From Rhizorhabdus dicambivorans (lineage in GTDB: Bacteria > Pseudomonadota > Alphaproteobacteria > Sphingomonadales > Sphingomonadaceae): a stretch of DNA of 64,000 nt. The stretch covers positions 62,001-126,000 of the forward strand of contig NZ_CP023451.1 of the NCBI RefSeq assembly GCF_002355275.1, written 5' to 3'. Below the pieces are notes generated by a model that searched no databases, was not told the DNA's origin, and saw only the letters and a list, made by a program, of their open reading frames with translations. A program made the position numbers and the translations under genes. Positions 1 to 64,000 of the stretch are shown one piece after another. Position 1 is the first letter of the stretch; every line of letters starts with the position of its first letter.

Positions 1-1666
1 CGAGATCCTCGGCCCCTTCGGGCGTGTCGGCCCTCAGCTTGTCGATGTGCAGCTTGCCGTTCTCGATGATGCCGCCTGGGATCGTGCCGGTTCGCGCCGC
101 GCGGCCAAACTCCTTCAGCCGTGTATCCAGTCGAGCCCTGCGCTCGGCCAGCCATTCGCCGGGTCGCAGCGGCACGGCGAGCCGCGCGGTCTGCTCTATC
201 GCCTGTGGCGGGACCAGAAGCTGCTTGAGGTCGCCATAGCGGCGCGATCCCGCCAACCATATGTCACCGGACCGGAAGGCGTCGCGGATGTGGAACAGCA
301 CCGCGATTTCCCAAAGCCGGTGGTCGCCGCTGGGCTCAGCGCGAAGATGACGATGCCATTTCGAGTTGGGACGTAGAAAATCCACCGGCGGATCGACCTT
401 GATCCCGTTACGCAGCATCGCAACGGCCGTCAGAAGAGGCGTGGCGATCGGCGCCGCCTGCATGTCGAGCAGGCGCAGCATCCTGGGCGCGTAGAGGCGG
501 AAACGGTGATAGCCGTCCAGCACACGGCTGAGCGGGTCGGCCGCGAGCACGTTGGTCAGCGCGGAGGCCGTGGCGACAAGGGTTCTGAACCGTTCCCAGC
601 CAGGCCCGGTGGCGATTATCCCGTCCAGGGCCGTGCCATCGTCCTGCGCTCCAAGCAAAGCACCACCGATTTCGGCAAAGGACTTCAGCGTGTCCCGAAC
701 GGCCGCCTTTTCGTCGGCGATCCTGGTGTTGCAAAGGCGTTCGGAGGCCCGATAGAGACGGCCTACGATGCGATCGTGGGTCTCCACGATGACATCGGCC
801 AGCGATGACCGCCATTCCAGGGTGCAGACAGCGAGGATCGCAAGCCGCCTGTCTTCGGGCAGATCACGCATGCCGTCGGCGTAATAGCGCTCGCCCTGCC
901 GGCGAAGCCGGGTCACACGATGCGCCGGCACGCCGTCCAGCAAATCCGCCGGAAGATCGAACCTTTGAAGATATTCCAGTCGATCCATCAGCCGGTTAGC
1001 GGCTGCTGAATTTGCGCCAACCTCGAACTGTCGCAGCCATACGAAGCGCGTGACGCGACCATCCACCGTATCCTCCAACAGGTGAGCCAAATTCTCGCTC
1101 AGGGTTGGCGTGATGCGATGGGCGATAAGATCCTCGATCCGGCGCTCGGCCTCAACCAGCGCATCGGCGCAAAGGCGCTCGATCGTCGAGGAGCCGGGAA
1201 GGATCGTGCGGGTGCGGCGACACTCCGCAACGAAGCGACGGGCAAGATCCTCATTCGATGTCGCCGCCTCGGCTTCCCGAGCGATCCATTCGCGCAAATC
1301 CCGTGCGCCCCGCCCCGAAAAGGAGCGATAGCCGTAGATTCGGCGAAGGTCCGCCAGATGCTCGTGCCGGGTCTCCTCGCGCGCGGCATAGAGGAGTAGA
1401 TCGTCGCTGGTCAGGCCGAGCTGGGCCGCGATGAAATCCGATACCTGCGCCGGGATCAACTCGCCAGGAGCGAGCACCCGGCCCGGGTAGCGCAGGACGC
1501 ACAGTTGCAGCGCGAAGCCAAAACGATTGTGGGCGCGCCGGCGCTGGCGGATATGCCCGAGATCCTCATCGCTGAGGGTATAGTGCCGCAGCAGCTCACC
1601 TTGATCGACCGGCAAGTGAAGCAGCGCCTCGCGCTGTCGATCGGTCAGGGTCACGCGACGCGGCAT
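1..1666 (-). CDS. tnpA: Tn3-family transposase, N-terminal 555 residues (runs off left edge)
   Basis: An open minus-strand frame runs without a stop from the ATG at 1666 to base 1. The protein begins MPRRVTLTDRQREALLHLP and continues through the DUF4158-type N-terminal DNA-binding region of Tn3 transposases (for example YPGRVLAPGELIP, then RRIYGYRSFSGRGARDLREW). The catalytic DDE part would lie left of the window. Another ATG at 1670 is in a different frame. It is divergent from the resolvase, as in many Tn3 transposons. Whether the full gene is intact cannot be seen here. Confidence 0.85.
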   Translation of the reverse strand, partial: MPRRVTLTDRQREALLHLPVDQGELLRHYTLSDEDLGHIRQRRRAHNRFGFALQLCVLRYPGRVLAPGELIPAQVSDFIAAQLGLTSDDLLLYAAREETRHEHLADLRRIYGYRSFSGRGARDLREWIAREAEAATSNEDLARRFVAECRRTRTILPGSSTIERLCADALVEAERRIEDLIAHRITPTLSENLAHLLEDTVDGRVTRFVWLRQFEVGANSAAANRLMDRLEYLQRFDLPADLLDGVPAHRVTRLRRQGERYYADGMRDLPEDRRLAILAVCTLEWRSSLADVIVETHDRIVGRLYRASERLCNTRIADEKAAVRDTLKSFAEIGGALLGAQDDGTALDGIIATGPGWERFRTLVATASALTNVLAADPLSRVLDGYHRFRLYAPRMLRLLDMQAAPIATPLLTAVAMLRNGIKVDPPVDFLRPNSKWHRHLRAEPSGDHRLWEIAVLFHIRDAFRSGDIWLAGSRRYGDLKQLLVPPQAIEQTARLAVPLRPGEWLAERRARLDTRLKEFGRAARTGTIPGGIIENGKLHIDKLRADTPEGAEDL

Positions 1667-1791
1667 ACATGCTCCTTATTCTTTCCGAGCTACGGTTTGA
1701 GATAGCTTGATTGAGATGCTGGTTAAGATACACAATAGCCCAATCTTATGTGCTCATGTTCGTCACCGCCTCAAACCTTCGTTTGTGATCC
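1667..1791. promoter_or_regulatory. Probable res site and divergent promoters of tnpA/tnpR
   Basis: This 125-bp gap separates divergently transcribed transposase and resolvase genes. It is visibly richer in A/T than its surroundings. In Tn3-family transposons of this layout the gap holds the resolvase-binding subsites and both promoters. Subsite boundaries were not resolved by eye. Confidence 0.5.
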
Positions 1792-2412
1792 ATGCTGATC
1801 GGCTACGCCCGCGTGTCCAAAGCCGACGGCTCGCAGTCGCTCGACCTGCAGCACGATGCCCTTCGCGCTGCCGGTGTCGAGCCAGGCAATATCTATGATG
1901 ATCGTGCATCCGGTAGCCGTGATGATCGCCCCGGTCTTGCCGCCTGCCTGAAATCGTTGCGCGACGGCGATGTCCTCATCGTTTGGAAGCTCGACCGGCT
2001 CGGCCGAACGCTCACCCACCTGGTCAGCACGGTGCAGAATCTGTCGGATCGCGGTATCGGTCTGCGGGTGCTCACCGGCAAGGGCGCGCAGATCGACACC
2101 ACGACGCCATCGGGCCGGATGGTGTTCGGCATTTTTGCCACACTGGCGGAGTTTGAGCGGGATATGATCCGCGAGCGCACCATGGCTGGCCTGGCCGCTG
2201 CCCGCGCGCGGGGACGCAAGGGTGGCCGCAAGTTCGCCCTCTCCAAGGCCCAGGTGCGGCTCGCTCAGGCTGCTATGGCCCAACGCGACACGTCCGTTTC
2301 CGACCTCTGCAAGGAACTCGGGATCGAGCGCGTCACTCTCTACCGCTATGTCGGTCCCAACGGGGAACTCCGGGATTACGGTCAGCGCGTGCTTGCTGCC
2401 AAAACGCGATGA
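1792..2412 (+). CDS. tnpR: Serine recombinase (Tn3 resolvase)
   Basis: A 206-residue protein of normal resolvase length, starting MLIGYARVSKADGSQSLDLQ. The N-terminal catalytic domain shows the nucleophile serine (YARVS, Ser9), the active-site arginines in ASGSRDDRPGL and KLDRLGR, and the FGIFATLAEFERDMIRERT segment leading into the E helix. The C-terminal part (KAQVRLAQAAMAQRDTSVSD and beyond) is a helix-turn-helix DNA-binding region. It resolves transposition cointegrates at res. The stop overlaps the start of the next gene by four bases. Confidence 0.93.
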   Translation: MLIGYARVSKADGSQSLDLQHDALRAAGVEPGNIYDDRASGSRDDRPGLAACLKSLRDGDVLIVWKLDRLGRTLTHLVSTVQNLSDRGIGLRVLTGKGAQIDTTTPSGRMVFGIFATLAEFERDMIRERTMAGLAAARARGRKGGRKFALSKAQVRLAQAAMAQRDTSVSDLCKELGIERVTLYRYVGPNGELRDYGQRVLAAKTR

Positions 2413-2939
2413 TGATGACGGGAGCCCCGATCAAACTTACCCAAGCGGACGCCGCAGACGTTGCAGACCTGTACAACCGTTGCAGCGACTATTTCCTGTT
2501 GCAGGACGGGGCCGCGCCCACGCTGGACGATGCTCGCGAGCTTTTCTCCGATGTGCCGCCCGAAAAGAGCGCCCACAATCAAGCTGTCCTGGGATGGAAG
2601 GGGCCTGGCGGCCTATATGCAATCGCGGCCATCCTCCGCGATTATCCGCGTGATGGCACATGGTATCTCGGCTTCATGATCGTAGATGCCGCACAGCGTG
2701 GTCGTGGCGTCGGACGCTCAATTTACTCGACGGTCGAAAGCTGGGCCGCTGCGAGAGGTGCCACAGAGATTCGGTTGGCCGTGCTGGAAGCGAATGAAGC
2801 GGCAGAGCGATTTTGGCGTTCTCTCGGCTTCATTGAGTATCGGCGCGTTGGGCCAGACACCTTCAAAATGCGTAGCCATCGCCGGATAGAACTGAGCCGT
2901 CGCCTTTCTGGCGCGACCGTAGAAGGCAGCAACAAGTAA
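2409..2939 (+). CDS. GNAT-family N-acetyltransferase, transposon passenger
   Basis: A 176-residue protein whose start overlaps the resolvase stop (ATGA), so the two genes are probably translationally coupled. The acetyl-CoA-binding motif A is visible as GFMIVDAAQRGRGVGRSIY (residues about 89-107), followed by the usual AxxRGATEIRLAVLEANEAAERFW helix and the LGFIEYRRV strand. The substrate cannot be read from sequence; GNAT passengers may modify small molecules, antibiotics or proteins. It lies inside the Tn3 terminal repeat and so moves with the element. Confidence 0.8.
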   Translation: MMMTGAPIKLTQADAADVADLYNRCSDYFLLQDGAAPTLDDARELFSDVPPEKSAHNQAVLGWKGPGGLYAIAAILRDYPRDGTWYLGFMIVDAAQRGRGVGRSIYSTVESWAAARGATEIRLAVLEANEAAERFWRSLGFIEYRRVGPDTFKMRSHRRIELSRRLSGATVEGSNK

Positions 2940-2965
2940 GATCTCGCGCCGGCTATCTGGGCGAG

Positions 2966-3003
2966 CTTGGCGTAGGATTCCGCCCCCTCCCGCAAACGCC
3001 CCC
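2966..3003 (-). repeat. 38-bp terminal inverted repeat of the Tn3 transposon
   Basis: Read on the minus strand from 3003 it starts GGGGGCGTTTGCGGGAGGGG and ends ACGCCAAG at 2966, exactly 38 bp, with the G-run tip and A/T-ending inner edge typical of Tn3 family ends. A related sequence in the same orientation lies at 31814-31851 (30 of 38 positions identical by eye). Confidence 0.75.
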
Positions 3004-3019
3004 TTTCAGGGAAGGGGGC
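2998..3019. terminator. Perfect 8-bp hairpin between convergent genes
   Basis: GCCCCCTT (2998-3005) pairs with AAGGGGGC (3012-3019) around a 6-base loop. It sits between the 3' ends of the GNAT gene and the minus-strand gene that ends at 3006, so it may act as a two-way terminator. No long T tract follows. It partly overlaps the outer tip of the Tn3 repeat, so it may simply be a by-product of the insertion. Confidence 0.35.
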
Positions 3020-4301
3020 TTGAGATCGCCTTGATGGCCTTCAATCCCGTTCCAAAACGAGCGATCGCGTCCCTGTTTCTCTCCAGCTCGCCATAGGGCA
3101 GATAGGCGAAGTCGAGATCGGCAATACGGCTGAAAGCCGGGCGACGGAGTTGCGCGCGAACGTCCTGCTCGCGCGCATTCGGTGCGACCAGGAATAGCCC
3201 GGCGGCAGCGTGCAGATCGCTCCCCGACAGCGCCAGATCGAGCATGCGCACGATCCCCGAGTAGATCGAGGTCGAATGTTCAACCTCGAACGCGGCGGCG
3301 ACGCCGTCGCCACCCTTCGCCAGCCACAACACGTCGATGAGGCGGATCGAGTCCGCTCCGGGAGAGGTCGCAATGGCGTCTGGAAGGCGCTCGAGGCATC
3401 CCTGTCCAAGCGGGCAGCCAGCGTGAAGTCGACCGCGGTCATTGGCGGCGATCCACACATCGTAACCGAGGGCATGGCCGAGGTCGCGCAGCCAGGCCTG
3501 GATTTCGGCGTGCGTGCGATCGGTTTCGCCCTGCGCGGCGGCTGTCTTGTCGAGCCGGCTTGCCTCCGCTCTGGCATGTTCCAATCTGCCGAGCCAGTCG
3601 TCGGCCGCCGTTGCGTCATCCTCCAGCGGTGGCGCGGGATAGCGGCCCGAGCCAATGTCGAACAACAGTCCGCCGATCGCGCCGAGATCGTTGGAGAGCA
3701 ACTCGCGGTAACGGTCGTTGAGGTCGAGGATGCCGGCGCGCATGGCGAGAAAATGATCCCATGACCCGAGCTTCACCTTGGCGCCGGTGACGGCATTGTA
3801 GCCCTTGACGATCGCGGTATTGAAGGGCGGCACCAGCGTCGGGTGAAGGAAATAGAGCAGGTTGGCCGCCGCCGGCCCCAGCCCCTTGATCTTGAGCGCG
3901 TCTATGCTGCGGATGTGGCTGATGATCTCCTCGGCGGTATCGCAGCACGAGCAATTGTCGAGCAGGCGACCGAACGCCCGCTGATTGTCCGGGCTTTCGT
4001 AAATGTCGGGAATGCGCAGCTTGGGCTTCCACAGCCAGGCATGGTCGGCGCCCTTGAAGATCTGCCGCTGTTCGGCGATCGAGTGGACAACCGTTTCCAG
4101 TGACGAGCCGCGATAGGCGACGCCGAACCGCCCACTTTCGATTTCCACGACCACCTGCTGCAGCCCCCGACGGATGGAGCGGAAGTTTTTCAGGCGTTCG
4201 TCCCAAAGAAACCAGGAGCGATAGGTGGCGCCCGGATCGTCTCGCCAACGACGGACAAGCTCGCTCAAGAGATCATGATGTGTCGTGGGTAACAAGGTCA
4301 T
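3006..4301 (-). CDS. Unrecognised protein with helix-hairpin-helix-like and possible nuclease segments
   Basis: The frame is open from 4373 (TTG); the first ATG is at 4301 (protein starts MTLLPTTHHDLL, 431 residues), which I prefer. The middle has a cysteine-rich turn (NCSCCDTAEE) followed by IKGLGPAAANLLYFLHP, which reads like a helix-hairpin-helix DNA-binding motif. Near the C-terminus RLIDVLWLAKGG then AAFEVEHSTSIYSG gives a D...ExE pattern that could be a restriction-endonuclease fold. Function is not established. The stop codon lies only 3 bp outside the Tn3 end, so the transposon landed at the extreme 3' end and may have altered the last residues. Confidence 0.6.
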   Translation of the reverse strand: MTLLPTTHHDLLSELVRRWRDDPGATYRSWFLWDERLKNFRSIRRGLQQVVVEIESGRFGVAYRGSSLETVVHSIAEQRQIFKGADHAWLWKPKLRIPDIYESPDNQRAFGRLLDNCSCCDTAEEIISHIRSIDALKIKGLGPAAANLLYFLHPTLVPPFNTAIVKGYNAVTGAKVKLGSWDHFLAMRAGILDLNDRYRELLSNDLGAIGGLLFDIGSGRYPAPPLEDDATAADDWLGRLEHARAEASRLDKTAAAQGETDRTHAEIQAWLRDLGHALGYDVWIAANDRGRLHAGCPLGQGCLERLPDAIATSPGADSIRLIDVLWLAKGGDGVAAAFEVEHSTSIYSGIVRMLDLALSGSDLHAAAGLFLVAPNAREQDVRAQLRRPAFSRIADLDFAYLPYGELERNRDAIARFGTGLKAIKAISSPLP

Positions 4302-4549
4302 ACTGGCTCGGTCATCCTGAACTGGCTCCTTGCCGCTCAGGCTATCGCGGGCAAGGGCGGCTTGCACGTTCAATGTGCGATCCGCGAAGCTTGCTCAAAC
4401 TGCCTGTGATCGCGCAGGGAAACGCGGCTGGCGTTGGGCGTTGCCGATCGCATCCGTAGACCGGGCGCACGGCCAGGCAGACGGCCGGCAGGGGCGTCGC
4501 CGCCCCGGAGCGGCGACGCAACCAGCTTCTTTTGGTCGAACTTAGCGGA

Positions 4550-4939
4550 TCATTGCTTTGTGATCGCGGTGACCTCGCCATCGCTGCCCTTGAGCGAGAG
4601 GTCGAAATCGACCTTGTCGCCGACCTTGACCGCATCGGTGATCGCGGGCGCCGCCTTGAACGCCATCGTCATCGCCGGCCACTTGGCTTCGGGGATCGGG
4701 CCGTGGTTGAGCGTGATCGTGCCCGCCGTCTTGTCGATCGCGGTGACGGTGCCATGGCCCTTGGCCTTGATTGCGGCGTTCGCGTCAGGCGCCATCGACA
4801 TGTTGCCCATGTCGCCGCTCATGGTCGCGGCAGGCGCCGCCTGGTTGGTTTCGGTTGTAACCGGGGTCTCGCCCTTCTTGCCGCACGCGGCGGTCAGGAC
4901 GGCAAGGCCGAGGGCGAGGGTCAGTCGTGCATGTCTCAT
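4550..4939 (-). CDS. CusF-like copper-binding lipoprotein
   Basis: Start chosen at 4939 (MRHARLTLALG) because GGAGAC lies six bases upstream; an upstream in-frame codon at 4954 lacks this. The protein (129 residues) has a lipoprotein signal ending in LTAACG, a short Met-rich linker (MSGDMGNMSM) and a C-terminal CusF fold: GHGTVTAIDKTAGTITLNHG, then PAMTMAFKA, which carries the Trp/Met copper-binding set. It would hand periplasmic Cu(I) or Ag(I) to the efflux pump. It is the last gene of the minus-strand cus operon, 11 bp after the RND gene. Confidence 0.88.
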   Translation of the reverse strand: MRHARLTLALGLAVLTAACGKKGETPVTTETNQAAPAATMSGDMGNMSMAPDANAAIKAKGHGTVTAIDKTAGTITLNHGPIPEAKWPAMTMAFKAAPAITDAVKVGDKVDFDLSLKGSDGEVTAITKQ

Positions 4940-4950
4940 AATCGTCTCCT

Positions 4951-7900
4951 TCATGATGAAGCGGGTTGATGGATGGGGTCGGTCTTCGGCCGGCGCAGCA
5001 GCAGATAGGCGGCGGGCAGGACGAACATCGACAGCAGCGGCGCGCTCAGCATGCCGCCGATCATCGGCGCCGCGATCCGGCTCATCACCTCCGAGCCCGC
5101 GCCCGATCCCAGCAGGATCGGCAGCAGGCCGGCGAGGATCACCGCGACCGTCATCGCCTTGGGCCGGACGCGCAGCAGCGCGCCTTCGCGCACCGCGGCC
5201 TTCACCTCGGCGGCGTCCGGATTAGCCGTGCGCTCGGCCAGCGCATTCTTGAGATAGATCAGCATCACCACCCCGAACTCGGCGGAGACGCCGGCGAGCG
5301 CGATGAACCCGACCCCGGTGGCAACCGACTGGTTGAACCCCAGCAGATAGAGCGTCCAGATGCCGCCGGTCAGCGCGAACGGCAGCGTGCCCATGATCAG
5401 CGCAGCCTCGTCGAAGCGGCCGAAGATGAGGTAGAGCAGCACGAAGATGATCAGCAGCGTCGCGGGCACGACCAGCTTCAAGCGGTCGACCGCGCGCTCG
5501 AGATATTCGAACTGGCCCGAATAGGCGATGCTGACCCCCGGCGAGAGCCGAACCTGTCTCGCCACCGCGCGTTGCAGATCGCCAACCACCGAGGCGAGAT
5601 CGCGCCCGCGCACATCGACATAGACCCAGGTCGAGGGCCGGGCATTCTCGGTCTTGAGCATCGGCGGCCCTTCGGCGATCGTGACATTGGCGACCGTGCC
5701 GAGGGTGATCTGCTGGCCCGCGGGCGTCAGGATCGGTAGCCCCCGCAGCCCGTCGAGGCTGTCGCGCAATTCGCGCGGATAGCGCACGCTGATCGGATAG
5801 CGGGCGAGGCCCTCGACCGTCTCGCCGATCGTCTCGCCGCCGATCGCGCCCGAGACGATGGCCTGCACGTCGGCGATGTTGAGTCCGAACCGCGCAGCGG
5901 CGGCGCGGTCGATGTTGACATCGACATAGCGTCCGCCGGTCAGCCGCTCGGCGAGCGCCGAGCTGACGCCCGGCACGGTCCTGGCCACGGTCTCGACATC
6001 ATGGGCGATGCGGTCGAGCTCGGCGAGATCACTGCCCGACACCTTGACCCCGATCGGGCTCTTGATGCCCGTCGCGAGCATGTCGATGCGGTTGCGGATC
6101 GGCGGCACCCAGATATTGGCGAGCCCCGGAAGCCTCACCCGGCGATCGAGCTCGTCGATCAGCTTCTCGGGCGTCATGCCTGGTCGCCACTGGTCGCGGG
6201 GCTTGAACTGGATCGTCGTCTCGAACATCTCGAGCGGGGCGGGGTCGGTCGCGGTCTCGGCACGCCCCGCCTTGCCGAACACGCTTTCGACCTCGGGCAC
6301 CGTCCTGATCAGCCGGTCGGTCTGCTGGAGCAGTTCGCTCGCCTTGGCGGCCGAGAGACCGGGCAGGGCCGAGGGCATGTAGAGCAGGTCGCCCTCGTCG
6401 AGGTTGGGCATGAATTCGCCGCCGAGCCGGCTGAGCGGCCAGGCCGTGGTCGCGAACACCAAAGCCGCGATCAGCAGCACGGTCTTGGGCCGCTTCATCG
6501 TCCAGTCGATCGCAGGCCGGTAGAGATCGGTCAGCCAGCGATTGACCGGATTGGCCTGCTCAGGCGGGATCCGCCCCCGGATCAGCCAGCCCATCAGGAT
6601 CGGCACCAATGTCACCGACAGGATCGCGGCGGCGGCCATCGCATAGGTCTTGGTGAAGGCGAGCGGCGCGAACAGCCGGCCCTCCTGCGCCTCCAGTGTA
6701 AACACCGGGATGAACGACAGCGTGATGATCAGCAGGCTGAAGAACAGCGCCGGCCCGACCTCGGCCGCCGCCTCGGTGACGAGGATCCAGCGCGTCTCGC
6801 CGTCGAGATGCGTGCCCGGATGGTCCTGCTCCCAGCGCTCGATCTTCTTGTGGGCGTTCTCGATCATGACCACGGCCGCATCGACCATGGCACCGATCGC
6901 GATGGCGATGCCGCCGAGCGACATGATGTTGGCGTTGACGCCCTGGTAGCGCATCACGACGAAGGCGGCGAGCACGCCCAAGGGAAGGGTGAGGATCGCG
7001 ACGAGCGCCGAGCGGACATGCCAGAGGAAGAGCGCACAGACCAGGGCCACGACGACGAACTCCTCGACCAGCTTGTGGGTGAGGTTCTCGACAGCACGGT
7101 CGATCAGCTGCGAGCGGTCATAGACCGTCACCACCTCGACGCCCGGCGGCAGGCTCCTCTTGAGGTCCGCGAGCTTGTCCTTGACCGCCGCGATCGTCTC
7201 CCGCGCATTCTTGCCCGAGCGCAGGATCACGACCCCGCCTGCGACCTCGCCTTCACCGTTCAGCTCGGCGATGCCGCGCCGCATCTCGGGGCCGATCTGG
7301 ATCGTGGCGACGTCGCCGAGGCGGATCGGCACGCCGCCGGCCGCCGTCTTCAGCGGGATCGCGCGGAAATCGTCGAGCGTCTTCAGATAGCCTGAGGCGC
7401 GCACCATATATTCGGCTTCGGCCAGCTCGAGCACCGACCCGCCCGCTTCTTGATTGGCCTGCCGGATCGCCTCGACCGCCTGGGCGTGGGTCACCCCGTA
7501 GGCCGCGAGCTTCACCGGATCGAGCAGTATCTGATACTGCTTGACCATGCCGCCGATGCTGGCGACCTCGGCGACGCCGGTCACGGTCTTGAGCTCATAG
7601 CGCAGGAACCAGTCCTGCAGACCGCGCAGCTGCGACAGGTCATGCCGGCCGGTGCGGTCGACCAGCGCATATTCATAGACCCAGCCAACCCCGGTCGCGT
7701 CGGGCCCGAGCGCGCTGCGCGCGCTCGCCGGCAGGCGCCCCTGCACCTGGTTCAGATATTCGAGCACGCGGCTGCGCGCCCAATAGAGATCGGTGCCGTC
7801 CTCGAAGATCACATAGACGAAGCTGTCGCCGAAGAAGGAATAGCCGCGCACCGTCTTGGCGCCTGGCACCGACAGCATGGTGGTGGTGAGCGGATAGGTG

Positions 7901-8094
7901 ACCTGGTTTTCGACGATCTGCGGCGCCTGACCCGGGTAGCTGGTACGAATGACGACCTGCACGTCGGACAGATCGGGGAGGGCGTCGATCGGGGTGGATC
8001 GTACCGCCCAGAGGCCCGCGCCGACCAGCGCCAGCATGCCGATCAGAACGAAGAAGCGGTTCTTGACCGACCAGCGGATGAGATGGGCGATCAT
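4951..8094 (-). CDS. cusA: Heavy-metal RND efflux permease, CusA type
   Basis: A 1047-residue inner-membrane pump of full family length. The N-terminal helix and periplasmic porter domain begin [15 protein letters not shown]4 carries the proton-relay aspartate ([17 protein letters not shown], Asp405), and the C-terminal half repeats the fold with [38 protein letters not shown] is typical of the heavy-metal efflux (HME) subfamily. It expels Cu(I)/Ag(I) to the outside together with the adaptor and outer-membrane factor encoded just upstream. Its start overlaps the cusB stop by four bases, which implies translational coupling. Confidence 0.95.
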
Positions 8095-9581
8095 CGGCCC
8101 GCCACCTTCGCCATACGCCGCAGCGTCGGTCCCGCCGGGGGCCGGTCGAACCCGAACCGAACCCGGTCGCCCGCCTTGAAGCCGCGCGCGATGCCCGGAT
8201 CGGCGAGCGCGAAGGTCATCGTCATCGCGGGCCAGTCGAGCGCGGGGACCGGTTCGTGGCTGAGCGTCACCGCATTGGCCGTGAGCCGCTCGATCTTGCC
8301 CGTCGTCTCGTACAGCGTGGCTTTCGACCTCGGCGCGGCGATGGTCGCCGATGCCGCACCGCCGCCGATCGGCCGCGCCTCGATTCCCGACAGGCTCGCC
8401 TCGGAGTCGATCAGGAACTGCCCCGAGGCGACGACTTTCTCGCCGGGCGACAGGCCGGCAAGGATCTCGGTTTCACCGCCCGCCTCGCGGCCGATGCGGA
8501 CCTCGGCGGGATGATAGCGCCCGTCGCCTGCGGCGAGCATGACGAGCGTGCGCTTGCCCGTGCGGATCACCGCCTCGCTCGGCACCAGCAGCGCCGGCTT
8601 GGCATCGCCGCCAAGCACGACGCTGGCGAACATGCCCGGCCGTAACCGCCCGTCCCGGTTGGGCAGCTCGATCCGCACGGTGAGCGTGCGGCTGTCGGCC
8701 TGCGTCGTCGGCAGGATCGCGATCACCCGGCCGGCGAAGCGCTCGCCGGGGAAGCTCGCCAGCGTGGCGCTGGCATTCTGGCCGACCCGGACATCGCCCG
8801 CGCGCGCTTCGGGCACCGCGGCATTGAGCCAGACGGTGCCGAGCCCGCTTACCTGGGCGAGCGTCTGGCCCATGGCGAGCGTCACGCCGGCACGGGCGTC
8901 GAGCGTCTGGATCGTGCCCGAGATCGGCGTCGTGATGGTCACCACGCCGTTCGGCCGACCGCTCCGCTCGACGCTGGCGATGAGGCCGTCGGACATGCCC
9001 ATCAGCCGCAGCCGCTGGCGCGCGGCCGCGGTGAGATCGGGCTTGCCGAGCCGCCTGACGCTCAGATATTCGGTCTGCGCGCCGCCCCATTCGGGCAGGA
9101 GCAGGTCCGCGATCGGCGCGCCGGCGCGGACCACGTCCCCGGGCGCTCGCGCATAGACGCGGCTCACGAACCCGCCCGAACGCGCCTGGATGACGGCGAC
9201 GTCGCGCTGGTTGAAGTCGATCGTGCCGGTGACCTCGAGGGCCGAGGCAAGGCTGCCCATCTTCGCCGCGACGACCCGCAATCCCAGGCTCTGCCGCGCG
9301 GCGGGATCGACGGCGACCGTGGGGGCCGCGCCGGCGCTTCCTCCGTCCGCGTATCGCGGCACGAGCTGCATATCCATGAAGGGCGACTTGCCGGGCTTGT
9401 CGAACTTCTGGTTGGGGAACATCGGATCGTACCAGTAAAGGACTTTGCCTGCCCCGGCGGGCGTGGTCGCCTCCGATTGCGGTGCCTGGCGATGGCCAGC
9501 CCAATAGCCTGTGCCGCCGGCCAGCAGCGCGACAGCCAGGATCGATGCGCCCCAGCGCAGCGCGGATTTATCGAGCGTCAT
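8091..9581 (-). CDS. cusB: RND periplasmic adaptor CusB with fused C-terminal CusF domain
   Basis: A 496-residue membrane-fusion protein. It has an N-terminal signal/anchor ([16 protein letters not shown]) and a heavy-metal binding segment ([20 protein letters not shown], then MDMQLVPRY). Next come lipoyl/hairpin and beta-barrel regions with [20 protein letters not shown]. After about residue 415 an extra domain, [20 protein letters not shown] then [11 protein letters not shown], matches CusF, so this adaptor carries its own metallochaperone besides the separate one at 4550-4939. The stop overlaps the cusA start. Confidence 0.93.
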
Positions 9582-10840
9582 GGCCGCTCCTCCCCATAGG
9601 TGATAGTGATGCGGACCGCGTCGCGCGCGACGTCGGCTTCGCGGTTGAGCGCCTCGACCTCGGCCTCCGCGAGCCCGAGCGTCGTGAGCAGCGCGGCGCC
9701 AAGGTCGAGCTTGCCGGCGCCATAGCTGTCGCGGTCGAGCTCGGCGCGGTGCCTGGCGAGTGGCACCAGCGTCTCGCGGGCATTGCGCAACCGGGAGAGA
9801 TGCATGGCATGGTCTGCGAGATCGGCGTCGAGCTGCGCCACCAGCTCGCGGCGGATCGCCTCGCGGTCGAACCGACCCCCTTGCGCAAGGCTCTCGCTTG
9901 CAGCGATCCTGGGGTTCTGGCGCTTGCCGGCGAACAGCGGCAGGTCGATCGACACGCCGACCGAGGCCATGTCGCCGTACATGGGATCGCGCCGGCCATA
10001 GGTGACGCCGACCTTCCAGTCGGGGCGCTTGTCGGCGCGCGCGAGACGCACGTCCGCTTCGGCGACTGCGATCCGCGCGTCCTGCGCGCGCAGGGCGGGA
10101 AGCGCATCGATCCCGGCCCGCAGCCGGATCGGATCGACATCGAGCATCGGCGGGTCGCCCGTCGCCTGCGGGTCGGGGTCGCCGGTATAGCGCGCGAGCC
10201 GGGCCCGCGCCTGCGCCACCACCGCAGCCATCTCGGCGCGGCGATCGGCGATGGCGGCGCGGAGCTGGTCGGGCTCGAGCGCCTGGCTCGGGCGCGCGCT
10301 GCCCGACGCCAGGCGTGCGGTCACGGTCTTCTGCAGGTCGTCGAGGCTGGCATCGAGCAGGTCGAGCTGCCGGAGCCGGCGTTCTCCATAATAGAGATCG
10401 ACCCAGGCGAGGGCGGTCTCGAGCCGCACGTTGCGGCCTTCGACCAGCTCGCCCGCCTCGGCGATACCGATATCGGCCGCGGCGCGCGCGGCGCGTGCAT
10501 GGCGCTTGGCGAGATTGGGGAAGGTCTGGCTGAACCCGATCGTCGCCATGGTGAAATCGTCGCGCGTGAAGCTGCCGGCATTGGGGCCGCTCACCGGGAA
10601 GTTCTGCAGGCCCAGGTCGAGCGTCGGATCGGGCAGGCGATCGGCCGCGACCGCCGAAGAGCGGGCGCCGGCTGTCGCCGCCGCGCGCGCCTTGAGGCTT
10701 GGCGCGTTGGCGGCAGCGAGCCTCACTGCCTGCTCGTAGGTGAGCGGGCCGGCCGACACCGGCACGGCCCAGGCGCTCGCAAGCGTCGCACCGATAGAGA
10801 GCAACAGGCGTCGCACAGCGCGCCTCGGCATCATGATCAT
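9578..10840 (-). CDS. cusC: Outer-membrane efflux protein, TolC/CusC type
   Basis: A TolC-family protein of about 420 residues with a signal peptide (RRLLLSIGATLASAWAVPVSA) and two repeats of long alpha-helical outer-membrane-factor sequence; LTYEQAVRLAAANAPSLKAR begins the first. Several ATGs cluster at 10849-10831. I chose 10840 because GAGGGG lies nine bases upstream. It should form the outer-membrane duct for CusBA. The stop overlaps cusB. Order cusC-cusB-cusA-cusF is a complete metal efflux operon. Confidence 0.9.
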   Translation of the reverse strand: MIMMPRRAVRRLLLSIGATLASAWAVPVSAGPLTYEQAVRLAAANAPSLKARAAATAGARSSAVAADRLPDPTLDLGLQNFPVSGPNAGSFTRDDFTMATIGFSQTFPNLAKRHARAARAAADIGIAEAGELVEGRNVRLETALAWVDLYYGERRLRQLDLLDASLDDLQKTVTARLASGSARPSQALEPDQLRAAIADRRAEMAAVVAQARARLARYTGDPDPQATGDPPMLDVDPIRLRAGIDALPALRAQDARIAVAEADVRLARADKRPDWKVGVTYGRRDPMYGDMASVGVSIDLPLFAGKRQNPRIAASESLAQGGRFDREAIRRELVAQLDADLADHAMHLSRLRNARETLVPLARHRAELDRDSYGAGKLDLGAALLTTLGLAEAEVEALNREADVARDAVRITITYGEERP

Positions 10841-10903
10841 GGATATCATCCCCTCATGACAGAGGCGGCGCGCCAAGATGTGACGCGCCGCTCCGGAGCG
10901 GGT

Positions 10904-11161
10904 TTAGCCCTTGTCCGACCTGACTGCGCCGCGCATGCAGTCGGCGGCGCTTGCCTGCATCATCGCGCAATCGCAGCTGGCCATGTCCCGGCTGTCGGGC
11001 ACCCATATGCGGACACGCGCAGGGCCAGTCGCCCGCGGACCATATTGCGGCGCCGACCGCCATTCCCAATGGCCTTGCGGCGTGCGGCTCGCGTCGGTTG
11101 CAAGCGCAGGCGCGGCGAGACTGAGGGCCGCCACAAGGGCGGCCGGAAGCAGTTTGATCAT
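10904..11161 (-). CDS. Small exported protein of the cus operon (unknown function)
   Basis: An 85-residue protein starting MIKLLPAALVAALSLAAPAL, a clear signal peptide. The mature part contains a Trp pair (HWEWRSAP) and a Cys/Met cluster (MASCDCAMMQASAADCMRG) that could bind copper. It lies between the cusC start and another small exported protein on the same strand, so it is probably part of the operon. No named family was recognised. Longer frames upstream of 11161 lack coding character. Confidence 0.6.
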   Translation of the reverse strand: MIKLLPAALVAALSLAAPALATDASRTPQGHWEWRSAPQYGPRATGPARVRIWVPDSRDMASCDCAMMQASAADCMRGAVRSDKG

Positions 11162-11238
11162 CACGAAAACCTTTGACTGAAAAGAAGGAAACCGGGCGCG
11201 CACGCATCGATCGATGCGCGCAGCCCGTGCTCGTTCAA

Positions 11239-11601
11239 TCAGGCAAGGCTGGTGGGAGGATCCGGCTCGGGCGCAACCGCCTTGCCGGTCAATATCGTGT
11301 CGGTCGTCCAGAAGCTGGGCGCGTCGTAGAGACGCGCAGGCGCAACGCCGCCTGCCAGGTCCGCTGCGACCAGCGGGATCACGCACCCCATCGCGGCGAT
11401 GCAATCGAGCGTCAGGCCCTTGCAGGGCTTTTCGCTGGGCGCAGGCTGCTGCTTGGCCATCATCGCCATGCAGTCCGCATCCATGCCCTTGGCCAGCGGC
11501 GCGCCTGCCGCCTGCGGCACGCTGTGCGCGGCCGCCATCTGGGCTCCGAAGAGACCGGACAGCGCTCCGATGACGAGCAGGAGGGCGAGCAGGCGTTTCA
11601 C
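11239..11601 (-). CDS. Small exported Cys/Met-containing protein heading the cus operon
   Basis: A 120-residue protein with a signal peptide (MKRLLALLLVIGALSGLFGA, cleaved after AAAH or nearby). The mature region holds DADCMAMMAK, PCKGLTLDCIAAMGC and no enzyme motif. It is the first gene of the leftward cus cluster, and a MerR-type promoter is visible 60-90 bp upstream. A role in periplasmic copper handling is an inference from position and composition. Confidence 0.65.
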   Translation of the reverse strand: MKRLLALLLVIGALSGLFGAQMAAAHSVPQAAGAPLAKGMDADCMAMMAKQQPAPSEKPCKGLTLDCIAAMGCVIPLVAADLAGGVAPARLYDAPSFWTTDTILTGKAVAPEPDPPTSLA

Positions 11602-11660
11602 GGGCCTCGATATCTAGCGGGTTTCGCGGGCGCAGCCAACCAAAGTCTCGCGCCGCGCGG

Positions 11661-11691
11661 ATTTTGAAGTGCTGACGGCTGATTCCGTCAA
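11661..11691 (-). promoter_or_regulatory. MerR-type promoter candidate for the cus operon
   Basis: Read on the minus strand: TTGACG (-35, 11691-11686), a 19-base spacer, then CAAAAT (-10, 11666-11661). The 18-bp dyad TGACGG-N6-CCGTCA spans 11673-11690. An overlong spacer with a dyad is the hallmark of MerR-activated promoters. A MerR gene lies 0.7 kb away. Confidence 0.45.
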
Positions 11692-11756
11692 CTCCGCGTC
11701 AATAAAGATCCGGCCCGGGGAAGAAGATCGGCTGCGGCCTCTACGTATATCGAGGC

Positions 11757-11788
11757 TGGACCCGGGACCGTAGTCCCAAGCCTGAAGA
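11757..11788 (+). promoter_or_regulatory. MerR-type promoter/operator upstream of the 11845 gene
   Basis: TGGACC (11757-11762), a 20-base spacer containing the dyad GGGACCGTAGTCCC (11764-11777), then TGAAGA (11783-11788). It has the same architecture as the 12301 site in front of the regulator, including GGACC/GGTCC-type arms. Confidence 0.5.
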
Positions 11789-11844
11789 GACGCTCTTCCC
11801 CTCGGCAAAGTCCGGGCGGTGGCTTACCATCCAAGGAGGTGAAT

Positions 11845-12201
11845 ATGGTCAGAAAAACTCTCATGGTCGCGCTTGCCGGCATTTCGATGCTTGCTGCCGT
11901 CCCCGCTATGGCCCAGGGCATCGGGCACAGCCTGTTCATGCGCGGCTCGATCGTCGACACGGGCAGCAACGGCACGGTCGTCTGCATCGGCAAGGCCGAT
12001 GGCGCCGAGGTCGGCCAGAAGCTCGAGGTCTATCGCGTCGTGACCCATCCGGGTCCGTCCAAGGGCGTGGCGCCGACCTATCACCGCCAGCTCGTCGGCC
12101 ATGTGACAATCGACCATATCTTTGACGATCACTTCGCGCACGTGTCCGTCGCCGACGGCACGCCTGCCAAGCACGACATCGTCGAGCTTCGCAAGAACTG
12201 A
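11845..12201 (+). CDS. Small exported protein, paralogue of the 20641 gene (unknown function)
   Basis: A 118-residue protein. The start at 11845 is fixed by AAGGAGGTG five bases upstream. The signal peptide (MVRKTLMVALAGISMLAAVPAMA) is followed by QGIGHSLFMRGSIVDTGSNG and later HVTIDHIFDDHFAHVSV. The same layout recurs in the product of 20641-20970 (QGIGHSLFMRGKIVRTDAGG, FDDHYAHF), so this is a two-copy family in the island. It looks like a small beta-rich periplasmic protein with conserved His/Asp. It lies behind a MerR-type operator, which suggests copper induction. Confidence 0.75.
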   Translation: MVRKTLMVALAGISMLAAVPAMAQGIGHSLFMRGSIVDTGSNGTVVCIGKADGAEVGQKLEVYRVVTHPGPSKGVAPTYHRQLVGHVTIDHIFDDHFAHVSVADGTPAKHDIVELRKN

Positions 12202-12213
12202 CAAGCCGGTGGC

Positions 12214-12264
12214 CCGGCGGCACGGGCTGCCCTGATGCGACGCGTCGGGGCAGCGGGCCGCCGG
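12214..12264. terminator. Large imperfect hairpin after the 11845 gene
   Basis: CCGGCGG (12214-12220) pairs with CCGCCGG (12258-12264) and GCTGCCC (12226-12232) with GGGCAGC (12248-12254). It lies just after a stop codon and before the next promoter. No T tract follows, so termination is only likely. Confidence 0.35.
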
Positions 12265-12300
12265 CGACGAGGAGACCGTTCGGGGTCAAAGCGAAACCGC

Positions 12301-12332
12301 TTGACCCTGGACCATGGTCCAACCGGCATGAT
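12301..12332 (+). promoter_or_regulatory. MerR-type promoter/operator of the regulator gene
   Basis: TTGACC (12301-12306), a 20-base spacer with the perfect palindrome GGACCATGGTCC (12309-12320), then CATGAT (12327-12332). This resembles CueR-type copper operators. The predicted transcript start falls only a few bases before the ATG at 12345, so the regulator mRNA would have a very short leader. Confidence 0.55.
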
Positions 12333-12344
12333 CGAGCGGATGAC

Positions 12345-12770
12345 ATGGGCAATTTCAAGATCGGCGAACTGGCCGCGGCCGCAGGCGTGGGCCGCGATAC
12401 GATCCGCTATTATGAGCGGATGGGCCTGCTGCGCGAGCCCGCGCGCACGGCAGCGGGCTACAGGCTCTACGACGCGACGGACCTCGAGCGCGTCAACTTC
12501 ATCCGCTCGGCGCAGGAGCTTGGCTTCACCCTCGATCAGGCCCGGCAGCTGCTGGCGCTCAGGGCATCGGACACCGCGCATGCGCAGGCCGTGCTCGATA
12601 TCACGCTCGCCAAGATCACGGACGCCGAAGTCCGGCTCAAGCGCCTGTCCGATATTCGCGACATGCTTCGATTGCTTGCCGATGAGTGCCCGGGCGAAGT
12701 TCCTGTTTCCGATTGCCCTATTCTCACGTTCCTCACGGAAAGGCGGAGATCTGATCACCGAAAGATATAA
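12345..12770 (+). CDS. MerR-family heavy-metal regulator, CueR-like
   Basis: A 141-residue protein with an N-terminal winged helix (MGNFKIGELAAAAGVGRDTI, then RYYERMGLL and AGYRLYDATDLERVNFI), a dimerisation helix, and a C-terminal cysteine pair in DECPGEVPVSDCPIL that should hold the metal. This loop is typical of copper/heavy-metal MerR proteins but not of classic MerR mercury sensors. It likely activates its own promoter and those at 11757 and 11691, which share the dyad-in-long-spacer design. Confidence 0.88.
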   Translation: MGNFKIGELAAAAGVGRDTIRYYERMGLLREPARTAAGYRLYDATDLERVNFIRSAQELGFTLDQARQLLALRASDTAHAQAVLDITLAKITDAEVRLKRLSDIRDMLRLLADECPGEVPVSDCPILTFLTERRRSDHRKI

Positions 12771-12820
12771 GAGCAAGCCTCGCAGGAAGAACAAACACCA
12801 TTATTAAAAGGGGATTTATC

Positions 12821-13042
12821 ATGACACGAATGCATATAGTGGCTGGGATTGTTCCAGCATTGCTTCTGGGCGCCTGTGCGACGACGCCGCCTACCTCCGC
12901 ACAGGTCGAAAGCTGTAGGGCCATGGAGGGCGATATGGGTCTCCAGACACGTCATGACCATGGCGAGATGAAACAGCAGGGTCGTAATCCCATGAACCTG
13001 TCGCACGATCAGTGCCGCAAGATTCTTCGCCAAGCACAATGA
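12821..13042 (+). CDS. Small lipoprotein, Met/His-containing (unknown)
   Basis: A 73-residue protein. The start has AAAGGGG nine bases upstream. A lipobox is visible in PALLLGACATTPP. The rest has two Cys and several Met/His (ESCRAMEGDMGLQTRHDHGE, LSHDQCRKIL). It lies between the regulator and another Met/His-rich lipoprotein. No family was recognised; a periplasmic copper-buffer role is an inference. Confidence 0.6.
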   Translation: MTRMHIVAGIVPALLLGACATTPPTSAQVESCRAMEGDMGLQTRHDHGEMKQQGRNPMNLSHDQCRKILRQAQ

Positions 13043-13102
13043 TTCCTGCTCCGGGTGGCTCGGGCCCACCCGGAGATTCCTCCAGTACGAAAGGAAGAAG
13101 CA

Positions 13103-13420
13103 ATGGTCGGAAATCGAAAAGTCATACTGTCGCTAATCAGCGTTAGCCTGCTCTCGATGGCGGCGCTTTCGGGCTGTGAGCGCAAGACCGATCAGACGGT
13201 GCCGGCTGCGGCCAACAGCGCCGCACCCGCGGCTGGCGCTGATAGCGTAAATCCCGCCGGCATGGATCATTCGGACGCCATGGCCAATGAACAGGAGATG
13301 GAGCGGCATCACCAGCAGGCCATGGACCATGATGCGATGCGCCAGGGAGGCATGAACAGCAGCGCTCCGAAGACCGAGCCTGCGCCTGCGGATTCGGCGA
13401 TGCCGATGAAGGACATGTAA
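13103..13420 (+). CDS. Met/His-rich lipoprotein
   Basis: A 105-residue protein, start at 13103 with GGAAG upstream. The signal ends in the lipobox LSGCERK. The mature part is low complexity and rich in Met, His, Asp and Ala (MDHSDAMANEQEMERHHQQA, MDHDAMRQGGM), like copper-binding linkers of CopA and PcoE-type proteins. It probably buffers copper in the periplasm and may be cotranscribed with the reductase gene 19 bp downstream. Confidence 0.65.
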   Translation: MVGNRKVILSLISVSLLSMAALSGCERKTDQTVPAAANSAAPAAGADSVNPAGMDHSDAMANEQEMERHHQQAMDHDAMRQGGMNSSAPKTEPAPADSAMPMKDM

Positions 13421-13439
13421 GGGCGCGAAGGGGGTCGAC

Positions 13440-15365
13440 ATGTGCGTTTGGACCAGCCTTCGCCTTTCGGGTCTGGGGTTGTTGCTCGCTTTCAGCCTTC
13501 CCTCTGCGAGCGTGCACGCTCAGGAGGGCGAAGACCATTCGGCACATCATGGGGATACTTCGGGCGGTGCGGGGATGGCCGATGGCGCAATGTCCGCAAA
13601 GCCCGAGGTCGGCACCTCCGATATGGCCTCGATGATGAACTCTATGATGGAGCGCATGATCAACGGCGAAGGCGAGAATGAACATGGGCACGATTCCCGC
13701 CGCACCGCATTTTTTTCGCAGTTGCTCGCCTTTCCCGCGCTCGACGAAGCGGCCCGGCAGCGGGTCGCTGCGCAGGCCGGGGAACGGGTAAGCACGGGCC
13801 TGTCGATGGTCAACGCCGCCTCGGCCGACGGCGCGCGTGCGACAACGGTCTCGGCCCGGCTCGATGCGGCGCGCCGGATGCGCGAAGGGACCGACCTGTT
13901 CCGCTCCGGTACCGCCGCGCAGGGCGCGATCGGAGGCTTGCAGCCGCCCCGGGAGGTCGGGCTTGCCTGGCTGCGCGATCAGCTCGACATCGACCAGGCC
14001 GCGCCCGGCCATGCCGATCACTGGTTCGGCATCTCGCCCTCGCACCTCCTTCTCATGCTGTTCCTGGGGCTGGTGAGCGCCACGCTTATCGCGCTGCAGA
14101 TCTTCCGCCTGCGGCGGATCGGGGCGATCGCCGGCGGTGTCGCCACCGCCAAGGTTCCAGCAAAGCCGGAGCCGAAGGCTGCCCCTCCCGCTACCAGGGT
14201 TGCGCCCGCGCCTGCACCCGTTGCCGACAGCGCCGGGCTCGCGCCGAGCAATGCGGCCGCACCCGCTGGGGCGTCGCTGCGCAAGCCCAAAAGCTGGGCG
14301 GGGCAGCTGCGCGTGGTCCAGATCGTGCGAGAGACGCCGAGCGTGCTGACCTTCCGGCTCGCGGACCCGACCGCCGACCGGCTGCCGTTCGACTTCCTGC
14401 CGGGCCAGTTCCTGCAGGTCGAGGTAGAGCCCGAAGCGGGCAAGACCGCGCGCCGTTCCTACACGATCGCCTCTTCGCCGACCCAGCGGGCCTATGTCGA
14501 ACTGACGGTCAAGCGCGAGGAGCAGGGCGTGGTCTCGCGATACCTGCACGACAAGGTCGTCGCCGACGATCTGCTGAAGGTCAGCGGACCGTTCGGCGCC
14601 TTCACCTTCACGGGAACGGATGCCCAGAGCATCGTGCTGATCGCGGGCGGGGTCGGCATCACCCCGATGATGTCGGTGCTGCGCTATCTCACCGACACCG
14701 CGTGGAAGGGTGATATCTTCTTCTTCTACGGCGCACGGTCGACCGAGGAATTCGTGTTCCGCGACGAGCTCGAGCGGCTCGAACGCCGTTTTCCCAACCT
14801 CCATGTCGTCGCCGCGATGCAGCGCGCGCCCGGCACCGTCTGGATGGGCCCCGAAGGGCCGATCACCCGCGAGATGATCCTGGCCGCGGTGCCGGAGATC
14901 GCGAGCCGGCGGATCCATATGTGCGGCCCGCCGGCGATGATGGGCGCGATGCGCGGCGTGCTGGCGGAACTTGGCGTCCCCGAAGCGCAGCTGCACACCG
15001 AGGCGTTCGGTCCGGCCTCGCTGCCGGCCGACCACGAGGATCTCGAGGTCAAACCCGCGCCCGCGCCAGCGGATAAGCCGGCCCCGAGCGCCGAGGTGGC
15101 GCCGAGCACGGTGACCTTCTCCGTGTCGGGGGTGTCGGCGGCCTTGCCCGCGGACGAGACCGTGCTCGAGGCGGCCGAGGGCGCGGGCGTCGAGATCTCC
15201 TATGCCTGCCGTGCGGGCACATGCGGCGCCTGCGTGGTCAAGCTGCTGCAGGGCGAGGTAACGATGGAGGTCGAGTCCGGCCTCGCGCCCGCCGACAAGG
15301 CGCAGGGCTATGTGCTCGCGTGCCAGGCGAAGGGCACGGGCACGCCGCTCGTGGTCGAAGCCTGA
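13440..15365 (+). CDS. Membrane-anchored NAD(P)H flavin reductase with C-terminal 2Fe-2S domain
   Basis: A 641-residue fusion. Residues 1-27 are a signal peptide; 28-195 form a His/Met-rich then helical region, probably periplasmic. About 200-223 is a membrane helix (LLLMLFLGLVSATLIALQIF) followed by RLRR, putting the rest in the cytoplasm. A Pro/Ala linker leads to a ferredoxin-reductase unit: FAD motif RRSYTIAS (339-346), nucleotide motif GGVGITPM (403-410), CGPP (495-498). The C-terminal plant-type 2Fe-2S domain has Cys590, 595, 598 and 628. It probably passes NAD(P)H electrons to the cytochrome b-like protein whose gene overlaps its stop (TGATG). Confidence 0.85.
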   Translation: MCVWTSLRLSGLGLLLAFSLPSASVHAQEGEDHSAHHGDTSGGAGMADGAMSAKPEVGTSDMASMMNSMMERMINGEGENEHGHDSRRTAFFSQLLAFPALDEAARQRVAAQAGERVSTGLSMVNAASADGARATTVSARLDAARRMREGTDLFRSGTAAQGAIGGLQPPREVGLAWLRDQLDIDQAAPGHADHWFGISPSHLLLMLFLGLVSATLIALQIFRLRRIGAIAGGVATAKVPAKPEPKAAPPATRVAPAPAPVADSAGLAPSNAAAPAGASLRKPKSWAGQLRVVQIVRETPSVLTFRLADPTADRLPFDFLPGQFLQVEVEPEAGKTARRSYTIASSPTQRAYVELTVKREEQGVVSRYLHDKVVADDLLKVSGPFGAFTFTGTDAQSIVLIAGGVGITPMMSVLRYLTDTAWKGDIFFFYGARSTEEFVFRDELERLERRFPNLHVVAAMQRAPGTVWMGPEGPITREMILAAVPEIASRRIHMCGPPAMMGAMRGVLAELGVPEAQLHTEAFGPASLPADHEDLEVKPAPAPADKPAPSAEVAPSTVTFSVSGVSAALPADETVLEAAEGAGVEISYACRAGTCGACVVKLLQGEVTMEVESGLAPADKAQGYVLACQAKGTGTPLVVEA

Positions 15366-16093
15366 TGCGCGAACGCAGCGACATCGCCGTCGGCCTGCTG
15401 GTCGCATTCCTGCTGCTGTTCCCGTTCGGCTACCTCGTGCATGTGTCACCGCGCTTTCCGGGCAGCCTCGCTGGCGGGATCATCGGGATCGCAGCGCTCG
15501 TGCTGATGCTGCTGACGCTTCCCTATGTCGCGGCCAAGCACATCGCCTGGGTCGACAAAGTGCTCTCCCGGCTCGTCAGCAAGCCTACCCTGCTCGCCAT
15601 CCACATCTATGCCGGCGTGCTGGCGCCGATCCTGGGTCTGGTCCACGCCGCGCACAAGCTCGAAAGCCCGGTCGGACTGCTTCTGACCGTCCTCCTGCTG
15701 ATGACGGTCATCACCGGCTTCATCGGCCGCTACCTGCTTGCCCAGCTTGGTCGGGCGCTGCGCGGACGCAGGTCGGAACTGGCCTCGCTTCGCGCCGCCT
15801 TCCTTGAGGAGCCGGCGGCGCCGGCGCAGGCCGATACCGCAGCCGCGCCGCTGTCGGGCTGGAGGCGCTATCTGTTCGTCGCCGGGGATGCGCCCGCGGG
15901 CCAGCACCCCCAGAACAGGGCGGGGATCGCCGCGGCGCTGGCCGATACCGAATTCGCGATCCGCGCCGAAGAGGCGACCAACACCCTGTTCGCGCGATGG
16001 CGGTTCCTGCACATCCTGCTGGGCTGTCTCATCTTCGCGCTGCTCGCGCTCCACGTCGGCGCGGCGATCTATTACGGGCTGCGCTGGCTATGA
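15365..16093 (+). CDS. Cytochrome b-like integral membrane protein
   Basis: A 242-residue protein with about four membrane helices: LLVAFLLLFPFGYLVHV, IIGIAALVLMLLTLPYV, LLLTVLLLMTVITGFIG and LGCLIFALLALHVGAAI. Histidines sit in or next to helices (AKHIAW, IHIYAG, LVHAAHK, FLHILLG, ALHVG), as expected for b-heme ligands. The start overlaps the reductase stop and the stop overlaps the cytochrome c start, so all three are probably made together. A role as membrane electron carrier between the flavin/2Fe-2S protein and the seven-heme cytochrome is inferred from this coupling. Confidence 0.72.
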   Translation: MRERSDIAVGLLVAFLLLFPFGYLVHVSPRFPGSLAGGIIGIAALVLMLLTLPYVAAKHIAWVDKVLSRLVSKPTLLAIHIYAGVLAPILGLVHAAHKLESPVGLLLTVLLLMTVITGFIGRYLLAQLGRALRGRRSELASLRAAFLEEPAAPAQADTAAAPLSGWRRYLFVAGDAPAGQHPQNRAGIAAALADTEFAIRAEEATNTLFARWRFLHILLGCLIFALLALHVGAAIYYGLRWL

Positions 16094-16812
16094 GCTGGCA
16101 GCGTCTTTCCTATGCCGTCTTCATCGCAGCCCTGCTGGTGATGGTCGCCGCGGTCGCGATCCGGATGCGATCGGACGCGCCGAGGGATGCCGGCCTGGTG
16201 GCGCAGCTCGTAGCGCCCGGCCCGCTCTCGAGCGCCCACCAGTCCTTCGCCGGCCAATGCACGGCCTGCCACACGCCGGGCAAGGGCGTCGAAACCCGGA
16301 CCTGTCTCACCTGCCATGCGGGCACGGATTTCGGGACGAAGCAGTCGACGCAGTTCCACGCGAAAGCGACGCAGTGCACCTCCTGCCACGTCGAACATGA
16401 GGGAGAGCGCGGCATCATCCGCATGGATCACGCCGCCTTGCTCGACATGGCAAAGTGGCGGCAGCCTTCGGCGGGCATGTCGACAAACACTCGAAGCCTG
16501 ACCCCCGAGACCGCGCTCAATTGCGCGAGCTGCCATGCGTTCCGCGATCCGCACCAGGGCCTGTTCGGCACCGACTGCGCGAGCTGTCACAAGACCGACA
16601 GCTGGAAGATCGCCAATTACCGCCATCCATCGGTCAATTCGACGCAGTGCGCCGAGTGCCACAAGGCGCCGCCCAGTCACTTCATGGAGCATTTCAGCAT
16701 GGTCTCGCAGCGCGCAGCCGGATCGAAAGCGCGCGTCGACCAATGCTATGCCTGTCACGCCACCGACAGCTTCAACAATATCCGCAAGCGAGGCTGGTAT
16801 GATCACCATTGA
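16090..16812 (+). CDS. Seven-heme c-type cytochrome, membrane-anchored
   Basis: A 240-residue protein with one N-terminal hydrophobic helix (YAVFIAALLVMVAAVAI) and seven CxxCH heme motifs at about residues 57, 72, 96, 145, 163, 187 and 219. Extra His residues between motifs (for example QFHAKATQC, DPHQG, RHPSV) could be second axial ligands, as in multiheme electron-transfer cytochromes. It should sit in the periplasm and take electrons from the cytochrome b-like partner. The final acceptor is unknown. The stop lies just after the start of the DUF1622 gene. Confidence 0.85.
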   Translation: MSWQRLSYAVFIAALLVMVAAVAIRMRSDAPRDAGLVAQLVAPGPLSSAHQSFAGQCTACHTPGKGVETRTCLTCHAGTDFGTKQSTQFHAKATQCTSCHVEHEGERGIIRMDHAALLDMAKWRQPSAGMSTNTRSLTPETALNCASCHAFRDPHQGLFGTDCASCHKTDSWKIANYRHPSVNSTQCAECHKAPPSHFMEHFSMVSQRAAGSKARVDQCYACHATDSFNNIRKRGWYDHH

Positions 16813-17242
16813 GGCCGACTGGCTGAGCGCCTTCTTCCGGCTTGCGGTGATCGGCCTGGAACTGGCGGGCACGCTGACCATCCTGGTCGGCGCGGGGCTC
16901 GCAACCTTTCTGTTTGCGCGGCGGGCGAGGGCGGGCGACCGAACCGAGGCCTATAGCGCGTTCCGATCGGCGCTCGGCCGCAGCATCCTGCTCGGCCTGG
17001 AATTTCTGGTCGCCGGCGACATCGTCAAGTCGCTGGTGATCAACCCGACGCTCGACGATCTCATCGTGCTGGCCGGGCTTGTGCTGGTGCGGACCTTCCT
17101 GAGCATCTCGCTCGGGGTCGAGATCAACGGCCACTGGCCCTGGGAGGAAACCCGGATGGCGCGGGAGAAGGCGCGTGCGGCGTCGGATGGGTCGCCGGCT
17201 ACGGCTGAGGCCGCCGGATGCGGCACAGCGCTCAAGCGATAG
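16799..17242 (+). CDS. DUF1622-family membrane protein
   Basis: A 147-residue protein with three membrane segments: FRLAVIGLELAGTLTILVGA, ILLGLEFLVAGDIVKSLV, and the LIVLAGLVLVRTFLSISLGV segment that ends EINGHWPW. The pattern LGLEFLVAGDIVKSL...VRTFLSISLGVEI matches the DUF1622 family. The function of that family is unknown. It overlaps the cytochrome gene by 14 bases, so it belongs to the same operon. Confidence 0.78.
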   Translation: MITIEADWLSAFFRLAVIGLELAGTLTILVGAGLATFLFARRARAGDRTEAYSAFRSALGRSILLGLEFLVAGDIVKSLVINPTLDDLIVLAGLVLVRTFLSISLGVEINGHWPWEETRMAREKARAASDGSPATAEAAGCGTALKR

Positions 17243-17259
17243 CAGATGGAAGGCGCATC

Positions 17260-17697
17260 ATGATCGAGAGACGCGAATTGCTGATGGCGGGCGCCGGCCT
17301 TGCCGCCGCCGGAACGCTGGCTGCGCCGGCGGCGGCGCAGCAGCATCGAATGGAAGGGATGGCGATGTCGATGACGGACTGCATCGACGATTGCGTGGCT
17401 TCGCACCGCATGTGCCTGGAAACCGCCGCTTGGCTGACGAAGCAAGGCGGCGCGTCAGCTACGGCGTCGCTGATCGCCATGCTGAACGACTGTGCGGAAC
17501 TGTGCCAGGCGACTGCCAACTCGATGCTGCGGGAATCTGCCCTGCACCGCATCGTCTGCCGCGCCTGCGCCGACGCTTGCGAGCGCTGCGCCGAGGAATG
17601 CGGACGCCATAGCGCGGACCAGCGGATCGCGCGTTGCTCGGCCACCTGCAAGAAATGCGCGGCGAGCTGCCGAACGATGGCGGACATGTCGAGCTGA
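17260..17697 (+). CDS. Csp-like four-helix copper storage protein, Tat-exported
   Basis: A 145-residue protein starting MIERRELLMAGAGLAAAG, a twin-arginine-type signal with cleavage near PAAAQ. The mature protein holds 14 Cys spaced along helices (MTDCIDDCVASHRMC, LNDCAELC, IVCRACADACERCAEECG, ARCSATCKKCAASC). This matches the four-helix bundle copper storage proteins, in which inward-facing thiols bind many Cu(I). Exported members are known from methanotrophs. Here it ends a reductase/cytochrome operon. Storage of periplasmic Cu(I) is the likely role. Confidence 0.85.
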   Translation: MIERRELLMAGAGLAAAGTLAAPAAAQQHRMEGMAMSMTDCIDDCVASHRMCLETAAWLTKQGGASATASLIAMLNDCAELCQATANSMLRESALHRIVCRACADACERCAEECGRHSADQRIARCSATCKKCAASCRTMADMSS

Positions 17698-17951
17698 GCG
17701 GCGCGCTTCGCACGTGCCCCACATAGTCACGTTCAGGCCAGAGCCCCCGGTCACAGCTTGTGTGTCCGACAACTACGCCAGGACAGCGATCATGGCACGT
17801 GGCACAAAGTCCGAGTATCCGGCAACGGCGGAAATCATCGCACCCGCCATCGCCGGAGCCTTCCGTGCCGCCACCCGATAGTCGGGTAATGCCGAGCACC
17901 ATCTTTACGATTGCGTGAACGCTCCACGGTCGATCTGTATTGGAGAAGTCA

Positions 17952-19253
17952 GTGTCAACCGCCGAATTTGTCAACCGGCTACCCGAATTGCTCCGCCCCA
18001 ATCCAGCAAGGGTAGTGATCAGACCCTATATGCCGTCGACGGAAACCTATAAATATGCGGTACCGGATCAGCCACGTGCGCAGCGCATCGCCGACCGCGT
18101 CCTGGCGCTCGACCCAGCATCGCTCCACGATGAGTTGCAACGCATTCTTGATGATTTCTCGGGAAGGCATCGTGAGGTTCCGTCCCTGTTTTTGCGGCGG
18201 TTCCACGAGGTTGATGGCATCATCGTCTGTGATTGCGAGGTCACCCATGAACAGGCGCTCTTGATCGGTGCCCATTTTTGCAACGAATATTCCTATGAGG
18301 CAGCAGCGCTTTTCAATCCGAGCATCGTCCTGCATCCTGACCAGTCTGCTGTACCTGAAAACTCTCTCCGATTCATTCTTTCCCTGCGAGGCGTGGGCGA
18401 GGGGCATATCTCCTCCGTCACCTTTCGCACCGGGTTTTGCGCCGCGGACGGAACCATAGCAATCAATCCTCCGAGCCCCATGCCGCTCGTGCTGGAGACT
18501 GAAAACATCTCCGGCGAGGACCGGCCGGACGCGGGCATTCGGATCAAGTGCGATGGCAGCCACGATCTCTCGGAGATCGTGATCTTTCCGACAACCCCCA
18601 GCCAGCGTGGTGGCATCGAAGACCTTCGCTTGGTCCGCTTCCTGGACGACGATGGCCGAGCCACCTATTTCGGTACATATACGGCATTTAGCGGCCAGTC
18701 CGTCCGGCAGGAGTTGTTGTCCACGCCGGACTTCCGGACATTCGAACTCAGACCGCTGCGTGGGGATGCCACCGGTAGCAAGGGCATGGCGCTTTTCCCC
18801 CGACGCATTGCCGGGCACTTTGCCATGCTTGGGCGCGAGGATAACGAAAATATCTGGTTCCTGACGTCCGCGGACATTCACGACTGGAGTGGCGGAGCGA
18901 AAGCCATCGAACCTCGCTGGCCTTGGGAGTTTGTCCAGATCGGTAATTGCGGATCGCCGATCGAGATCGACGAAGGCTGGCTGGTCGTAACTCATGGAGT
19001 CGGCGCCGTTCGGAACTATTGCATCGGGGCGTGCCTGCTGGACCGTGACGATCCCTCGAAGCTGCTGGCGCGGACGAAGCTACCGCTTTTGCGGTCGGAC
19101 ATGGATGAGCGCGAAGGTTATGTGCCAAACGTAGCCTACAGCTGCGGCGCGATGGTACATAATCGGGTGCTGGTACTGCCTTATGCCATTGCTGACAGCT
19201 TCACCACTTTTGCCACTATTCCTCTCGAGCGTCTGCTGGCCGCCATGGATTAG
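17952..19253 (+). CDS. GH130-type glycosidase/phosphorylase
   Basis: The frame opens at 17940 (TTG), but GTG at 17952 has GGAGAA five bases upstream and is preferred (433 residues). Family signs of glycoside hydrolase 130 are in the C-terminal half: WEFVQIGNCGSPIEIDEGWL, VVTHGVGAVRNYCIGACLLD, then LLARTKLPLL and EGYVPNVAYSCG. GH130 members act on beta-mannosides, by phosphorolysis or hydrolysis. There is no signal peptide, so it is cytoplasmic. It has no obvious link to copper, and no other sugar gene is nearby. Confidence 0.75.
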   Translation: MSTAEFVNRLPELLRPNPARVVIRPYMPSTETYKYAVPDQPRAQRIADRVLALDPASLHDELQRILDDFSGRHREVPSLFLRRFHEVDGIIVCDCEVTHEQALLIGAHFCNEYSYEAAALFNPSIVLHPDQSAVPENSLRFILSLRGVGEGHISSVTFRTGFCAADGTIAINPPSPMPLVLETENISGEDRPDAGIRIKCDGSHDLSEIVIFPTTPSQRGGIEDLRLVRFLDDDGRATYFGTYTAFSGQSVRQELLSTPDFRTFELRPLRGDATGSKGMALFPRRIAGHFAMLGREDNENIWFLTSADIHDWSGGAKAIEPRWPWEFVQIGNCGSPIEIDEGWLVVTHGVGAVRNYCIGACLLDRDDPSKLLARTKLPLLRSDMDEREGYVPNVAYSCGAMVHNRVLVLPYAIADSFTTFATIPLERLLAAMD

Positions 19254-19363
19254 TCACTGTTGCCGACCTGTCCTGCTCTCGAGTCCGAACCATAGTTACA
19301 CATCGGCACAACAACGATGCCAGTGCGATAATTTATGGCCATCTCAGAGACGGACTTCGCACA

Positions 19364-19375
19364 TTACGTATACAG
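19364..19375 (+). promoter_or_regulatory. TTACGTATACAG motif, copy 1
   Basis: A 12-bp sequence repeated exactly at 19991-20002. Each copy lies about 90-107 bp before the start of a small exported Met/His-rich gene. A shorter form (CTACGTATAT, 11741-11750) precedes the 11845 gene by a similar distance. It may be a shared promoter element. Confidence 0.35.
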
Positions 19376-19481
19376 CAAGGCGGAAGGTGACACCATTTCA
19401 CGGGCAAGCTCCGGAAGGGGCGACAATCGACCGGGCATATGCTCGATCGAACGAGAAACCCAGACTTGAAGGAATGGATAC

Positions 19482-19772
19482 TTGCGCAAGAAGACGGCAA
19501 TGATCGCTTCGCTCGCAGCTCTCGGCTTCCTCGCCGTCAGTGCCGGACCGGTGCTGGCGGACGGGATGCCGCCGGGCATGCCCGATCTTGAGGAGACCCT
19601 CAAGGCCAGGCCGGCGCCTGCCCAGCCCGATCCTGCCCACATGCAGGGCATGGCTCACGGTAAGGAGCAGATGCACGGCCAGATGATGCAGGGCCATCGA
19701 ATGGCGATGCGGGATTCGCAGGACCAGGACGGCGCCTCCGGCATGTCACACAGGTCGGACGGTGGTTGCTGA
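19482..19772 (+). CDS. Small exported Met/His-rich protein
   Basis: A 96-residue protein. TTG at 19482 has GAAGGA upstream and gives a complete signal peptide (MRKKTAMIASLAALGFLAVS, cleaved after VLA); ATG at 19500 is an alternative. The mature part is rich in Met, His and Gln (MQGMAHGKEQMHGQMMQGH) and ends GGC. No domain is recognised. Composition and neighbours suggest copper binding in the periplasm. Confidence 0.65.
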   Translation: MRKKTAMIASLAALGFLAVSAGPVLADGMPPGMPDLEETLKARPAPAQPDPAHMQGMAHGKEQMHGQMMQGHRMAMRDSQDQDGASGMSHRSDGGC

Positions 19773-20090
19773 CCCTGCCATCATTCCATCAGACGACAAG
19801 GTTGACGGACAAGATCATGGCCGCTTTCAACCGAAGCCTTGGTCCGCCGTTCCCACGGCGGGCCAATCGCTTTTCTGGCCGGTCTCAGGACGAGAAAACC
19901 AGGCCGGGTCACATTTTTGATCGATCCCGGATCATCATTTTACGCGCCTGCTCCAGCAGGCACACGGCCGATCGGATTTCGATTCGTAACTTACGTATAC
20001 AGACAGCGTCTCGCTAGCAGCATTGAAGCTTCGGAATTGCCGGGATCGGAACGTCGATCGGGCAACAGGAAGAACACTCGGAGACCCTCA
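19773..20090. other. Intergenic, 318 bp, with promoter motif
   Basis: No credible gene is visible. A hairpin (GCCTGC/GCAGGC, 19946-19961) and the second TTACGTATACAG motif (19991-20002) lie here. The stretch probably carries the promoter of the 20091 gene. Confidence 0.5.
19991..20002 (+). promoter_or_regulatory. TTACGTATACAG motif, copy 2
   Basis: Exact copy of 19364-19375, 89 bp before the 20091 start codon. Confidence 0.35.
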
Positions 20091-20492
20091 ATGCGACAGA
20101 CGACATTTCTCGCGGCGCCCGTCAGCCTCTTCGCGACGCTAACCTTCGCCGCCGGCACCGCTCTCGCCCAGTCGACGCCCGCGCCCGCGCAGGCTGCGCC
20201 GGCCCATGCCCACCAGCAGGGCATGGATCATGGCGGGCAGCAGATGCACGATCAGATGATGAAGGATCATCAGGCCGGCGCGCAGAAGCAGCAGGGGCAA
20301 CCGGCCCAGCAGGATCAACAGGGCATGTCGGGGATGGCCGGCATGTCCGGCGGGTCGCCAGCATCGAACGGCTCGGGCATGGCCGGTAAGGCGAAGAGTG
20401 GCTGCTGCAAGATGCCGATGAAGAAGGCCAAGCCGGCCGCGAAGAAGAAGACCGCCAAGCCCATGGCCGACAAGCCGATGAGCGACATGTGA
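20091..20492 (+). CDS. Exported Met/His/Gln-rich protein with Lys-rich tail
   Basis: A 133-residue protein; GGAGA precedes the ATG at 20091. The signal peptide ends AAGTALAQ. The middle is Gln/His/Met-rich (HQQGMDHGGQQMHDQMMKDH), followed by GMSGMAGMSGG and a double cysteine (SGCCKMPMKKAK) in a Lys/Pro tail ending KPMSDM. It resembles the 19482 product in its first half. Probable periplasmic copper binder; no named family. Confidence 0.65.
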   Translation: MRQTTFLAAPVSLFATLTFAAGTALAQSTPAPAQAAPAHAHQQGMDHGGQQMHDQMMKDHQAGAQKQQGQPAQQDQQGMSGMAGMSGGSPASNGSGMAGKAKSGCCKMPMKKAKPAAKKKTAKPMADKPMSDM

Positions 20493-20529
20493 AGTTTCCA
20501 GCCCCGATAAAACACCCCCCGGGGCTGAG

Positions 20530-20555
20530 GGCCCGCCGCCGCCCCGCGGCGGGCC
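20530..20555 (+). terminator. Strong 10-bp GC hairpin
   Basis: GGCCCGCCGC (20530-20539) pairs perfectly with GCGGCGGGCC (20546-20555), 37 bases after the preceding stop, followed by AGTTCTTT. An overlapping alternative stem (AGCCCC/GGGGCT, 20500-20526) is also present. It probably ends the upstream transcript. Confidence 0.55.
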
Positions 20556-20640
20556 AGTTCTTTGACGATGCCCAGCGTCGCCCCGTGCTCCCAGCTTTCA
20601 AAGCCGGGACCGAGCAACTAACGTGAGAGAGGAAACAGTG

Positions 20641-20970
20641 ATGCGAAAGCATCTTGGCGTCGGTGCTGCTGTTGGCTTTCTGCTCTTTGGCAGCACGCCG
20701 CTCCTCGCACAGGGTATCGGCCATAGCTTGTTCATGCGCGGCAAGATCGTCCGTACGGATGCGGGCGGCACAGTGGCCTGCCTGGGCAAAGCCGATGGCG
20801 CGCACATCGGGCAGATACTCGAAGTCTATCACGCAACGCCGCGCCACCGCCGCCTTGTCGGTCATGTCGAAGTCGACCAGATTTTCGACGACCATTATGC
20901 TCATTTCCGCGTGAGGGACGGGACGCTTCAGAAAGGCGATTGGGTGAGCCTAAAGCGCGTCCGGGCGTAA
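20641..20970 (+). CDS. Small exported protein, paralogue of the 11845 gene
   Basis: A 109-residue protein, start at 20641 with GAGG upstream. The signal peptide (MRKHLGVGAAVGFLLFGSTP, cleaved after LLA) is followed by QGIGHSLFMRGKIVRTDAGG, GKADGAHIGQILEVYH, and VDQIFDDHYAHFRVRDG. These blocks line up with the 11845 product, so the two are paralogues inside one island. Unknown function; probably a metal-responsive periplasmic protein. Confidence 0.75.
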   Translation: MRKHLGVGAAVGFLLFGSTPLLAQGIGHSLFMRGKIVRTDAGGTVACLGKADGAHIGQILEVYHATPRHRRLVGHVEVDQIFDDHYAHFRVRDGTLQKGDWVSLKRVRA

Positions 20971-21073
20971 CGCCAGAATTGGAATGCCAAGCGCCGCCCT
21001 CGCCAAAAGAAGACTCGGCCGAGTAACGCCTGTCTCGGCATAATTCCGATCAGGCGTGCGCGAATAGGTTCAG

Positions 21074-21097
21074 GAGTCGATGAATATTCATCGGCTC
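21074..21097. repeat. 24-bp near-perfect palindrome
   Basis: The core CGATGAATATTCATCG (21078-21093) is a perfect 16-bp palindrome, and the arms extend to GAG/CTC with one mismatch. It lies 127-150 bp before the aldehyde dehydrogenase start. It could be an operator or part of a terminator for the 20641 gene; no T tract follows. Confidence 0.45.
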
Positions 21098-21223
21098 CGT
21101 TGGCGTGTCCGACCCTTAAAGCCCGCGACACCGATACCAGACTACCTTCTGCGGAACTTACTTATAGGCCGCCCGGGCAAAGAGACTACTCCGTCAGGCC
21201 ATCGATAGAGATGGAGTCAGGTT

Positions 21224-22744
21224 ATGTTCGAGAAGGCGATCGGGACCATTAACGCGGCGGCCTCCTTCCGACACCGCTATGATAATTTCATCGGAGGCCG
21301 CTGGAGCGCTCCTGCGAGCGGCGAGTATTTCGCCGACAAGAGCCCGATCAATGGCGCCCAGATCGCCGAGTTCGCGCTGTCGACGCCGGAAGATGTCGAG
21401 CGCGCGCTCGATGCGGCGCACGCCGCCAAGGATCAATGGGCAAGGATCGCGCCCGCCGAGCGCGCCAGGATTCTCAATCGCGTCGCCGACCGGCTCGAGG
21501 ATAATCTGGAGCTGCTGGCGCTTGCCGAGACGATCGACAATGGCAAGCCGATCCGCGAGACCCGCGCTGCCGACGTGCCGCTTGCAATCGACCATTTCCG
21601 CTACTTCGCCGGCTGCATCCGGGCGGAGGAAGGCGGCATCTCGACGATCGATGCCGACACCATCGCCTATCATTTCCGCGAGCCGCTCGGCGTCGTCGGC
21701 CAGATCATCCCGTGGAACTTCCCGCTGCTGATGGCGGCGTGGAAGATCGCCCCGGCGCTGGCGGCGGGCAACTGCACCGTCATCAAGCCCGCATCCCAGA
21801 CGCCGCTCACCTTGCTGATGTTCGCCGAGCTCACCGCCGACATCCTGCCGCCCGGCGTGCTCAATGTCGTCACCGGCCCGGGACGGACCGTCGGCCAGGC
21901 GATCGCCGCCAATCCGCGCATCGCCAAGGTCTCGTTCACCGGCGAGACCGTCACCGGCAAGCAGATCATGCACGCCGCGGCGGACCATCTGATCCCCCAG
22001 ACGATGGAGCTTGGCGGCAAGTCGCCCAACATCTTCATGGCGGACGTGCTCGACGAGGACGATGCCTTCTTCGACAAGGCGCTCGAAGGCTTTACTTTGT
22101 TCGCCTTCAACAAGGGCGAGGTCTGTACCTGCCCGTCGCGCGCCCTGATCCATGAGTCGATCTTCGACCGCTTCATCGAGCGCGCCGTGGCGCGCGTCGC
22201 CGCGATCCGCCAGGGCGATCCGCTCGACCCGTCGGTCCAGGTCGGCGCGCAGGCGTCGGAGGACCAGCTCCACAAGATCCTGGGCTATATCGATATCGGC
22301 AAGGCCGAGGGCGCGCAGTGTCTGGTCGGTGGCGCCAGGGCGCTGCCGGGCGGTGCGCTCGACCAGGGCTATTTCGTACAGCCGACCGTGTTCGTGGGTC
22401 AGAACCACATGCGCATCTTCCAGGAGGAGATCTTCGGTCCCGTCCTGGCGGTCACCACCTTCAAGACGGTCGAGGAGGCGATCGCACTTGCCAACGACAC
22501 CGCCTACGGTCTTGGCGCGGGCGTCTGGACCCGGAGCGGCAACACCGCCTACCGTCTGGGCCGCGCGATCGAGGCCGGGCGGGTCTGGACCAACTGCTAT
22601 CACCAGTACCCCGCCCATGCCGCCTTCGGCGGATACAAGGCGTCGGGCTTCGGGCGTGAAAATCACCGGATGATGCTCGACCATTATCAGCAGACCAAGA
22701 ACCTGCTCGTCTCCTATGACGAGCACGCGCTCGGCCTGTTCTGA
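21224..22744 (+). CDS. NAD-dependent aldehyde dehydrogenase
   Basis: A 506-residue protein of normal family length. Visible are the substrate/NAD segment [20 protein letters not shown], the [14 protein letters not shown]-binding turn, the general base in [11 protein letters not shown], and the catalytic cysteine region [20 protein letters not shown]. It resembles acetaldehyde/propanal dehydrogenases of the ExaC/AldB group. It would oxidise short aldehydes to acids in the cytoplasm. It is followed 26 bp later by an alcohol dehydrogenase, so the pair forms an alcohol-to-acid route. Confidence 0.92.
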
Positions 22745-22770
22745 CCCCTCGCTCAAAAGGAGAAACGGAC

Positions 22771-23796
22771 ATGGCGAAAACCATGAAGGCGGCGGTCGTC
22801 CGCGAATTCGGCAAGCCCCTGGTCATCGAGGACGCGCCGATCCCGACGGTCGGCCCCGGGCAGATCCTGGTCAAGATTGCGGCAACCGGCGTGTGCCATA
22901 CCGACCTGCACGCGGCAGAAGGGGACTGGCCGGTCAAACCCAACCCGCCCTTCATTCCTGGCCATGAAGGCGTCGGGCATGTCGCCGCCGTCGGTGCGGG
23001 CGTCACCCATGTGAAGGAAGGCGACCGGGTCGGTGTGCCCTGGCTCTACACCGCCTGCGGGCATTGCGTGCATTGCCTGGGTGGCTGGGAGACGCTTTGC
23101 CACGAACAGCAGAACACCGGCTATTCGGTCAATGGCAGCTTTGCCGAATATGTCCTCGCCGATCCCAACTATGTTGGTCACCTTCCCGACAATGTCGACT
23201 TCCTCGACATTGCGCCGATCCTCTGCGCGGGCGTCACCGTCTACAAGGGATTGAAGGCCACCGAGGCCCGACCCGGCGAGTGGGTGGTCGTCTCAGGGAT
23301 CGGCGGGCTCGGCCACATGGCGGTGCAATATGCCCGTGCCATGGGTCTCAATGTGGCCGCGGTCGACATCGACGATAGCAAGCTCGACCTCGCTACACGC
23401 CTTGGCGCCACACTGACGGTCAACGCGCACAGCGAGGACCCTTCGGCAGCGCTCAAGAAGGCGATAGGCGGCGCGCACGGAGCGCTCGTCACCGCCGTTT
23501 CGCCCAAGGCGTTCCAGCAGGCGCTCGGCATGGTCCGGCGCGGCGGCACGGTCGCGCTCAATGGTCTGCCGCCGGGCGACTTCCCGCTGTCGATCTTCGA
23601 CACCGTGCTGAACGGCATTACCGTGCGAGGCTCGATCGTCGGCACGCGGCTCGATCTGCTCGAGGCACTGGCGTTCGCCGGCGACGGCAAGGTCAAGGCC
23701 ACGGTCCATGCAGACAAGCTGGAGAACATCAACGACGTCTTCTCCCGCATGCACCATGGCGACATCGAGGGCCGGATCGTCCTCGACCTCGCCTGA
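22771..23796 (+). CDS. adhP: Zinc-dependent alcohol dehydrogenase, AdhP type
   Basis: A 341-residue medium-chain dehydrogenase. Catalytic zinc ligands are in [14 protein letters not shown] and PGHEGVGHV, structural-zinc cysteines in [15 protein letters not shown], and the NAD-binding turn is [13 protein letters not shown]. Its length and motifs fit bacterial AdhP/ethanol dehydrogenases. AAAAGGAG lies upstream of the ATG. It is probably cotranscribed with the aldehyde dehydrogenase, and perhaps with copA, which starts 25 bp after its stop. Confidence 0.93.
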
Positions 23797-23821
23797 ACCC
23801 GACTTCGCGAAAGTACAGTTC

Positions 23822-25528
23822 ATGTCTCCCTTACATATCCGGCCGATCGCACGGCGCCGTTTCGTCCAGGGGCTGGCGATCGGCGGCGCGGTTGCCGGCT
23901 TCGCCCCGGCGCTTCTCGCGCGATCCGCCCCAGTCTCGCCCGCCGAGCTTAGCGGGACCGAGTTCGACCTCGAGATCGCCGAGCTGCCAGTCAACTTCAC
24001 CGGCAAACGCCGTATCGCGACCGCCGTGAACGGCAGCGTGCCCGCGCCGGTCCTGCGCCTGCGCGAAGGCGACACGGTCACGCTCCGTGTGCGCAACGGC
24101 CTCAAGGAGATGTCGAGCATCCATTGGCACGGCATCATCGTGCCGGCGGAGATGGACGGCGTGCCCGGCATCAGCTTTGCCGGCATCGCGCCGGGCGAGA
24201 CCTTCACCTATCGCTTCGAGGTCCGCCAGAGCGGAACCTACTGGTATCACGCTCACACGCTCGCCGAGCAGACGGGACTCTATGGAGCGATCATCGTGGA
24301 GCCGAAACAGGCGCCGGCGGCGCGGGCGCCCGATCGCGACTATTGCATCGTGCTCAGCGACTGGTCGGACGAGCCGCCGCTGCAGATCTTCCTCAATCTC
24401 AAGAAGCAGAGCAGCTACTATAATTTTGCGCAGCCGACCGCCGGCGATTTCCTCAAGGATGTCGGCACCATGGGCTTGGGCAAGGCGCTCGAGCGGCGGC
24501 GGATGTGGAACAGCTCGCGGATGAACCCGACCGACTACAGCGATGTCTCTGCCGCGACCTACACCTATCTGATGAACGGCGCGCCGCCCGCCGGCAACTG
24601 GACCGGTATCGCCGCGCCCGGCGAGCGCGTGCGCCTGCGCTTCGTCGGCGCGGGGACGGCGACGTTCTTCGACGTGCGGATCCCCGGGGTCGAGCTGACG
24701 GTCGTATCGACCGACGGGCAGCCGGTCGAGCCGGTCACGGTCGAGGAATTCCGGATCGGCCCGGGCGAGACCTACGACGTCGAGTTCACCATGCCCGAGG
24801 GCGGCGCCCGCACCATCTTCGCGCAGGCGATCGATCGGAGCGGCTATGCGCGTGGCACGATCGCACCGGCCCCGGGCATGGCGGCAGCCGTGCCGCCGCT
24901 CGATGCCCGGACCTGGCTCGAGCCGGTCGACATGATGGGCGCGATGGCGACGATGGGCGCAATGGGAGGCGACGCGCATGCCGGGCACGGCATGACCGAG
25001 ATGCCGGCCAGGGCACGGCACGCCCGCACCGAATATGGCGCCAATACCGACATGCGCGTCGACTATCCGCGCACCAATCTCGACGATCCCGGCGCCGGGC
25101 TGCGCGGGCGCGGCTGGCGCGTGCTGACGCTGGCCGATCTGCGCACGCCGGGCGGCGATCCCGACCCGCGCGAGCCCGAGCGCGACATCGAGCTGCATCT
25201 GACGGGCAATATGGAACGGTTCATCTGGTCGCTCGACGGCATCAAGCTCAACGATTCCCGGCCGCTGCATTTCAAGCCGAACGAGCGGCTGCGCGTCACC
25301 TTCGTCAACGACACGATGATGGCGCATCCGATGCATCTGCACGGCATGTGGAGCGATGTCGAAGGCCCGGACGGCGCCTTCCAGGTCCGCAAGCATACGG
25401 TCGTGGTCCAGCCCGCCCAGCGGGTGAGCTTCCGCGTCACCGCCGACGCCATGGGCCGATGGGCCTTCCACTGCCATCTGCTCTATCACATGGCGGCCGG
25501 CATGTTCCGGGAGGTGGTGGTCGCATGA
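23822..25528 (+). CDS. copA: Copper resistance multicopper oxidase CopA (copy 1)
   Basis: A 568-residue PcoA/CopA protein. ARRRFVQGLAIGGAVAG is a Tat signal. Copper ligands are visible as SSIHWHG (about 100-104), WYHAHT (142-146), HPMHLHG and FHCHLLYHMAAGM near the C-terminus. A Met/His-rich loop (MMGAMATMGAMGG, then AGHGMTEM) precedes the last cupredoxin domain. It oxidises and binds Cu(I) in the periplasm. The start overlaps no other gene; the stop overlaps copB by four bases. A second, divergent copA lies at 61398-63326. Confidence 0.93.
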   Translation: MSPLHIRPIARRRFVQGLAIGGAVAGFAPALLARSAPVSPAELSGTEFDLEIAELPVNFTGKRRIATAVNGSVPAPVLRLREGDTVTLRVRNGLKEMSSIHWHGIIVPAEMDGVPGISFAGIAPGETFTYRFEVRQSGTYWYHAHTLAEQTGLYGAIIVEPKQAPAARAPDRDYCIVLSDWSDEPPLQIFLNLKKQSSYYNFAQPTAGDFLKDVGTMGLGKALERRRMWNSSRMNPTDYSDVSAATYTYLMNGAPPAGNWTGIAAPGERVRLRFVGAGTATFFDVRIPGVELTVVSTDGQPVEPVTVEEFRIGPGETYDVEFTMPEGGARTIFAQAIDRSGYARGTIAPAPGMAAAVPPLDARTWLEPVDMMGAMATMGAMGGDAHAGHGMTEMPARARHARTEYGANTDMRVDYPRTNLDDPGAGLRGRGWRVLTLADLRTPGGDPDPREPERDIELHLTGNMERFIWSLDGIKLNDSRPLHFKPNERLRVTFVNDTMMAHPMHLHGMWSDVEGPDGAFQVRKHTVVVQPAQRVSFRVTADAMGRWAFHCHLLYHMAAGMFREVVVA

Positions 25529-26511
25529 TCCGGATTATCCCCTCGCGCGGCATTGCTCTTGGCGTTGCCCTCTTCCTGGCGCCGGCGATCACGGCTCCCG
25601 CCCTCGCGCAGGATGCCTTGCCCCCGTCGCCCGCCGCCACCCCTGCCCAAACGGCCACTCCCGATCCAAACTCACCTTCCGCGCAAGGCTCTCAGGAGCA
25701 TGCGGGCATGGACATGCCGGGCATGGATATGACCGACACGAAGGCGTCCGGTAACGGCGCCACGATGGACATGGGCTCGATGCAGGGTGGCAAGGCCCCG
25801 CCGGACGCGCGCAACTCGGACGATTATGCCGACGGCTATCGCAACTCGACGCTGCCGGGCTATGAGATGGCCGACAAGCTCTCGATCCCCAAGATACTTG
25901 TGGATGAGCTCGAGTTCACCAGCGGCAACGAGGGTCAGGGCGTGGGCTGGACCGTGCTCGTCACCAAGGGTCAGGACAATGACAAGCTCTGGCTGCGCAG
26001 CCAGGGGCTCAAGAACTCCCGCGACCAACGTCTCGATCCGGAGAGCAGCGTCGAGGCGCTGTGGTGGCACAGCAAGAACCCGTTCTGGGGCACGCTGCTC
26101 GGGGTCAGGCAGGATCTCGGCAAGGGTGCGACCACCTGGCTCGCCGCCGGCGTCGAGGGACTGGCGCCCTATTGGTTCGACGTCCAGCTCACCGGCTATG
26201 TAGGAACCGATGGGCGTCTCGCGGCGCGCGCCAAGGCCTCCTATGAGGTCCTGTTCACCAATCGGTTGATCCTTACGCCGCAGGTGGAAACCAATATCTA
26301 TTCGAAGCGGTCGAGCGATCGGCAGCTCGGCAGCGGCTTCAGCAATGTCGAGCTGAGCGGACGGTTGCGCTACGAGGTGTCGCGCAAGTTCGCGCCCTAT
26401 ATCGGCTTCGTCTGGGAGCGCGCATTTGACGGCACGGCCGATTTCCGTCGCCTGCGCAGGGAAGGGCCTTCCGAACACAGGCTGGTGATCGGCTTGCGCG
26501 CCTGGTGGTGA
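25525..26511 (+). CDS. copB: Outer-membrane copper resistance protein CopB (copy 1)
   Basis: A 328-residue protein. It has a signal peptide (cleaved after PALAQ), a Met-rich segment (HAGMDMPGMDMTDTKASG) and a C-terminal beta-barrel with VGWTVLVTKGQDNDKLWLRS, ATTWLAAGVEGLAPYWFDVQ and the C-terminal LVIGLRAWW ending in an aromatic residue, as outer-membrane barrels do. It is the usual partner of CopA and is translationally coupled to it (ATGA). Confidence 0.92.
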   Translation: MIRIIPSRGIALGVALFLAPAITAPALAQDALPPSPAATPAQTATPDPNSPSAQGSQEHAGMDMPGMDMTDTKASGNGATMDMGSMQGGKAPPDARNSDDYADGYRNSTLPGYEMADKLSIPKILVDELEFTSGNEGQGVGWTVLVTKGQDNDKLWLRSQGLKNSRDQRLDPESSVEALWWHSKNPFWGTLLGVRQDLGKGATTWLAAGVEGLAPYWFDVQLTGYVGTDGRLAARAKASYEVLFTNRLILTPQVETNIYSKRSSDRQLGSGFSNVELSGRLRYEVSRKFAPYIGFVWERAFDGTADFRRLRREGPSEHRLVIGLRAWW

Positions 26512-27746
26512 TCCGCGGATGGCCACTCGAGGGATCGACCGCGAACGCGCCGCGTGACAAGGCTGGATCGCAAGCCAACGGTCGCTGGCCGGCCTCCTTT
26601 TTCGTCTTGTTGCTCGCGGCGGCTGCGGCGTCGGCGGGACAGACGGCCATTCTCGCCTTCCTTCCGGCACTGGTCGACCCGGCTCGTGGCGCGCTATCGT
26701 CAAGCGCTCATGATTTTCACGTCGCGAGCCTGACCGCGGTCCATCCCCTGGCAGCCTTGCTGGCGGCGCCGCTCTGGGGCTGGATCGCGGACCGGGTCGA
26801 CTATCGGGCGATGTTGCGCGCAGCGCTGGTCATCCTCGCGCTGGTGACCGCGCCGATCGGCCTCGTCGGGTTGCCTGAGCTTTATGCATTGCGTCTGGTG
26901 GCGGGGATGGCGTCGGCCGCCATCATACCGTTGGGCTTGCTCTGCGCGAGCTTTGCCGCAAGCGGGCGCGCGGACCAGGCGCGCCGCTTCACCTGGCTGA
27001 CCGCCTTCGTGTTTCTGGGCGATCTCGCCGGTCCGCTGGTGGCGGAGGTCTCGGCCGCGATCCTGCCCCGCGCTCCCCTCATGATCCTCGCTCTCGGCAT
27101 CGGTGCCGTCGGGGCGGCGCTTTGCGCCGTGCGTCTGCCGCGCTGGTGTGCACCTTGCATCGATGGCGGAGACCTGCCCGCGCCGACGCTCGGCGCGACG
27201 CTGATCCTGCTTTTCGTCACGATCGTCGCGGGCGGCGGGCTGGCGGCGATGCATGTCAATCTCCTGGTGACGCGGAGCGTCATTTCGCTGAGCCGCGAAG
27301 AGATCGCCTGGATGCTCAGTCTCTGCGGATTGGGCATGCTGGCAGCACAGATCTTCCATGCGAGGCTCGATTGGCTGGTGACCATGCCGAGGCGGCTTGC
27401 GGGGCTGACGCTCGGCCTGCTGGCTGCGGCGCTTTTCCTGTTCCCTGTCGCCGCGAGCATGGCCGAACTCAGTGGGATCATCGTTGCTGCCGGCTGGAGC
27501 TCGGCAACCCTTCGATTGGTCACCAGCTTCTGGATCAGCGGCGGCGGGGCCCCTTCAGGCGTGAAGCTCGGTTTCCAGCATTCCGCCGCCAGCATCGGGC
27601 AGGCGCTCGCGCCGCTGGCGATAGCCATCGTCGCTCCCGGGGCGCAGCCGCTCGTTCTGTGGGGGATTGGTGGTCTATCGCTAGCGCTGCTTGTGTCCCT
27701 GCCGCTAGCCTGGAGGCCGCCCGCCATCGTAAAATCATCTGCGTGA
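26505..27746 (+). CDS. MFS-type transporter
   Basis: A 413-residue protein with about twelve hydrophobic segments. The MFS signature loop between TM2 and TM3 is visible as GWIADRVDYRAML. The GTG start at 26505 overlaps the end of copB, so it belongs to the copper operon. Substrate is unknown; export of a copper complex or drug is possible. The middle loop has CAVRLPRWCAPCIDGG with cysteines. Confidence 0.75.
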   Translation: MVIRGWPLEGSTANAPRDKAGSQANGRWPASFFVLLLAAAAASAGQTAILAFLPALVDPARGALSSSAHDFHVASLTAVHPLAALLAAPLWGWIADRVDYRAMLRAALVILALVTAPIGLVGLPELYALRLVAGMASAAIIPLGLLCASFAASGRADQARRFTWLTAFVFLGDLAGPLVAEVSAAILPRAPLMILALGIGAVGAALCAVRLPRWCAPCIDGGDLPAPTLGATLILLFVTIVAGGGLAAMHVNLLVTRSVISLSREEIAWMLSLCGLGMLAAQIFHARLDWLVTMPRRLAGLTLGLLAAALFLFPVAASMAELSGIIVAAGWSSATLRLVTSFWISGGGAPSGVKLGFQHSAASIGQALAPLAIAIVAPGAQPLVLWGIGGLSLALLVSLPLAWRPPAIVKSSA

Positions 27747-27825
27747 TGAGGGGAGGGGCGCATTGATGCGTATAGAAAAGAAGGGGCCTCTGCCCCATGC
27801 TTATCGTTCTTCCGGGAGTCATTTC

Positions 27826-28263
27826 ATGAAGACCCGCCTATTCGTCGCCTTGCTGTTCCTCGCCATGCCCGGCGTAGCGCTTGCGGCCAGTGATATCGTC
27901 GTCCACCGGGATCCGGGATGTGGATGTTGCGAGAAGTGGGCGCAGGCCGTGCGCGCGAAGCTGGGACGCAAGGTCGTCATGCGTGACGATGCGTCGCGCA
28001 GCGAGCTTCAGCGCAAGGCCGGCATGCCCCGGACGCTGGCATCTTGCCACAGCGCGATCGTCGATGGCTATATGATCGAGGGCCATGTCCCGATATCCGA
28101 CGTCAAGCGCTTGCTGGCGACCCGTCCTGCGGGCGTCAAAGGCATTGCGGTTGCGGGGATGCCGATCGGTTCGGAGGGCATGGAAGTGGCAGGCGCTGCC
28201 CGCCAACCCTATACGGTGGTGGCCTTCGGCAGCGCCGGTCAGCGAATTTTCGCCCGCCATTGA
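27826..28263 (+). CDS. DUF411-family exported metal-binding protein
   Basis: A 145-residue protein with GGGAG nine bases before the ATG at 27826. It has a signal peptide (MKTRLFVALLFLAMPGVALA). The family signature HRDPGCGCCEKWAQ follows, then GMPRTLASCHSAIVDGYMIE, GHVP and GIAVAGMPIGSEGME. DUF411 proteins often accompany copper resistance genes and may bind metal through the CGCC motif. It is the last gene of the rightward copper block. Confidence 0.88.
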   Translation: MKTRLFVALLFLAMPGVALAASDIVVHRDPGCGCCEKWAQAVRAKLGRKVVMRDDASRSELQRKAGMPRTLASCHSAIVDGYMIEGHVPISDVKRLLATRPAGVKGIAVAGMPIGSEGMEVAGAARQPYTVVAFGSAGQRIFARH

Positions 28264-28523
28264 TATCGCGCGGTTTGCAGCATCCTGCAGAATTGCCCGG
28301 TGGTAGAGGACCCCGCTGTCGAGTGTAGAACCTTGTGTCAAGCGAGCTGATGGCGTCCCTACCCCTACCTACACTGAAAAAGCAACGATTTGTCTTGTAA
28401 GTTGTTCGCGGTCGTCTCCCTGATTTGCCTGAATTTGGCCCAAAATGTGGAACGATTGTGGGACCGTTTGCCCACCGAAAGTGTGAGAACGGCCCCAACA
28501 TTCCCGATCAGGGCCCCGAACCG

Positions 28524-28595
28524 ATGGCACTCACAGCATTGAAGGTGAAAAACGCGAAGCCCGGTCGCCATGTCGATAGCCGGGGCTTTGCCTGA
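28524..28595 (+). pseudogene. N-terminal stub of a tyrosine recombinase (phage/island integrase)
   Basis: The 23-residue frame MALTALKVKNAKPGRHVDSR-GFA ends in a stop. Its start is typical of integrases with an arm-type DNA-binding domain (MALT...KNAKPG). The rest is absent, and the toxin-antitoxin genes follow directly. It marks the broken edge of a former integrative element. Confidence 0.5.
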
Positions 28596-28646
28596 TTGCA
28601 CTTTGCGTTCGCTTGCATTACATCGTCATGCAGAAAGGAAATCGAC

Positions 28647-28910
28647 ATGGCCGCAAACGCTCTTGTGCAGACCCGGATCGACGGAGCGGTGAAGGAGGAA
28701 GCCGCGACCGTGCTGGCTGCTATGGGGCTGACCGTCTCCGATGCCGTGCGCCTGATGCTGACCCGCGTTGCCCGCGACAAGGCCTTGCCGTTTGAACCGC
28801 TGGTGCCCAATGCCGAGACGATCGAGGCCATGAAGGAAGCGCGCGAGGGAAAGGGCAAGCGGTTCGCCACGGTGGTCGACCTGATGGCCGACCTCAATGC
28901 GGACGATTGA
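28647..28910 (+). CDS. RelB/DinJ-family antitoxin
   Basis: An 87-residue protein; AAAGGA lies upstream of the ATG at 28647. The N-terminal ribbon-helix-helix (ANALVQTRIDGAVKEEAATV, then LGLTVSDAVRLMLTRVA-type pattern) is the DinJ/RelB DNA-binding fold, and the C-terminal tail would wrap the toxin. The stop overlaps the toxin start by 14 bases, the usual arrangement for a type II pair that represses its own promoter. Confidence 0.88.
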   Translation: MAANALVQTRIDGAVKEEAATVLAAMGLTVSDAVRLMLTRVARDKALPFEPLVPNAETIEAMKEAREGKGKRFATVVDLMADLNADD

Positions 28911-29178
28911 ACGCTTCGGGCGGTTCAAGCGCGACTACAAGCGGGAGAAGAAGGGGCAGCACGCCAAGACGCTGGACGCTGACCTGATCCCGATCATCGA
29001 GGCGCTGGCATCCGACGAGCCGCTTGAACCGCGCCACCGCGACCATGCGCTGACCGGCGACTGGCGCGACCATCGCGATTGCCACATAAAGCCCGACCTC
29101 GTGCTGATTTACCGCAAGCCCGATGACGACACCTTGCAGCTTGTGCGCTTGGGATCGCACGCGGAATTGGGTTGGTGA
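28897..29178 (+). CDS. YafQ-type RelE-superfamily toxin
   Basis: A 93-residue protein: TIERFGRFKRDYKREKKGQH at the N-terminus, then GDWRDHRDCHIKPDLVLIYR and LVRLGSHAELGW at the C-terminus. These match YafQ mRNA interferases, where the His of DCHI and the final HxEL are active-site residues. It cleaves mRNA on the ribosome when free of its antitoxin. It may stabilise this mobile region. Confidence 0.88.
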   Translation: MRTIERFGRFKRDYKREKKGQHAKTLDADLIPIIEALASDEPLEPRHRDHALTGDWRDHRDCHIKPDLVLIYRKPDDDTLQLVRLGSHAELGW

Positions 29179-29539
29179 CGCCCGCGCATGGCGAGCTTAT
29201 ACGTTTGTCGGGTATGTCAGCCAGAGGCACGATTACGGGTTAGGTGTGATCAGCGAGCATCCGATGCCAACAAGCTTTTGCAGAAGACATCAATCGCAGA
29301 GATGCATTCGGCAGGCGCTGCTTGAAACAAAAATGAGGGCCATAAATCACTTTCACCCTCAAATTCTGACAAATTTGCCGTTAGTTCACGACTGGTGAGC
29401 GAGAAATGAGCCGATCGCGTTGGGCTTGAAGAGCCGACCGCTCGCTCCACCGTCGTGACCCCTACGTTGATGACCGGCGGATGCTGGCCCGGTAGACGAT
29501 GCTGCCGAGAGCGACGACGACGCCCATGATGGCAAAAGA
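29179..29539. other. Intergenic scar, no gene seen
   Basis: No convincing coding frame was found between the toxin and the IS21 remnant. The base composition is locally A/T-richer (around 29320-29400) than the flanks, consistent with foreign scar DNA. Confidence 0.4.
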
Positions 29540-29543
29540 TTCC

Positions 29544-30274
29544 ATGCTCGAATGGCTCAAAAGCCAGATCGTGAGAAGGAAGGCGGAGTGCCGGCGCTGG
29601 GCCGAGCACCACACCCATCCCGAGCGCGGCGATATCACCGTGGCCTAGGCGCTGGAGATGGAGCGGCCTGTCCTGCAGCCGATCCTGGCGCCCTTCGATG
29701 GCTTCCATGAGAGCGAGCATGCCGTCACCGGCACCTGCCTCATCAGCTTCGACCGCAACCGCTACTCGGTCATGTCCAGGGCGGCGCGGCGCACGGTGCA
29801 GGTGCGCGCCTATGCGGGCCGGATCGTCATCCGCTGCGGCGAAGAGATCGTCGGGGAACATGAGCGTCACTTCGGGCGGAACCGCACCATTTACGATCCC
29901 TGGCATTATCTGCCGGTTCTGGCCCACAAGCCCGGTGCCCTGCGCAACGGCGCGCCGTTCCAGGACTGGGAGTTGCCGCCATCCCTCCATCGCCTGCGAC
30001 GCAGGCTGGGGCACGGGGATGAGGCGGATCGCAGGTTCGTGCGGGTGCTCTCGGCCGTGCTCACCGATGGCTGGAGCAGGTCGAGGCGGCGGTGCGCGAA
30101 GCGCTGGCGAGCGGAACGGTCAGCGACGACCTGATCCTCAACATCCTCTCCCGTCGCCGCGAGCCGGCGACGCCCCATAGCATCGTCACTTCGGAAGACC
30201 GGATGCTGAGTCACCCGCCGATCGCCGACTGTGCCAGCTATGACCGACTGCGAGGCTATGATGCAGCGGCATGA
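29544..30274 (+). pseudogene. istA transposase remnant (C-terminal part)
   Basis: Frame one reads AECRRWAEHHTHPERGDITV-A, an amber stop at 29646-29648, then ERPVLQPILAPFDGFHESEH and CLISFDRNRYSVMS. Near 30066 the sense shifts to another frame (VREALASGTVSDDLILNILS...). Both pieces match the C-terminal half of IS21 IstA. One stop, one frameshift and the missing N-terminal catalytic domain make it inactive. Confidence 0.78.
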
Positions 30275-30989
30275 GATGATCGACACAATGCGCGGCCTGG
30301 GCCTCAAGGGCATGGTGGCCGCGTTCGACGAGGCCGTCACCACCGGCCTCCAGCGCCAGCGCACCACCATGGAGATCCTGACCGATCTGCTCCGCGCGGA
30401 AGCCACCCATCGCGACGCCGCCTCGATCCGATATCGCATGACGGCCGCGCGGCTGCCGGTGGTGAAGGACCTGGAGCGGTTCAGCTTCGAAGGGACGCCG
30501 ATCAACGAGGGACTGATCCGCTCCCTGCATGATGGCTCCTTCCTACCGGCGCGTCGCAACATCGTGCTCGTCGGCGGCACGGGCACCGGCAAGACCCACC
30601 TCGCCATCGCGATTACCGCCAACGTCGTGCGCAAAGGGGCTCGGGCACGATACTTCAACACCGTCGATCTGGTGACACGCCTCGAAGAGGAGGCCCGGAT
30701 CGGCAAGGGCGGGACCCTGGCGGGACAGCTCTCACGGCTCGACCTGGTGGTGCTCGATGAGTTGGGATATCTGCCGTTCGCGCGCTCTGGTGGCCAGCTC
30801 CTGTTCCACCTGATCAGCAAGCTCTACGAACGCACCAGCGTCGTTATCACGACCAACCTCGCCTTCGGCGAATGGCCTACCGTGTTCGGGGATCCCAAAA
30901 TGACCACGGCTCTGCTCGACCGCGTCACTCATCACTGCGATATCGTCGAGACCGGCAACGACAGCTGGCGCTTCAAAAACCGCAGTTAG
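30240..30989 (+). CDS. istB: IS21 helper ATPase IstB (from the decayed copy)
   Basis: A protein of about 249 residues (start ATG 30240; GTG 30231 and ATG 30258 are alternatives). Walker A is [11 protein letters not shown], Walker [15 protein letters not shown], sensor [18 protein letters not shown]. This is the AAA+ target-selection partner of IstA. It is intact here but its istA is broken, so it could act only in trans. Confidence 0.88.
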
Positions 30990-31158
30990 CCGCCACTCTC
31001 ACCCCAGCTTCAAAACGAACTTGCGCTGTGTACGCCTCCGGCCGGGCTACGCCCGACCTCCGCCGCACACAGCGCAGGGCATCAACCCTCCGCTCAATCT
31101 CGAAAAGGGGGTCCCCCTTCAACGCCTATACGGGGTCCCGTTTGCGCGCCGTTTGACA

Positions 31159-31619
31159 AAGTGAATGGCAGACTGCCGATCACCCCGGCATTGCTGCTGA
31201 CCGCGAATTATACCTACACCGATTCCGTCCGGAAGGGTGGCGGCGAGCCCGCTTTCGACGGCAGTTCGCTTGACGGAACGCCGCTCGACAAGACGCCCAG
31301 GCACATGGCCAACGTTCGCCTGGACTGGCAAGCGACCGAGCAGATCGCGGCCTATGTGCTCGGCTACTACTCGGGCAAGCAGACTTTCAGCGGGTTCCGC
31401 AACGGCGCGCTCAACACCCGCACCCGTGAAGGGAGCACGACCTTCGATGTCGGCATCAATTTCACGATCAATGAGAATTTCGCGCTGAGGGCGGCGGTGC
31501 TCAACGTCACCGACAAGATCGTGCCGGTCGATGACCGCGGCCGGTTTGATGGTCTCGACGGCAACTGGATGCTCGATGAAGGGCGCCGCTTTTGGGGCAC
31601 GGCAACGATCAGCTTCTGA
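31159..31619 (+). pseudogene. C-terminal fragment of a TonB-dependent receptor
   Basis: The frame starts directly at the IS21 right end. ALLLTANYTYTDSVRKGGGE, DKTPRHMANVRLDWQATEQI and FALRAAVLNVTDKIVPVDDR, ending GRRFWGTATISF, are typical of the last beta-strands and terminal Phe of a TonB receptor barrel. The plug and most of the barrel are gone, so it is a non-functional remnant. Confidence 0.8.
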
Positions 31620-32000
31620 TCGATCAGGCCGGCCTTCTGCCTTCGCGTTCGAATATTCGCTGAATGCAGAGAGTCGGCCCCTTTTCATCCATGGATCCCG
31701 ATTCAAGAAACGTTTCTAAAGTCAGAATTCAGTGATCAGTGGATTCGATCTCCGTAAGGAGCGGGGTGGGAGCACATAACCCTGACCGGCGAAGAATATC
31801 GCTGGCCAAAATTCTTAGCGTAGGATTTGGTCCCCTCCTGGAAACGCACCATGATCGCCATGTGCGGCATCGAGCGCGTCAGTCGCATTTGCGCCCGATG
31901 CCAACTGTCATGGATCCGTCCAAGCTGGTGACGGGGCGCGAAACGGCGCGGCAGTTTTTGCCCTTGCGGGGACGCCGGAGGGCTTTGCGCTCAGAGGCTG
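31620..32000. other. Intergenic with Tn3-like end
   Basis: No credible gene. It contains the Tn3-repeat-like sequence at 31814-31851. The remainder shows no feature I could name. Confidence 0.4.
31814..31851 (-). repeat. Solo Tn3-type terminal repeat (relic)
   Basis: Aligned base by base with the 38-bp repeat at 2966-3003, 30 of 38 positions agree, including the block TAGGATT, the CCCCTCC core and AAACGC. Its inner end reads TACGCTAAG on the minus strand, the common Tn3 inner sequence. The outer tip is degenerate (TGGTGCG instead of a G run). No transposase lies next to it. Confidence 0.5.
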
Positions 32001-32216
32001 TCATGCACACCTGTTCATACAGCCATTATCGGCAAAAGCTTGCCCATCGACGCGCACGCGGCGCCGGTAACGGGATTGGTACCGAGACTTTTCCTCCGGC
32101 GATAGCGACTGGAATGAACAGTCCCGTGAGCCGGGCGGCATCTGAGCAATCGCGGGCGAGGATAGAGCAGCCATCGACCCGGCTGCCAGACCTGCGAACA
32201 GAAGTTTGGTGCGCAT
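32001..32216 (-). CDS. Putative small exported protein, possibly degraded
   Basis: A 71-residue frame starting MRTKLLFAGLAAGSMAALSS with a clear signal peptide (cleaved after AIAQ) and a basic, Arg/Tyr-rich mature part (KSRYQSRYRRRVRVDGQAF) ending NGCMNRCA. The end looks abrupt, and a neighbouring frame is also open, so a frameshift is possible. No family recognised. Confidence 0.4.
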   Translation of the reverse strand: MRTKLLFAGLAAGSMAALSSPAIAQMPPGSRDCSFQSLSPEEKSRYQSRYRRRVRVDGQAFADNGCMNRCA

Positions 32217-32328
32217 GGACAAAAGGTTCACCGAAACTCGCATCCAAGTGTGGCGTTTGTCGACAGAACGTGGCTAGCCCACGAGCAAGGGTTGGCTGGG
32301 ACTGCGCGGCATCGGACTCCTCGATCGA

Positions 32329-34596
32329 TCACTGTGCAATTTGCGCCTCGCTGTCGTCAGACCGGGGTCTGAGCCAAAGACTGGCGACAAACCAGGCGAG
32401 CGCTACCGCCCCGGCAGAAAAGACGATATCTCCAGGAACCCTCAGCCACACCAGCAGATCGACCACCGGTTGCTGCATGAACTCGGCCGAGCGAGCGTAC
32501 CAGTAGCCCTTGTCAATCGCGGCGGTCAGCTGAAGCGTACCAAGTGGCAGCAAGGTCAGGAGCGCCATCAACGCAAGGCCGATGTTGAAGCACCAAAAGC
32601 TCGTCTTCAGCACGCCTTCGTTCCAGATCAGGTTCGGCAACATGCCACGCAGGCAGAACAGGACGAGCCCGACGCCCAACATGCCGTATACGCCGAACAA
32701 TGCGGTGTGTCCGTGCAGCGGCGTCAGATTGAGACCCTGCATGTAATAGAGCGACAGCGGCGGATTGATGAGGAAGCCGAACAGGCCTGCTCCGACGAGA
32801 TTCCAGAAGGATACCGCCAGGAAGAACATGACGGGCCATTTATAACGCTGCATCCAGGGTGTCGCGCTGCTCAGCTTCCAGTGTTCATAAGCTTCGAAGC
32901 CAATATAGGCGAGCGGCACGACCTCGAGCGCTGAGAAGCTCGCGCCAAGCGCCAGCACCGCGATCGAGGTTCCCGCGAAGTAGAGATGGTGCAACGTTCC
33001 CAGCACTCCGCCTGCCATGAAGATGATCGTGGCAAACAAGACGGCGACCGTGGCGGTGGGTGTCGGAATGAGGCCGAGGCGCGTGAAGAGGAAGGCGATG
33101 ACCGCGGTGGCGAACACCTCGAAAAAGCCTTCGACCCACAGATGGACCACCCACCAACGCCAATATTCAATCATGGAGAGCGCTGTATGCTCATTCCAGA
33201 ACAGCCCGGCACCGTAGAAGAGTCCGATGGCTACGGCGGATAGGAAAAACAGCATCGTGATGTGGCGGGATTCGGACTTCTCTTTGAGCGCAGGCCAGAG
33301 CGCCCGGCCGACGAGCACAAGCCAGAGCATCAGGCCGATGAAGAGAAACCACTGCCAGAAGCGCCCCATATCGACATATTCCCAGCCCTGGTGTCCGAAC
33401 CAGAAGTTCCTCTCCAGTCCCAGTTTCTGCATCACCGCGAGCCATTGCCCGGCAAAGGAGCCCACGACGATAATCAGGAGGCAGGCCCAGAGGATGTTGG
33501 CACCCAGAGCCTGGAACCTCGGTTCATGGCCCGAGATCGCAGGAGCTATGTAGAGGCCCGTTCCCAGCCAGGCTGTCGCGATCCACAGCACGGCAAGCTG
33601 CGTGTGCCAGGTGCGGGTGATCGAATAAGGCAGGATCTCGGCCGCTTCATAGCCATAAACCAGCTGCCCCTCGACCTGATAGTGGGCCGTCATTGCACCC
33701 AGCATGATCTGCGCGAGAAACAGTGCGAGAACGACCCAGAAATATTTGGCTGTCGCCCGCATCGAAGGCGTCACCGCGATCTCGCGCAGCGGATCTTTCG
33801 CGGGGAGGTCGTGCTCCTTCTCCCTTCGTCCGTGCGTCACCGCATGGTGCCAACCCAACAGCGCGATGCCGGCAAGCAGGAAGGTGACGCTGAAGGCCGA
33901 CCAGATGAATGTACTTGATGGTGGGCGATTCCCGACCAGCGGCTCGCTCGGCCAGTTGTTCGTATACGTTGTCGTCCGCCCTTGTCGTTCCGTTGTGGCC
34001 GCCCAGGCCGTCCACCAGAAGAAGGAGGTCATGGCGGCTCGGTGCCCTGCGTCGGGGACCGTATCGTTCTTCATGGCATAGTTTTCGCGCAGCTCGGCCG
34101 TGGCGGGGTCGTTGCCGAACAGATTGACGTAGTGCTTTGCCACCCGCTCGATTGCCACCGCGCGATCGTTGCTGATCGTGATGGTATCCGTGCTCGCTTC
34201 AAACGTGTTTCGGCGCATTTCCGTTTGCAGCCGCCGCTGGAGGAGCGCCTTGTGTTCCTCGTTTAAACTCTCAAAGGCGCCGCCCAGATCCCGCTGTGCC
34301 CAGAGATCGAGAAGTGCCAGTGATTCCCGGTGCAACCAGTCGGCTGACCAATCGGGCGCTACGTAGCCGCCGTGTCCCCAGATCGAGCCCAGTTGCATGC
34401 CGCCCATAGATTGCCAGACCTGGCGGCCACGCTGCATCTCGGCACGGGTGAAGACGGTTTCGCCGTTTGCGGTCACGACCTTGGCGGGAAGCGGCGGCGC
34501 CTGAATGCTGATGTCGCGGCCAACCAGAAGCAGGACGGCAAAAGAGACTGCCAGCAATGATAGAAGCCAAATCCAGAGCTGACGTGTTCGATCCAT
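32329..34596 (-). CDS. norZ: Quinol-dependent nitric oxide reductase, single subunit (qNor)
   Basis: A 755-residue protein, the usual qNor length. The N-terminal helix is followed by the periplasmic fused domain with RGRQVWQSMGGMQLGSIWGH and no CxxCH, as in quinol-type enzymes. The catalytic domain shows FWNEHTALSMIEYWRWWVVH, LHHLYF and LHGHTALFGVYGMLG, which carry heme b, heme b3 and FeB histidines and the nearby Glu. It reduces NO to N2O with electrons from the quinone pool. It follows nsrR, a zinc-ribbon gene and a cupin gene on the same strand. Confidence 0.93.
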   Translation of the reverse strand: MDRTRQLWIWLLSLLAVSFAVLLLVGRDISIQAPPLPAKVVTANGETVFTRAEMQRGRQVWQSMGGMQLGSIWGHGGYVAPDWSADWLHRESLALLDLWAQRDLGGAFESLNEEHKALLQRRLQTEMRRNTFEASTDTITISNDRAVAIERVAKHYVNLFGNDPATAELRENYAMKNDTVPDAGHRAAMTSFFWWTAWAATTERQGRTTTYTNNWPSEPLVGNRPPSSTFIWSAFSVTFLLAGIALLGWHHAVTHGRREKEHDLPAKDPLREIAVTPSMRATAKYFWVVLALFLAQIMLGAMTAHYQVEGQLVYGYEAAEILPYSITRTWHTQLAVLWIATAWLGTGLYIAPAISGHEPRFQALGANILWACLLIIVVGSFAGQWLAVMQKLGLERNFWFGHQGWEYVDMGRFWQWFLFIGLMLWLVLVGRALWPALKEKSESRHITMLFFLSAVAIGLFYGAGLFWNEHTALSMIEYWRWWVVHLWVEGFFEVFATAVIAFLFTRLGLIPTPTATVAVLFATIIFMAGGVLGTLHHLYFAGTSIAVLALGASFSALEVVPLAYIGFEAYEHWKLSSATPWMQRYKWPVMFFLAVSFWNLVGAGLFGFLINPPLSLYYMQGLNLTPLHGHTALFGVYGMLGVGLVLFCLRGMLPNLIWNEGVLKTSFWCFNIGLALMALLTLLPLGTLQLTAAIDKGYWYARSAEFMQQPVVDLLVWLRVPGDIVFSAGAVALAWFVASLWLRPRSDDSEAQIAQ

Positions 34597-34674
34597 GGTT
34601 CTCCCCTATGGGCTACGAGGCGGTACAGCAAAGCGACTAGCGCGCTGCGCGCCGTGCCATCATGCCGCCCGTGA

Positions 34675-35139
34675 TCAATTCTTCCTGGGGGCAGGCTGAT
34701 CCGATTGAACGACCGGACCGCCTTCCGCTTCCCACCGGTCGACACAGTCGCAATCGTCATAGGCATCGACCGCCAAGGTCTCGGCGCCGGCTTTTGCCTG
34801 TGATCCTTCTACAGGCGGAAAGAGGATCGTCAGAAGCAGCACAGAGTTTTCCGCGCCCTTGACCGAGTGCGGCGCGCCTCCTTCGAGATAGACCCACTGG
34901 TTACGCCGCAGTTCGATCGAGCTTGCGCTGAGCTCGACTTTCACATGGCCCTCGAGGCAATGCAGCATGATGCTGCCCGGCACCTGATGCTGGCGCATTT
35001 CGGTGCCGCTCGGGATCACCAGCCGGATGGTTTCGAAATGGTCCGCCTTCACGATCGCTGTGGAATGTTCTTCATGTGTCGTCACGTTCTCGGGCAAGAG
35101 ATCGACGACTTCTCCGGGCGCTGCGTGGTGAAGGGCCAT
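34675..35139 (-). CDS. Cupin-domain protein of the NO-defence operon
   Basis: The ATG at 35139 has AAGGAA upstream (154 residues, starts MALHHAAPGEVVDLL); a TTG at 35148 is less likely. One cupin beta-barrel: RLVIPSGTEMRQHQVPGSIM, LHCLEGHVKVEL, then QWVYLEGGAPHSVKG with metal-type His. The C-terminal tail has DDCDCVDRWEAEGG. It lies between the zinc-ribbon gene and qNor, so it probably takes part in NO response; its ligand is unknown. Confidence 0.75.
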   Translation of the reverse strand: MALHHAAPGEVVDLLPENVTTHEEHSTAIVKADHFETIRLVIPSGTEMRQHQVPGSIMLHCLEGHVKVELSASSIELRRNQWVYLEGGAPHSVKGAENSVLLLTILFPPVEGSQAKAGAETLAVDAYDDCDCVDRWEAEGGPVVQSDQPAPRKN

Positions 35140-35144
35140 ATCGT

Positions 35145-35354
35145 TCAATTCCTTTCCGTGTTCGTGGTTTTATGATTGGAGCAAGACGGGCAAGCGGACT
35201 GCCGCGTGCGGTCCGGCTTGGAGCGTCCAGCGCGCAATACCTTTACCCATCGCGCGCCGATTTGGAGTCCTGCGGCGATCCATGACCGCGACGCGCGGCG
35301 ACGACCGTCAAAGGGAGCGGGATCGACCGGTTCACCACATTCTGGACAGAACAT
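35145..35354 (-). CDS. Small zinc-ribbon protein
   Basis: A 69-residue protein. The start at 35354 is decided by a strong GGAGGAACGTGAC leader. CPEC at the N-terminus (MFCPECGEP) and CPSC near the C-terminus (SACPSCSNH) form a four-cysteine zinc-ribbon-like pair; the middle is basic (GRRRASRSW, RAGRSKPDRTRQ). It sits between nsrR and the cupin gene. It could bind nucleic acid or zinc; NO-sensitive thiols are a possibility. Confidence 0.6.
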   Translation of the reverse strand: MFCPECGEPVDPAPFDGRRRASRSWIAAGLQIGARWVKVLRAGRSKPDRTRQSACPSCSNHKTTNTERN

Positions 35355-35396
35355 GTCACGTTCCTCCTTTTCGGCTTCGATGCGCCAAGACGTCAA

Positions 35397-35855
35397 TCAT
35401 CCATCTGGCGCCGCAGGGGTTTCGAACCGATCGGCCGCGTTACGCTCGAAGAGCGACGCGAGATCTCGCCGCTTCGTCAGCAGGTCGGCAAGCGTATAGC
35501 GGTCAAGTACCGCCAGGAACGCGCCGAGCGCCTCCTTCAGCACGCCCGTCAGCCCACATGCAGGCGCGACCACGCATCCGCCGCAGTCAACGAGATCGAA
35601 GCCGTCCTCGGTCTGGCGTATGAGTGCGCCGATGTTGATCTCTTCGGGCGGCCGCCCCAGGCGGATGCCGCCCGACCGTCCACGCACACTCTCCACATCA
35701 CCACTGCGTGCGAGTTGGTTCACCACCTTCATCAAGTGATTCTGCGAGATTCCGTAGGCCTGCGCGACCTCACCGATCGAGCACAGGCGGTCAGGCCGCG
35801 CGCCCAGATAGAGCAGCACGCGCATCGAATAGTCGGTGAACAGGGTCAGTTTCAT
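35397..35855 (-). CDS. nsrR: Rrf2-family NO-sensing repressor NsrR
   Basis: A 152-residue protein. The winged-helix N-terminus reads MKLTLFTDYSMRVLLYLGAR and YGISQNHLMKVVNQLARSG, as in NsrR/Rrf2. Three cysteines for an Fe-S cluster are Cys91, Cys94 and Cys100 (VDCGGCVVAPACGL). NsrR represses NO-detoxification genes until NO damages its cluster. It heads the leftward operon and is divergent from the globin/Hmp genes, with two palindromes between them. Confidence 0.92.
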   Translation of the reverse strand: MKLTLFTDYSMRVLLYLGARPDRLCSIGEVAQAYGISQNHLMKVVNQLARSGDVESVRGRSGGIRLGRPPEEINIGALIRQTEDGFDLVDCGGCVVAPACGLTGVLKEALGAFLAVLDRYTLADLLTKRRDLASLFERNAADRFETPAAPDG

Positions 35856-35891
35856 GGGGCGTTCCCACTCTCTTCCTCAGCTCGTCGCATT

Positions 35892-35907
35892 AAGATGTAT
35901 TCATCTT
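35892..35907. promoter_or_regulatory. NsrR-like operator 1
   Basis: AAGATGTATTCATCTT, an almost perfect palindrome with AAGATG/CATCTT arms that match the NsrR consensus half-site. It lies 37 bp from the nsrR start and 58 bp from the globin start, where it can control both promoters. Confidence 0.6.
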
Positions 35908-35931
35908 GCATGTTTTCAGGGAAAAGTATAG

Positions 35932-35948
35932 ATGCATTCCGGATACAT
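35932..35948. promoter_or_regulatory. NsrR-like operator 2
   Basis: ATGCATTCCGGATACAT is an imperfect palindrome (arms ATG(C/T)AT), just upstream of the truncated globin start. It has the same half-site style as operator 1. Confidence 0.45.
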
Positions 35949-35964
35949 GATTGGAGTCGGGCGA

Positions 35965-36402
35965 ATGACCGAGCTGGAACTGAAGGATGAGGCGCTCAAG
36001 CAGCTTGTCGACGCCTTCTACGCGCGCGTTCGCGCAGATGCCGACCTGGGGCCGATTTTCAACGACGCGATCGATGACTGGCCGGAACATCTCGAAAAGC
36101 TGGCGGCGTTCTGGTCATCCGTCATGCTCGCCAGTGGCCGATACAAGGGCCAGCCCGTGCCAGCGCACCTGAAGCACAGGTCGAGGATAACGCCAGCGCT
36201 TTTCGACCGCTGGCTCGCGCTGTGGGACTGTACGACAAACGAGATGATGGCGCCCGACGCAGCTGCGGCTCTGCAGGCGAAAGCGAAGCGGATTGCCGAG
36301 AGCCTGCAGCTTGCCATGTTTTTTCGGCTCGATCGGCCAAGCGTCGCTGACGGCGAGGCCGGGTCCATTCATTGCGAACGGCGAGTACCCACCCATGCCT
36401 GA
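35965..36402 (+). CDS. Group III truncated hemoglobin
   Basis: A 145-residue protein from the ATG at 35965 (GGAG upstream). It shows LVDAFYARVRADADLGPIFN, the aromatic WPEHLEKLAAFWSSVML helix and PVPAHLKHR, whose first His aligns with the proximal heme ligand of Campylobacter Ctb. Group III globins bind O2/NO and are often NO-induced. It begins the rightward operon under the NsrR-like sites. The stop overlaps the next gene. Confidence 0.85.
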   Translation: MTELELKDEALKQLVDAFYARVRADADLGPIFNDAIDDWPEHLEKLAAFWSSVMLASGRYKGQPVPAHLKHRSRITPALFDRWLALWDCTTNEMMAPDAAAALQAKAKRIAESLQLAMFFRLDRPSVADGEAGSIHCERRVPTHA

Positions 36403-36670
36403 CATTCTACCCTATCGTTCGACGCCGGTGTTCGATCAGGACACGCTCCCGGCCGCCCTGCGGGCACGCCATGATACCAAGGCGGGTGTCTGGGGTTTGA
36501 TCCGCGTTCTGGAGGGTGAGCTTCGGCTGACCTATCTCGATCCACCGTCGGAGGTTGTCCTGACGCCCGAACGGCCCGGATTGATCTTGCCGCAGCAGCC
36601 GCACTTCGTGACGCCCATCGGCGCCATGAAAATGCGGGTCGATTTCTATGATCAGCCGCCCGGCGCCTGA
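36395..36670 (+). CDS. DUF1971 protein (TehB N-terminal-like cupin)
   Basis: A 91-residue protein: LPYRSTPVFDQDTLPAALRA, HDTKAGVWGLIRVLEGELRL and RPGLILPQQPHFVTPIGAMK. This is the DUF1971 cupin-like fold, also found next to tellurite-resistance and NO genes. The substrate is unknown. Overlap with the globin gene implies coupled translation. Confidence 0.8.
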   Translation: MPDILPYRSTPVFDQDTLPAALRARHDTKAGVWGLIRVLEGELRLTYLDPPSEVVLTPERPGLILPQQPHFVTPIGAMKMRVDFYDQPPGA

Positions 36671-36710
36671 TCGCCGGGAAACTCGAATCCCTTCCAACAA
36701 GGAGAAGTTT

Positions 36711-37922
36711 ATGTCGCAGCCCCTCAGCGATCAGACCATCGCGCTCGTCAAGGCGACGGTCCCCGCGCTCGAAGCGCATGGTCTGGATATCGTGCATGAA
36801 ATGTATTCCAGGATGTTCCAGAACCCGGACATTCGCGATCTTTTCAACCAGTCGCATCATGGTGACGCCGGTTCGCAGCCGCGCGCGCTCACCGGCGCCA
36901 TTCTCGCCTATGCCAGCAATATCGACAATCTCGGCGCGCTGGCTCCCGCGGTCGAGCGCATCGCGCAAAAGCATGTCGGTCTCCAGATACTGCCGGAGCA
37001 CTATCCGCACGTCGCCGAAGCACTGCTCGGTGCGATCAAGGCGGTGCTGGGCGATGCGGCGACCGACGAAATCCTCGGGGCCTGGGGGGAAGCTTACTGG
37101 TTTCTCGCCAATATCCTGATCGCGCGGGAACAGCGCGTCTACACCGAACAGAAGGACGCGGCCGGCGGCTGGAACGGCTGGCGCGATTTCCGCGTCGAAG
37201 ACGTTGTGCGCGAAAGCAGCGTCATCAATTCCTTTGTCCTTCGCCCCGTCGACGGCGGCCCCGTCATGCGCCACAAGCCGGGCCAGTATCTTACCTTCTG
37301 GCTCGAAATTCCCGGACATCCGCCGGTCAAGCGCAACTACTCGATTTCGGCCGCCGCCAATGGCGAAACCTATCGCATTTCGGTCAAGCGCGAGCCGCAA
37401 GGGCTCGCGTCGGGCTGGTTGCACGACGAGGCGAAACCCGGGACGATCCTGAAGGTGGCCGCGCCTGCTGGCGAATTCTTCCTCGCCGATCATGTCGAAC
37501 GGCCGGTCGTACTGCTGTCGGGCGGCGTGGGCCTGACGCCGATGGTGGCGATGCTCGAAGCCCTCGTTCAGAACGGCGCCGAAGTGCCGGTTCATTACAT
37601 CCACGGCACGCATGACCGCGACACCCATGCGATGCGCGACCATGTCCGCGCTGTGGCGAGCCATGGCCAATCGATCGCGATCACCGATTTTCACCAGACC
37701 CCGCTCGAGGATGAAACAGAGGGCAGCGACTACGATGTGGCCGGCATAATTACCGATGAATGGTTGGTCGCCAGCACACCGGTCGCACAAGCGGACTATT
37801 ACATCTGCGGGCCGCGTCCGTTCCTGCGTCATGCGGTCTCGACCCTGTCGCTGGCGGGTGTGCCGTCGGACAGGATCCACTATGAGTTCTTCGGCCCGGC
37901 CGACGAACTGCTCGCGGCCTGA
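36711..37922 (+). CDS. hmp: Flavohemoglobin NO dioxygenase
   Basis: A 403-residue protein, start with AAGGAG nine bases upstream. The globin domain has FNQSHHGDAG-type E-helix and the proximal His in AQKHVGLQILPEHY. The reductase part has the FAD motif RNYSIS and the NAD motif LLSGGVGLTPMVAML, with YYICGPRPFL and HYEFFGP at the end. It converts NO to nitrate with O2 and NAD(P)H. It works together with qNor, which removes NO without oxygen. Confidence 0.95.
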   Translation: MSQPLSDQTIALVKATVPALEAHGLDIVHEMYSRMFQNPDIRDLFNQSHHGDAGSQPRALTGAILAYASNIDNLGALAPAVERIAQKHVGLQILPEHYPHVAEALLGAIKAVLGDAATDEILGAWGEAYWFLANILIAREQRVYTEQKDAAGGWNGWRDFRVEDVVRESSVINSFVLRPVDGGPVMRHKPGQYLTFWLEIPGHPPVKRNYSISAAANGETYRISVKREPQGLASGWLHDEAKPGTILKVAAPAGEFFLADHVERPVVLLSGGVGLTPMVAMLEALVQNGAEVPVHYIHGTHDRDTHAMRDHVRAVASHGQSIAITDFHQTPLEDETEGSDYDVAGIITDEWLVASTPVAQADYYICGPRPFLRHAVSTLSLAGVPSDRIHYEFFGPADELLAA

Positions 37923-37934
37923 GGGAGCGGAGGC

Positions 37935-38396
37935 ATGGACGACATCATCCTGGCCCGGGCCGTTCATGTCCTGGCGGTCCTTGTCTGGATCGGCGGCGTG
38001 GCGTTCGTGACGCTTGTGGTGATGCCGTCCGTGCGCGCCGCCAATCCGCCGGCGGAGCGGCTGGCGGCCTTTCATCGACTGGAGGGGCGCTTTGCGGCGC
38101 AGGCGCGCATCTGGGTGCTATTGGCAGGACTGAGCGGCTTCTGGATGATCTATCGCGCGCAGATGTGGGACCGCTTTTTCGATCTTCGCTTCTGGTGGAT
38201 GCATGCGATGGTAGGGCTGTGGGCCGTGTTCGCCGCGATGCTTTTCGTGATCGAGCCGCTGTTTCTCCACCGCCGAATGATGACATCGGTCAAGCCCGCC
38301 GCAGATTTTGCCCGAATGGAGACACTTCACCGAATATTGCTGGGTATCGCGGCTGTCACGGTTCTCGGCGCAGTGGCGGGAAGCCACGGGTTCTAG
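37935..38396 (+). CDS. CopD-like small integral membrane protein
   Basis: A 153-residue protein with four membrane helices: RAVHVLAVLVWIGGVAFVTL, WVLLAGLSGFWMIY, WWMHAMVGLWAVFAAMLFVI and ILLGIAAVTVLGAVAG. Histidines fall in or by helices (RAVHVL, WMHAM, ETLHRILL), resembling CopD/b-type heme membrane proteins. It is the last gene of the NO operon, 12 bp after hmp. Function unknown. Confidence 0.65.
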   Translation: MDDIILARAVHVLAVLVWIGGVAFVTLVVMPSVRAANPPAERLAAFHRLEGRFAAQARIWVLLAGLSGFWMIYRAQMWDRFFDLRFWWMHAMVGLWAVFAAMLFVIEPLFLHRRMMTSVKPAADFARMETLHRILLGIAAVTVLGAVAGSHGF

Positions 38397-38645
38397 ACTG
38401 CGCTTTTCGTGTGGTTCCAAAATTCAGTGGCTGTCTCCCAAGAGGGGATCAGATATCCGCCGGGGCCGCCCGCGCCAATCCAGCCCAATCTTCCGCCCGC
38501 CATCGGACGTTCGTGGTTCGGAACCATCCTATGCGAAGTCGATTCCCACAGGACTGCCGCTCGAAGCCCTCCCATTATTGCCGATGCCATGGGTTCCGCC
38601 TGACCTGCTCTCTTCCGCTCCAATCGCACAGCAAAGTGAAACGCC

Positions 38646-39434
38646 ATGTTCAACAAGCCATTCACAGCCGTACTGGCGATGACCATGCTCGCGCTCGGCG
38701 GCTGCGCGACAGGCGCGCGATACGTCGATCCCCAAGCCCCCATTGCGGAGCTGAGAGACAAGGTCGTAACCGGCAACGCATCCTATCGACAGCGCATCGC
38801 TCTGCCCGCCCGCGCGAAATTCAACGTGAGACTGCTGGACGTTTCGCGCGCCGATGCGAGATCGGTGATCATTGCCAAGGAAACGCGCGAGACAGCAGGG
38901 CAGCAGGTTCCTTTGCCATTTTCGATTAGGGTGAAGGAACAGGACTTGAAGACCAACATGCGTTACGCAGTCCGTGCGACGATTACCGATCCCGAGGGCA
39001 ACCCGATATGGACCACGGATACGGTTCATTCGGTCGATCCCACGCGGTTCGAGCAGGATCTGGGGACGCTCAATATGGTTCGCGTTGGTGACCGCCCGGC
39101 GGCTTCAGGCTTGATCGGCCCGCAATTCAAGGTGGAGGACATCAATCAGACCGGTCTGATCGACAAATCCAATGTGACGGTGCAGTTTTCGCAAGACGGC
39201 CGAGTGAGCGGATCGGCCGGCTGCAACAGGTTCACCGGCGACTATTCGATCGAGGAACAGTCGCTTCGGATCGGACCGCTCGCCGTGACGCGCCGGGCTT
39301 GCGTGCCGGCGCTCGGGAACCAGGAAACCAGGTTCCTGGCCATTCTGCAGGATGTGACCTCATGGTCCGTCAACAGCAATGGGTCAGTGCTCTTCCGTGC
39401 CGACGACGGACGATACCTGGCGGCGATACGCTGA
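38646..39434 (+). CDS. Lipoprotein with YbaY and META (HslJ-like) domains
   Basis: A 262-residue protein. The lipobox is ALGGCATG. The first part (RIALPARAKFNVRLLDVSRA, PLPFSIRVKE) is the YbaY type-III secretion lipoprotein chaperone-like domain. The second (LIDKSNVTVQFSQDGRVSGS, AGCNRFTGDYSIEEQSLRIG, RRACVPALGNQETRFLAIL) is a META/HslJ domain. Periplasmic or outer-membrane attached, stress-related by family; exact role unknown. Confidence 0.82.
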   Translation: MFNKPFTAVLAMTMLALGGCATGARYVDPQAPIAELRDKVVTGNASYRQRIALPARAKFNVRLLDVSRADARSVIIAKETRETAGQQVPLPFSIRVKEQDLKTNMRYAVRATITDPEGNPIWTTDTVHSVDPTRFEQDLGTLNMVRVGDRPAASGLIGPQFKVEDINQTGLIDKSNVTVQFSQDGRVSGSAGCNRFTGDYSIEEQSLRIGPLAVTRRACVPALGNQETRFLAILQDVTSWSVNSNGSVLFRADDGRYLAAIR

Positions 39435-39779
39435 TTCGACCGCAGTATGCTGAAGAGCGGCTGCCGCTCAGTCCTGACCGATCGGAGACGGAGGTCGAGC
39501 CAGTCTTGGACACAGGCTTAACGGTCCAAGAGCTTGATCGGCAAAAGTCCATTGCGCCGTCGCCAAACACAGGTTCAAATTCGGCCGCGATGCGTGGCGA
39601 GCGACGCTGACCACTGATTTTTTGGTGTTTACCGCGGGAGACGGCAGGGCAATAGTTGGGAACTTCCGTCCGACCCGCGTGTTGCTGGTTCGGCGCGAGC
39701 TGTGTTCCCATCGGGAGCGAACCTGCTGCTGCGCTGTCAGCCCGTGGCGATGACCGATGAGGGGGGAAATAGATCGGCC
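39435..39779. other. Promoter region of the cco operon
   Basis: Some 345 bp without a gene. It must carry the ccoN promoter. A weak FNR-like half-site TTGATCGGCAAAAG starts at 39534, but its second half does not match. A short stem (GAGCGG/CCGCTC) follows the lipoprotein gene around 39455. Confidence 0.4.
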
Positions 39780-41423
39780 ATGATACTGACCTTGACCGAG
39801 ACCGAACGCCAGATCGCGCTCGCCATTTCCGTTGCCGTCGGTCTGTGCGGCCTCGTTCTCGCAGCGGCAGGCAATCAGGACACAATGGAAATCCACGGCT
39901 GGCTGATCCTGGCCATTGCCGCCATTTGCGCCATCATCGTAATCCGCGGCATCTGGGGACCGGAACCGCCAAAATCCCGTTTGCAAAGCTACTATGACGA
40001 GCCCATCAAGGCCGGCATCATCGCCAGCATGGCTTGGGCGGTGGTGGCGATGTTCGTGGGGGTCTGGGTCGCCGCGCTGCTGGCATTCCCTGACCTGACG
40101 TTTGACAGTGCCTGGGCGAGCTTCGGCCGCTTGCGACCGGTGCACACCAGCGGCGTGATCTTCGGCTTTGGCGGCAACGCGCTCATCGCCACCTCGCTGC
40201 ATGTCGTGCAGCGGACCTCGCGGGCGCGTCTTCCCGATCAGCTTTCGGCCTGGTTCGTGCTGGTGGGCTACAACCTGTTCTGCATCCTCGCGGCCAGCGG
40301 TTATCTGCTCGGGGTTACCCAATCGAAGGAATATGCCGAGGCCGAATGGTATGCCGACATCTGGCTGGTGATCGTCTGGGTGACCTACTTCATCCTCTAC
40401 ATCCGGACGCTCGCACGCCGCAAGGAACCACACATTTATGTGGCCAACTGGTACTTCATGGCCTTCATTCTCGTCGTCGCGATACTCCATATCATCAACA
40501 ATCTCGCGATTCCGGTCTCGCTGGGCCATGCGAAGAGCTACACCATCTGGTCGGGCGTCCAGGATGCTATGGTGCAGTGGTGGTATGGTCATAACGCCGT
40601 CGCCTTCTTCCTGACGGCGGGCTTCCTGGGCATGCTCTATTACTACCTGCCCATCCGGGCCCAGCGGCCGATCTTCTCCTACCGTCTCTCGATCCTGAGC
40701 TTTTGGGGCATTACCTTCTTCTACATGTGGGCGGGTTCCCACCACCTTCATTATACCGCCCTACCGCACTGGGTTCAGACGCTGGGCATGACCTTCTCGG
40801 TGATGCTCCTCGTGCCGTCATGGGCTTCGGCTGGCAACGCCTTGCTAACATTGAACGGCGCCTGGCACCGCGTGCGCGATGATGCGACGCTCCGCTTCAT
40901 GATGGTCGCGGCGGTGTTTTATGGCATCTCGACCTTTGAAGGTTCGTTCCTCGCCATCCGGCCCGTCAATTCGCTTTCGCATTACACCGACTGGACGGTT
41001 GGCCATGTTCACGCCGGCGCGCTCGGCTGGGTGGCGCTCATCACCTTCGGCTCGCTCTACACGCTGGTGCCGTCCTTGTGGAAGCGCGAGGCGATGTATT
41101 CGCCCGCCTTGGTCGAGTGGCACTTCTGGCTCTCGCTTGCCGGCACTCTTGTCTACATTTTTGCCATGTGGAACTCGGGCATCATCCAGGGCCTGATGTG
41201 GCGGACCTATACGGAGGAAGGCACGCTAGCCTACTCCTTCCTGGATTCGCTCAGAGCCATGTATCCCTATTACATCGCGCGTACGCTCGGCGGCCTTCTG
41301 TTCCTGATCGGTGCTGTGATCGGCGCCTACAATATGTGGAGGACCATTCGCGCCGCCTCGGCCCAGGCGCCGTTCGAAGGCGACGTCCCGCTACAGGCCG
41401 CGACGGCGGCGGGGAGGGCCTGA
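39780..41423 (+). CDS. ccoN: cbb3 oxidase catalytic subunit CcoN
   Basis: A 547-residue subunit I (start ATG 39780; an in-frame ATG at 39750 is possible). Heme and CuB ligands are visible: RPVHTSGVIFGFGGNALIAT, WWYGHNAVAFFLTAGFLGML with the cross-linked Tyr region YYYLP, WAGSHHLHYTALPHW, and TVGHVHAGALGW. It reduces O2 with high affinity. It heads the operon ccoN-ccoO-ccoQ-ccoP. Confidence 0.95.
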   Translation: MILTLTETERQIALAISVAVGLCGLVLAAAGNQDTMEIHGWLILAIAAICAIIVIRGIWGPEPPKSRLQSYYDEPIKAGIIASMAWAVVAMFVGVWVAALLAFPDLTFDSAWASFGRLRPVHTSGVIFGFGGNALIATSLHVVQRTSRARLPDQLSAWFVLVGYNLFCILAASGYLLGVTQSKEYAEAEWYADIWLVIVWVTYFILYIRTLARRKEPHIYVANWYFMAFILVVAILHIINNLAIPVSLGHAKSYTIWSGVQDAMVQWWYGHNAVAFFLTAGFLGMLYYYLPIRAQRPIFSYRLSILSFWGITFFYMWAGSHHLHYTALPHWVQTLGMTFSVMLLVPSWASAGNALLTLNGAWHRVRDDATLRFMMVAAVFYGISTFEGSFLAIRPVNSLSHYTDWTVGHVHAGALGWVALITFGSLYTLVPSLWKREAMYSPALVEWHFWLSLAGTLVYIFAMWNSGIIQGLMWRTYTEEGTLAYSFLDSLRAMYPYYIARTLGGLLFLIGAVIGAYNMWRTIRAASAQAPFEGDVPLQAATAAGRA

Positions 41424-41426
41424 GCC

Positions 41427-42179
41427 GTGGCGGAACTGTTTCATCGCAAGCTCGAACGTTCGGCGATCGGCTTCGTGCTCGCCATCATCGCGGCTGCCAG
41501 TGTCGGCGGCCTCGTCGAGATCGCTCCGCTTTTCACGATCGACGAGACGGTCGAGGAGGCGCCAGACATGCGGCTCTACACGCCGCTCGAACTGGCGGGG
41601 CGAAACATCTATGTGCGCGAAGGATGCTATGCCTGTCACAGCCAGATGATCCGGACGCTGCAGGACGAAGTTGAGCGCTATGGTCCCTATTCGCTCGCGG
41701 TCGAATCCAAATATGACCATCCGATGCTCTGGGGTTCGAAGCGCACCGGACCCGACCTCGCCCGCGTTGGCGGCAAATATTCCGATTTCTGGCACGTCGC
41801 CCATCTGACCAATCCGCGCGATGTGGTGCCCGATTCCAATATGCCGGCCTATCCCTGGCTGGCGCGGACGCCCTTGCGCCTCGCTGATCTGCCCTTGCAC
41901 CTCAAGGCGCTGCGGGCCGCGGGGGTGCCCTACACCGATGCCATGATCGAGAATGCGAGCGTCGATGCCTTCGACCAGGCGACACCGGAAAGCTCGACCT
42001 CGTCCGGTATCACCGAGCGGTATGGCGAAGAAACGCAGGTTCGCGTGTTCGACGATGTGGCGACCGAGGTCACCGAGATGGACGCGCTCGTCGCCTATCT
42101 TCAGGTTCTCGGCCGGCTGACCGACGTGCCGTACAAGAATACGGCCGCGCCGCAGAAGCCGCCAGAGCCGGTGAAATGA
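41427..42179 (+). CDS. ccoO: cbb3 oxidase subunit CcoO (monoheme cytochrome c)
   Basis: A 250-residue protein, GTG start four bases after ccoN. The N-terminal membrane helix (FVLAIIAAASVGGLVEI) is followed by the heme c motif CYACH in NIYVREGCYACHSQMIRTL, and by RTGPDLARVGGKYSDFWHVA with the distal Met in DSNMPAYPWL. It passes electrons to CcoN. Confidence 0.94.
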   Translation: MAELFHRKLERSAIGFVLAIIAAASVGGLVEIAPLFTIDETVEEAPDMRLYTPLELAGRNIYVREGCYACHSQMIRTLQDEVERYGPYSLAVESKYDHPMLWGSKRTGPDLARVGGKYSDFWHVAHLTNPRDVVPDSNMPAYPWLARTPLRLADLPLHLKALRAAGVPYTDAMIENASVDAFDQATPESSTSSGITERYGEETQVRVFDDVATEVTEMDALVAYLQVLGRLTDVPYKNTAAPQKPPEPVK

Positions 42180-42194
42180 CATGAGGAGGCAGGC

Positions 42195-42365
42195 ATGGAC
42201 ATAAGCCACGAGGCTCTTGTTGCATTCTCGAAAAGCTGGGGGCTGTTCTACCTCATCGGTCTGATGATCGGTGTCCTCATTTATACGTTCCGGCCGTCCA
42301 ATCGTGGCAAGTTCAACCGAGCCAAACAAAGCGTTCTCGATCAGGACGACAAGCCATGGACGTAG
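42195..42365 (+). CDS. ccoQ: cbb3 oxidase small subunit CcoQ
   Basis: A 56-residue protein starting MDISHEALVAFSKSWGLFYL with one membrane helix (GLFYLIGLMIGVLIYTF) and a short polar tail ending DDKPWT. Size, position between ccoO and ccoP and the tail fit CcoQ/FixQ. GAGGAGGC lies upstream of the ATG. The stop overlaps the ccoP start by ten bases. Confidence 0.85.
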   Translation: MDISHEALVAFSKSWGLFYLIGLMIGVLIYTFRPSNRGKFNRAKQSVLDQDDKPWT

Positions 42366-43234
42366 AGCGCGATCCCGTCAGCGGTCATGAAACGACCGGC
42401 CATGTCTGGAATGGCATCAAGGAGCTCGATACGCCGGTCCCCAAGGGTGTGCTGATTTTTCTGATCGTCACCCATCTCTTCGCTTTCGCCTGGTGGATTC
42501 TCATGCCGACTTGGCCCTTGGGCGACACCTACACCAAGGGAATTCTCAACATCGACCAGCGCACCTCGGTCGAAAAGCACCTGGTCGATTCGCAGGCGGG
42601 ACGGGCCGACTGGATAAAGCGGATCGAAAGCGAGAACCTCGAGCAGATCGCGGCCGACCCCCGGCTCATGACCATCGTGCGTAGCACCGGCCACCGGTTG
42701 TTCGGCGACAACTGCGCCGCCTGCCACGGCATTAATGCCAAGGGGGGTTATGGTTATCCCGATCTGACCGATGACGACTGGATCTGGGGCGGCGACCTTG
42801 AGACGATCGCGCAGACCATGCGTGTTGGGGTCAATGTGGAGCATCCGCAGGGGCGCGTCTCGCAGATGCCCTCGTTCGGACGCGACGGGATACTCGATGC
42901 CGATCAGGTCAGTCTGGCGGCCAACTATGTCTACGCCTTGTCGCATCCCAAGTTCGTGACGAATGCCAATCGGACGTCGATTGTATCGGGGCGCGAGGTC
43001 TTCATGGCCAATTGCGCGATTTGCCATGGCGAGGATGCGCGCGGGAAGCGCGATGTCGGCGCTCCCAATCTGACGGACGCGCGTTGGATCTATGGAGGAG
43101 ACATCGATCAGATCGTGGAGACCGTCCATGGCGGACGCCAGGGGCATATGCCGACATGGGACGAGCGGCTTACGGACTCGGATATCAAGATATTGGCGCT
43201 CTATGTTCATTCGCTGAGCGCGCCTCAGCGATGA
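42356..43234 (+). CDS. ccoP: cbb3 oxidase subunit CcoP (diheme cytochrome c)
   Basis: A 292-residue protein with an N-terminal helix (GVLIFLIVTHLFAFAWWILM) preceded by DTPVPKG and two heme c motifs: DNCAACHGINAKGGYG and ANCAICHGEDARGKRD. Each domain has its Met ligand (VSQMPSFG, HMPTWDERL). It takes electrons from soluble cytochromes and feeds CcoO/CcoN. Confidence 0.94.
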   Translation: MDVERDPVSGHETTGHVWNGIKELDTPVPKGVLIFLIVTHLFAFAWWILMPTWPLGDTYTKGILNIDQRTSVEKHLVDSQAGRADWIKRIESENLEQIAADPRLMTIVRSTGHRLFGDNCAACHGINAKGGYGYPDLTDDDWIWGGDLETIAQTMRVGVNVEHPQGRVSQMPSFGRDGILDADQVSLAANYVYALSHPKFVTNANRTSIVSGREVFMANCAICHGEDARGKRDVGAPNLTDARWIYGGDIDQIVETVHGGRQGHMPTWDERLTDSDIKILALYVHSLSAPQR

Positions 43235-43419
43235 CGGCCATGCGATCCCGATCCCGGTGGCTGGTCTGGACGCTGGTGGCAGCAGGCCTTTTGCTGTTCG
43301 TTCTTGCGAACGCGCATTTTTTCTACGTCGCCTTTCGCTCGCAGCCCGAATGCGTGGGACATTTGAAGGAACGCGCGAACGGGAGCGGGCAGTATCGCGC
43401 GGCGAAATCGGCATGCTGA
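43231..43419 (+). CDS. Small membrane protein in the cco operon
   Basis: A 62-residue protein whose ATG overlaps the ccoP stop (ATGA). One membrane helix (WLVWTLVAAGLLLFVLANAH) ends in HFFYVAFRSQPECVGHLK, and the tail ends KSAC. It takes the place where other operons carry ccoG/ccoH. No family recognised; perhaps an assembly or stability factor. Confidence 0.6.
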   Translation: MTAMRSRSRWLVWTLVAAGLLLFVLANAHFFYVAFRSQPECVGHLKERANGSGQYRAAKSAC

Positions 43420-43432
43420 AAGGTAGCGGGAC

Positions 43433-44251
43433 ATGAGCGATAAAAGCCCCTCTTATGGCTTGCTGAGCCAGACCTCGGGCATCGAGGAGACGAAGAGCGC
43501 GCGGTTTCAGCGCCATCTTCCCGCTTCCATCGGCTTCCAATGGCTCAAGGCCGGATGGCAGGATCTTTTCCATCGGCCGATGCCGAGCCTGGCCTACGGT
43601 CTGGGCATTTTCCTTCTGTCTCTCGCTGCTGTCGCGATGCTCGCGCTGTATGGCCGCGACTATATTCTTTTTCCCGCGCTCGCCGGCTTCATGATCATTG
43701 CCCCGCTGCTGGCCATCGGACTCTATGAGAAAAGCCGCAACCGAGAAGCGGGACGCGATACGTCGCTGCGCGAAATGCTCCTGGTGAAACCGGCGGCGGG
43801 CCCGCAGGTGCTTTTCACCGGGGTCCTGCTCAGCCTGCTGATGCTACTGTGGATGCGATCCGCGGTGCTCATCTATGCGTTGTTCTTCGGCGTGCGCCCC
43901 TTTCCCGGCCTGCCTCACATAACCGCCTTCCTGCTGACCGAGCCGGTGGGATGGATTATTCTCGGCGTCGGCACGGCGGTGGGCGGCCTGTTCGCCTCAT
44001 TCGCTTTTGCGATCAGTGTTTTTGCCATTCCGATGCTCCTCGATCGCAAGGTCGATGCGCTCACGGCGATGGGAACAAGCACGGCGCTCGTCTGGAACAA
44101 CCTTGCGCCGATGATCGTCTGGGGCGCCATCGTCCTTGCGCTTTTCATACTCTGCGCGGCTACGGGCTTGATCGGCCTCATCGTCATCTTCCCGTGGCTT
44201 GGACATGCCACATGGCATGCCTATCGCGCGGTCTCAGACACGCAGGCCTAG
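43433..44251 (+). CDS. DUF2189-family membrane protein
   Basis: A 272-residue protein with about six membrane helices. The family start GFQWLKAGWQDLFHRPMPSL and ALYGRDYILFPALAGFMIIA are characteristic of DUF2189. It is encoded between ccoP and ccoI, so a role around the oxidase or its biogenesis is inferred. The family has no known function. Confidence 0.8.
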   Translation: MSDKSPSYGLLSQTSGIEETKSARFQRHLPASIGFQWLKAGWQDLFHRPMPSLAYGLGIFLLSLAAVAMLALYGRDYILFPALAGFMIIAPLLAIGLYEKSRNREAGRDTSLREMLLVKPAAGPQVLFTGVLLSLLMLLWMRSAVLIYALFFGVRPFPGLPHITAFLLTEPVGWIILGVGTAVGGLFASFAFAISVFAIPMLLDRKVDALTAMGTSTALVWNNLAPMIVWGAIVLALFILCAATGLIGLIVIFPWLGHATWHAYRAVSDTQA

Positions 44252-44253
44252 AC

Positions 44254-46515
44254 ATGGCCAGCCATGCCATGCCTGCCGTCCAGGCGCCGACATCATTGAC
44301 CGGGCAATCGGTCGATGAACTCATCTTCGCCAGCCAATCGCTGGATGACGGAACGATGAGGACGCAACTGTCGGTCCCGACCGCGCATTGCGGCGGATGC
44401 ATGGCGAAGATCGAGCGCATCCTTGGTAACCTCGAGGGCGTCGTAGCGGCTCGGGTCAATCTATCGACGCGGCGTGTGACCGTCACATGGCGGCAAGCGC
44501 AAACCGCGAGTGCACCGCCTTTGCTGGCAACGCTGAACGAGGCGGGCTTCGAGGCAAATCTTCTCAGCCAACCGGACGAACGCGCCGATCCCGAAAAGCG
44601 CCGGCTGATCGTCGCGACAGCGGTCGCCGGCTTCGCGGCGATGAACATCATGCTGCTTTCGGTGTCGGTCTGGTCAGGCGCCGACCCCGCTACGCGGCAG
44701 CTGTTCCATCTCATCTCGGCGCTGCTCGCGCTTCCCGCGGTATTCTTTTCGGGGCGCATCTTCTTCTTGTCGGCATGGTCGGCATTGCGCGCGGGACGCA
44801 CCAATATGGATGTGCCCATCTCGATCGGCATCGTCCTGACACTGGGTCTCAGCATCTACGACACGCTGCATTTCGGACGCCATGCCTATTTCGACGCGGT
44901 CGTGACGCTGATCTTTTTCCTGCTTGTCGGACGAACGCTCGACCATGCCATGCGTGACAAGGCCCGTTCGGCCGTGCTCGGGCTGACGCGAATGACGCCT
45001 GCGGGCGCGAATGTAATCGGCACGGATGGATCGCGCGCTTTTAGACCGCTCGAGGATGTCTCGGTGGGTGATGTCATCCTCGTCGCGCCAGGCGAGCGTG
45101 TTCCGCTGGATGGTCTTGTCCTTGCGGGCGAGGGCGATCTCGACACTGCCGCGGTCACGGGCGAGGCGATGCCGGTGCCGGTACGACCGGGAAGCACGCT
45201 CGTTTCGGGCATGCTGAATCTCAATGGTTCGCTCAAGGTGCGTGTGACCAACAGCCACGCGCGGTCCTTTCTATCCGAAATGGTGCGAATGATGGAAGCG
45301 GCCGAGCAGGGCAGAGCACGCTATCGCCGTCTCGCCGACCGTGTTGCGGCCTATTACTCGCCGATCATCCATTCGCTGGCCTTGGCCGTGTTTGCCGGGT
45401 GGTTCCTTGACACAGGCGATTGGCATCGGGCGCTGACCATTGCCATTTCGGTGCTCATTGTGACCTGTCCCTGCGCGCTTGGTCTCGCCATACCCATGGT
45501 TCAGGTCGCCGCGGCGAAGCGCTTGTTCGAGCACGGCATCGCGCTCAAGGATGGAAGCGCGCTCGAGCGGCTTGCACAGGTCGATACCGTGATTTTTGAC
45601 AAGACCGGCACGCTCACTCATGGCGATTTGCGAGTGAGCAAGATCGCCATCGATGAACCCTATCGCGCAATCGTGATGGCGCTGGCGTCGCGTTCCAACC
45701 ATCCCGTCGCACGCGCGATTGCCGCCAACGGCGGCGCCTTGTCCGGCCTCGATCTGGACAGTTTTTCCGAGCTGCCGGGCCGGGGTTTGGAGGGCCAGCG
45801 GAACGGCCATCTGTTTCGCCTGGGGCGTGCCGATTGGGCTTTGAATCCAGGCACGGGCGAGAGTGGCGGTTTCCAGACCGTGTTCTCGGTCGATGGTGAG
45901 CTTGCCGGCCATTTTGCCTTCTTGGACGTTGAAAAGACGAGTGCGCGGGAAGCGGTGGCCAAGCTTGACGCGCTTGGGCTGCCTATCGAACTGCTTTCGG
46001 GCGATCACATTGCTTCTGTGTCGGGGTTCGCGAACGCGATCGGTATCGCCCACTGGCGTGCCGGATTGCTGCCGCAGCATAAGGTGGAGCGGCTTCAGGC
46101 GCTGGCGGACAGTCAGCGCCTGACCTTGATGGTGGGTGATGGGCTGAACGATGGACCGGCACTGGCGGCGGCGCACGTTTCGATGGCTCCTTCCAATGCC
46201 GCCGACATCGGTCGGGCGGCCGCGGATATTGTTTATCTCGGCCAGGATCTCGATGCGGTTCCGCGCGCTGTGCAGATCGCGCGCGCGGCCCGGCAACGTG
46301 TCCGCCAGAACCTGGCGCTTTCCGTCGGTTATAACCTTTTGGTGATTCCTGTGGCCATGGCGGGCTATGTCACCCCACTGCTTGCTGCCGTCGCCATGTC
46401 GCTTTCGTCGATTTCGGTCGTTGCGAACTCTCTGCGAATTCCCGCAGCACGCGGATCACGGCTTAGCAGGCGAGCGCCGGCACCGACCCTCGTTCCCCTG
46501 GCCGCTACCCGATGA
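44254..46515 (+). CDS. ccoI: Copper P-type ATPase for cbb3 assembly, CcoI/FixI
   Basis: A 753-residue P1B ATPase; the ATG at 44254 follows the previous stop by two bases. An N-terminal metal-binding domain has AHCGGCMAKIER (Cys46, Cys49). The transport site is TCPCALGLAIP, the phosphorylation site FDKTGTLTHGD and the hinge MVGDGLNDGPALAAA. CcoI-type pumps move Cu into the periplasm for CuB insertion in CcoN rather than for resistance. Confidence 0.93.
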   Translation: MASHAMPAVQAPTSLTGQSVDELIFASQSLDDGTMRTQLSVPTAHCGGCMAKIERILGNLEGVVAARVNLSTRRVTVTWRQAQTASAPPLLATLNEAGFEANLLSQPDERADPEKRRLIVATAVAGFAAMNIMLLSVSVWSGADPATRQLFHLISALLALPAVFFSGRIFFLSAWSALRAGRTNMDVPISIGIVLTLGLSIYDTLHFGRHAYFDAVVTLIFFLLVGRTLDHAMRDKARSAVLGLTRMTPAGANVIGTDGSRAFRPLEDVSVGDVILVAPGERVPLDGLVLAGEGDLDTAAVTGEAMPVPVRPGSTLVSGMLNLNGSLKVRVTNSHARSFLSEMVRMMEAAEQGRARYRRLADRVAAYYSPIIHSLALAVFAGWFLDTGDWHRALTIAISVLIVTCPCALGLAIPMVQVAAAKRLFEHGIALKDGSALERLAQVDTVIFDKTGTLTHGDLRVSKIAIDEPYRAIVMALASRSNHPVARAIAANGGALSGLDLDSFSELPGRGLEGQRNGHLFRLGRADWALNPGTGESGGFQTVFSVDGELAGHFAFLDVEKTSAREAVAKLDALGLPIELLSGDHIASVSGFANAIGIAHWRAGLLPQHKVERLQALADSQRLTLMVGDGLNDGPALAAAHVSMAPSNAADIGRAAADIVYLGQDLDAVPRAVQIARAARQRVRQNLALSVGYNLLVIPVAMAGYVTPLLAAVAMSLSSISVVANSLRIPAARGSRLSRRAPAPTLVPLAATR

Positions 46516-46721
46516 GCGGGATCCTGTGGCTGGTGCCGGTCGCGCTGCTGATGGGCCTTGCTGGGCTGGGCGCCTTTCTTTGGTCGATGCGCACCGGGCA
46601 GTATGATGATCTGGATGGAGCGGCCGAGCGAGTCGTGACCGACGCCAAGTCAGACCAGCCTCTTGTCGAACCTGATGATTGGCGACCCGAAACCGAGGGC
46701 GAGGCAAATCGTTTGCGATAA
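46512..46721 (+). CDS. ccoS: cbb3 assembly protein CcoS
   Basis: A 69-residue protein that overlaps the ccoI stop. One membrane helix (WLVPVALLMGLAGLGAFLW) is followed by the family motif SMRTGQYDDLDGAAERV. CcoS is needed for cofactor insertion in cbb3 oxidase. The tail is longer than the core motif and acidic. Confidence 0.9.
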   Translation: MSGILWLVPVALLMGLAGLGAFLWSMRTGQYDDLDGAAERVVTDAKSDQPLVEPDDWRPETEGEANRLR

Positions 46722-46760
46722 GGATGGTGGTGTGGACACCATTGGGCAAAGGACGAAGTG

Positions 46761-46886
46761 ATGATGCAGGCACCGAGTTGGAATTGGGTGGGCGTCCTTG
46801 CCTTCATCTGCGGGGCGGCGGTCATCATTCCCAGCCTTGTCGCGCTTGCACTCAGTCTTGCCGCTGTTGCCCGAAACCTCCTGTGA
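46761..46886 (+). CDS. Possible 41-residue single-helix membrane peptide
   Basis: The frame MMQAPSWNWVGVLAFICGAA continues as one hydrophobic helix (VIIPSLVALALSLAAV) ending ARNLL. AAAGGA lies eight bases upstream. It is the last possible gene of the cco operon before the IS3 end at about 46915. Short length makes this uncertain. Confidence 0.35.
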   Translation: MMQAPSWNWVGVLAFICGAAVIIPSLVALALSLAAVARNLL

Positions 46887-46983
46887 GGCTGGCATCGGTC
46901 TGACGGAGGGATAGTGGTCTACCTTGGAAAAACTGGTCCAATTCTGAAGAGAGCCCATTTGGGCATGAGAATTGGAGAAATGT

Positions 46984-47262
46984 ATGGGACGTCAGAGGTT
47001 TACGCCGGAGCAGATCATAGCGAAGCTGCGTGAAGTAGAGGTGATTGTGGGGCGAGGCGGCACAGCGGTGGAGGCTTGCCGCCAGATCGGGATCGCGGAG
47101 CAGACGCTATATCGGTGGCGCAAGGAATATGGCGGGCTGAAGGTCGACCAGGCGCGGCGAATGAAGGATCTGGAGCGCCAGAATGCGCGGCTGAAGAAGC
47201 TGGTGGCCGACCTCGCGCTCGACAAGGCGATCCTGCAAGAGGCGTCGAAGCTGACTTTTTGA
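46984..47262 (+). CDS. IS3-family transposase OrfA
   Basis: A 92-residue protein starting MGRQRFTPEQIIAKLREVEV with a helix-turn-helix (GGTAVEACRQIGIAEQTLYR, WRKEYGG) and a leucine-zipper-like coiled coil (MKDLERQNARLKKLVADLAL) ending QEASKLTF. This is the standard IS3 OrfA, which binds the ends and is fused to OrfB by -1 frameshifting in active elements. Here OrfB is destroyed. Confidence 0.92.
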   Translation: MGRQRFTPEQIIAKLREVEVIVGRGGTAVEACRQIGIAEQTLYRWRKEYGGLKVDQARRMKDLERQNARLKKLVADLALDKAILQEASKLTF

Positions 47263-47505
47263 GTCCCTCCCGTCGCCGTGAGGCGATCGAGCAGATCCGT
47301 CGCGCGTTGCCGGTATCGGAGCGACGGACCTGCCGTGTTCTGGGCCAGCATCGTTCGACACAGCGCCATCCACCGAAGGATGATGCCGACGAGCGGCGGC
47401 TAACAGCCGACATCATCGCGCTGGCCAAGGACTATGGCCGGTATGGCTATCGCCGCATCCATGTCTTGCTGGGCCAGGCGGGCTGGCAGGTCAGCCTGTC
47501 AGTGG
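47259..47505 (+). pseudogene. IS3 orfB fragment 1 (N-terminal)
   Basis: The frame LSPSRRREAIEQIRRALPVS, RTCRVLGQHRSTQRH and DYGRYGYRRIHVLLGQAGWQ is the start of IS3 OrfB, in the -1 frame relative to OrfA. It is cut after VSLSV by the IS21 insertion, at the first copy of the 5-bp duplication AGTGG (47501-47505). Confidence 0.85.
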
Positions 47506-47605
47506 TGAGAACACCGGGAATAAAAGGGGCCACGGATCGGCCAGTCTCACCGGATTAAAAAGGGGCCAGTCCTGCTAGACCTCCGTTTTTGGGCGGAGGT
47601 GGAGG

Positions 47606-49126
47606 ATGAAGAGAGTGGAGCTTTATCAGAAGGTCCGCCGCGCCGTGCTGATTGACGGGATGAGCCGTCGCGCTGCCGCCCGGTATTTTGGGATCAATCG
47701 CAAGACCGTCGACAAGATGCTGTGCTTTCCAGAGCCAGCAGCGCACGGCCGGAGCGGGCAAACCTACAGCCGCAAGCTGTCCGGATTTACCGACATCATT
47801 GACCAAATCCTGGTGGATGACCGCAAGGTTCACATCAAACAGCGACACACTGCCGCGCGTATTTTCGAGCGTCTGCGCGATGAACATGGCTTCACCGGCG
47901 GCATCACCATTGTTCGCGACTATGTGGCGGGCGCCAAGTTGCGCAGCCGCGAGGTGTTCATACCATTGAGCCACAAGCCGGGGCATGCGCAGGTGGATTT
48001 TGGTGAGGCGGACGGGATCATCGACGGCAAGTTGGTGCGGTTCCACTATTTCTGCATGGACCTGCCGCACAGCGATGCGCCGTTCGTTAAAGCCTATCCT
48101 GCCGAGGTGGCTGAGGCATTTTGCGAAGGGCACGTGGCGGCCTTTGCCTTCTTCGGCGGCATCCCGCAGTCGATCCTGTATGACAACACCAAGCTGGCAG
48201 TGGCGCAGATCCTGGGCGACGGGAAGCGCGAGCGCAGCCGGATGTTCTCGACCCTCCAGAGCCATTACCTGTTCGAAGACAAATTCGGGCGCCCCGGCAA
48301 GGGTAACGACAAGGGCAAGGTCGAGGGGCTGGTCGGTTATTCCCGGCGCCACTTCATGGTGCCGAGGCCAGAGGCGCCCAGCTTTGATGCGCTGAACGCG
48401 CGCTTTGTCGAACAATGCATGGAGCGACGACAGGCCATCTTGCGCGGGCATGAGCGCAGCATCGGTGACAGGCTGGTGGCTGATCTGGCGGCCTTTATGC
48501 CGCTACCGGCGGTGCCGTTCGATCCCTGCCATATGGTGACGGGGCGGGCCTCGTCGATGTCGCTGGTGCGCTATCGTACCAATGATTATTCGGTGCCGAC
48601 GGCCTATGCCCACCAGGAGGTCGTAATCAAAGGCTATGTCGATCGGGTTGCGATCATCTGTGGCGGGGAGCTGATCGCAGTGCATCCGCGCAGCTATGAG
48701 CGGGAGGACTTCATTGCCAACCCGCTGCACTATCTGGCGCTGTTAGAACAGAAACCCCGCGCGCTTGATCAGGCAGCGCCGCTCGATGGCTGGGTGCTGG
48801 CTGAACCGATGCATCGCATCCGACGACTGATGGAGGCGCGCAGCGGCAAAGAGGGACGGCGCGAGTTCATCCAGGTGCTGCGGCTATGCGAACGCTTCGA
48901 GCAGTCCCTGGTGGAATGGGCAGTGGCCCGCGCGCTGGAGATGGGGGCAATCAGCTTCGATGCGATCAAGATGATCGCGCTGGCCCGCCTCGAACAGCGT
49001 GTGCCGCGCCTCGATCTGCAATTTTACCCGCATTTGCCGCGCGCGAATGTCGGGCGTACCGATCCGCGCACCTACATGGGCCTGCTCTCGCAGGCAGGCA
49101 CTCCAGCGACGGGAGTGGCAGCATGA
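47606..49126 (+). CDS. istA: IS21 transposase IstA
   Basis: A 506-residue protein, strong GGAGGTGGAGG leader. Helix-turn-helix at the N-terminus (RRAVLIDGMSRRAAARYFGI, NRKTVDKML). The DDE core shows HAQVDFGEADGIIDGK, DNTKLAV and the NDKGKVEGLVGY segment with its Glu. The C-terminal half has SLVRYRTNDYSVPTAYAHQE. It cuts and joins element ends; needs IstB for target choice. Coupled to istB by ATGA. Confidence 0.93.
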   Translation: MKRVELYQKVRRAVLIDGMSRRAAARYFGINRKTVDKMLCFPEPAAHGRSGQTYSRKLSGFTDIIDQILVDDRKVHIKQRHTAARIFERLRDEHGFTGGITIVRDYVAGAKLRSREVFIPLSHKPGHAQVDFGEADGIIDGKLVRFHYFCMDLPHSDAPFVKAYPAEVAEAFCEGHVAAFAFFGGIPQSILYDNTKLAVAQILGDGKRERSRMFSTLQSHYLFEDKFGRPGKGNDKGKVEGLVGYSRRHFMVPRPEAPSFDALNARFVEQCMERRQAILRGHERSIGDRLVADLAAFMPLPAVPFDPCHMVTGRASSMSLVRYRTNDYSVPTAYAHQEVVIKGYVDRVAIICGGELIAVHPRSYEREDFIANPLHYLALLEQKPRALDQAAPLDGWVLAEPMHRIRRLMEARSGKEGRREFIQVLRLCERFEQSLVEWAVARALEMGAISFDAIKMIALARLEQRVPRLDLQFYPHLPRANVGRTDPRTYMGLLSQAGTPATGVAA

Positions 49127-49938
49127 GTGATCCCATGATGCCGCTGCCAGCCATCGAGGCCGAACCCACCAGCGTGCCGCCCGCTGTACTACTGGCCAAC
49201 CATCTCAAAGCGCTCAAGCTGCCCACCTTTGTGCGCGAGTATGAGAAGGTCGCCTTCGAGGCCGCGCAGGATCGGGCCGATTACCCCCGCTATCTGCTGC
49301 GCCTGTGCGAACTTGAACGGATTGATCGCGAGCGCCGGATGGTGGAGCGCCGTATCCGCATGGCTCGCTTCCCGCACACCAAGAGCTTTGACACCTTCGA
49401 CTTTGCAGCCCAGCCATCACTGAACAAGGCCTTGGTTCTGGAACTGGCGCGCGGTGAATGGATCGAGCGGCGGCGTAATGTCATTGCGCTGGGCCCCAGC
49501 GGCACCGGTAAGACCCACACCGCCCTCGCGCTAGGACTGGCTGCGTGCCAGAAAGGGCACAGCGTGGCCTTCACAACGGCCGCGGCGTTGGTCCATGACC
49601 TGATGGAGGCTCGCGACGAGCGTCGCTTGCGCAGCCTGCAAAAGCATCTGGCATCTGTAAAGCTGCTGATCCTCGACGAGTTGGGATATGTACCATTCAC
49701 CGCCGTGGGCGGCGAGTTGCTGTTCGAGGTACTCAGCCAGCGCTATGAACGCGGCAGCACGCTGATCACCAGCAATCTGCCCTTCGATGAATGGACATCG
49801 GTGTTCGGCTCCGAACGCCTGACCGGCGCCCTGCTCGACCGGCTGACACACCACGTCCACATTCTCGAGATGAATGGTGACAGCTTCCGTCTCGCCAGCA
49901 GCCGCAAGCGCCAGAAGGACAAGGGGGAGGATAAATGA
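49123..49938 (+). CDS. istB: IS21 helper ATPase IstB
   Basis: A 271-residue AAA+ protein. Walker A GPSGTGKTHTALALG, Walker B VKLLILDELGYVPF, sensor TLITSNLPFDEWTSVFG, arginine-type end RLTGALLDRLTHHVHILE. It delivers target DNA to IstA. It differs clearly from the istB at 30240, so the two IS21 elements are different species. Confidence 0.93.
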   Translation: MSDPMMPLPAIEAEPTSVPPAVLLANHLKALKLPTFVREYEKVAFEAAQDRADYPRYLLRLCELERIDRERRMVERRIRMARFPHTKSFDTFDFAAQPSLNKALVLELARGEWIERRRNVIALGPSGTGKTHTALALGLAACQKGHSVAFTTAAALVHDLMEARDERRLRSLQKHLASVKLLILDELGYVPFTAVGGELLFEVLSQRYERGSTLITSNLPFDEWTSVFGSERLTGALLDRLTHHVHILEMNGDSFRLASSRKRQKDKGEDK

Positions 49939-50101
49939 CCTAAGAACGGGCGGCCATCGGCAGCGGGAAATCGGCTTCCGCTCCGCTCCAGCCGCTTCCC
50001 CGCTGCCGATGCTGCCCAGCCTCAACCTTGGGGCTTTTTGTTCAAACCAACTGGCCCCATTTTAAACCGGTGCCTGGCCCGTTTTTATCCCGGCGTTGAC
50101 A

Positions 50102-50416
50102 AGTGGTTGAGCGTATCTGGCGGCGGGAGGGTCTTAAAGTGCCGAAGCGGCAACCGAAACGGCGGCGGCTCTGGCTCGGCGACGGATCGTGCATCCGGCT
50201 GCGCCCGGAGCATCGCGGCATGTGTGGTCCTACGACTTCGTCGAGGATCAGACGCACAACGGTCGCAAGTTCCGAATGCTCGACATTATCGACGAGTTCA
50301 GCCGGGAATGCCTGGCGATGGTGCCGCTGCGGCGCTTCCGGTCGAACGACGTGATTGACGTGCTGACCGATCTGTTCATCGAGCATGGGCCGCCCGAGCA
50401 TATCAGATCCGATAAC
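50102..50416 (+). pseudogene. IS3 orfB fragment 2 (middle, frameshifted)
   Basis: Right after the IS21 duplication the frame resumes as VERIWRREGLKVPKRQPKRR and GSCIRLRPEHRG. About 50215 the reading frame shifts by one base and continues HVWSYDFVEDQTHNGRKFRM, LDIIDEFSRECLAM, IEHGPPEHIRSDN, which carries catalytic Asp residues. It is then broken by the IS110 element. Confidence 0.8.
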
Positions 50417-50419
50417 GTC

Positions 50420-50629
50420 CTAGGTTGGGAAGCAGCGGCGGGAAAAGGCCAGCAGGTCTCGTTGCGCCGAGCGTGATCGGCGCTGATGACTTTTTGATCC
50501 AGATGGCTTCCATCGTCAAGGAATGCGCTCTCGGCCATAGCAAACACAGGATCCAGCGACCGCACCGGTCGTGGTCCTCACCGTCCTTAAAATGAGATGC
50601 GGATGCCAGATGGAAGGCCCGAACATTAT
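50420..50629 (-). ncRNA. Candidate bridge RNA region of the IS110 element
   Basis: IS110-family elements encode a structured bridge RNA in a non-coding end; in IS1111-like members it lies downstream of the transposase gene. Here that is the roughly 210-bp segment between the tnp stop (50630) and the element end. Location is inferred from the family rule; fold and loops were not computed. Confidence 0.35.
50447..50460. repeat. 14-bp perfect inverted repeat, IS110 element (partner 51966-51979)
   Basis: GGCCAGCAGGTCTC here and GAGACCTGCTGGCC at 51966-51979, one in each non-coding end of the element. Asymmetric distances from the two tips (about 30 and 97 bp) make it different from a classic terminal repeat. 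Confidence 0.6.
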
Positions 50630-51922
50630 CTACAGGGTCGCGGCTGCGCCCTCACGGCTCCACAGAGAGGGGTCCTTCCATCTGGTGTCCGTCCGTTCGA
50701 CGAACGGACGGTACTCGGTTCCCGTCTTGATGACGGCGTGCGCGACGCGCGCCATCTTGGCGGTGAGTGCGGTCATCGCCTTGCGGCGGCGATCAGGGTC
50801 GTTGCCGTGGCCGGCCACATAGCGACCAAGCTTGTCGCGGAAACTGTTGTCGCGCTGGCGAATGGCGACCTGGGTCGCCATCCAGAAGGTGCGGCGTAGC
50901 CGGGCATTGCCGTACTTCGAGAGCTTGGTTCGGCCTCGGAAGGTGCCTGACTGACAGGTGGCCAGGTCGAGCCCGCAAAACTTCAGGAACTGGCGATGAT
51001 GGTTGAAGCGCCGAAGATCGCCAGCCTCGGCGAGGATCGTCAGCGCGTTGATCGGGCCGATCCCGGGGATCATGCGCAGGAGCTGATAGTCGCGGTTCTC
51101 GCTGAGCATGGCATTGGCGGTCCGCTCGATCTCATCGCGTTGCCGGATCAGGCTGCGGGCTTGTGCGATGACCATGCGGAACATGGCGACCGCGACGGAT
51201 TCCTCGTCGACCGGCAGTGCAACCGAGGCGCAGGCCGTCTCGTAGATATCGTTGATTAAGCGGGCCTTGGAGACCTTGCGGCCGACCAGTGACCAGGCCT
51301 CGCGCGTGAAGGCCTCCTGACCGAGCGTCGTCATGCTGGCCGGTGTCGGAAACCGTTCGAGCAGAGCCAGGAACCAGTCGGACCGGCTGTTGCCCGCAAA
51401 ACGTTCGATCTCGGGAAAATACAAAGGCAGGTAATGGGTCAGGATGCGGTGCCAGGTCTGCGTCTTCGCCTTGGAAATGGCCTCGTGCGTCTTCGACATC
51501 TCCTGCAGGTCGTTGATGCCGGCGGCCAGCGGGTCGACGTAGCGCTGAGTGGCGCCGATCTGGAGCATGTGCAGAATTACCTGGGCGTCTTTGGAATCGT
51601 TCTTGTCCCAGCCATTATGCAACGCCTCACGCGTCCGTGCCAAGGCGACCGACGAAATCAGGCGCAGCTCGAAACCCGCAGCTAGCAGTCGGTGCGCCAG
51701 CGTACGGTGGTAGTTGCCGGTGGCCTCAAAGCCAACGACGATAGGTCTGCCGATGGCTGCCAGATCGTCCGCGAGGCGGTCGTAATCAGCCTTGGTAGCC
51801 ATGACTGTCATGCGGCGACGTCGTCCGCCCTCCGGGCGTTCGATCAGCACTTCCTGGCGGTGCTTGGACATATCGATGGCTACCAGCACGGCATCGGCCG
51901 GAGTAGAACTGCGCTTGGTCAT
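50630..51922 (-). CDS. IS110-family DEDD transposase
   Basis: A 430-residue protein. The N-terminal RuvC-like DEDD domain: DAVLVAIDMSKHRQEVLIER (first Asp), IVVGFEATGNYHRTLAHRL (Glu) and NGWDKNDSKDAQVILHML (Asp pair). The C-terminal Tnp2 domain has MIPGIGPINALTILAEAGDL, FLKFCGLDLATCQSGTFRGR and KLSKYGNARLRRTFWMA with the catalytic-serine region. It inserts without a usual target duplication, guided by a bridge RNA. Confidence 0.93.
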   Translation of the reverse strand: MTKRSSTPADAVLVAIDMSKHRQEVLIERPEGGRRRRMTVMATKADYDRLADDLAAIGRPIVVGFEATGNYHRTLAHRLLAAGFELRLISSVALARTREALHNGWDKNDSKDAQVILHMLQIGATQRYVDPLAAGINDLQEMSKTHEAISKAKTQTWHRILTHYLPLYFPEIERFAGNSRSDWFLALLERFPTPASMTTLGQEAFTREAWSLVGRKVSKARLINDIYETACASVALPVDEESVAVAMFRMVIAQARSLIRQRDEIERTANAMLSENRDYQLLRMIPGIGPINALTILAEAGDLRRFNHHRQFLKFCGLDLATCQSGTFRGRTKLSKYGNARLRRTFWMATQVAIRQRDNSFRDKLGRYVAGHGNDPDRRRKAMTALTAKMARVAHAVIKTGTEYRPFVERTDTRWKDPSLWSREGAAATL

Positions 51923-52075
51923 GGTCGGTCAGTCTCCAAAGTGTTGAGTCGACAACTTCACTTTAGAGACCTGCTGGCCGGTCATGGCCGCCTTGATGAA
52001 GCCGTCGGGCGCTACGCGCCCTTGTCTCCATCAAGGCGAATGCTGCCTTCGAGGGGCAGCTTCCCAATGTGCTAC

Positions 52076-52414
52076 GGCCCCGAGTTCGTCGCTAATGCGG
52101 TGCGCGAGTGACTCGGCAGGCTTGGCGTCATTACCCTCTATATCGAGCCCGGCAGCCCATGGGAGAACGGCTATATCGAAAGCTTCAATGCCCGTCTGCG
52201 AGATGAACTGCTCAACGGCGAAATCTTCTACAGCCTTGAGGAGGTGCGGATCGTCACCGGCTGGTGGCGCGATCATTACAACCGAGCACGGCCCCACAGC
52301 AGTCTCGGATATCGACCACCGGCCCCGGAGACGATCAAGATGCCAGCCTGGCCGCTCGGCTCCGCTACGCTCCGCCTCCCGCCCAGGCTGGTATCAGAGG
52401 CGCAGATCAACTAA
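52076..52414 (+). pseudogene. IS3 orfB fragment 3 (C-terminal, with stop)
   Basis: GPEFVANAVRE, a TGA at 52109-52111 where Trp is expected, then LGRLGVITLYIEPGSPWENG and YIESFNARLRDELLNGEIFY with the catalytic Glu, ending VSEAQIN. The stop and two insertions leave the IS3 element inactive. Confidence 0.82.
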
Positions 52415-52448
52415 CTACACAACCGGACCAGTCATTGCGGGCAGTCCA

Positions 52449-52729
52449 TGTCCTGAGCTCGGCCCATCGCGATGTTGCGACATGGCTCTGCCGTTGCCTG
52501 GCGCCGAGGGAAAGCGCCCTCCGCCTGACTGATCCCCTAAGCCCGGACGGTTGCCGTGGGGCAACCCCCGCGGTGCCGGACCGGGTTGTCGCTCGCGCGC
52601 CTGCCCGCACCACTCCGGCCCTTGTGGGTCGGGTCGCCGCTTGCGCGTCGATGCCCTCGTCTCCCGCCGGTCTTGGCCGGGTCTCGTCGGAGGGACGGTC
52701 CCTCGGACGGAAGCAACGGAGATTTGATC
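52449..52729. other. GC-rich leader region of ssb
   Basis: No gene recognised. Several short GC-rich inverted repeats (for example GTTGCCGTGGGGCAAC near 52550 and GGGACGGTCCC near 52692) suggest structured RNA or regulatory DNA before ssb. Confidence 0.35.
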
Positions 52730-53137
52730 ATGCAGAACATCGTCATTCTTGCCGGCAATATCGGCATGGATCCGGAGAGCCGCACCACCCAGGGCGGGAC
52801 CCGCATCACCCACTTCACCCTGGCGACCTCGCGTCCCCGCTATTCGGAAGGCAAGGTCGTTCGCGATGAGAAAGGCTACCGCGTCCAGGACACCGAATGG
52901 CATCGGATCACCGCGTTCAATGGCCTCGGCAAGACCGTGCAGGAGCATTGCACCAAGGGCATGAAGCTGCTGGTGCGCGGCCGCATCCATTACAGCGAAT
53001 GGACCGATGGCGACGGCGTCGAGCGCTACGGCACCGAGATCATCGCCGAGACGATCGACTTCCTCAGCCGGGCGAAATCGAAGTCCGACGAGGCCGGCGA
53101 CCCTGATCCTGAGCTCGACGACGACGTGCCCTTCTGA
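52730..53137 (+). CDS. ssb: Single-stranded DNA-binding protein
   Basis: A 135-residue protein; CGGAGA precedes the ATG at 52730. OB-fold: MQNIVILAGNIGMDPESRTT, THFTLATSRPRYSEGK, TEWHRITAFNGLGKTVQEHC, KGMKLLVRGRIHYSEWTDGD. The short acidic tail ends DPELDDDVPF, the conserved protein-docking tip. The length and lack of a long linker resemble plasmid or phage SSBs more than chromosomal ones. Confidence 0.92.
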   Translation: MQNIVILAGNIGMDPESRTTQGGTRITHFTLATSRPRYSEGKVVRDEKGYRVQDTEWHRITAFNGLGKTVQEHCTKGMKLLVRGRIHYSEWTDGDGVERYGTEIIAETIDFLSRAKSKSDEAGDPDPELDDDVPF

Positions 53138-53214
53138 CCCCCGGATCCCCGCGCGCTTGTGGCGCGCGGGGGCATCCAGCGGCGAGCCGGATTTGCCATA
53201 GCTCGCGAGGGATT

Positions 53215-53799
53215 TTGCAGGCGGGGGCGTCTGCACTATCCGCTTTCCGTCGCATGGGATCGAAGATCGCATGCCACACCGACCTCAACGAGGCCACGCT
53301 CAAAAATACGCCGCGCGGTCCGATATGGGTCCTCAAGGCGCGGGGCGGAAGCGAAAGCTGGTGGAACGCCTACACTGGCGAAAATGTCGATGAGATCAGT
53401 CTGGCAGACGCTCGGCGCTATGCTCTGATGTCCTACAAAGGATCCGGCAGGCTGCAGGCGGTCGACTATCAGGAAACGGCGCCCGAGGAAGCGCAGGTCG
53501 GCGGGCCGCTGTGGCGCGCCAGCTTCGCCGACAAGGAGCATAGTCGCCTCTATCTGGATCCGTTCACCGGAGAGGTGCTCAGTCGCCGTTCGGACCTGTG
53601 GGACTTCTATGATTTCTTTTACAAAATCCATATCATGAACCTTGGCGCCTCGCGCAGTTACAACCATCCACTGATCGTTGTCGCTGCATCGGCGACGTTG
53701 CTCATCGTGGTCACCGGGATCGTCATTCTGTTTTATCGCCTTGCGAAGGATCTCAAACGACTGCTGACGAAACGTCGCGCATCAAGGCCTGCGACCTGA
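53215..53799 (+). pseudogene. PepSY membrane protein, probably 5'-truncated
   Basis: A 194-residue frame (TTG start; first in-frame ATG at 53254). The C-terminal two thirds match PepSY proteins of the iron/copper-associated type: PLWRASFADKEHSRLYLDPF, TGEVLSRRSDLWDFYDFFYK, IHIMNLG, then one membrane helix (LIVVAASATLLIVVTGIVIL). The usual N-terminal membrane helix is missing, and the sequence before residue 15 looks unrelated, so the 5' end was probably lost. Confidence 0.6.
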
Positions 53800-54006
53800 G
53801 GTCATCGCGCTGCGACGGGCTCACTTGCCGATCCACTCCGGTTCGGCTGTGGCCGCGCAATTCTGATCGTCGCTCGGCCCGCCGTGTCCACGGGCAGCGC
53901 GAGCAGATGAGCCGCCGTATCTTCGCGGTCGGGTAATGTCGCGGGGTGCGATGGAGCTTGCTGTGTCCTGATCGGCGCGCGGGCGGGCAACGCGCGCCTC
54001 GCACGA
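53800..54006. other. Gap between convergent genes
   Basis: Nothing recognised. The two flanking genes converge here. Confidence 0.3.
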
Positions 54007-54573
54007 TCACACGCGCAGCAGTCGCCCCACCGCCCGCATGATCGTCGCCCTGCGCGCCGCATGCTCGGTAGCGTCGCGTGCGGCTCCGGTCATGCACCAG
54101 AGCTGGGTGAGGGCGGCGACAAGCCGGACGACGTCCATGGGCGTGAAGTCGGCGACGATCCGCCCCTCGGCCTGCGCCGCTGCGATCCCGTCCAGCTTCT
54201 CCCCGAGAAGGACCTCGCCGGCCGGGAGCATCAGAACATCCTGGCCACGCTCCAAATGATGCCAGGTCAGCAGCCTCCACAAGCGCGGGCGCTCGACCAG
54301 CAAGTCATAGGTGCGCCCCGCATAACCCTCAAGATCATTGGGATCGAAGCGATCGGCCTGCGCCGCGTCCATCACTTCCTGCGTCAGCGCGGCATCGAAG
54401 AGCGCCTCCTTGTCCCCGAAATAGGTGTAGAGCATCGGCTTGCTGATACCCGCCGCCTGCGCAATGCGATCGATCCGCGCGCCCGCCAGCCCATGGGACG
54501 CGAACTCCTCGGTCGCTGCAGCCAGGAGCGTCTCGCGGCTCTGTGCGGCATTCCGCCTGGTTCGTTCCTTCAT
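54007..54573 (-). CDS. TetR-family repressor
   Basis: A 188-residue protein. GGGAGGTG just upstream decides the start at 54573 (MKERTRRNAAQSRETLLAAA). The helix-turn-helix reads IDRIAQAAGISKPMLYTYFG, the classic TetR signature, followed by an all-helical ligand domain. It is divergent from a short-chain dehydrogenase with a palindrome between, so it probably represses that gene and itself. Ligand unknown. Confidence 0.9.
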   Translation of the reverse strand: MKERTRRNAAQSRETLLAAATEEFASHGLAGARIDRIAQAAGISKPMLYTYFGDKEALFDAALTQEVMDAAQADRFDPNDLEGYAGRTYDLLVERPRLWRLLTWHHLERGQDVLMLPAGEVLLGEKLDGIAAAQAEGRIVADFTPMDVVRLVAALTQLWCMTGAARDATEHAARRATIMRAVGRLLRV

Positions 54574-54609
54574 CACACCTCCCGGCATTGACGCATTCCA
54601 CATATGAAG

Positions 54610-54627
54610 TTACCTACCAGTTGGTAA
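54610..54627. promoter_or_regulatory. TetR operator candidate
   Basis: TTACCTACCAGTTGGTAA is an imperfect palindrome (TTACC/GGTAA) in the 69-bp gap between the divergent TetR and SDR genes. Confidence 0.55.
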
Positions 54628-54642
54628 TATATGGAGCAGCAT

Positions 54643-55473
54643 ATGTCCAATCACTGGTTTCTCACGGGCGCGTCCAGCGGCATTGGCCGCCATCTGGCCG
54701 AACTGATCCTGGCCGCGGGCGACGACCTTACCGCGACGGCTCGCAGGCCCGAAAGCCTCGACGACCTTGCGGCGAAATATCCGAGCCAGCTGCGCGTCGA
54801 AGCGCTCGACGTCACGGTCAAGGACGATATTGCTGCGGTCGTGGCCCGGGCGCAGGCGCGTCGACCCGTCGATATTCTGGTCAACAACGCCGGCGGCGGC
54901 GTGATCGGCGCCACCGAAGAGATGTCGGACGCCGAGGTCGAAGGCCAGATCGCGCTCAATCTCATGGCGCCCATCCACATCACCCGCGCCTTTGTCCCCG
55001 CGATGCGCCTGCGCGGGAGCGGCCGGATCATCCAGATCTCCAGCGCCAGCGGTCAGGGCTCGCTTCCGACGAGCAGTCTCTATCATGCGGCCAAATGGGG
55101 CCTGGAGGGCTTCAGCGAATGCCTCCGCCAGGAGCTTGAACCCTTCAACCTGTTCGTGACGCTGATCGAGCCGGGTGGCGCGCGCACCAGCTTCAGCCAC
55201 AACCTGCAATTCGCCAGCGAGATCGCCGCCTATCGCGATACGCCCGCCGGCGATATCCGCAAGATGTTCGAGACCGCCGGAAACGAGCTCTACACGCTCG
55301 ACCCGCAAAAGATCGCGCAAGCGATCGTCGATGTCGCAACCAGCGACCATCCGCCGCTGCGCGTGACTCTGGGGGGTGACGCTTTCGGCGTTGTCCAGGC
55401 GGCGCTGCAATCGCGGCTCGCCTTTCTGCAGTCCCAGGAAGCGCTCGCGCGCTCGGTCGCTTTCGACAGTTGA
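54643..55473 (+). CDS. Short-chain dehydrogenase/reductase
   Basis: Start at 54643 preferred, because GGAG falls seven bases upstream; 54631 is also open. 276 residues. NAD(P) motif FLTGASSGIGRHLAEL, NNAGGG, catalytic Ser in IIQISSASGQGSL and YxxxK in SSLYHAAKWGLEGFSE. Substrate unknown. Regulated, most likely, by the divergent TetR protein. Confidence 0.9.
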   Translation: MSNHWFLTGASSGIGRHLAELILAAGDDLTATARRPESLDDLAAKYPSQLRVEALDVTVKDDIAAVVARAQARRPVDILVNNAGGGVIGATEEMSDAEVEGQIALNLMAPIHITRAFVPAMRLRGSGRIIQISSASGQGSLPTSSLYHAAKWGLEGFSECLRQELEPFNLFVTLIEPGGARTSFSHNLQFASEIAAYRDTPAGDIRKMFETAGNELYTLDPQKIAQAIVDVATSDHPPLRVTLGGDAFGVVQAALQSRLAFLQSQEALARSVAFDS

Positions 55474-55725
55474 GCTTTCCCGTCTTCCAGCTTTCGTCTC
55501 CGCGCGGTGCGATGCGCCTCACCGGGGCCCGGCAACCCCTGTCGTCAGCGCCGCTATCCGATACTTAGGTATAGCCATCCGACACGATTGCCGAAGCGCC
55601 AAACGGGCAATCGCTTGGTACCATCGCAAGAGAGGAAAACCTTCGCGGTCGCCAATCAAGGGTGCGCGGACCTTCGCAGTCTGCGTGCCCTTGATGTGGC
55701 AGCGCGCCGCCCAGCCACGCGCGTC
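55474..55725. other. Intergenic stretch before the corA operon
   Basis: No gene recognised. It presumably holds the promoter for the corA operon. Confidence 0.3.
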
Positions 55726-55926
55726 ATGAACGGGAGCGGCCTTCTGCGAAACCCAACGCTCCGCCGCATCTTCTATAAGCTCTCGCTCGAATTGCTGCGC
55801 GCCGCCTTCGTCTTCCTGCGACTGGGGTTAAAGGGCGAGGCGCGCCTGCTTGTGCACGCGTCTCAATGGGCGAGGCACACGGCTTCCGGTCGCCGCCGCA
55901 GGTGGCGGCACCGGAAAGTGCCATGA
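55726..55926 (+). CDS. Possible small basic protein coupled to corA
   Basis: A 66-residue frame (MNGSGLLRNPTLRRIFYKLS, then LELLRAAFVFLRLGLKGEAR) whose stop overlaps the corA ATG (ATGA). The overlap and the helix-like, amphipathic sequence speak for a gene; the absence of a ribosome-binding site and of a known family speak against. Confidence 0.3.
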   Translation: MNGSGLLRNPTLRRIFYKLSLELLRAAFVFLRLGLKGEARLLVHASQWARHTASGRRRRWRHRKVP

Positions 55927-56891
55927 GCGTCGTCGCCGCCTTTCTTTATCACGAGGGCAAACGGCTGCGGCCGGTGACCCTGATCGATCCGGCGTGCGAG
56001 CATATCGCCAAGGATGACTTTGTGTGGATCGGCCTCTCCCAGCCCAGCGAAACAGAACTTGCCGACATCGCCGGAAATTACGGCCTTCACCCGCTTGCCG
56101 TGGAAGATGCCGGCAACGGCCACCAGATTTCCAAGCTCGACGTCTACGGTGACCAGTTGTTCATCGTCGCCAGGACGGCACATCTTGAAGGCGATCATAT
56201 CGCCTACGGCTCCACCGCGATTTTCCTGGGCAAGAATTTCCTCATCACCGTTCGGCAGGGTTCGGCACGCTCGCACAGCGAGCTTCGCGCGCATCTCGAA
56301 ATCACGCCGGACCTGCTGCGCGAGGGCCCGGACTATGTGCTCCATGCCATTCTGGACTTCATCGTCGATGGCTATTTCCCGATCGTCGAGGCGATCGAGG
56401 AGGACGTCCTCAAGATGGAGCAGCGCATGCTTGCAGCCTTTCTCACCCGCGAGGAGGTGACCCGGATTTTCACGCTGCGGCGTGAGCTCGTCCGCTTCCA
56501 GCGCGTGCTCGGACCCATGCTCGAGGTCGGTCGCAAGCTGGTGAACCTGCAGCTTCCGCGGCTTGATGAGGCCTCCAAACCCTATTTCCGTGATCTGCTC
56601 GATCACATGCTCCGGGTTGAGAGCGCCATCACCGGCATCCGCGACATCCTGATCTCGGTGTTCGAGGCGAGTCACCTGCTCGAACAGCAGCGCCAGGGTG
56701 CGATCACGCGTCAGCTCGCCGCCTGGGCCGCGATCCTCGCGGTGCCTACCGCGATTGCCGGGATCTACGGGATGAACTTCGAGAATATGCCCGAACTGAA
56801 GACGCAGTGGGGATATTTCGTCATCCTCGGCGTCATCGCTGCGGTCTGCATCGGACTCTACATCCGGTTCAAACGCAACCACTGGCTTTGA
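55923..56891 (+). CDS. corA: CorA-family divalent metal transporter
   Basis: A 322-residue protein, GGAAAG upstream of the ATG at 55923. The large N-terminal cytoplasmic domain includes FVWIGLSQPSETELADIAGN. Two C-terminal helices: AWAAILAVPTAIAGIYGMNF with the YGMNFENMPEL selectivity motif, and FVILGVIAAVCIGLYI. It moves Mg2+ or Co2+/Ni2+ across the inner membrane. An alternative start at 55866 adds 19 poorly supported residues. Confidence 0.92.
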   Translation: MSVVAAFLYHEGKRLRPVTLIDPACEHIAKDDFVWIGLSQPSETELADIAGNYGLHPLAVEDAGNGHQISKLDVYGDQLFIVARTAHLEGDHIAYGSTAIFLGKNFLITVRQGSARSHSELRAHLEITPDLLREGPDYVLHAILDFIVDGYFPIVEAIEEDVLKMEQRMLAAFLTREEVTRIFTLRRELVRFQRVLGPMLEVGRKLVNLQLPRLDEASKPYFRDLLDHMLRVESAITGIRDILISVFEASHLLEQQRQGAITRQLAAWAAILAVPTAIAGIYGMNFENMPELKTQWGYFVILGVIAAVCIGLYIRFKRNHWL

Positions 56892-56952
56892 CGTCGCTGA
56901 CCGCTGTCCACATCGCGCAGGGCTGAGGCCGCCGGGGGCAGGTTGCCACAGT

Positions 56953-57405
56953 TCAATGCTTTCGAAGCGTCTCGGCGCGGTGCCGGTCCAACGCATCGAG
57001 CAAAGCCCTGCCGATCAACGGCTTTGCGAGAACGTGATCGAAGCCCGCCTCGGCGGCCCGCGAGGCCAGCAGCGTGTCGTGAAAGCCTGAGATCATGATG
57101 GCCCGTCCCGACCATCCGATCTCGCGAAGGTGACGCAGCATCGCGAATCCGTCGATGTCGGGCATGCGATAGTCGAGGATGACGCAGTCCGCCTCCTTCG
57201 CGCGGGGGTCGGCCAACAGCGCGCGGCCGGTCGTATATCCCCACACGGCATAGCCGCGCGATCTCAGCAGCAGCTGGAGGCCACGCCGCACGCCGGGATC
57301 GTCGTCGGAGACGAGGATGGTGTATCTGCCATCATGCTGGGTGGAACGGACCGATGGCATTGCGAGAAGCGGACACCCGTGTGACGATTGCACCATCGAT
57401 CGCAT
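56953..57405 (-). CDS. Stand-alone response-regulator receiver protein
   Basis: A 150-residue protein with one receiver domain: acidic pocket LVSDDDPGVRRGLQL, phospho-acceptor VILDYRMPDIDGF, Ser in IMISGFHD and the conserved Lys in LAKPLIG. It has no output domain. It lies downstream of fixJ on the same strand, which suggests that it modulates FixL signalling, as FixT-like or single-domain regulators do. ATG at 57360 is an alternative start. Confidence 0.8.
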   Translation of the reverse strand: MRSMVQSSHGCPLLAMPSVRSTQHDGRYTILVSDDDPGVRRGLQLLLRSRGYAVWGYTTGRALLADPRAKEADCVILDYRMPDIDGFAMLRHLREIGWSGRAIMISGFHDTLLASRAAEAGFDHVLAKPLIGRALLDALDRHRAETLRKH

Positions 57406-57441
57406 ATCGCGCCTCGTCCCGTCGCTACGTAGAGGTCGCAG

Positions 57442-58065
57442 TCACTTCGGCTTGCGGCCCATGCCCGCGGCAAAGGCGATCCGCAGGGCTTCGGACAGAT
57501 TGCGGACCTCGAGCTTGGCCATCAGGCTCGCGCGATGGACCTCGACCGTTCGCGATGAACAGCCCAGGTCATAGGCGATCGTCTTGTTGGGCAGGCCGTT
57601 GGCCAGCCTTTCGAGCACTTCCCGCTCCCGGGGCGTCAGTGCAGCGACCCGCACCCCTGCTTCGGACGTTTCCAGGGTACGAAGGTCGACATCGTCGAGA
57701 CGCGCGAACGCGCGGCTGACGGCGCCGAGCAGGGCGGCTTTCTCGAAGGGTTTCTCGAGAAAGTCGACCGCGCCGCCTTTCATGGCCTGCACCGCAACCG
57801 ACACGTCGCCATGGCCGGTCAGGACGATGACCGGCATGTTGACCCCGCGTGCTGCCATGGCGGCCTGAACCTCGAGACCGTCCATCTCGGGCATGCGCAC
57901 GTCGAGGATGACGCAGCCGACGGCCGCCGACTTCGCCTCCTTGAGAAACTCCACGCCGGAGGCATAGGTCACGACGTCGTAGCCCGCGGTCTTGAGCGCA
58001 AAGCTCGCCGCCTTGCGGATGCTCTCCTCGTCGTCGACCAGATGGATGACGCGTCTATCCCCCAT
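57442..58065 (-). CDS. fixJ: Two-component regulator FixJ
   Basis: A 207-residue protein; start 58065 with GGAGGAGGAAC upstream. The receiver: IHLVDDEESIRKAASF, VILDVRMPEMDGL, LTGHGDVSVAVQAMKGG, FLEKPFE. The LuxR-type HTH: LTPREREVLERLANGLPNKT and SSRTVEVHRASLMAKL. FixJ activates low-oxygen genes in alphaproteobacteria. It overlaps the fixL stop by 11 bases, so the two form one operon. Confidence 0.92.
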   Translation of the reverse strand: MGDRRVIHLVDDEESIRKAASFALKTAGYDVVTYASGVEFLKEAKSAAVGCVILDVRMPEMDGLEVQAAMAARGVNMPVIVLTGHGDVSVAVQAMKGGAVDFLEKPFEKAALLGAVSRAFARLDDVDLRTLETSEAGVRVAALTPREREVLERLANGLPNKTIAYDLGCSSRTVEVHRASLMAKLEVRNLSEALRIAFAAGMGRKPK

Positions 58066-59590
58066 GTTCCTCCTCCGCCCGCGCATGGATCAAGGTAAAA
58101 TGAAAGCGCGCGCCGCCGCGGTCGGGGCGCTCCATCCAGATACGGCCCCCATGCGCTTCGATGATGGTCCGGCAGATCGAAAGGCCGAGGCCCATGCCGT
58201 CGGCCTTTGTCGAGTTGAACGCCGTGAAGAGCTGCTCGCGGACCTCGTCGGCGATGCCGGGGCCGGTATCCTCCACGGTCACCTCGATCAGCCCGTCAGG
58301 GCGCAACCTGGTCGCCACCTTGAGGTCGCGAACCGGACACGCCGCCATCGCCTCGATGGCATTGCGCATCAGGTTGACCAGCACCTGCTGGATCTGCACC
58401 CTGTCGACGAGGACCGGCGTCGCGGCGGGATCGACTGCAAAGAAGCTGCGGATGCCGCGCTCGCGGGCGTCGACCAGCGCGAGCTGGCTCGCCTCGGCGA
58501 TGACCTGCGGCAGCTCGTGGAGGCTCTTGTCGACCTCGCCGCGGGCGACGAAATCGCGAAGGCGCCGGACGATATGGCCGGCCCGCAGCGTTTCCTGTGC
58601 CGCATCATCCATCACCGACCGTAGCGACACGAAGGGTTCGTCGTCCCGCTCGTCGAGCATGTCGCGGATCGTCTCGAGATAGAGCGCGACCGCGGCAAGC
58701 GGCTGGTTGAGCTCATGCGCGAGGGTCGAGGCCATCGTGCCCATCGCGCTCAGCCGGGAGACATGGACCAGCTCTGCCTGCAGTTCCTTGAGCCTGAGCT
58801 CATCCTGCTCCTTGGCGGTGAGATCCCGGATGAAGCCGGTGAACAACCGCTGCCCGTCTTCACCGGCCTCGCCAACCGACAGCTGCATCGGGAAGGTCGA
58901 GCCGTCGCGGCGCTGGCCGACCACGACGCGGCCGAGGCCGATGATCCGGCGCTCGCCGGTCTGGAGATAATGCGCGATATATTCGTCGTGCCGGTCGCGA
59001 TCGGGCTGGGGCATCAGGCAGGAGACGTTGCGGCCGACGAGCTCGGTTTCCGAATAGCCGAACAGGCGTTGGGCGGCCGCGCTGAACGACGTGATGGCGC
59101 CGGTCTCGTCGATGATGATCATCGCATCGGGGACGGTCGCCAGGATCGACTGGAGATGCTGCTCGCGGGTCTCGATTGACGCCCGGACCGCCGCCTCGTC
59201 GGTGACATCGCGACTGATGCAGGCAAAGCCTCGATGTGCGTCGCCTTCGAACAGGGCGCTGATCGTCAGGCGCGCGAGATATTCCGCGCCGTTCTCGCAG
59301 ACCCGCCACGCTTCGCGCTCCAGCGTGCCTTCGTGAAGGGCGGCCGCCAGGTCTGCGCACGGGCGGCCGGCCGCAATCTCGTCGGGCGGGTAGAACAGGT
59401 CATGGGGCTGTCCCAGGACGCGATCGAGGGGCCAGCATTCGGCACGCTCGCCTTCTTCATTATAGCTCAGCACGATCCCGGCAGGATCGAGCAGCGTCAG
59501 GACGTGGCCGCCAGCCTGTCGCAGGAACAGCGGCGCAAGCCGCGCTACGTCGCTGGCAATCTCGTCCGGCCCGCGCCTCGTGTCGACCAT
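58055..59590 (-). CDS. fixL: Heme-PAS oxygen-sensor kinase FixL
   Basis: A 511-residue kinase with two PAS domains. The second (residues about 140-258) matches the FixL heme domain: proximal His201 in DRHDEYIAHYLQTGERRIIG and Arg221 in GLGR, at the positions of His200 and Arg220 in Bradyrhizobium FixL; Arg206 there is His207 here. Phospho-His292 is in TLAHELNQPLAAVALYLETI, and ATP motifs are MRNAIEAM, VEDTGPGI and GMGLGLSICRTII. No membrane helix is visible, so it is cytoplasmic. It should phosphorylate FixJ at low O2. Confidence 0.9.
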   Translation of the reverse strand: MVDTRRGPDEIASDVARLAPLFLRQAGGHVLTLLDPAGIVLSYNEEGERAECWPLDRVLGQPHDLFYPPDEIAAGRPCADLAAALHEGTLEREAWRVCENGAEYLARLTISALFEGDAHRGFACISRDVTDEAAVRASIETREQHLQSILATVPDAMIIIDETGAITSFSAAAQRLFGYSETELVGRNVSCLMPQPDRDRHDEYIAHYLQTGERRIIGLGRVVVGQRRDGSTFPMQLSVGEAGEDGQRLFTGFIRDLTAKEQDELRLKELQAELVHVSRLSAMGTMASTLAHELNQPLAAVALYLETIRDMLDERDDEPFVSLRSVMDDAAQETLRAGHIVRRLRDFVARGEVDKSLHELPQVIAEASQLALVDARERGIRSFFAVDPAATPVLVDRVQIQQVLVNLMRNAIEAMAACPVRDLKVATRLRPDGLIEVTVEDTGPGIADEVREQLFTAFNSTKADGMGLGLSICRTIIEAHGGRIWMERPDRGGARFHFTLIHARAEEEHGG

Positions 59591-59649
59591 CGTCCCGGCT
59601 CACGGGCCTGGCCGGGCGCACGGATCCGGGCGTAGCCCGACCGTGCCAC

Positions 59650-60123
59650 TCAGCGCCGCGCGAGTATGGCCTTCATCTCGTCGATTTCCTGCCGCTGCGA
59701 GCGCTTGATCGCTTCGCAAAGCCGGATGACTTCCGGATCGCTGAGCTTTGCTTCCTGGCACATCAGGATCGCCCCGGAATGATGCGGGATCATCGAGCGC
59801 AGAAAGGCCGTGTCGCCGATCGTGGTCTGGGTGCGGATGAGCGCAAAGCTGCCGAAGAAGGCGACCAGCGACGCGGCGATCAGCGCGATGTTGGCGGCTT
59901 TCGACGCGAACATGTGCCGCATGGCGACGATCATCAGCACCACCATCGGCGCGACCATCATCAGCGTCATGTAGAGCATGTTGAGGTTGTTGTAGAAGCT
60001 GTCGAGCCCGTCGATCATGACGAACATCACCAGATACATGATGACGCCGCTGATGACGGTCTGAACGGCAAGGCTCCAATAGGCGCCCATCTTCCGGGTG
60101 TTCATGTGGGACGAATGGTCCAT
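59650..60123 (-). CDS. DUF305-domain membrane protein
   Basis: A 157-residue protein, GAAGGAGAT upstream. Three N-terminal helices (YWSLAVQTVISGVIMYLVMF, MVAPMVVLMIVAMRHM, ALIAASLVAFFGSFALI) precede the DUF305 motif FLRSMIPHHSGAILMCQEAK and the RSQRQEIDEMKAIL helix. Such proteins often accompany copper oxidase genes, and the HH and Met may bind metal. It lies downstream of copB (copy 2). Confidence 0.85.
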   Translation of the reverse strand: MDHSSHMNTRKMGAYWSLAVQTVISGVIMYLVMFVMIDGLDSFYNNLNMLYMTLMMVAPMVVLMIVAMRHMFASKAANIALIAASLVAFFGSFALIRTQTTIGDTAFLRSMIPHHSGAILMCQEAKLSDPEVIRLCEAIKRSQRQEIDEMKAILARR

Positions 60124-60213
60124 GGCGTATCTCCTTCGCTCGGCGCCGGCCGACCTTGGTATGAGTGTAACGCCCCGCTCTCCTGTTCGCCCCCGCCATC
60201 AGCCGTCCTGATG

Positions 60214-61401
60214 CTAAAACCAGAAGCGAACGCCGGCGACGAAGCTGGTCGCATGGACGTCCTCGCCGGCAAGCCTCGACAGCCGCGCCGTGTCGCCGGC
60301 TTTGCGCAGATAAGAGACGCCGATATAGGGTGCGAACTGGCGGCTGAACTCATAGCGCAGGCGCGCGCCGAGCTCTATGTTGACCAGCCCCGAACCGATG
60401 TCGTTCTCCGGAATATCCTGCGCGGCGAAATTGACCTCGGCGCGCGGCTGCAAGATCAGGCGCTGGGTAATGCGCTGGTCGTAATAGCCCTCGACCCGGC
60501 CCAGAACATCGCCCTTGGTCGAGAGGAACAGCGCGCCTTCGACTTCGAACATGCCGGGAGCCAGGCCCTCGACGCCGACCGTCGCGTAAGTGCGGTCGGG
60601 CCCGCGGCCGAAGTCCTGGCGGATACCGCCCTGAAGATTGAAATAGGGGTCGATGGCCCGGCTATAGAGCACCTGCACCTCCGCGCTGTCGATGCCGCGG
60701 CCGAACTCGCCTTCGCCCTCGCTCTTGAGCCAGAGCCGGTTGATATCGCCGCCGTAAAAGCCTTCGCCATCCCAGCGATAGCCATCGCGACCGCTATGCG
60801 CCTGATACTCGAACAGGTTGAGCAGCACCTGCCCGAAATTGTTGCCGCCGCTGTCCTTCATCATGATGTCGCGTGAGCGCGCCATCTCGGCGCCGGGAAA
60901 ATCACGATCGGCGAAGTGGTCGCTGGGGGGAGGCGGCGGGGGCGCATTGCCGGCCGGAAGCGCCGTGCCGGTCATTTGCATGCCGGGCATGGCGGAGGTT
61001 CCGGGCATGGCGGTCTGGCCATGCTGCGAATGGTCCATCCCGGGCATGTCCGGCATCGCGCCGTCCTGATGCCGGGAGTGGTCCATGCCCGGCATCTCCG
61101 CCATCGCGGGAGCAGCGGGTTGCGGTTGACCGGCGGCATCTGCCTGTGGCGCAGGACTGGCCTGGTCCTGCGAATGGTCCATTGCCGGCATGGTGCCCGG
61201 CGCTGGTTTCTGAGCGCGCGGCCTGGTAGCGGGCTTGGGGCGCGGCGCGGCGGCCTTGTCCTTCTTTTTCTCCTGCGCCGGCCGCGCCCCGCCCGGCGGC
61301 GCCATGCCGGGCATGTCGTGCATCGAATGATCCTGGGCAAAGGCGGGCGCGGCGGAGAGAAGGGCGATCGCGCTCACCAGCGGCGTGAGGATGCGGGTCA
61401 T
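60214..61401 (-). CDS. copB: Outer-membrane copper resistance protein CopB (copy 2)
   Basis: A 395-residue protein, start 61401 overlapping the copA stop. Signal peptide (TPLVSAIALLSAAPAFA), then a long Lys/Pro/Met/His-rich region with repeats of the MPGMDHS type, then the CopB barrel (INRLWLKSEGEGEFGRGIDS, RTYATVGVEGLAPGMFEVEG) ending GVRFWF. It is longer than copy 1 because of the Met-rich segment. Confidence 0.92.
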   Translation of the reverse strand: MTRILTPLVSAIALLSAAPAFAQDHSMHDMPGMAPPGGARPAQEKKKDKAAAPRPKPATRPRAQKPAPGTMPAMDHSQDQASPAPQADAAGQPQPAAPAMAEMPGMDHSRHQDGAMPDMPGMDHSQHGQTAMPGTSAMPGMQMTGTALPAGNAPPPPPPSDHFADRDFPGAEMARSRDIMMKDSGGNNFGQVLLNLFEYQAHSGRDGYRWDGEGFYGGDINRLWLKSEGEGEFGRGIDSAEVQVLYSRAIDPYFNLQGGIRQDFGRGPDRTYATVGVEGLAPGMFEVEGALFLSTKGDVLGRVEGYYDQRITQRLILQPRAEVNFAAQDIPENDIGSGLVNIELGARLRYEFSRQFAPYIGVSYLRKAGDTARLSRLAGEDVHATSFVAGVRFWF

Positions 61402-63326
61402 TGCGCGTCTCCCTTCGGACGGACGCTCACGACCCGCATCATCCCTGCATGCATGTGGTAGAGGAGATGACAGTGGAAGGCCCAGTCGCCGACCGCGTCG
61501 GCGGTGAAGTCCCAGGTCACCTTGCCGCCGGGCTGGACGATCACCGTATGCTTGCGCGGCGCATGATCGCCATGCCCCGTCACCAGCTCGAAGAAATGCC
61601 CGTGAATATGGATCGGATGCCCCATCATCGTGTCGTTGATGAGATTGACGCGCACCCGCTCGCCTTCGATGAAGGGGATCGGCTCGTGATGGTCCGACAT
61701 TTTTTCGCCGTCGAACGACCACATGAACCGCTCCATGTTGCCGGTGAGGTGAATGTCGATGCTGCGGCTCGGCGCGCGCACGTCCGGATTGCGATCGAGC
61801 GCCATCAGGTCCCTGTAGACAAGCACCTTGTGGCCGACGTCGGCGAGGCCCTGGCCGGGCTCGCCGGTGCGGTCTACGGGCATCGGCGAGATGGTCTGGA
61901 CGCTCGGGTCGCGCTTCACCTGCGGCGCGTTCGAGAAGTCGCGCATCTTCATCGAGCCCATCGCGTGCCCGCCATGATCCATGCCCGCCATCTGGCCATC
62001 GGCGCCCATCGCGCCGTGGTCCATGCCGGCCATCGATCCATGATCCATCCCCGAATGATCCATGCCTGCCATGGCGCTATTGTCCATGGTCGCCATCGCT
62101 GCCGCCGCGCCGGTCGCGAGGCGCGCGGACGCGTTCTTCTCGGCCGTCGGATCGACGCCCCGCATAGCGCCGCCCGACATGTCCATGCCTTCCATGCCCG
62201 GCATCGAGGACATGTCCATGCCCATGTCCTTCATGTCGGCGAGCGGCCGTTTGCGTAAGGGGGGAACCTCGCCGGCCATGCCGGCCCTCGGCGCGAGCGT
62301 GGCACGCGCCATGCCCGAGCGGTCGATCGCCTCGCCGACAAGGGTGTAGGCCTTGTCATCGCCTGGGCTGACAACGACGTCGTAGGTCTCGGCAACACCA
62401 ATCTGGAACTCGTCGACGGTGACCGGCACCACATTCTGCCCGTCGGCCTGGACGATGGTCAGCGGCAGGCCGGGGATGCGGACGTTGAAGGTGGTCATCG
62501 CCGACGCATTGATGACCCGCAGCCGCACCCGTTCGCCCGGGGTGAAGAGCGCGGTCCAGTTGTCCATCGGACCATGGCCATTGACGAGATAGGTGTAGGT
62601 GGATCCGGTCACATCGGAGATGTCGGCCGGGTCCATCCGCATCTGGCCCCAGTCGAGCCGGTCTTTGAGCGGCTGATCCTTGCCCGACAGGAGCCCGGCC
62701 AGGGTCTGGCGCTGGAAATTGAAATGGCCGGGGTTGGCCTTGAGGCGCCGGAAGATCGCCTGCGGCGAGAGCGCGCTGTGATCGGCGAGCACGATGACAT
62801 GCTCGCGGTCATAGGCGACCGGATCGGCACCGGCGGGATCGATGATGATCGGGCCGTAATGGCCTTCCTGTTCCTGCAGGCCTGAATGGCTGTGGTACCA
62901 GTAGGTGCCGCTTTGCACGACGGAGAACTGGTAGAGGTAGTTCGAGCCCGGCTTGATGCCCGGAAAAGACACGCCCGGCACACCGTCCATATTGGCCGGC
63001 AGGATCAGCCCGTGCCAGTGGATCGAGCTGTCCTCCTCCAGCTGATTGATGACGTTGAGCCGCACGCGCTGGCCCTCGCGCAGCCGGATCAGCGGGGCGG
63101 GGACCGTGCCGTTGAGGCCGATTGCCCGGAACTTGCGCCCGTCGATGGTCATCGACTGCCGGGCGATGGTGAGCGTGATGTCTTCGCCCGACACGGTCGG
63201 CAGCGTCGGTCGCATCCCCGGCGAGATCGTCTGCGCCCAGGCCGGCAGCCAGGCTGACAAGGCGGCGCCGCCGCCGGCGAGGGCCGCGCCGCGGAGGAAC
63301 TGGCGGCGGTCGAGAGCAGAAATCAT
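61398..63326 (-). CDS. copA: Copper resistance multicopper oxidase CopA (copy 2)
   Basis: A 642-residue protein. Tat signal DRRQFLRGAALAGGGAA. Copper ligands: SSIHWHGL (about 101-107), WYHSHSG, GHPIHIHGHFF and FHCHLLYHMHAGMM. A long Met/His repeat (MDHSGMDHGSMAGMDHGAMG and neighbours) sits before the last cupredoxin domain and should bind several copper ions. Periplasmic cuprous oxidase; coupled to copB. Confidence 0.94.
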   Translation of the reverse strand: MISALDRRQFLRGAALAGGGAALSAWLPAWAQTISPGMRPTLPTVSGEDITLTIARQSMTIDGRKFRAIGLNGTVPAPLIRLREGQRVRLNVINQLEEDSSIHWHGLILPANMDGVPGVSFPGIKPGSNYLYQFSVVQSGTYWYHSHSGLQEQEGHYGPIIIDPAGADPVAYDREHVIVLADHSALSPQAIFRRLKANPGHFNFQRQTLAGLLSGKDQPLKDRLDWGQMRMDPADISDVTGSTYTYLVNGHGPMDNWTALFTPGERVRLRVINASAMTTFNVRIPGLPLTIVQADGQNVVPVTVDEFQIGVAETYDVVVSPGDDKAYTLVGEAIDRSGMARATLAPRAGMAGEVPPLRKRPLADMKDMGMDMSSMPGMEGMDMSGGAMRGVDPTAEKNASARLATGAAAAMATMDNSAMAGMDHSGMDHGSMAGMDHGAMGADGQMAGMDHGGHAMGSMKMRDFSNAPQVKRDPSVQTISPMPVDRTGEPGQGLADVGHKVLVYRDLMALDRNPDVRAPSRSIDIHLTGNMERFMWSFDGEKMSDHHEPIPFIEGERVRVNLINDTMMGHPIHIHGHFFELVTGHGDHAPRKHTVIVQPGGKVTWDFTADAVGDWAFHCHLLYHMHAGMMRVVSVRPKGDAQ

Positions 63327-63392
63327 TCGGTTGTCTCAGCTTTAAGAAAGAGGGCGGACCTATTGGAAATACGCAGCGTGGCCTCATCCCCC

Positions 63393-63959
63393 TCAAACTT
63401 TCTTCAACATTTCCGCGAGGCGTGCGCGGGCGCGGTAGAGGCGGGTCTCGACTGCCTTCTGGCTGATGCCGAGAATCTCGGCGGTTTCGGCTTCCGATTT
63501 CTCATCGATCGTCCGCAAGACGAGCGTGTCCTTGAGCGATGCGGGCAGGGCGGCGATCGCTTTCATGGCCTCTGCCAGCTGCTGCTCGGCGCCGATCGCC
63601 TGGTCGGGTAGTGGCGCCTCGTCGACGACATGTTCGGCTTCCCCCAGCGCCAGCGCGTGGGAGAAGAAGTTGCGGACCGCGCGGCGGCGGCGCCAGTCAT
63701 GGCATTTGTTGATGACGATCCGCGACATCCAGACCGGAAAAGGTCGCGCAGCGTCATAGCGGTTGAGTGCGGCGAAGGCGGCGACGAAGCTCGCCTGGGT
63801 CACGTCGAGCGCTTCGTCGCGGTTCCCGACATGGCTGCGCACGAGGCGGTGCACCCAGCCCTGATGCCGGCGGACCAGCTCGCCATAGGCCGCTTGCCGG
63901 CCTCCAAGCGCCAGAGCCGCGAGCTCCCCGTCCGAGCAGTCGGGGAGGCACGCGGTCAT
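63393..63959 (-). CDS. ECF sigma factor
   Basis: A 188-residue protein. Region 2: AYGELVRRHQGWVHRLVRSH, VTQASFVAAFAALNRYD. Region 4: ALPASLKDTLVLRTIDEKSE, AEILGISQKAVETRLYRARA. It starts at ATG 63959 overlapping (ATGA) the stop of an upstream gene at the window edge, often the anti-sigma or sensor partner. It lies 66 bp before copA on the same strand and may direct transcription of copA/copB. Confidence 0.92.
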   Translation of the reverse strand: MTACLPDCSDGELAALALGGRQAAYGELVRRHQGWVHRLVRSHVGNRDEALDVTQASFVAAFAALNRYDAARPFPVWMSRIVINKCHDWRRRRAVRNFFSHALALGEAEHVVDEAPLPDQAIGAEQQLAEAMKAIAALPASLKDTLVLRTIDEKSEAETAEILGISQKAVETRLYRARARLAEMLKKV

Positions 63960-64000
63960 TTGGACTTGGCCGTCAGCGCTTTCACCACGGCGTCGTCGAA
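63956..64000 (-). CDS. C-terminal end of an upstream gene (partial)
   Basis: Only 14 codons are in the window (FDDAVVKALTAKSK) plus the stop, which overlaps the sigma factor start. Its identity cannot be told; the coupled position would suit a sensor or anti-sigma protein. Confidence 0.45.
   Translation of the reverse strand, partial: FDDAVVKALTAKSK

Follow-up and report, generated by a model that had tools for sequence, protein, structure and literature searches.

An IS110-family element of Rhizorhabdus dicambivorans with a candidate bridge RNA that overlaps its recombinase gene and matches catalytic codons of DDE transposases

Within the window, the whole stretch of 64,000 nucleotides of Rhizorhabdus dicambivorans that was analysed (positions 62,001 to 126,000 of NZ_CP023451.1, a 256-kb contig in an assembly of 5.54 Mb and 5 contigs), lies an intact IS110-family element that interrupts an IS3-type transposase gene (Table 1). 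Its sequences are quoted in recombinase orientation, i.e. as the reverse complement of the window. The recombinase carries both domains that define the family, DEDD_Tnp_IS110 (PF01548, 71.1 bits) and Transposase_20 (PF02371, 91.1 bits), and scored 216.8 bits against the NCBIfam model NF033542 (cut-off 140). Its solved relatives by sequence are the IS621 and ISCro4 transposases, which match over residues 279-404. A match to the TIGR-Tas endonuclease model over residues 253-364 stayed below the cut-off (34.8 bits; cut-off 100).

A preliminary description, made from the sequence alone, had noted sub-terminal inverted repeats, and these were found in place, 12 nt long and 92% complementary (11/12). 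It had also held that the insertion junction was known to within a base, and the boundary indeed proved exact: in plasmids of Novosphingobium sp. EMRT-2 and Sphingobium herbicidovorans the same gene stands without the element, reading GGGGCC-GT-TATCGG with the flanks joined. Three empty plasmid copies matched the 120-nt flanks on either side at 99.2%, which, with the core given as NN, amounts to identity everywhere else. As judged from the empty sites, the insertion caused no target duplication beyond the core, as is characteristic of the IS110 family. The C-side frame of the interrupted gene stops after 11 codons, and because the three empty copies match the flanks outside the core, this stop predates the insertion.

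A second copy elsewhere in the same genome is 100% identical over 1,659 bp, identical copies lie on two plasmids of Sphingobium yanoikuyae and one of S. amiense, and a copy in S. xenophagum differs by the first LE base; the element has probably been active recently. Similar DNA was present in 119 records of a plasmid collection and in 48 of 397 genomes of the family, many of these matches being short, and in a collection of single genomes 161 stretches encoded a relative, and the best 80 of these were retained. As to the neighbourhood, an IS21-type istA/istB pair (47606-49938; NCBIfam IS21 and IstB models) lies directly left of the interrupted gene, and an ORF at 52556-53137 resembles, by eye, a single-stranded DNA-binding protein. 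One empty-site plasmid (L153) carries an annotated SSB on the corresponding side, and the neighbourhood may be shared.

Table 1. Features of the element and its insertion site (window coordinates)
Feature	Positions	Strand	Basis or remark
N-side part of interrupted IS3-type transposase, ends ...RSDN	50138-50416	+	93 open codons; rve and IS3 models
IS110-family element, 1,659 bp	50417-52075	-	LE at 52075, RE at 50417; second identical copy and empty sites
Sub-terminal inverted repeat, right	50425-50436	-	repeat comparison
RE arm of 14-bp repeat, GAGACCTGCTGGCC	50447-50460	-	repeat comparison, covariation
TTGACG, possible -35 of a promoter reading outwards across RE	50514-50519	-	TTGAC in 23/27 representatives
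Putative donor-binding loop, apical hairpin 50549-50577	50527-50598	-	alignment, RNAalifold
Putative right donor guide UGUGUUUGCUAU; paired UGU (50544-50546) and GCUAU (50537-50541)	50537-50548	-	covariation with right donor: L117, L122/L126, L113/L124
Putative left donor guide AGGAC-G-GU	50580-50587	-	covaries with left donor in L117, L121
Putative target-binding loop; outer stem 50670-50685 + 50606-50620, inner hairpin 50635-50651	50606-50685	-	alignment
Putative right target guide GAUAAUG, from last base of UAG stop	50624-50630	-	pairing table
Recombinase (transposase) ORF, 430 aa	50630-51922	-	ORF list and domain models
Putative left target guide GCCGU, in recombinase codons	50654-50658	-	conserved 54/54 except one base of L125
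Putative bridge RNA 5' stem-loop, within ORF	50689-50711	-	96.7% of cells paired; 5/10 pairs changed on both sides
Hairpin before start codon, including Shine-Dalgarno GGAG (~51934-51937); edges approximate	51929-51972	-	folding
LE arm of 14-bp repeat, GGCCAGCAGGTCTC	51966-51979	-	repeat comparison, covariation
Strong LE stem-loop upstream of LE arm	51989-52038	-	folding
Sub-terminal inverted repeat, left	52056-52067	-	repeat comparison
C-side continuation GPEFVANAVRE and stop	52076-52111	+	translation

Where the ends of copies could be set by blast alignment, left flanks ended in CC in 51/51 cases and right flanks began with GTTRTC in 55/55, with both present at 37 distinct sites; these counts are free of boundary-pattern bias, though some loci are redundant. 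For the flank translations, the domain matches, the left-guide extension test and the targets of relatives of 47-67% identity, boundaries were placed by a pattern that requires GTTRTC on the right and prefers CC on the left, so that these flanks lean towards the motif. At the 37 distinct sites the core at RE was always GT, while at LE it was GT in 21 and AT in 16. At empty counterparts the sequence is CC-AT-TGTC for one AT site (L003) and CC-GT-TATC for the GT site in the window; on this single AT example, LE keeps the core of the target and RE carries that of the donor.

On the other strand the target reads GAY-AAY-GGN, i.e. the codons D-N|G, and translated flanks gave ...SDN|GTEF, RVDN|GSEF, LTDN|GIQF, MTDN|GSCY and similar junctions. 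The integrase core rve was detected in 67/75 N-side flanks and rve_3 in 68/77 C-side flanks (E up to 0.01), the models matched being those of IS3, IS481, ISNCY, IS630, IS21 and IS6, which overlap one another. Judged by these flanks, CCRTTRTC is the antisense of the D-N-G codons that include the second catalytic Asp of DDE transposases, and most copies sit in genes of this kind. The second copy of the same genome lies inside a Mu-type transposase, and both copies cut the rve domain at profile position 74. Among the exceptions, one N-side flank matched a glyoxalase and some flanks matched nothing. At L078:571-1350 the left flank matches the C-terminal domain of MutL (DNA mismatch repair) with D-N-G and the right flank a transposase, reflecting either an off-target insertion plus rearrangement or a chimeric contig. 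At L062 the right end adjoins, head to tail, the left end of a further IS110 element (CATAGGAC|GTAGCACC), an arrangement that is not a circle.

Relatives of 47-67% identity shared this target wherever both ends were readable, including L121 from the Acidobacteriota and L117 (47%) from another class of the phylum; in L120 (Betaproteobacteria) only the left flank was readable, as it was, by eye, in L119 (Gammaproteobacteria, 44%). The lineage thus spans Alphaproteobacteria and Acidobacteriota, with Beta- and Gammaproteobacteria represented by copies with one or both ends unread. Class- and phylum-wide searches, which gave matches in 3/385 and 4/398 genomes (own genome included), were also examined for natural retargeting within the lineage, and all relatives with readable ends had the same target. 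By these flanks, the target appears unchanged down to 47% protein identity.

The preliminary description had placed a likely bridge RNA in the non-coding ends. Searching Rfam covariance models at a permissive threshold returned two hits only, both far below gathering scores. An alignment of relatives was also made. Of 102 sequences, 55 were less than 97% identical to one another and 54 of these were aligned. The anchor TAGAYAATG was required, which set aside nine loci with a recombinase match (seven of them fragments or contig ends; L120 is truncated), three loci were too short, and L066, whose right end diverges, was left out beforehand. In a structure drawn from the first sequence, a choice that favours its share of paired cells, 91.4% of cells were paired across the 54 sequences and 31/51 pairs had changed on both sides. 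Cells changed on both sides numbered 191, compared to 62.3 in shuffles (0/500 as high), and sliding the partners by one to three columns left only 29.5-46.9% paired. RNAalifold, unaided, recovered the 5' stem-loop, the target loop and some of the donor loop; both sides had changed in 29/46 of its pairs. The outer stem of the target loop can, by eye, be drawn with wholly different letters in L117 (GGTCACGGG/CCCGTGACC), and the minimum-energy fold of that sequence differs from the drawn stem. A covariance model of the target loop built from the relatives, with the window copy and other relatives in its training set, found 13 places in 6/99 family genomes, two of them the element's own copies.

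These patterns strongly support a bridge RNA at the 3' end of the ORF and in the right end. The earlier placement therefore held on the right-end side, and the sub-terminal repeats do lie in the non-coding ends; the non-coding ends are, however, an incomplete location for the RNA, part of which falls inside the recombinase ORF, and its guides follow the IS110 and not the IS1111 order.

The loops were compared with the GATAAC/GGCCCC flanks, as the preliminary description had proposed, and they fit. GCCGU has the letters of the top strand of GCC-GT and is therefore predicted to pair with the bottom one, and GAUAAUG complements the top strand of C-RT-TRTC. Target and target guides hardly vary, so covariation is no test of this pairing, and the invariance of GAUAAUG is partly imposed by its use as the alignment anchor. 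In three aligned relatives (L069, L078, L080) the guide reads GACAAUG instead and the target base facing the change is G, which fits, though the cases are few. The two variable target bases are third codon positions; by G.U pairing, the U of the right guide and the core G of the left one can accept either letter. Extending the left guide beyond GCC gave no excess of matches except at position -4 (35/74 vs 27.2 shuffled).

Donors do vary, and the donor guides follow their changes in L117, L121, L122/L126 and L113/L124. The left donors AGGAC, AGTCC (L117) and AGTAC (L121) stand opposite AGGAC, AGUCC and AGUAC, after each of which come one additional base and GU; the right donors RTAGC, RTAGT (L117) and RTAAC (L122, L126) stand opposite GCUAU, ACUAU and GUUAU; and the outer right-donor triplet, ACA or, in L113 and L124, ATG, faces UGU or UAU, with two unpaired bases between. 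Misfits occur in L119 at the right donor, in L061 and L068 with one mismatch each at the left donor, and in L007, L080, L121, L122 and L126 at the outer right-donor triplet. Loops complementary to target and donor, the mark of a guide RNA, were thus found by sequence and covariation, and the anatomy, the target and the conserved pairing can be taken as established at that level.

The copies lie mostly in DDE transposase genes because, on this reading, the guides match the D-N-G codons. The own genome contains 560 CCRTTRTC sites vs 20 rve matches (17 over the cut-off, two being the cut ones), and therefore the location of 2/2 own copies in rve genes is unlike random use of sites. We give an even chance to the alternative that this bias is one of survival only, the guide reading just eight bases and copies in other genes having been lost. 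The abundance of sites relative to rve matches speaks for it, as do the L078 flank in the MutL family, another D-N-G protein, and the search for extended left-guide pairing, which found none; against it, DDE transposases make up about nine in ten flanks, although many of the 560 sites should fall in DNA that can be dispensed with. If survival were the cause, the guide mechanism would be unchanged and only the reason for the clean pattern would differ.

By the alignment, the 5' stem-loop and the left target guide lie in the last ~27 recombinase codons, which would thus also serve as RNA. Across 34 ORFs of close relatives, the difference at four-fold sites is 0.439 over the ORF and 0.15 in codons 401-420, with none in codons 413-424, and it rises again to 0.334 in codons 425-428; among 395 earlier 28-codon windows, some of which overlap the region, two had values no higher than codons 402-429. 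Codons 381-400 (0.248) and codons 1-20 (0.229; 51863-51922) show little synonymous change too, in the latter case perhaps from pairing with the 5' end. In L033, L048 and L051 the ORF ends at 423 aa with its stop inside the loop, and the RNA letters are kept. In the parts of PMC11187229, PMC11208160 and PMC8450116 that were covered, we found no mention of a guide RNA that extends into the recombinase ORF.

The 14-bp inverted repeat of the preliminary description was likewise present as described and is perfect (100% complementary); by arithmetic, chance would produce such a 14-mer ~1e-4 times for ends of 213 and 153 nt. It lies outside the guide loops and forms a separate LE-RE helix with compensatory changes. 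Across 62 loci (at least 66% identity), 94.6% of its cells pair vs 90.1% with shuffled partners and compensatory cells number 32 vs 8.0, the corresponding values in 18 representatives being 92.0% vs 84.8% and 19 vs 4.9; 0/1000 shuffles reached these values in either set. L061 has a perfect 14-mer with two exchanged pairs. Duplex energies were -30.4 kcal/mol for own and -26.5 kcal/mol for cross partners (27 representatives; 0/20000 permutations, in a kind of test that relatedness inflates), and in 10/27 representatives, for the most part those that have diverged furthest, pairing of the arms does not exceed that of shuffled ones (within 1 s.d.). Taken together, the repeat is probably a conserved LE-RE helix formed as RNA.

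The LE arm overlaps the 5' side of the hairpin that buries the Shine-Dalgarno sequence. We folded 26 representatives (one of the 27 lacks the motif) with the last 62 nt of RE added upstream, whereupon the Shine-Dalgarno sequence opened by >0.1 in 14/26 and closed in 0/26. In the window copy it was the AUG that opened (0.36 to 0.98), the Shine-Dalgarno sequence staying paired (0.00 to 0.02), so that folding of this copy supports in part a sensing of the circle. TTGAC lies upstream of the RE arm or close by in most representatives (Table 1), in 19 at the same offset (2.3 expected from base shuffles; the sequences are related). Its -10 partners are poor, and a generic promoter scan gave one promoter-like site, inside the ORF, none at TTGACG and no clear promoter. 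It is plausible that the LE-RE helix would detect the circular form and regulate translation of the recombinase, and we put forward this circle-sensing switch as a reasoned hypothesis with ISPpu9 as its nearest precedent.

Alternatively, the RE arm may act in trans, the bridge RNA or a longer RE transcript pairing with the 5' UTR of the recombinase mRNA in the manner of ISPpu9, whose 5' UTR, according to the part of PMC8450116 covered, hides the ribosome site and is acted on by two small RNAs. We regard this as doubtful: in the same source the activator is an antisense RNA that a downstream sense RNA opposes, and in our element the RE arm is located further downstream than the guide loops and may lie outside their RNA. 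It is improbable, too, that the repeat is a site in the DNA of the two ends, serving the recombinase or a regulator. Most relatives keep CAGGTC/GACCTG as sequence and the arms are symmetric about the junction of a circle, as such a site would have it, but the arms change together (L061, L077, L125), and one-sided departures, counted from the table of the 62 loci, comprise 76 G.T-type vs 16 A.C-type cells, as expected for RNA with G.U pairs, so that RNA is favoured.

Our first reading of the right end took AUGGC/UUGACG as target guides in IS1111 order, and was dropped since distant relatives keep the target and not UUGACG. The helices at this 3' end, AUGGC/GCCAU and UUCC/GGAA, are weak (82.6% and 61.7% paired as drawn). 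That the bridge RNA lies in the right end only, its AUGGC....UUGACG segment holding the target guides without ORF overlap, is very improbable: AUGGC is complementary to GCC-RT, UUGACG resembles the right target and the sub-terminal repeats and downstream position recall IS1111, but same-target relatives (L069, L075, L078, L081, L082) lack UUGACG, the letter after AUGG changes, the helices of the segment covary poorly, and its letters are accounted for by the right donor guide and the covariation of this guide with the donor.

Overall, we consider it quite probable that the best explanation is a self-contained system of IS110-family recombinase and bridge RNA, with guides on D-N-G codons and an LE-RE helix. 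We infer from the sequence patterns the production of the RNA, its pairing with DNA, the circle and the effect on translation. The bridge RNA, spanning the recombinase gene's 3' end as well as the right end, would run from the 5' stem-loop through the target-binding loop to the donor-binding loop. With the recombinase, the target guides would pair with CC-RT-TRTC, GCCGU on its bottom and GAUAAUG on its top strand, the donor guides would pair with the circle junction TAGGAC-GT-AGCACA, and strand exchange at the RT dinucleotide would leave the target's core at LE and the donor's GT at RE. Variation at third codon positions would be accepted as G.U wobbles, letting one short guide fit many transposase families. 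The most likely reading of the 14-bp helix is that, in a transcript across the circle junction, it would free the LE arm from the hairpin concealing the start region of the recombinase and so favour translation from the circle.

A further reading, which we hold to be rather less likely than not, would make this deep IS110 lineage a dedicated RNA-guided parasite of transposases with a circle sensor: a guide fixed on D-N-G codons with wobble letters, a guide RNA within its own ORF, and a circle-junction helix that would switch translation on. In this element the guides of the bridge RNA, the donor and the target are all legible in the sequence. A bridge RNA that can extend into coding sequence also means that searches limited to non-coding ends would miss part of it. 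The findings further suggest that the catalytic codons of other transposases, which are widespread and almost harmless to occupy, are a target on which IS110 elements of very distant kinship settle. They also suggest that a short guide can serve many gene families if it tolerates wobble pairs at synonymous positions; the LE-RE helix would give the element a testable means of telling its circle from its integrated form.

The comparison with known systems draws on the parts of the cited publications that were covered. With IS621 (PMC11208160) the element shares the order of 5' stem-loop, target loop and donor loop, a left guide that pairs with the bottom strand and a right guide that pairs with the top strand, and a core dinucleotide inside the pairings. 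In IS621 nine RNA bases of the right donor guide are reported to pair discontiguously with seven donor bases, and the same discontiguous pairing with a 2-nt excess is predicted here. The two differ in that the RNA lies in the left end of IS621 and at the 3' end with ORF overlap in our element, and the 430-aa recombinase matches that of IS621 only over residues 279-404 (phmmer).

There is a published precedent for the target: ISEc21, only very distantly related within the IS110 family, inserts at the second Asp codon of the DDE triad in IS3-family transposases (PMC11187229), and like our element it has a catalytic Asp codon as target and a bottom-strand match before the top-strand match. In ISEc21, however, the NCR with the guide RNA lies upstream of tnp, the transposase is alignable with the recombinase of the window only at 26.8% over 56 aa (E 0.034), and insertion is sense at SD|QG, whereas our element is antisense at DN|G. 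ISEc21 was the only stated case of this target found in the literature covered.

With the IS1111 group (ISEc11, ISKpn4, ISPa11, ISPst6; PMC11187229) the element shares sub-terminal repeats of 11-13 bp, which hold for the window copy and are by eye shorter in L051 and L121, and a guide RNA downstream of tnp, which here also overlaps the ORF end. It departs from the group in its 430-aa transposase (330-350 aa there), in its terminal extensions of 8/8 bp with the boundary used (7/3 bp there) and in placing the bottom-strand complement GCCGU first (the top-strand complement there). This order, together with the IS621-like loop order and a length within the 395-455 aa of the IS110 subgroup (PMC11187229), agrees with the narrow IS110 group, from whose upstream guide RNA and lack of sub-terminal repeats it differs by its RNA at the 3' end and its repeats; some IS110 members do have a downstream NCR (PMC11187229). 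ISPpu9 (PMC8450116) resembles the element in a 5' UTR structure that hides the ribosome site of the transposase and in the involvement of RNA from the other end in control. It differs in relying on an antisense RNA and a sense decoy, an LE-RE helix not being found described in the part of that source covered. Guides in IS110-type order at the place typical of IS1111, a guide RNA with letters in common with the recombinase gene, a D-N-G target kept over deep divergence and an end-to-end helix would, as read from the sequences, make up a new combination.
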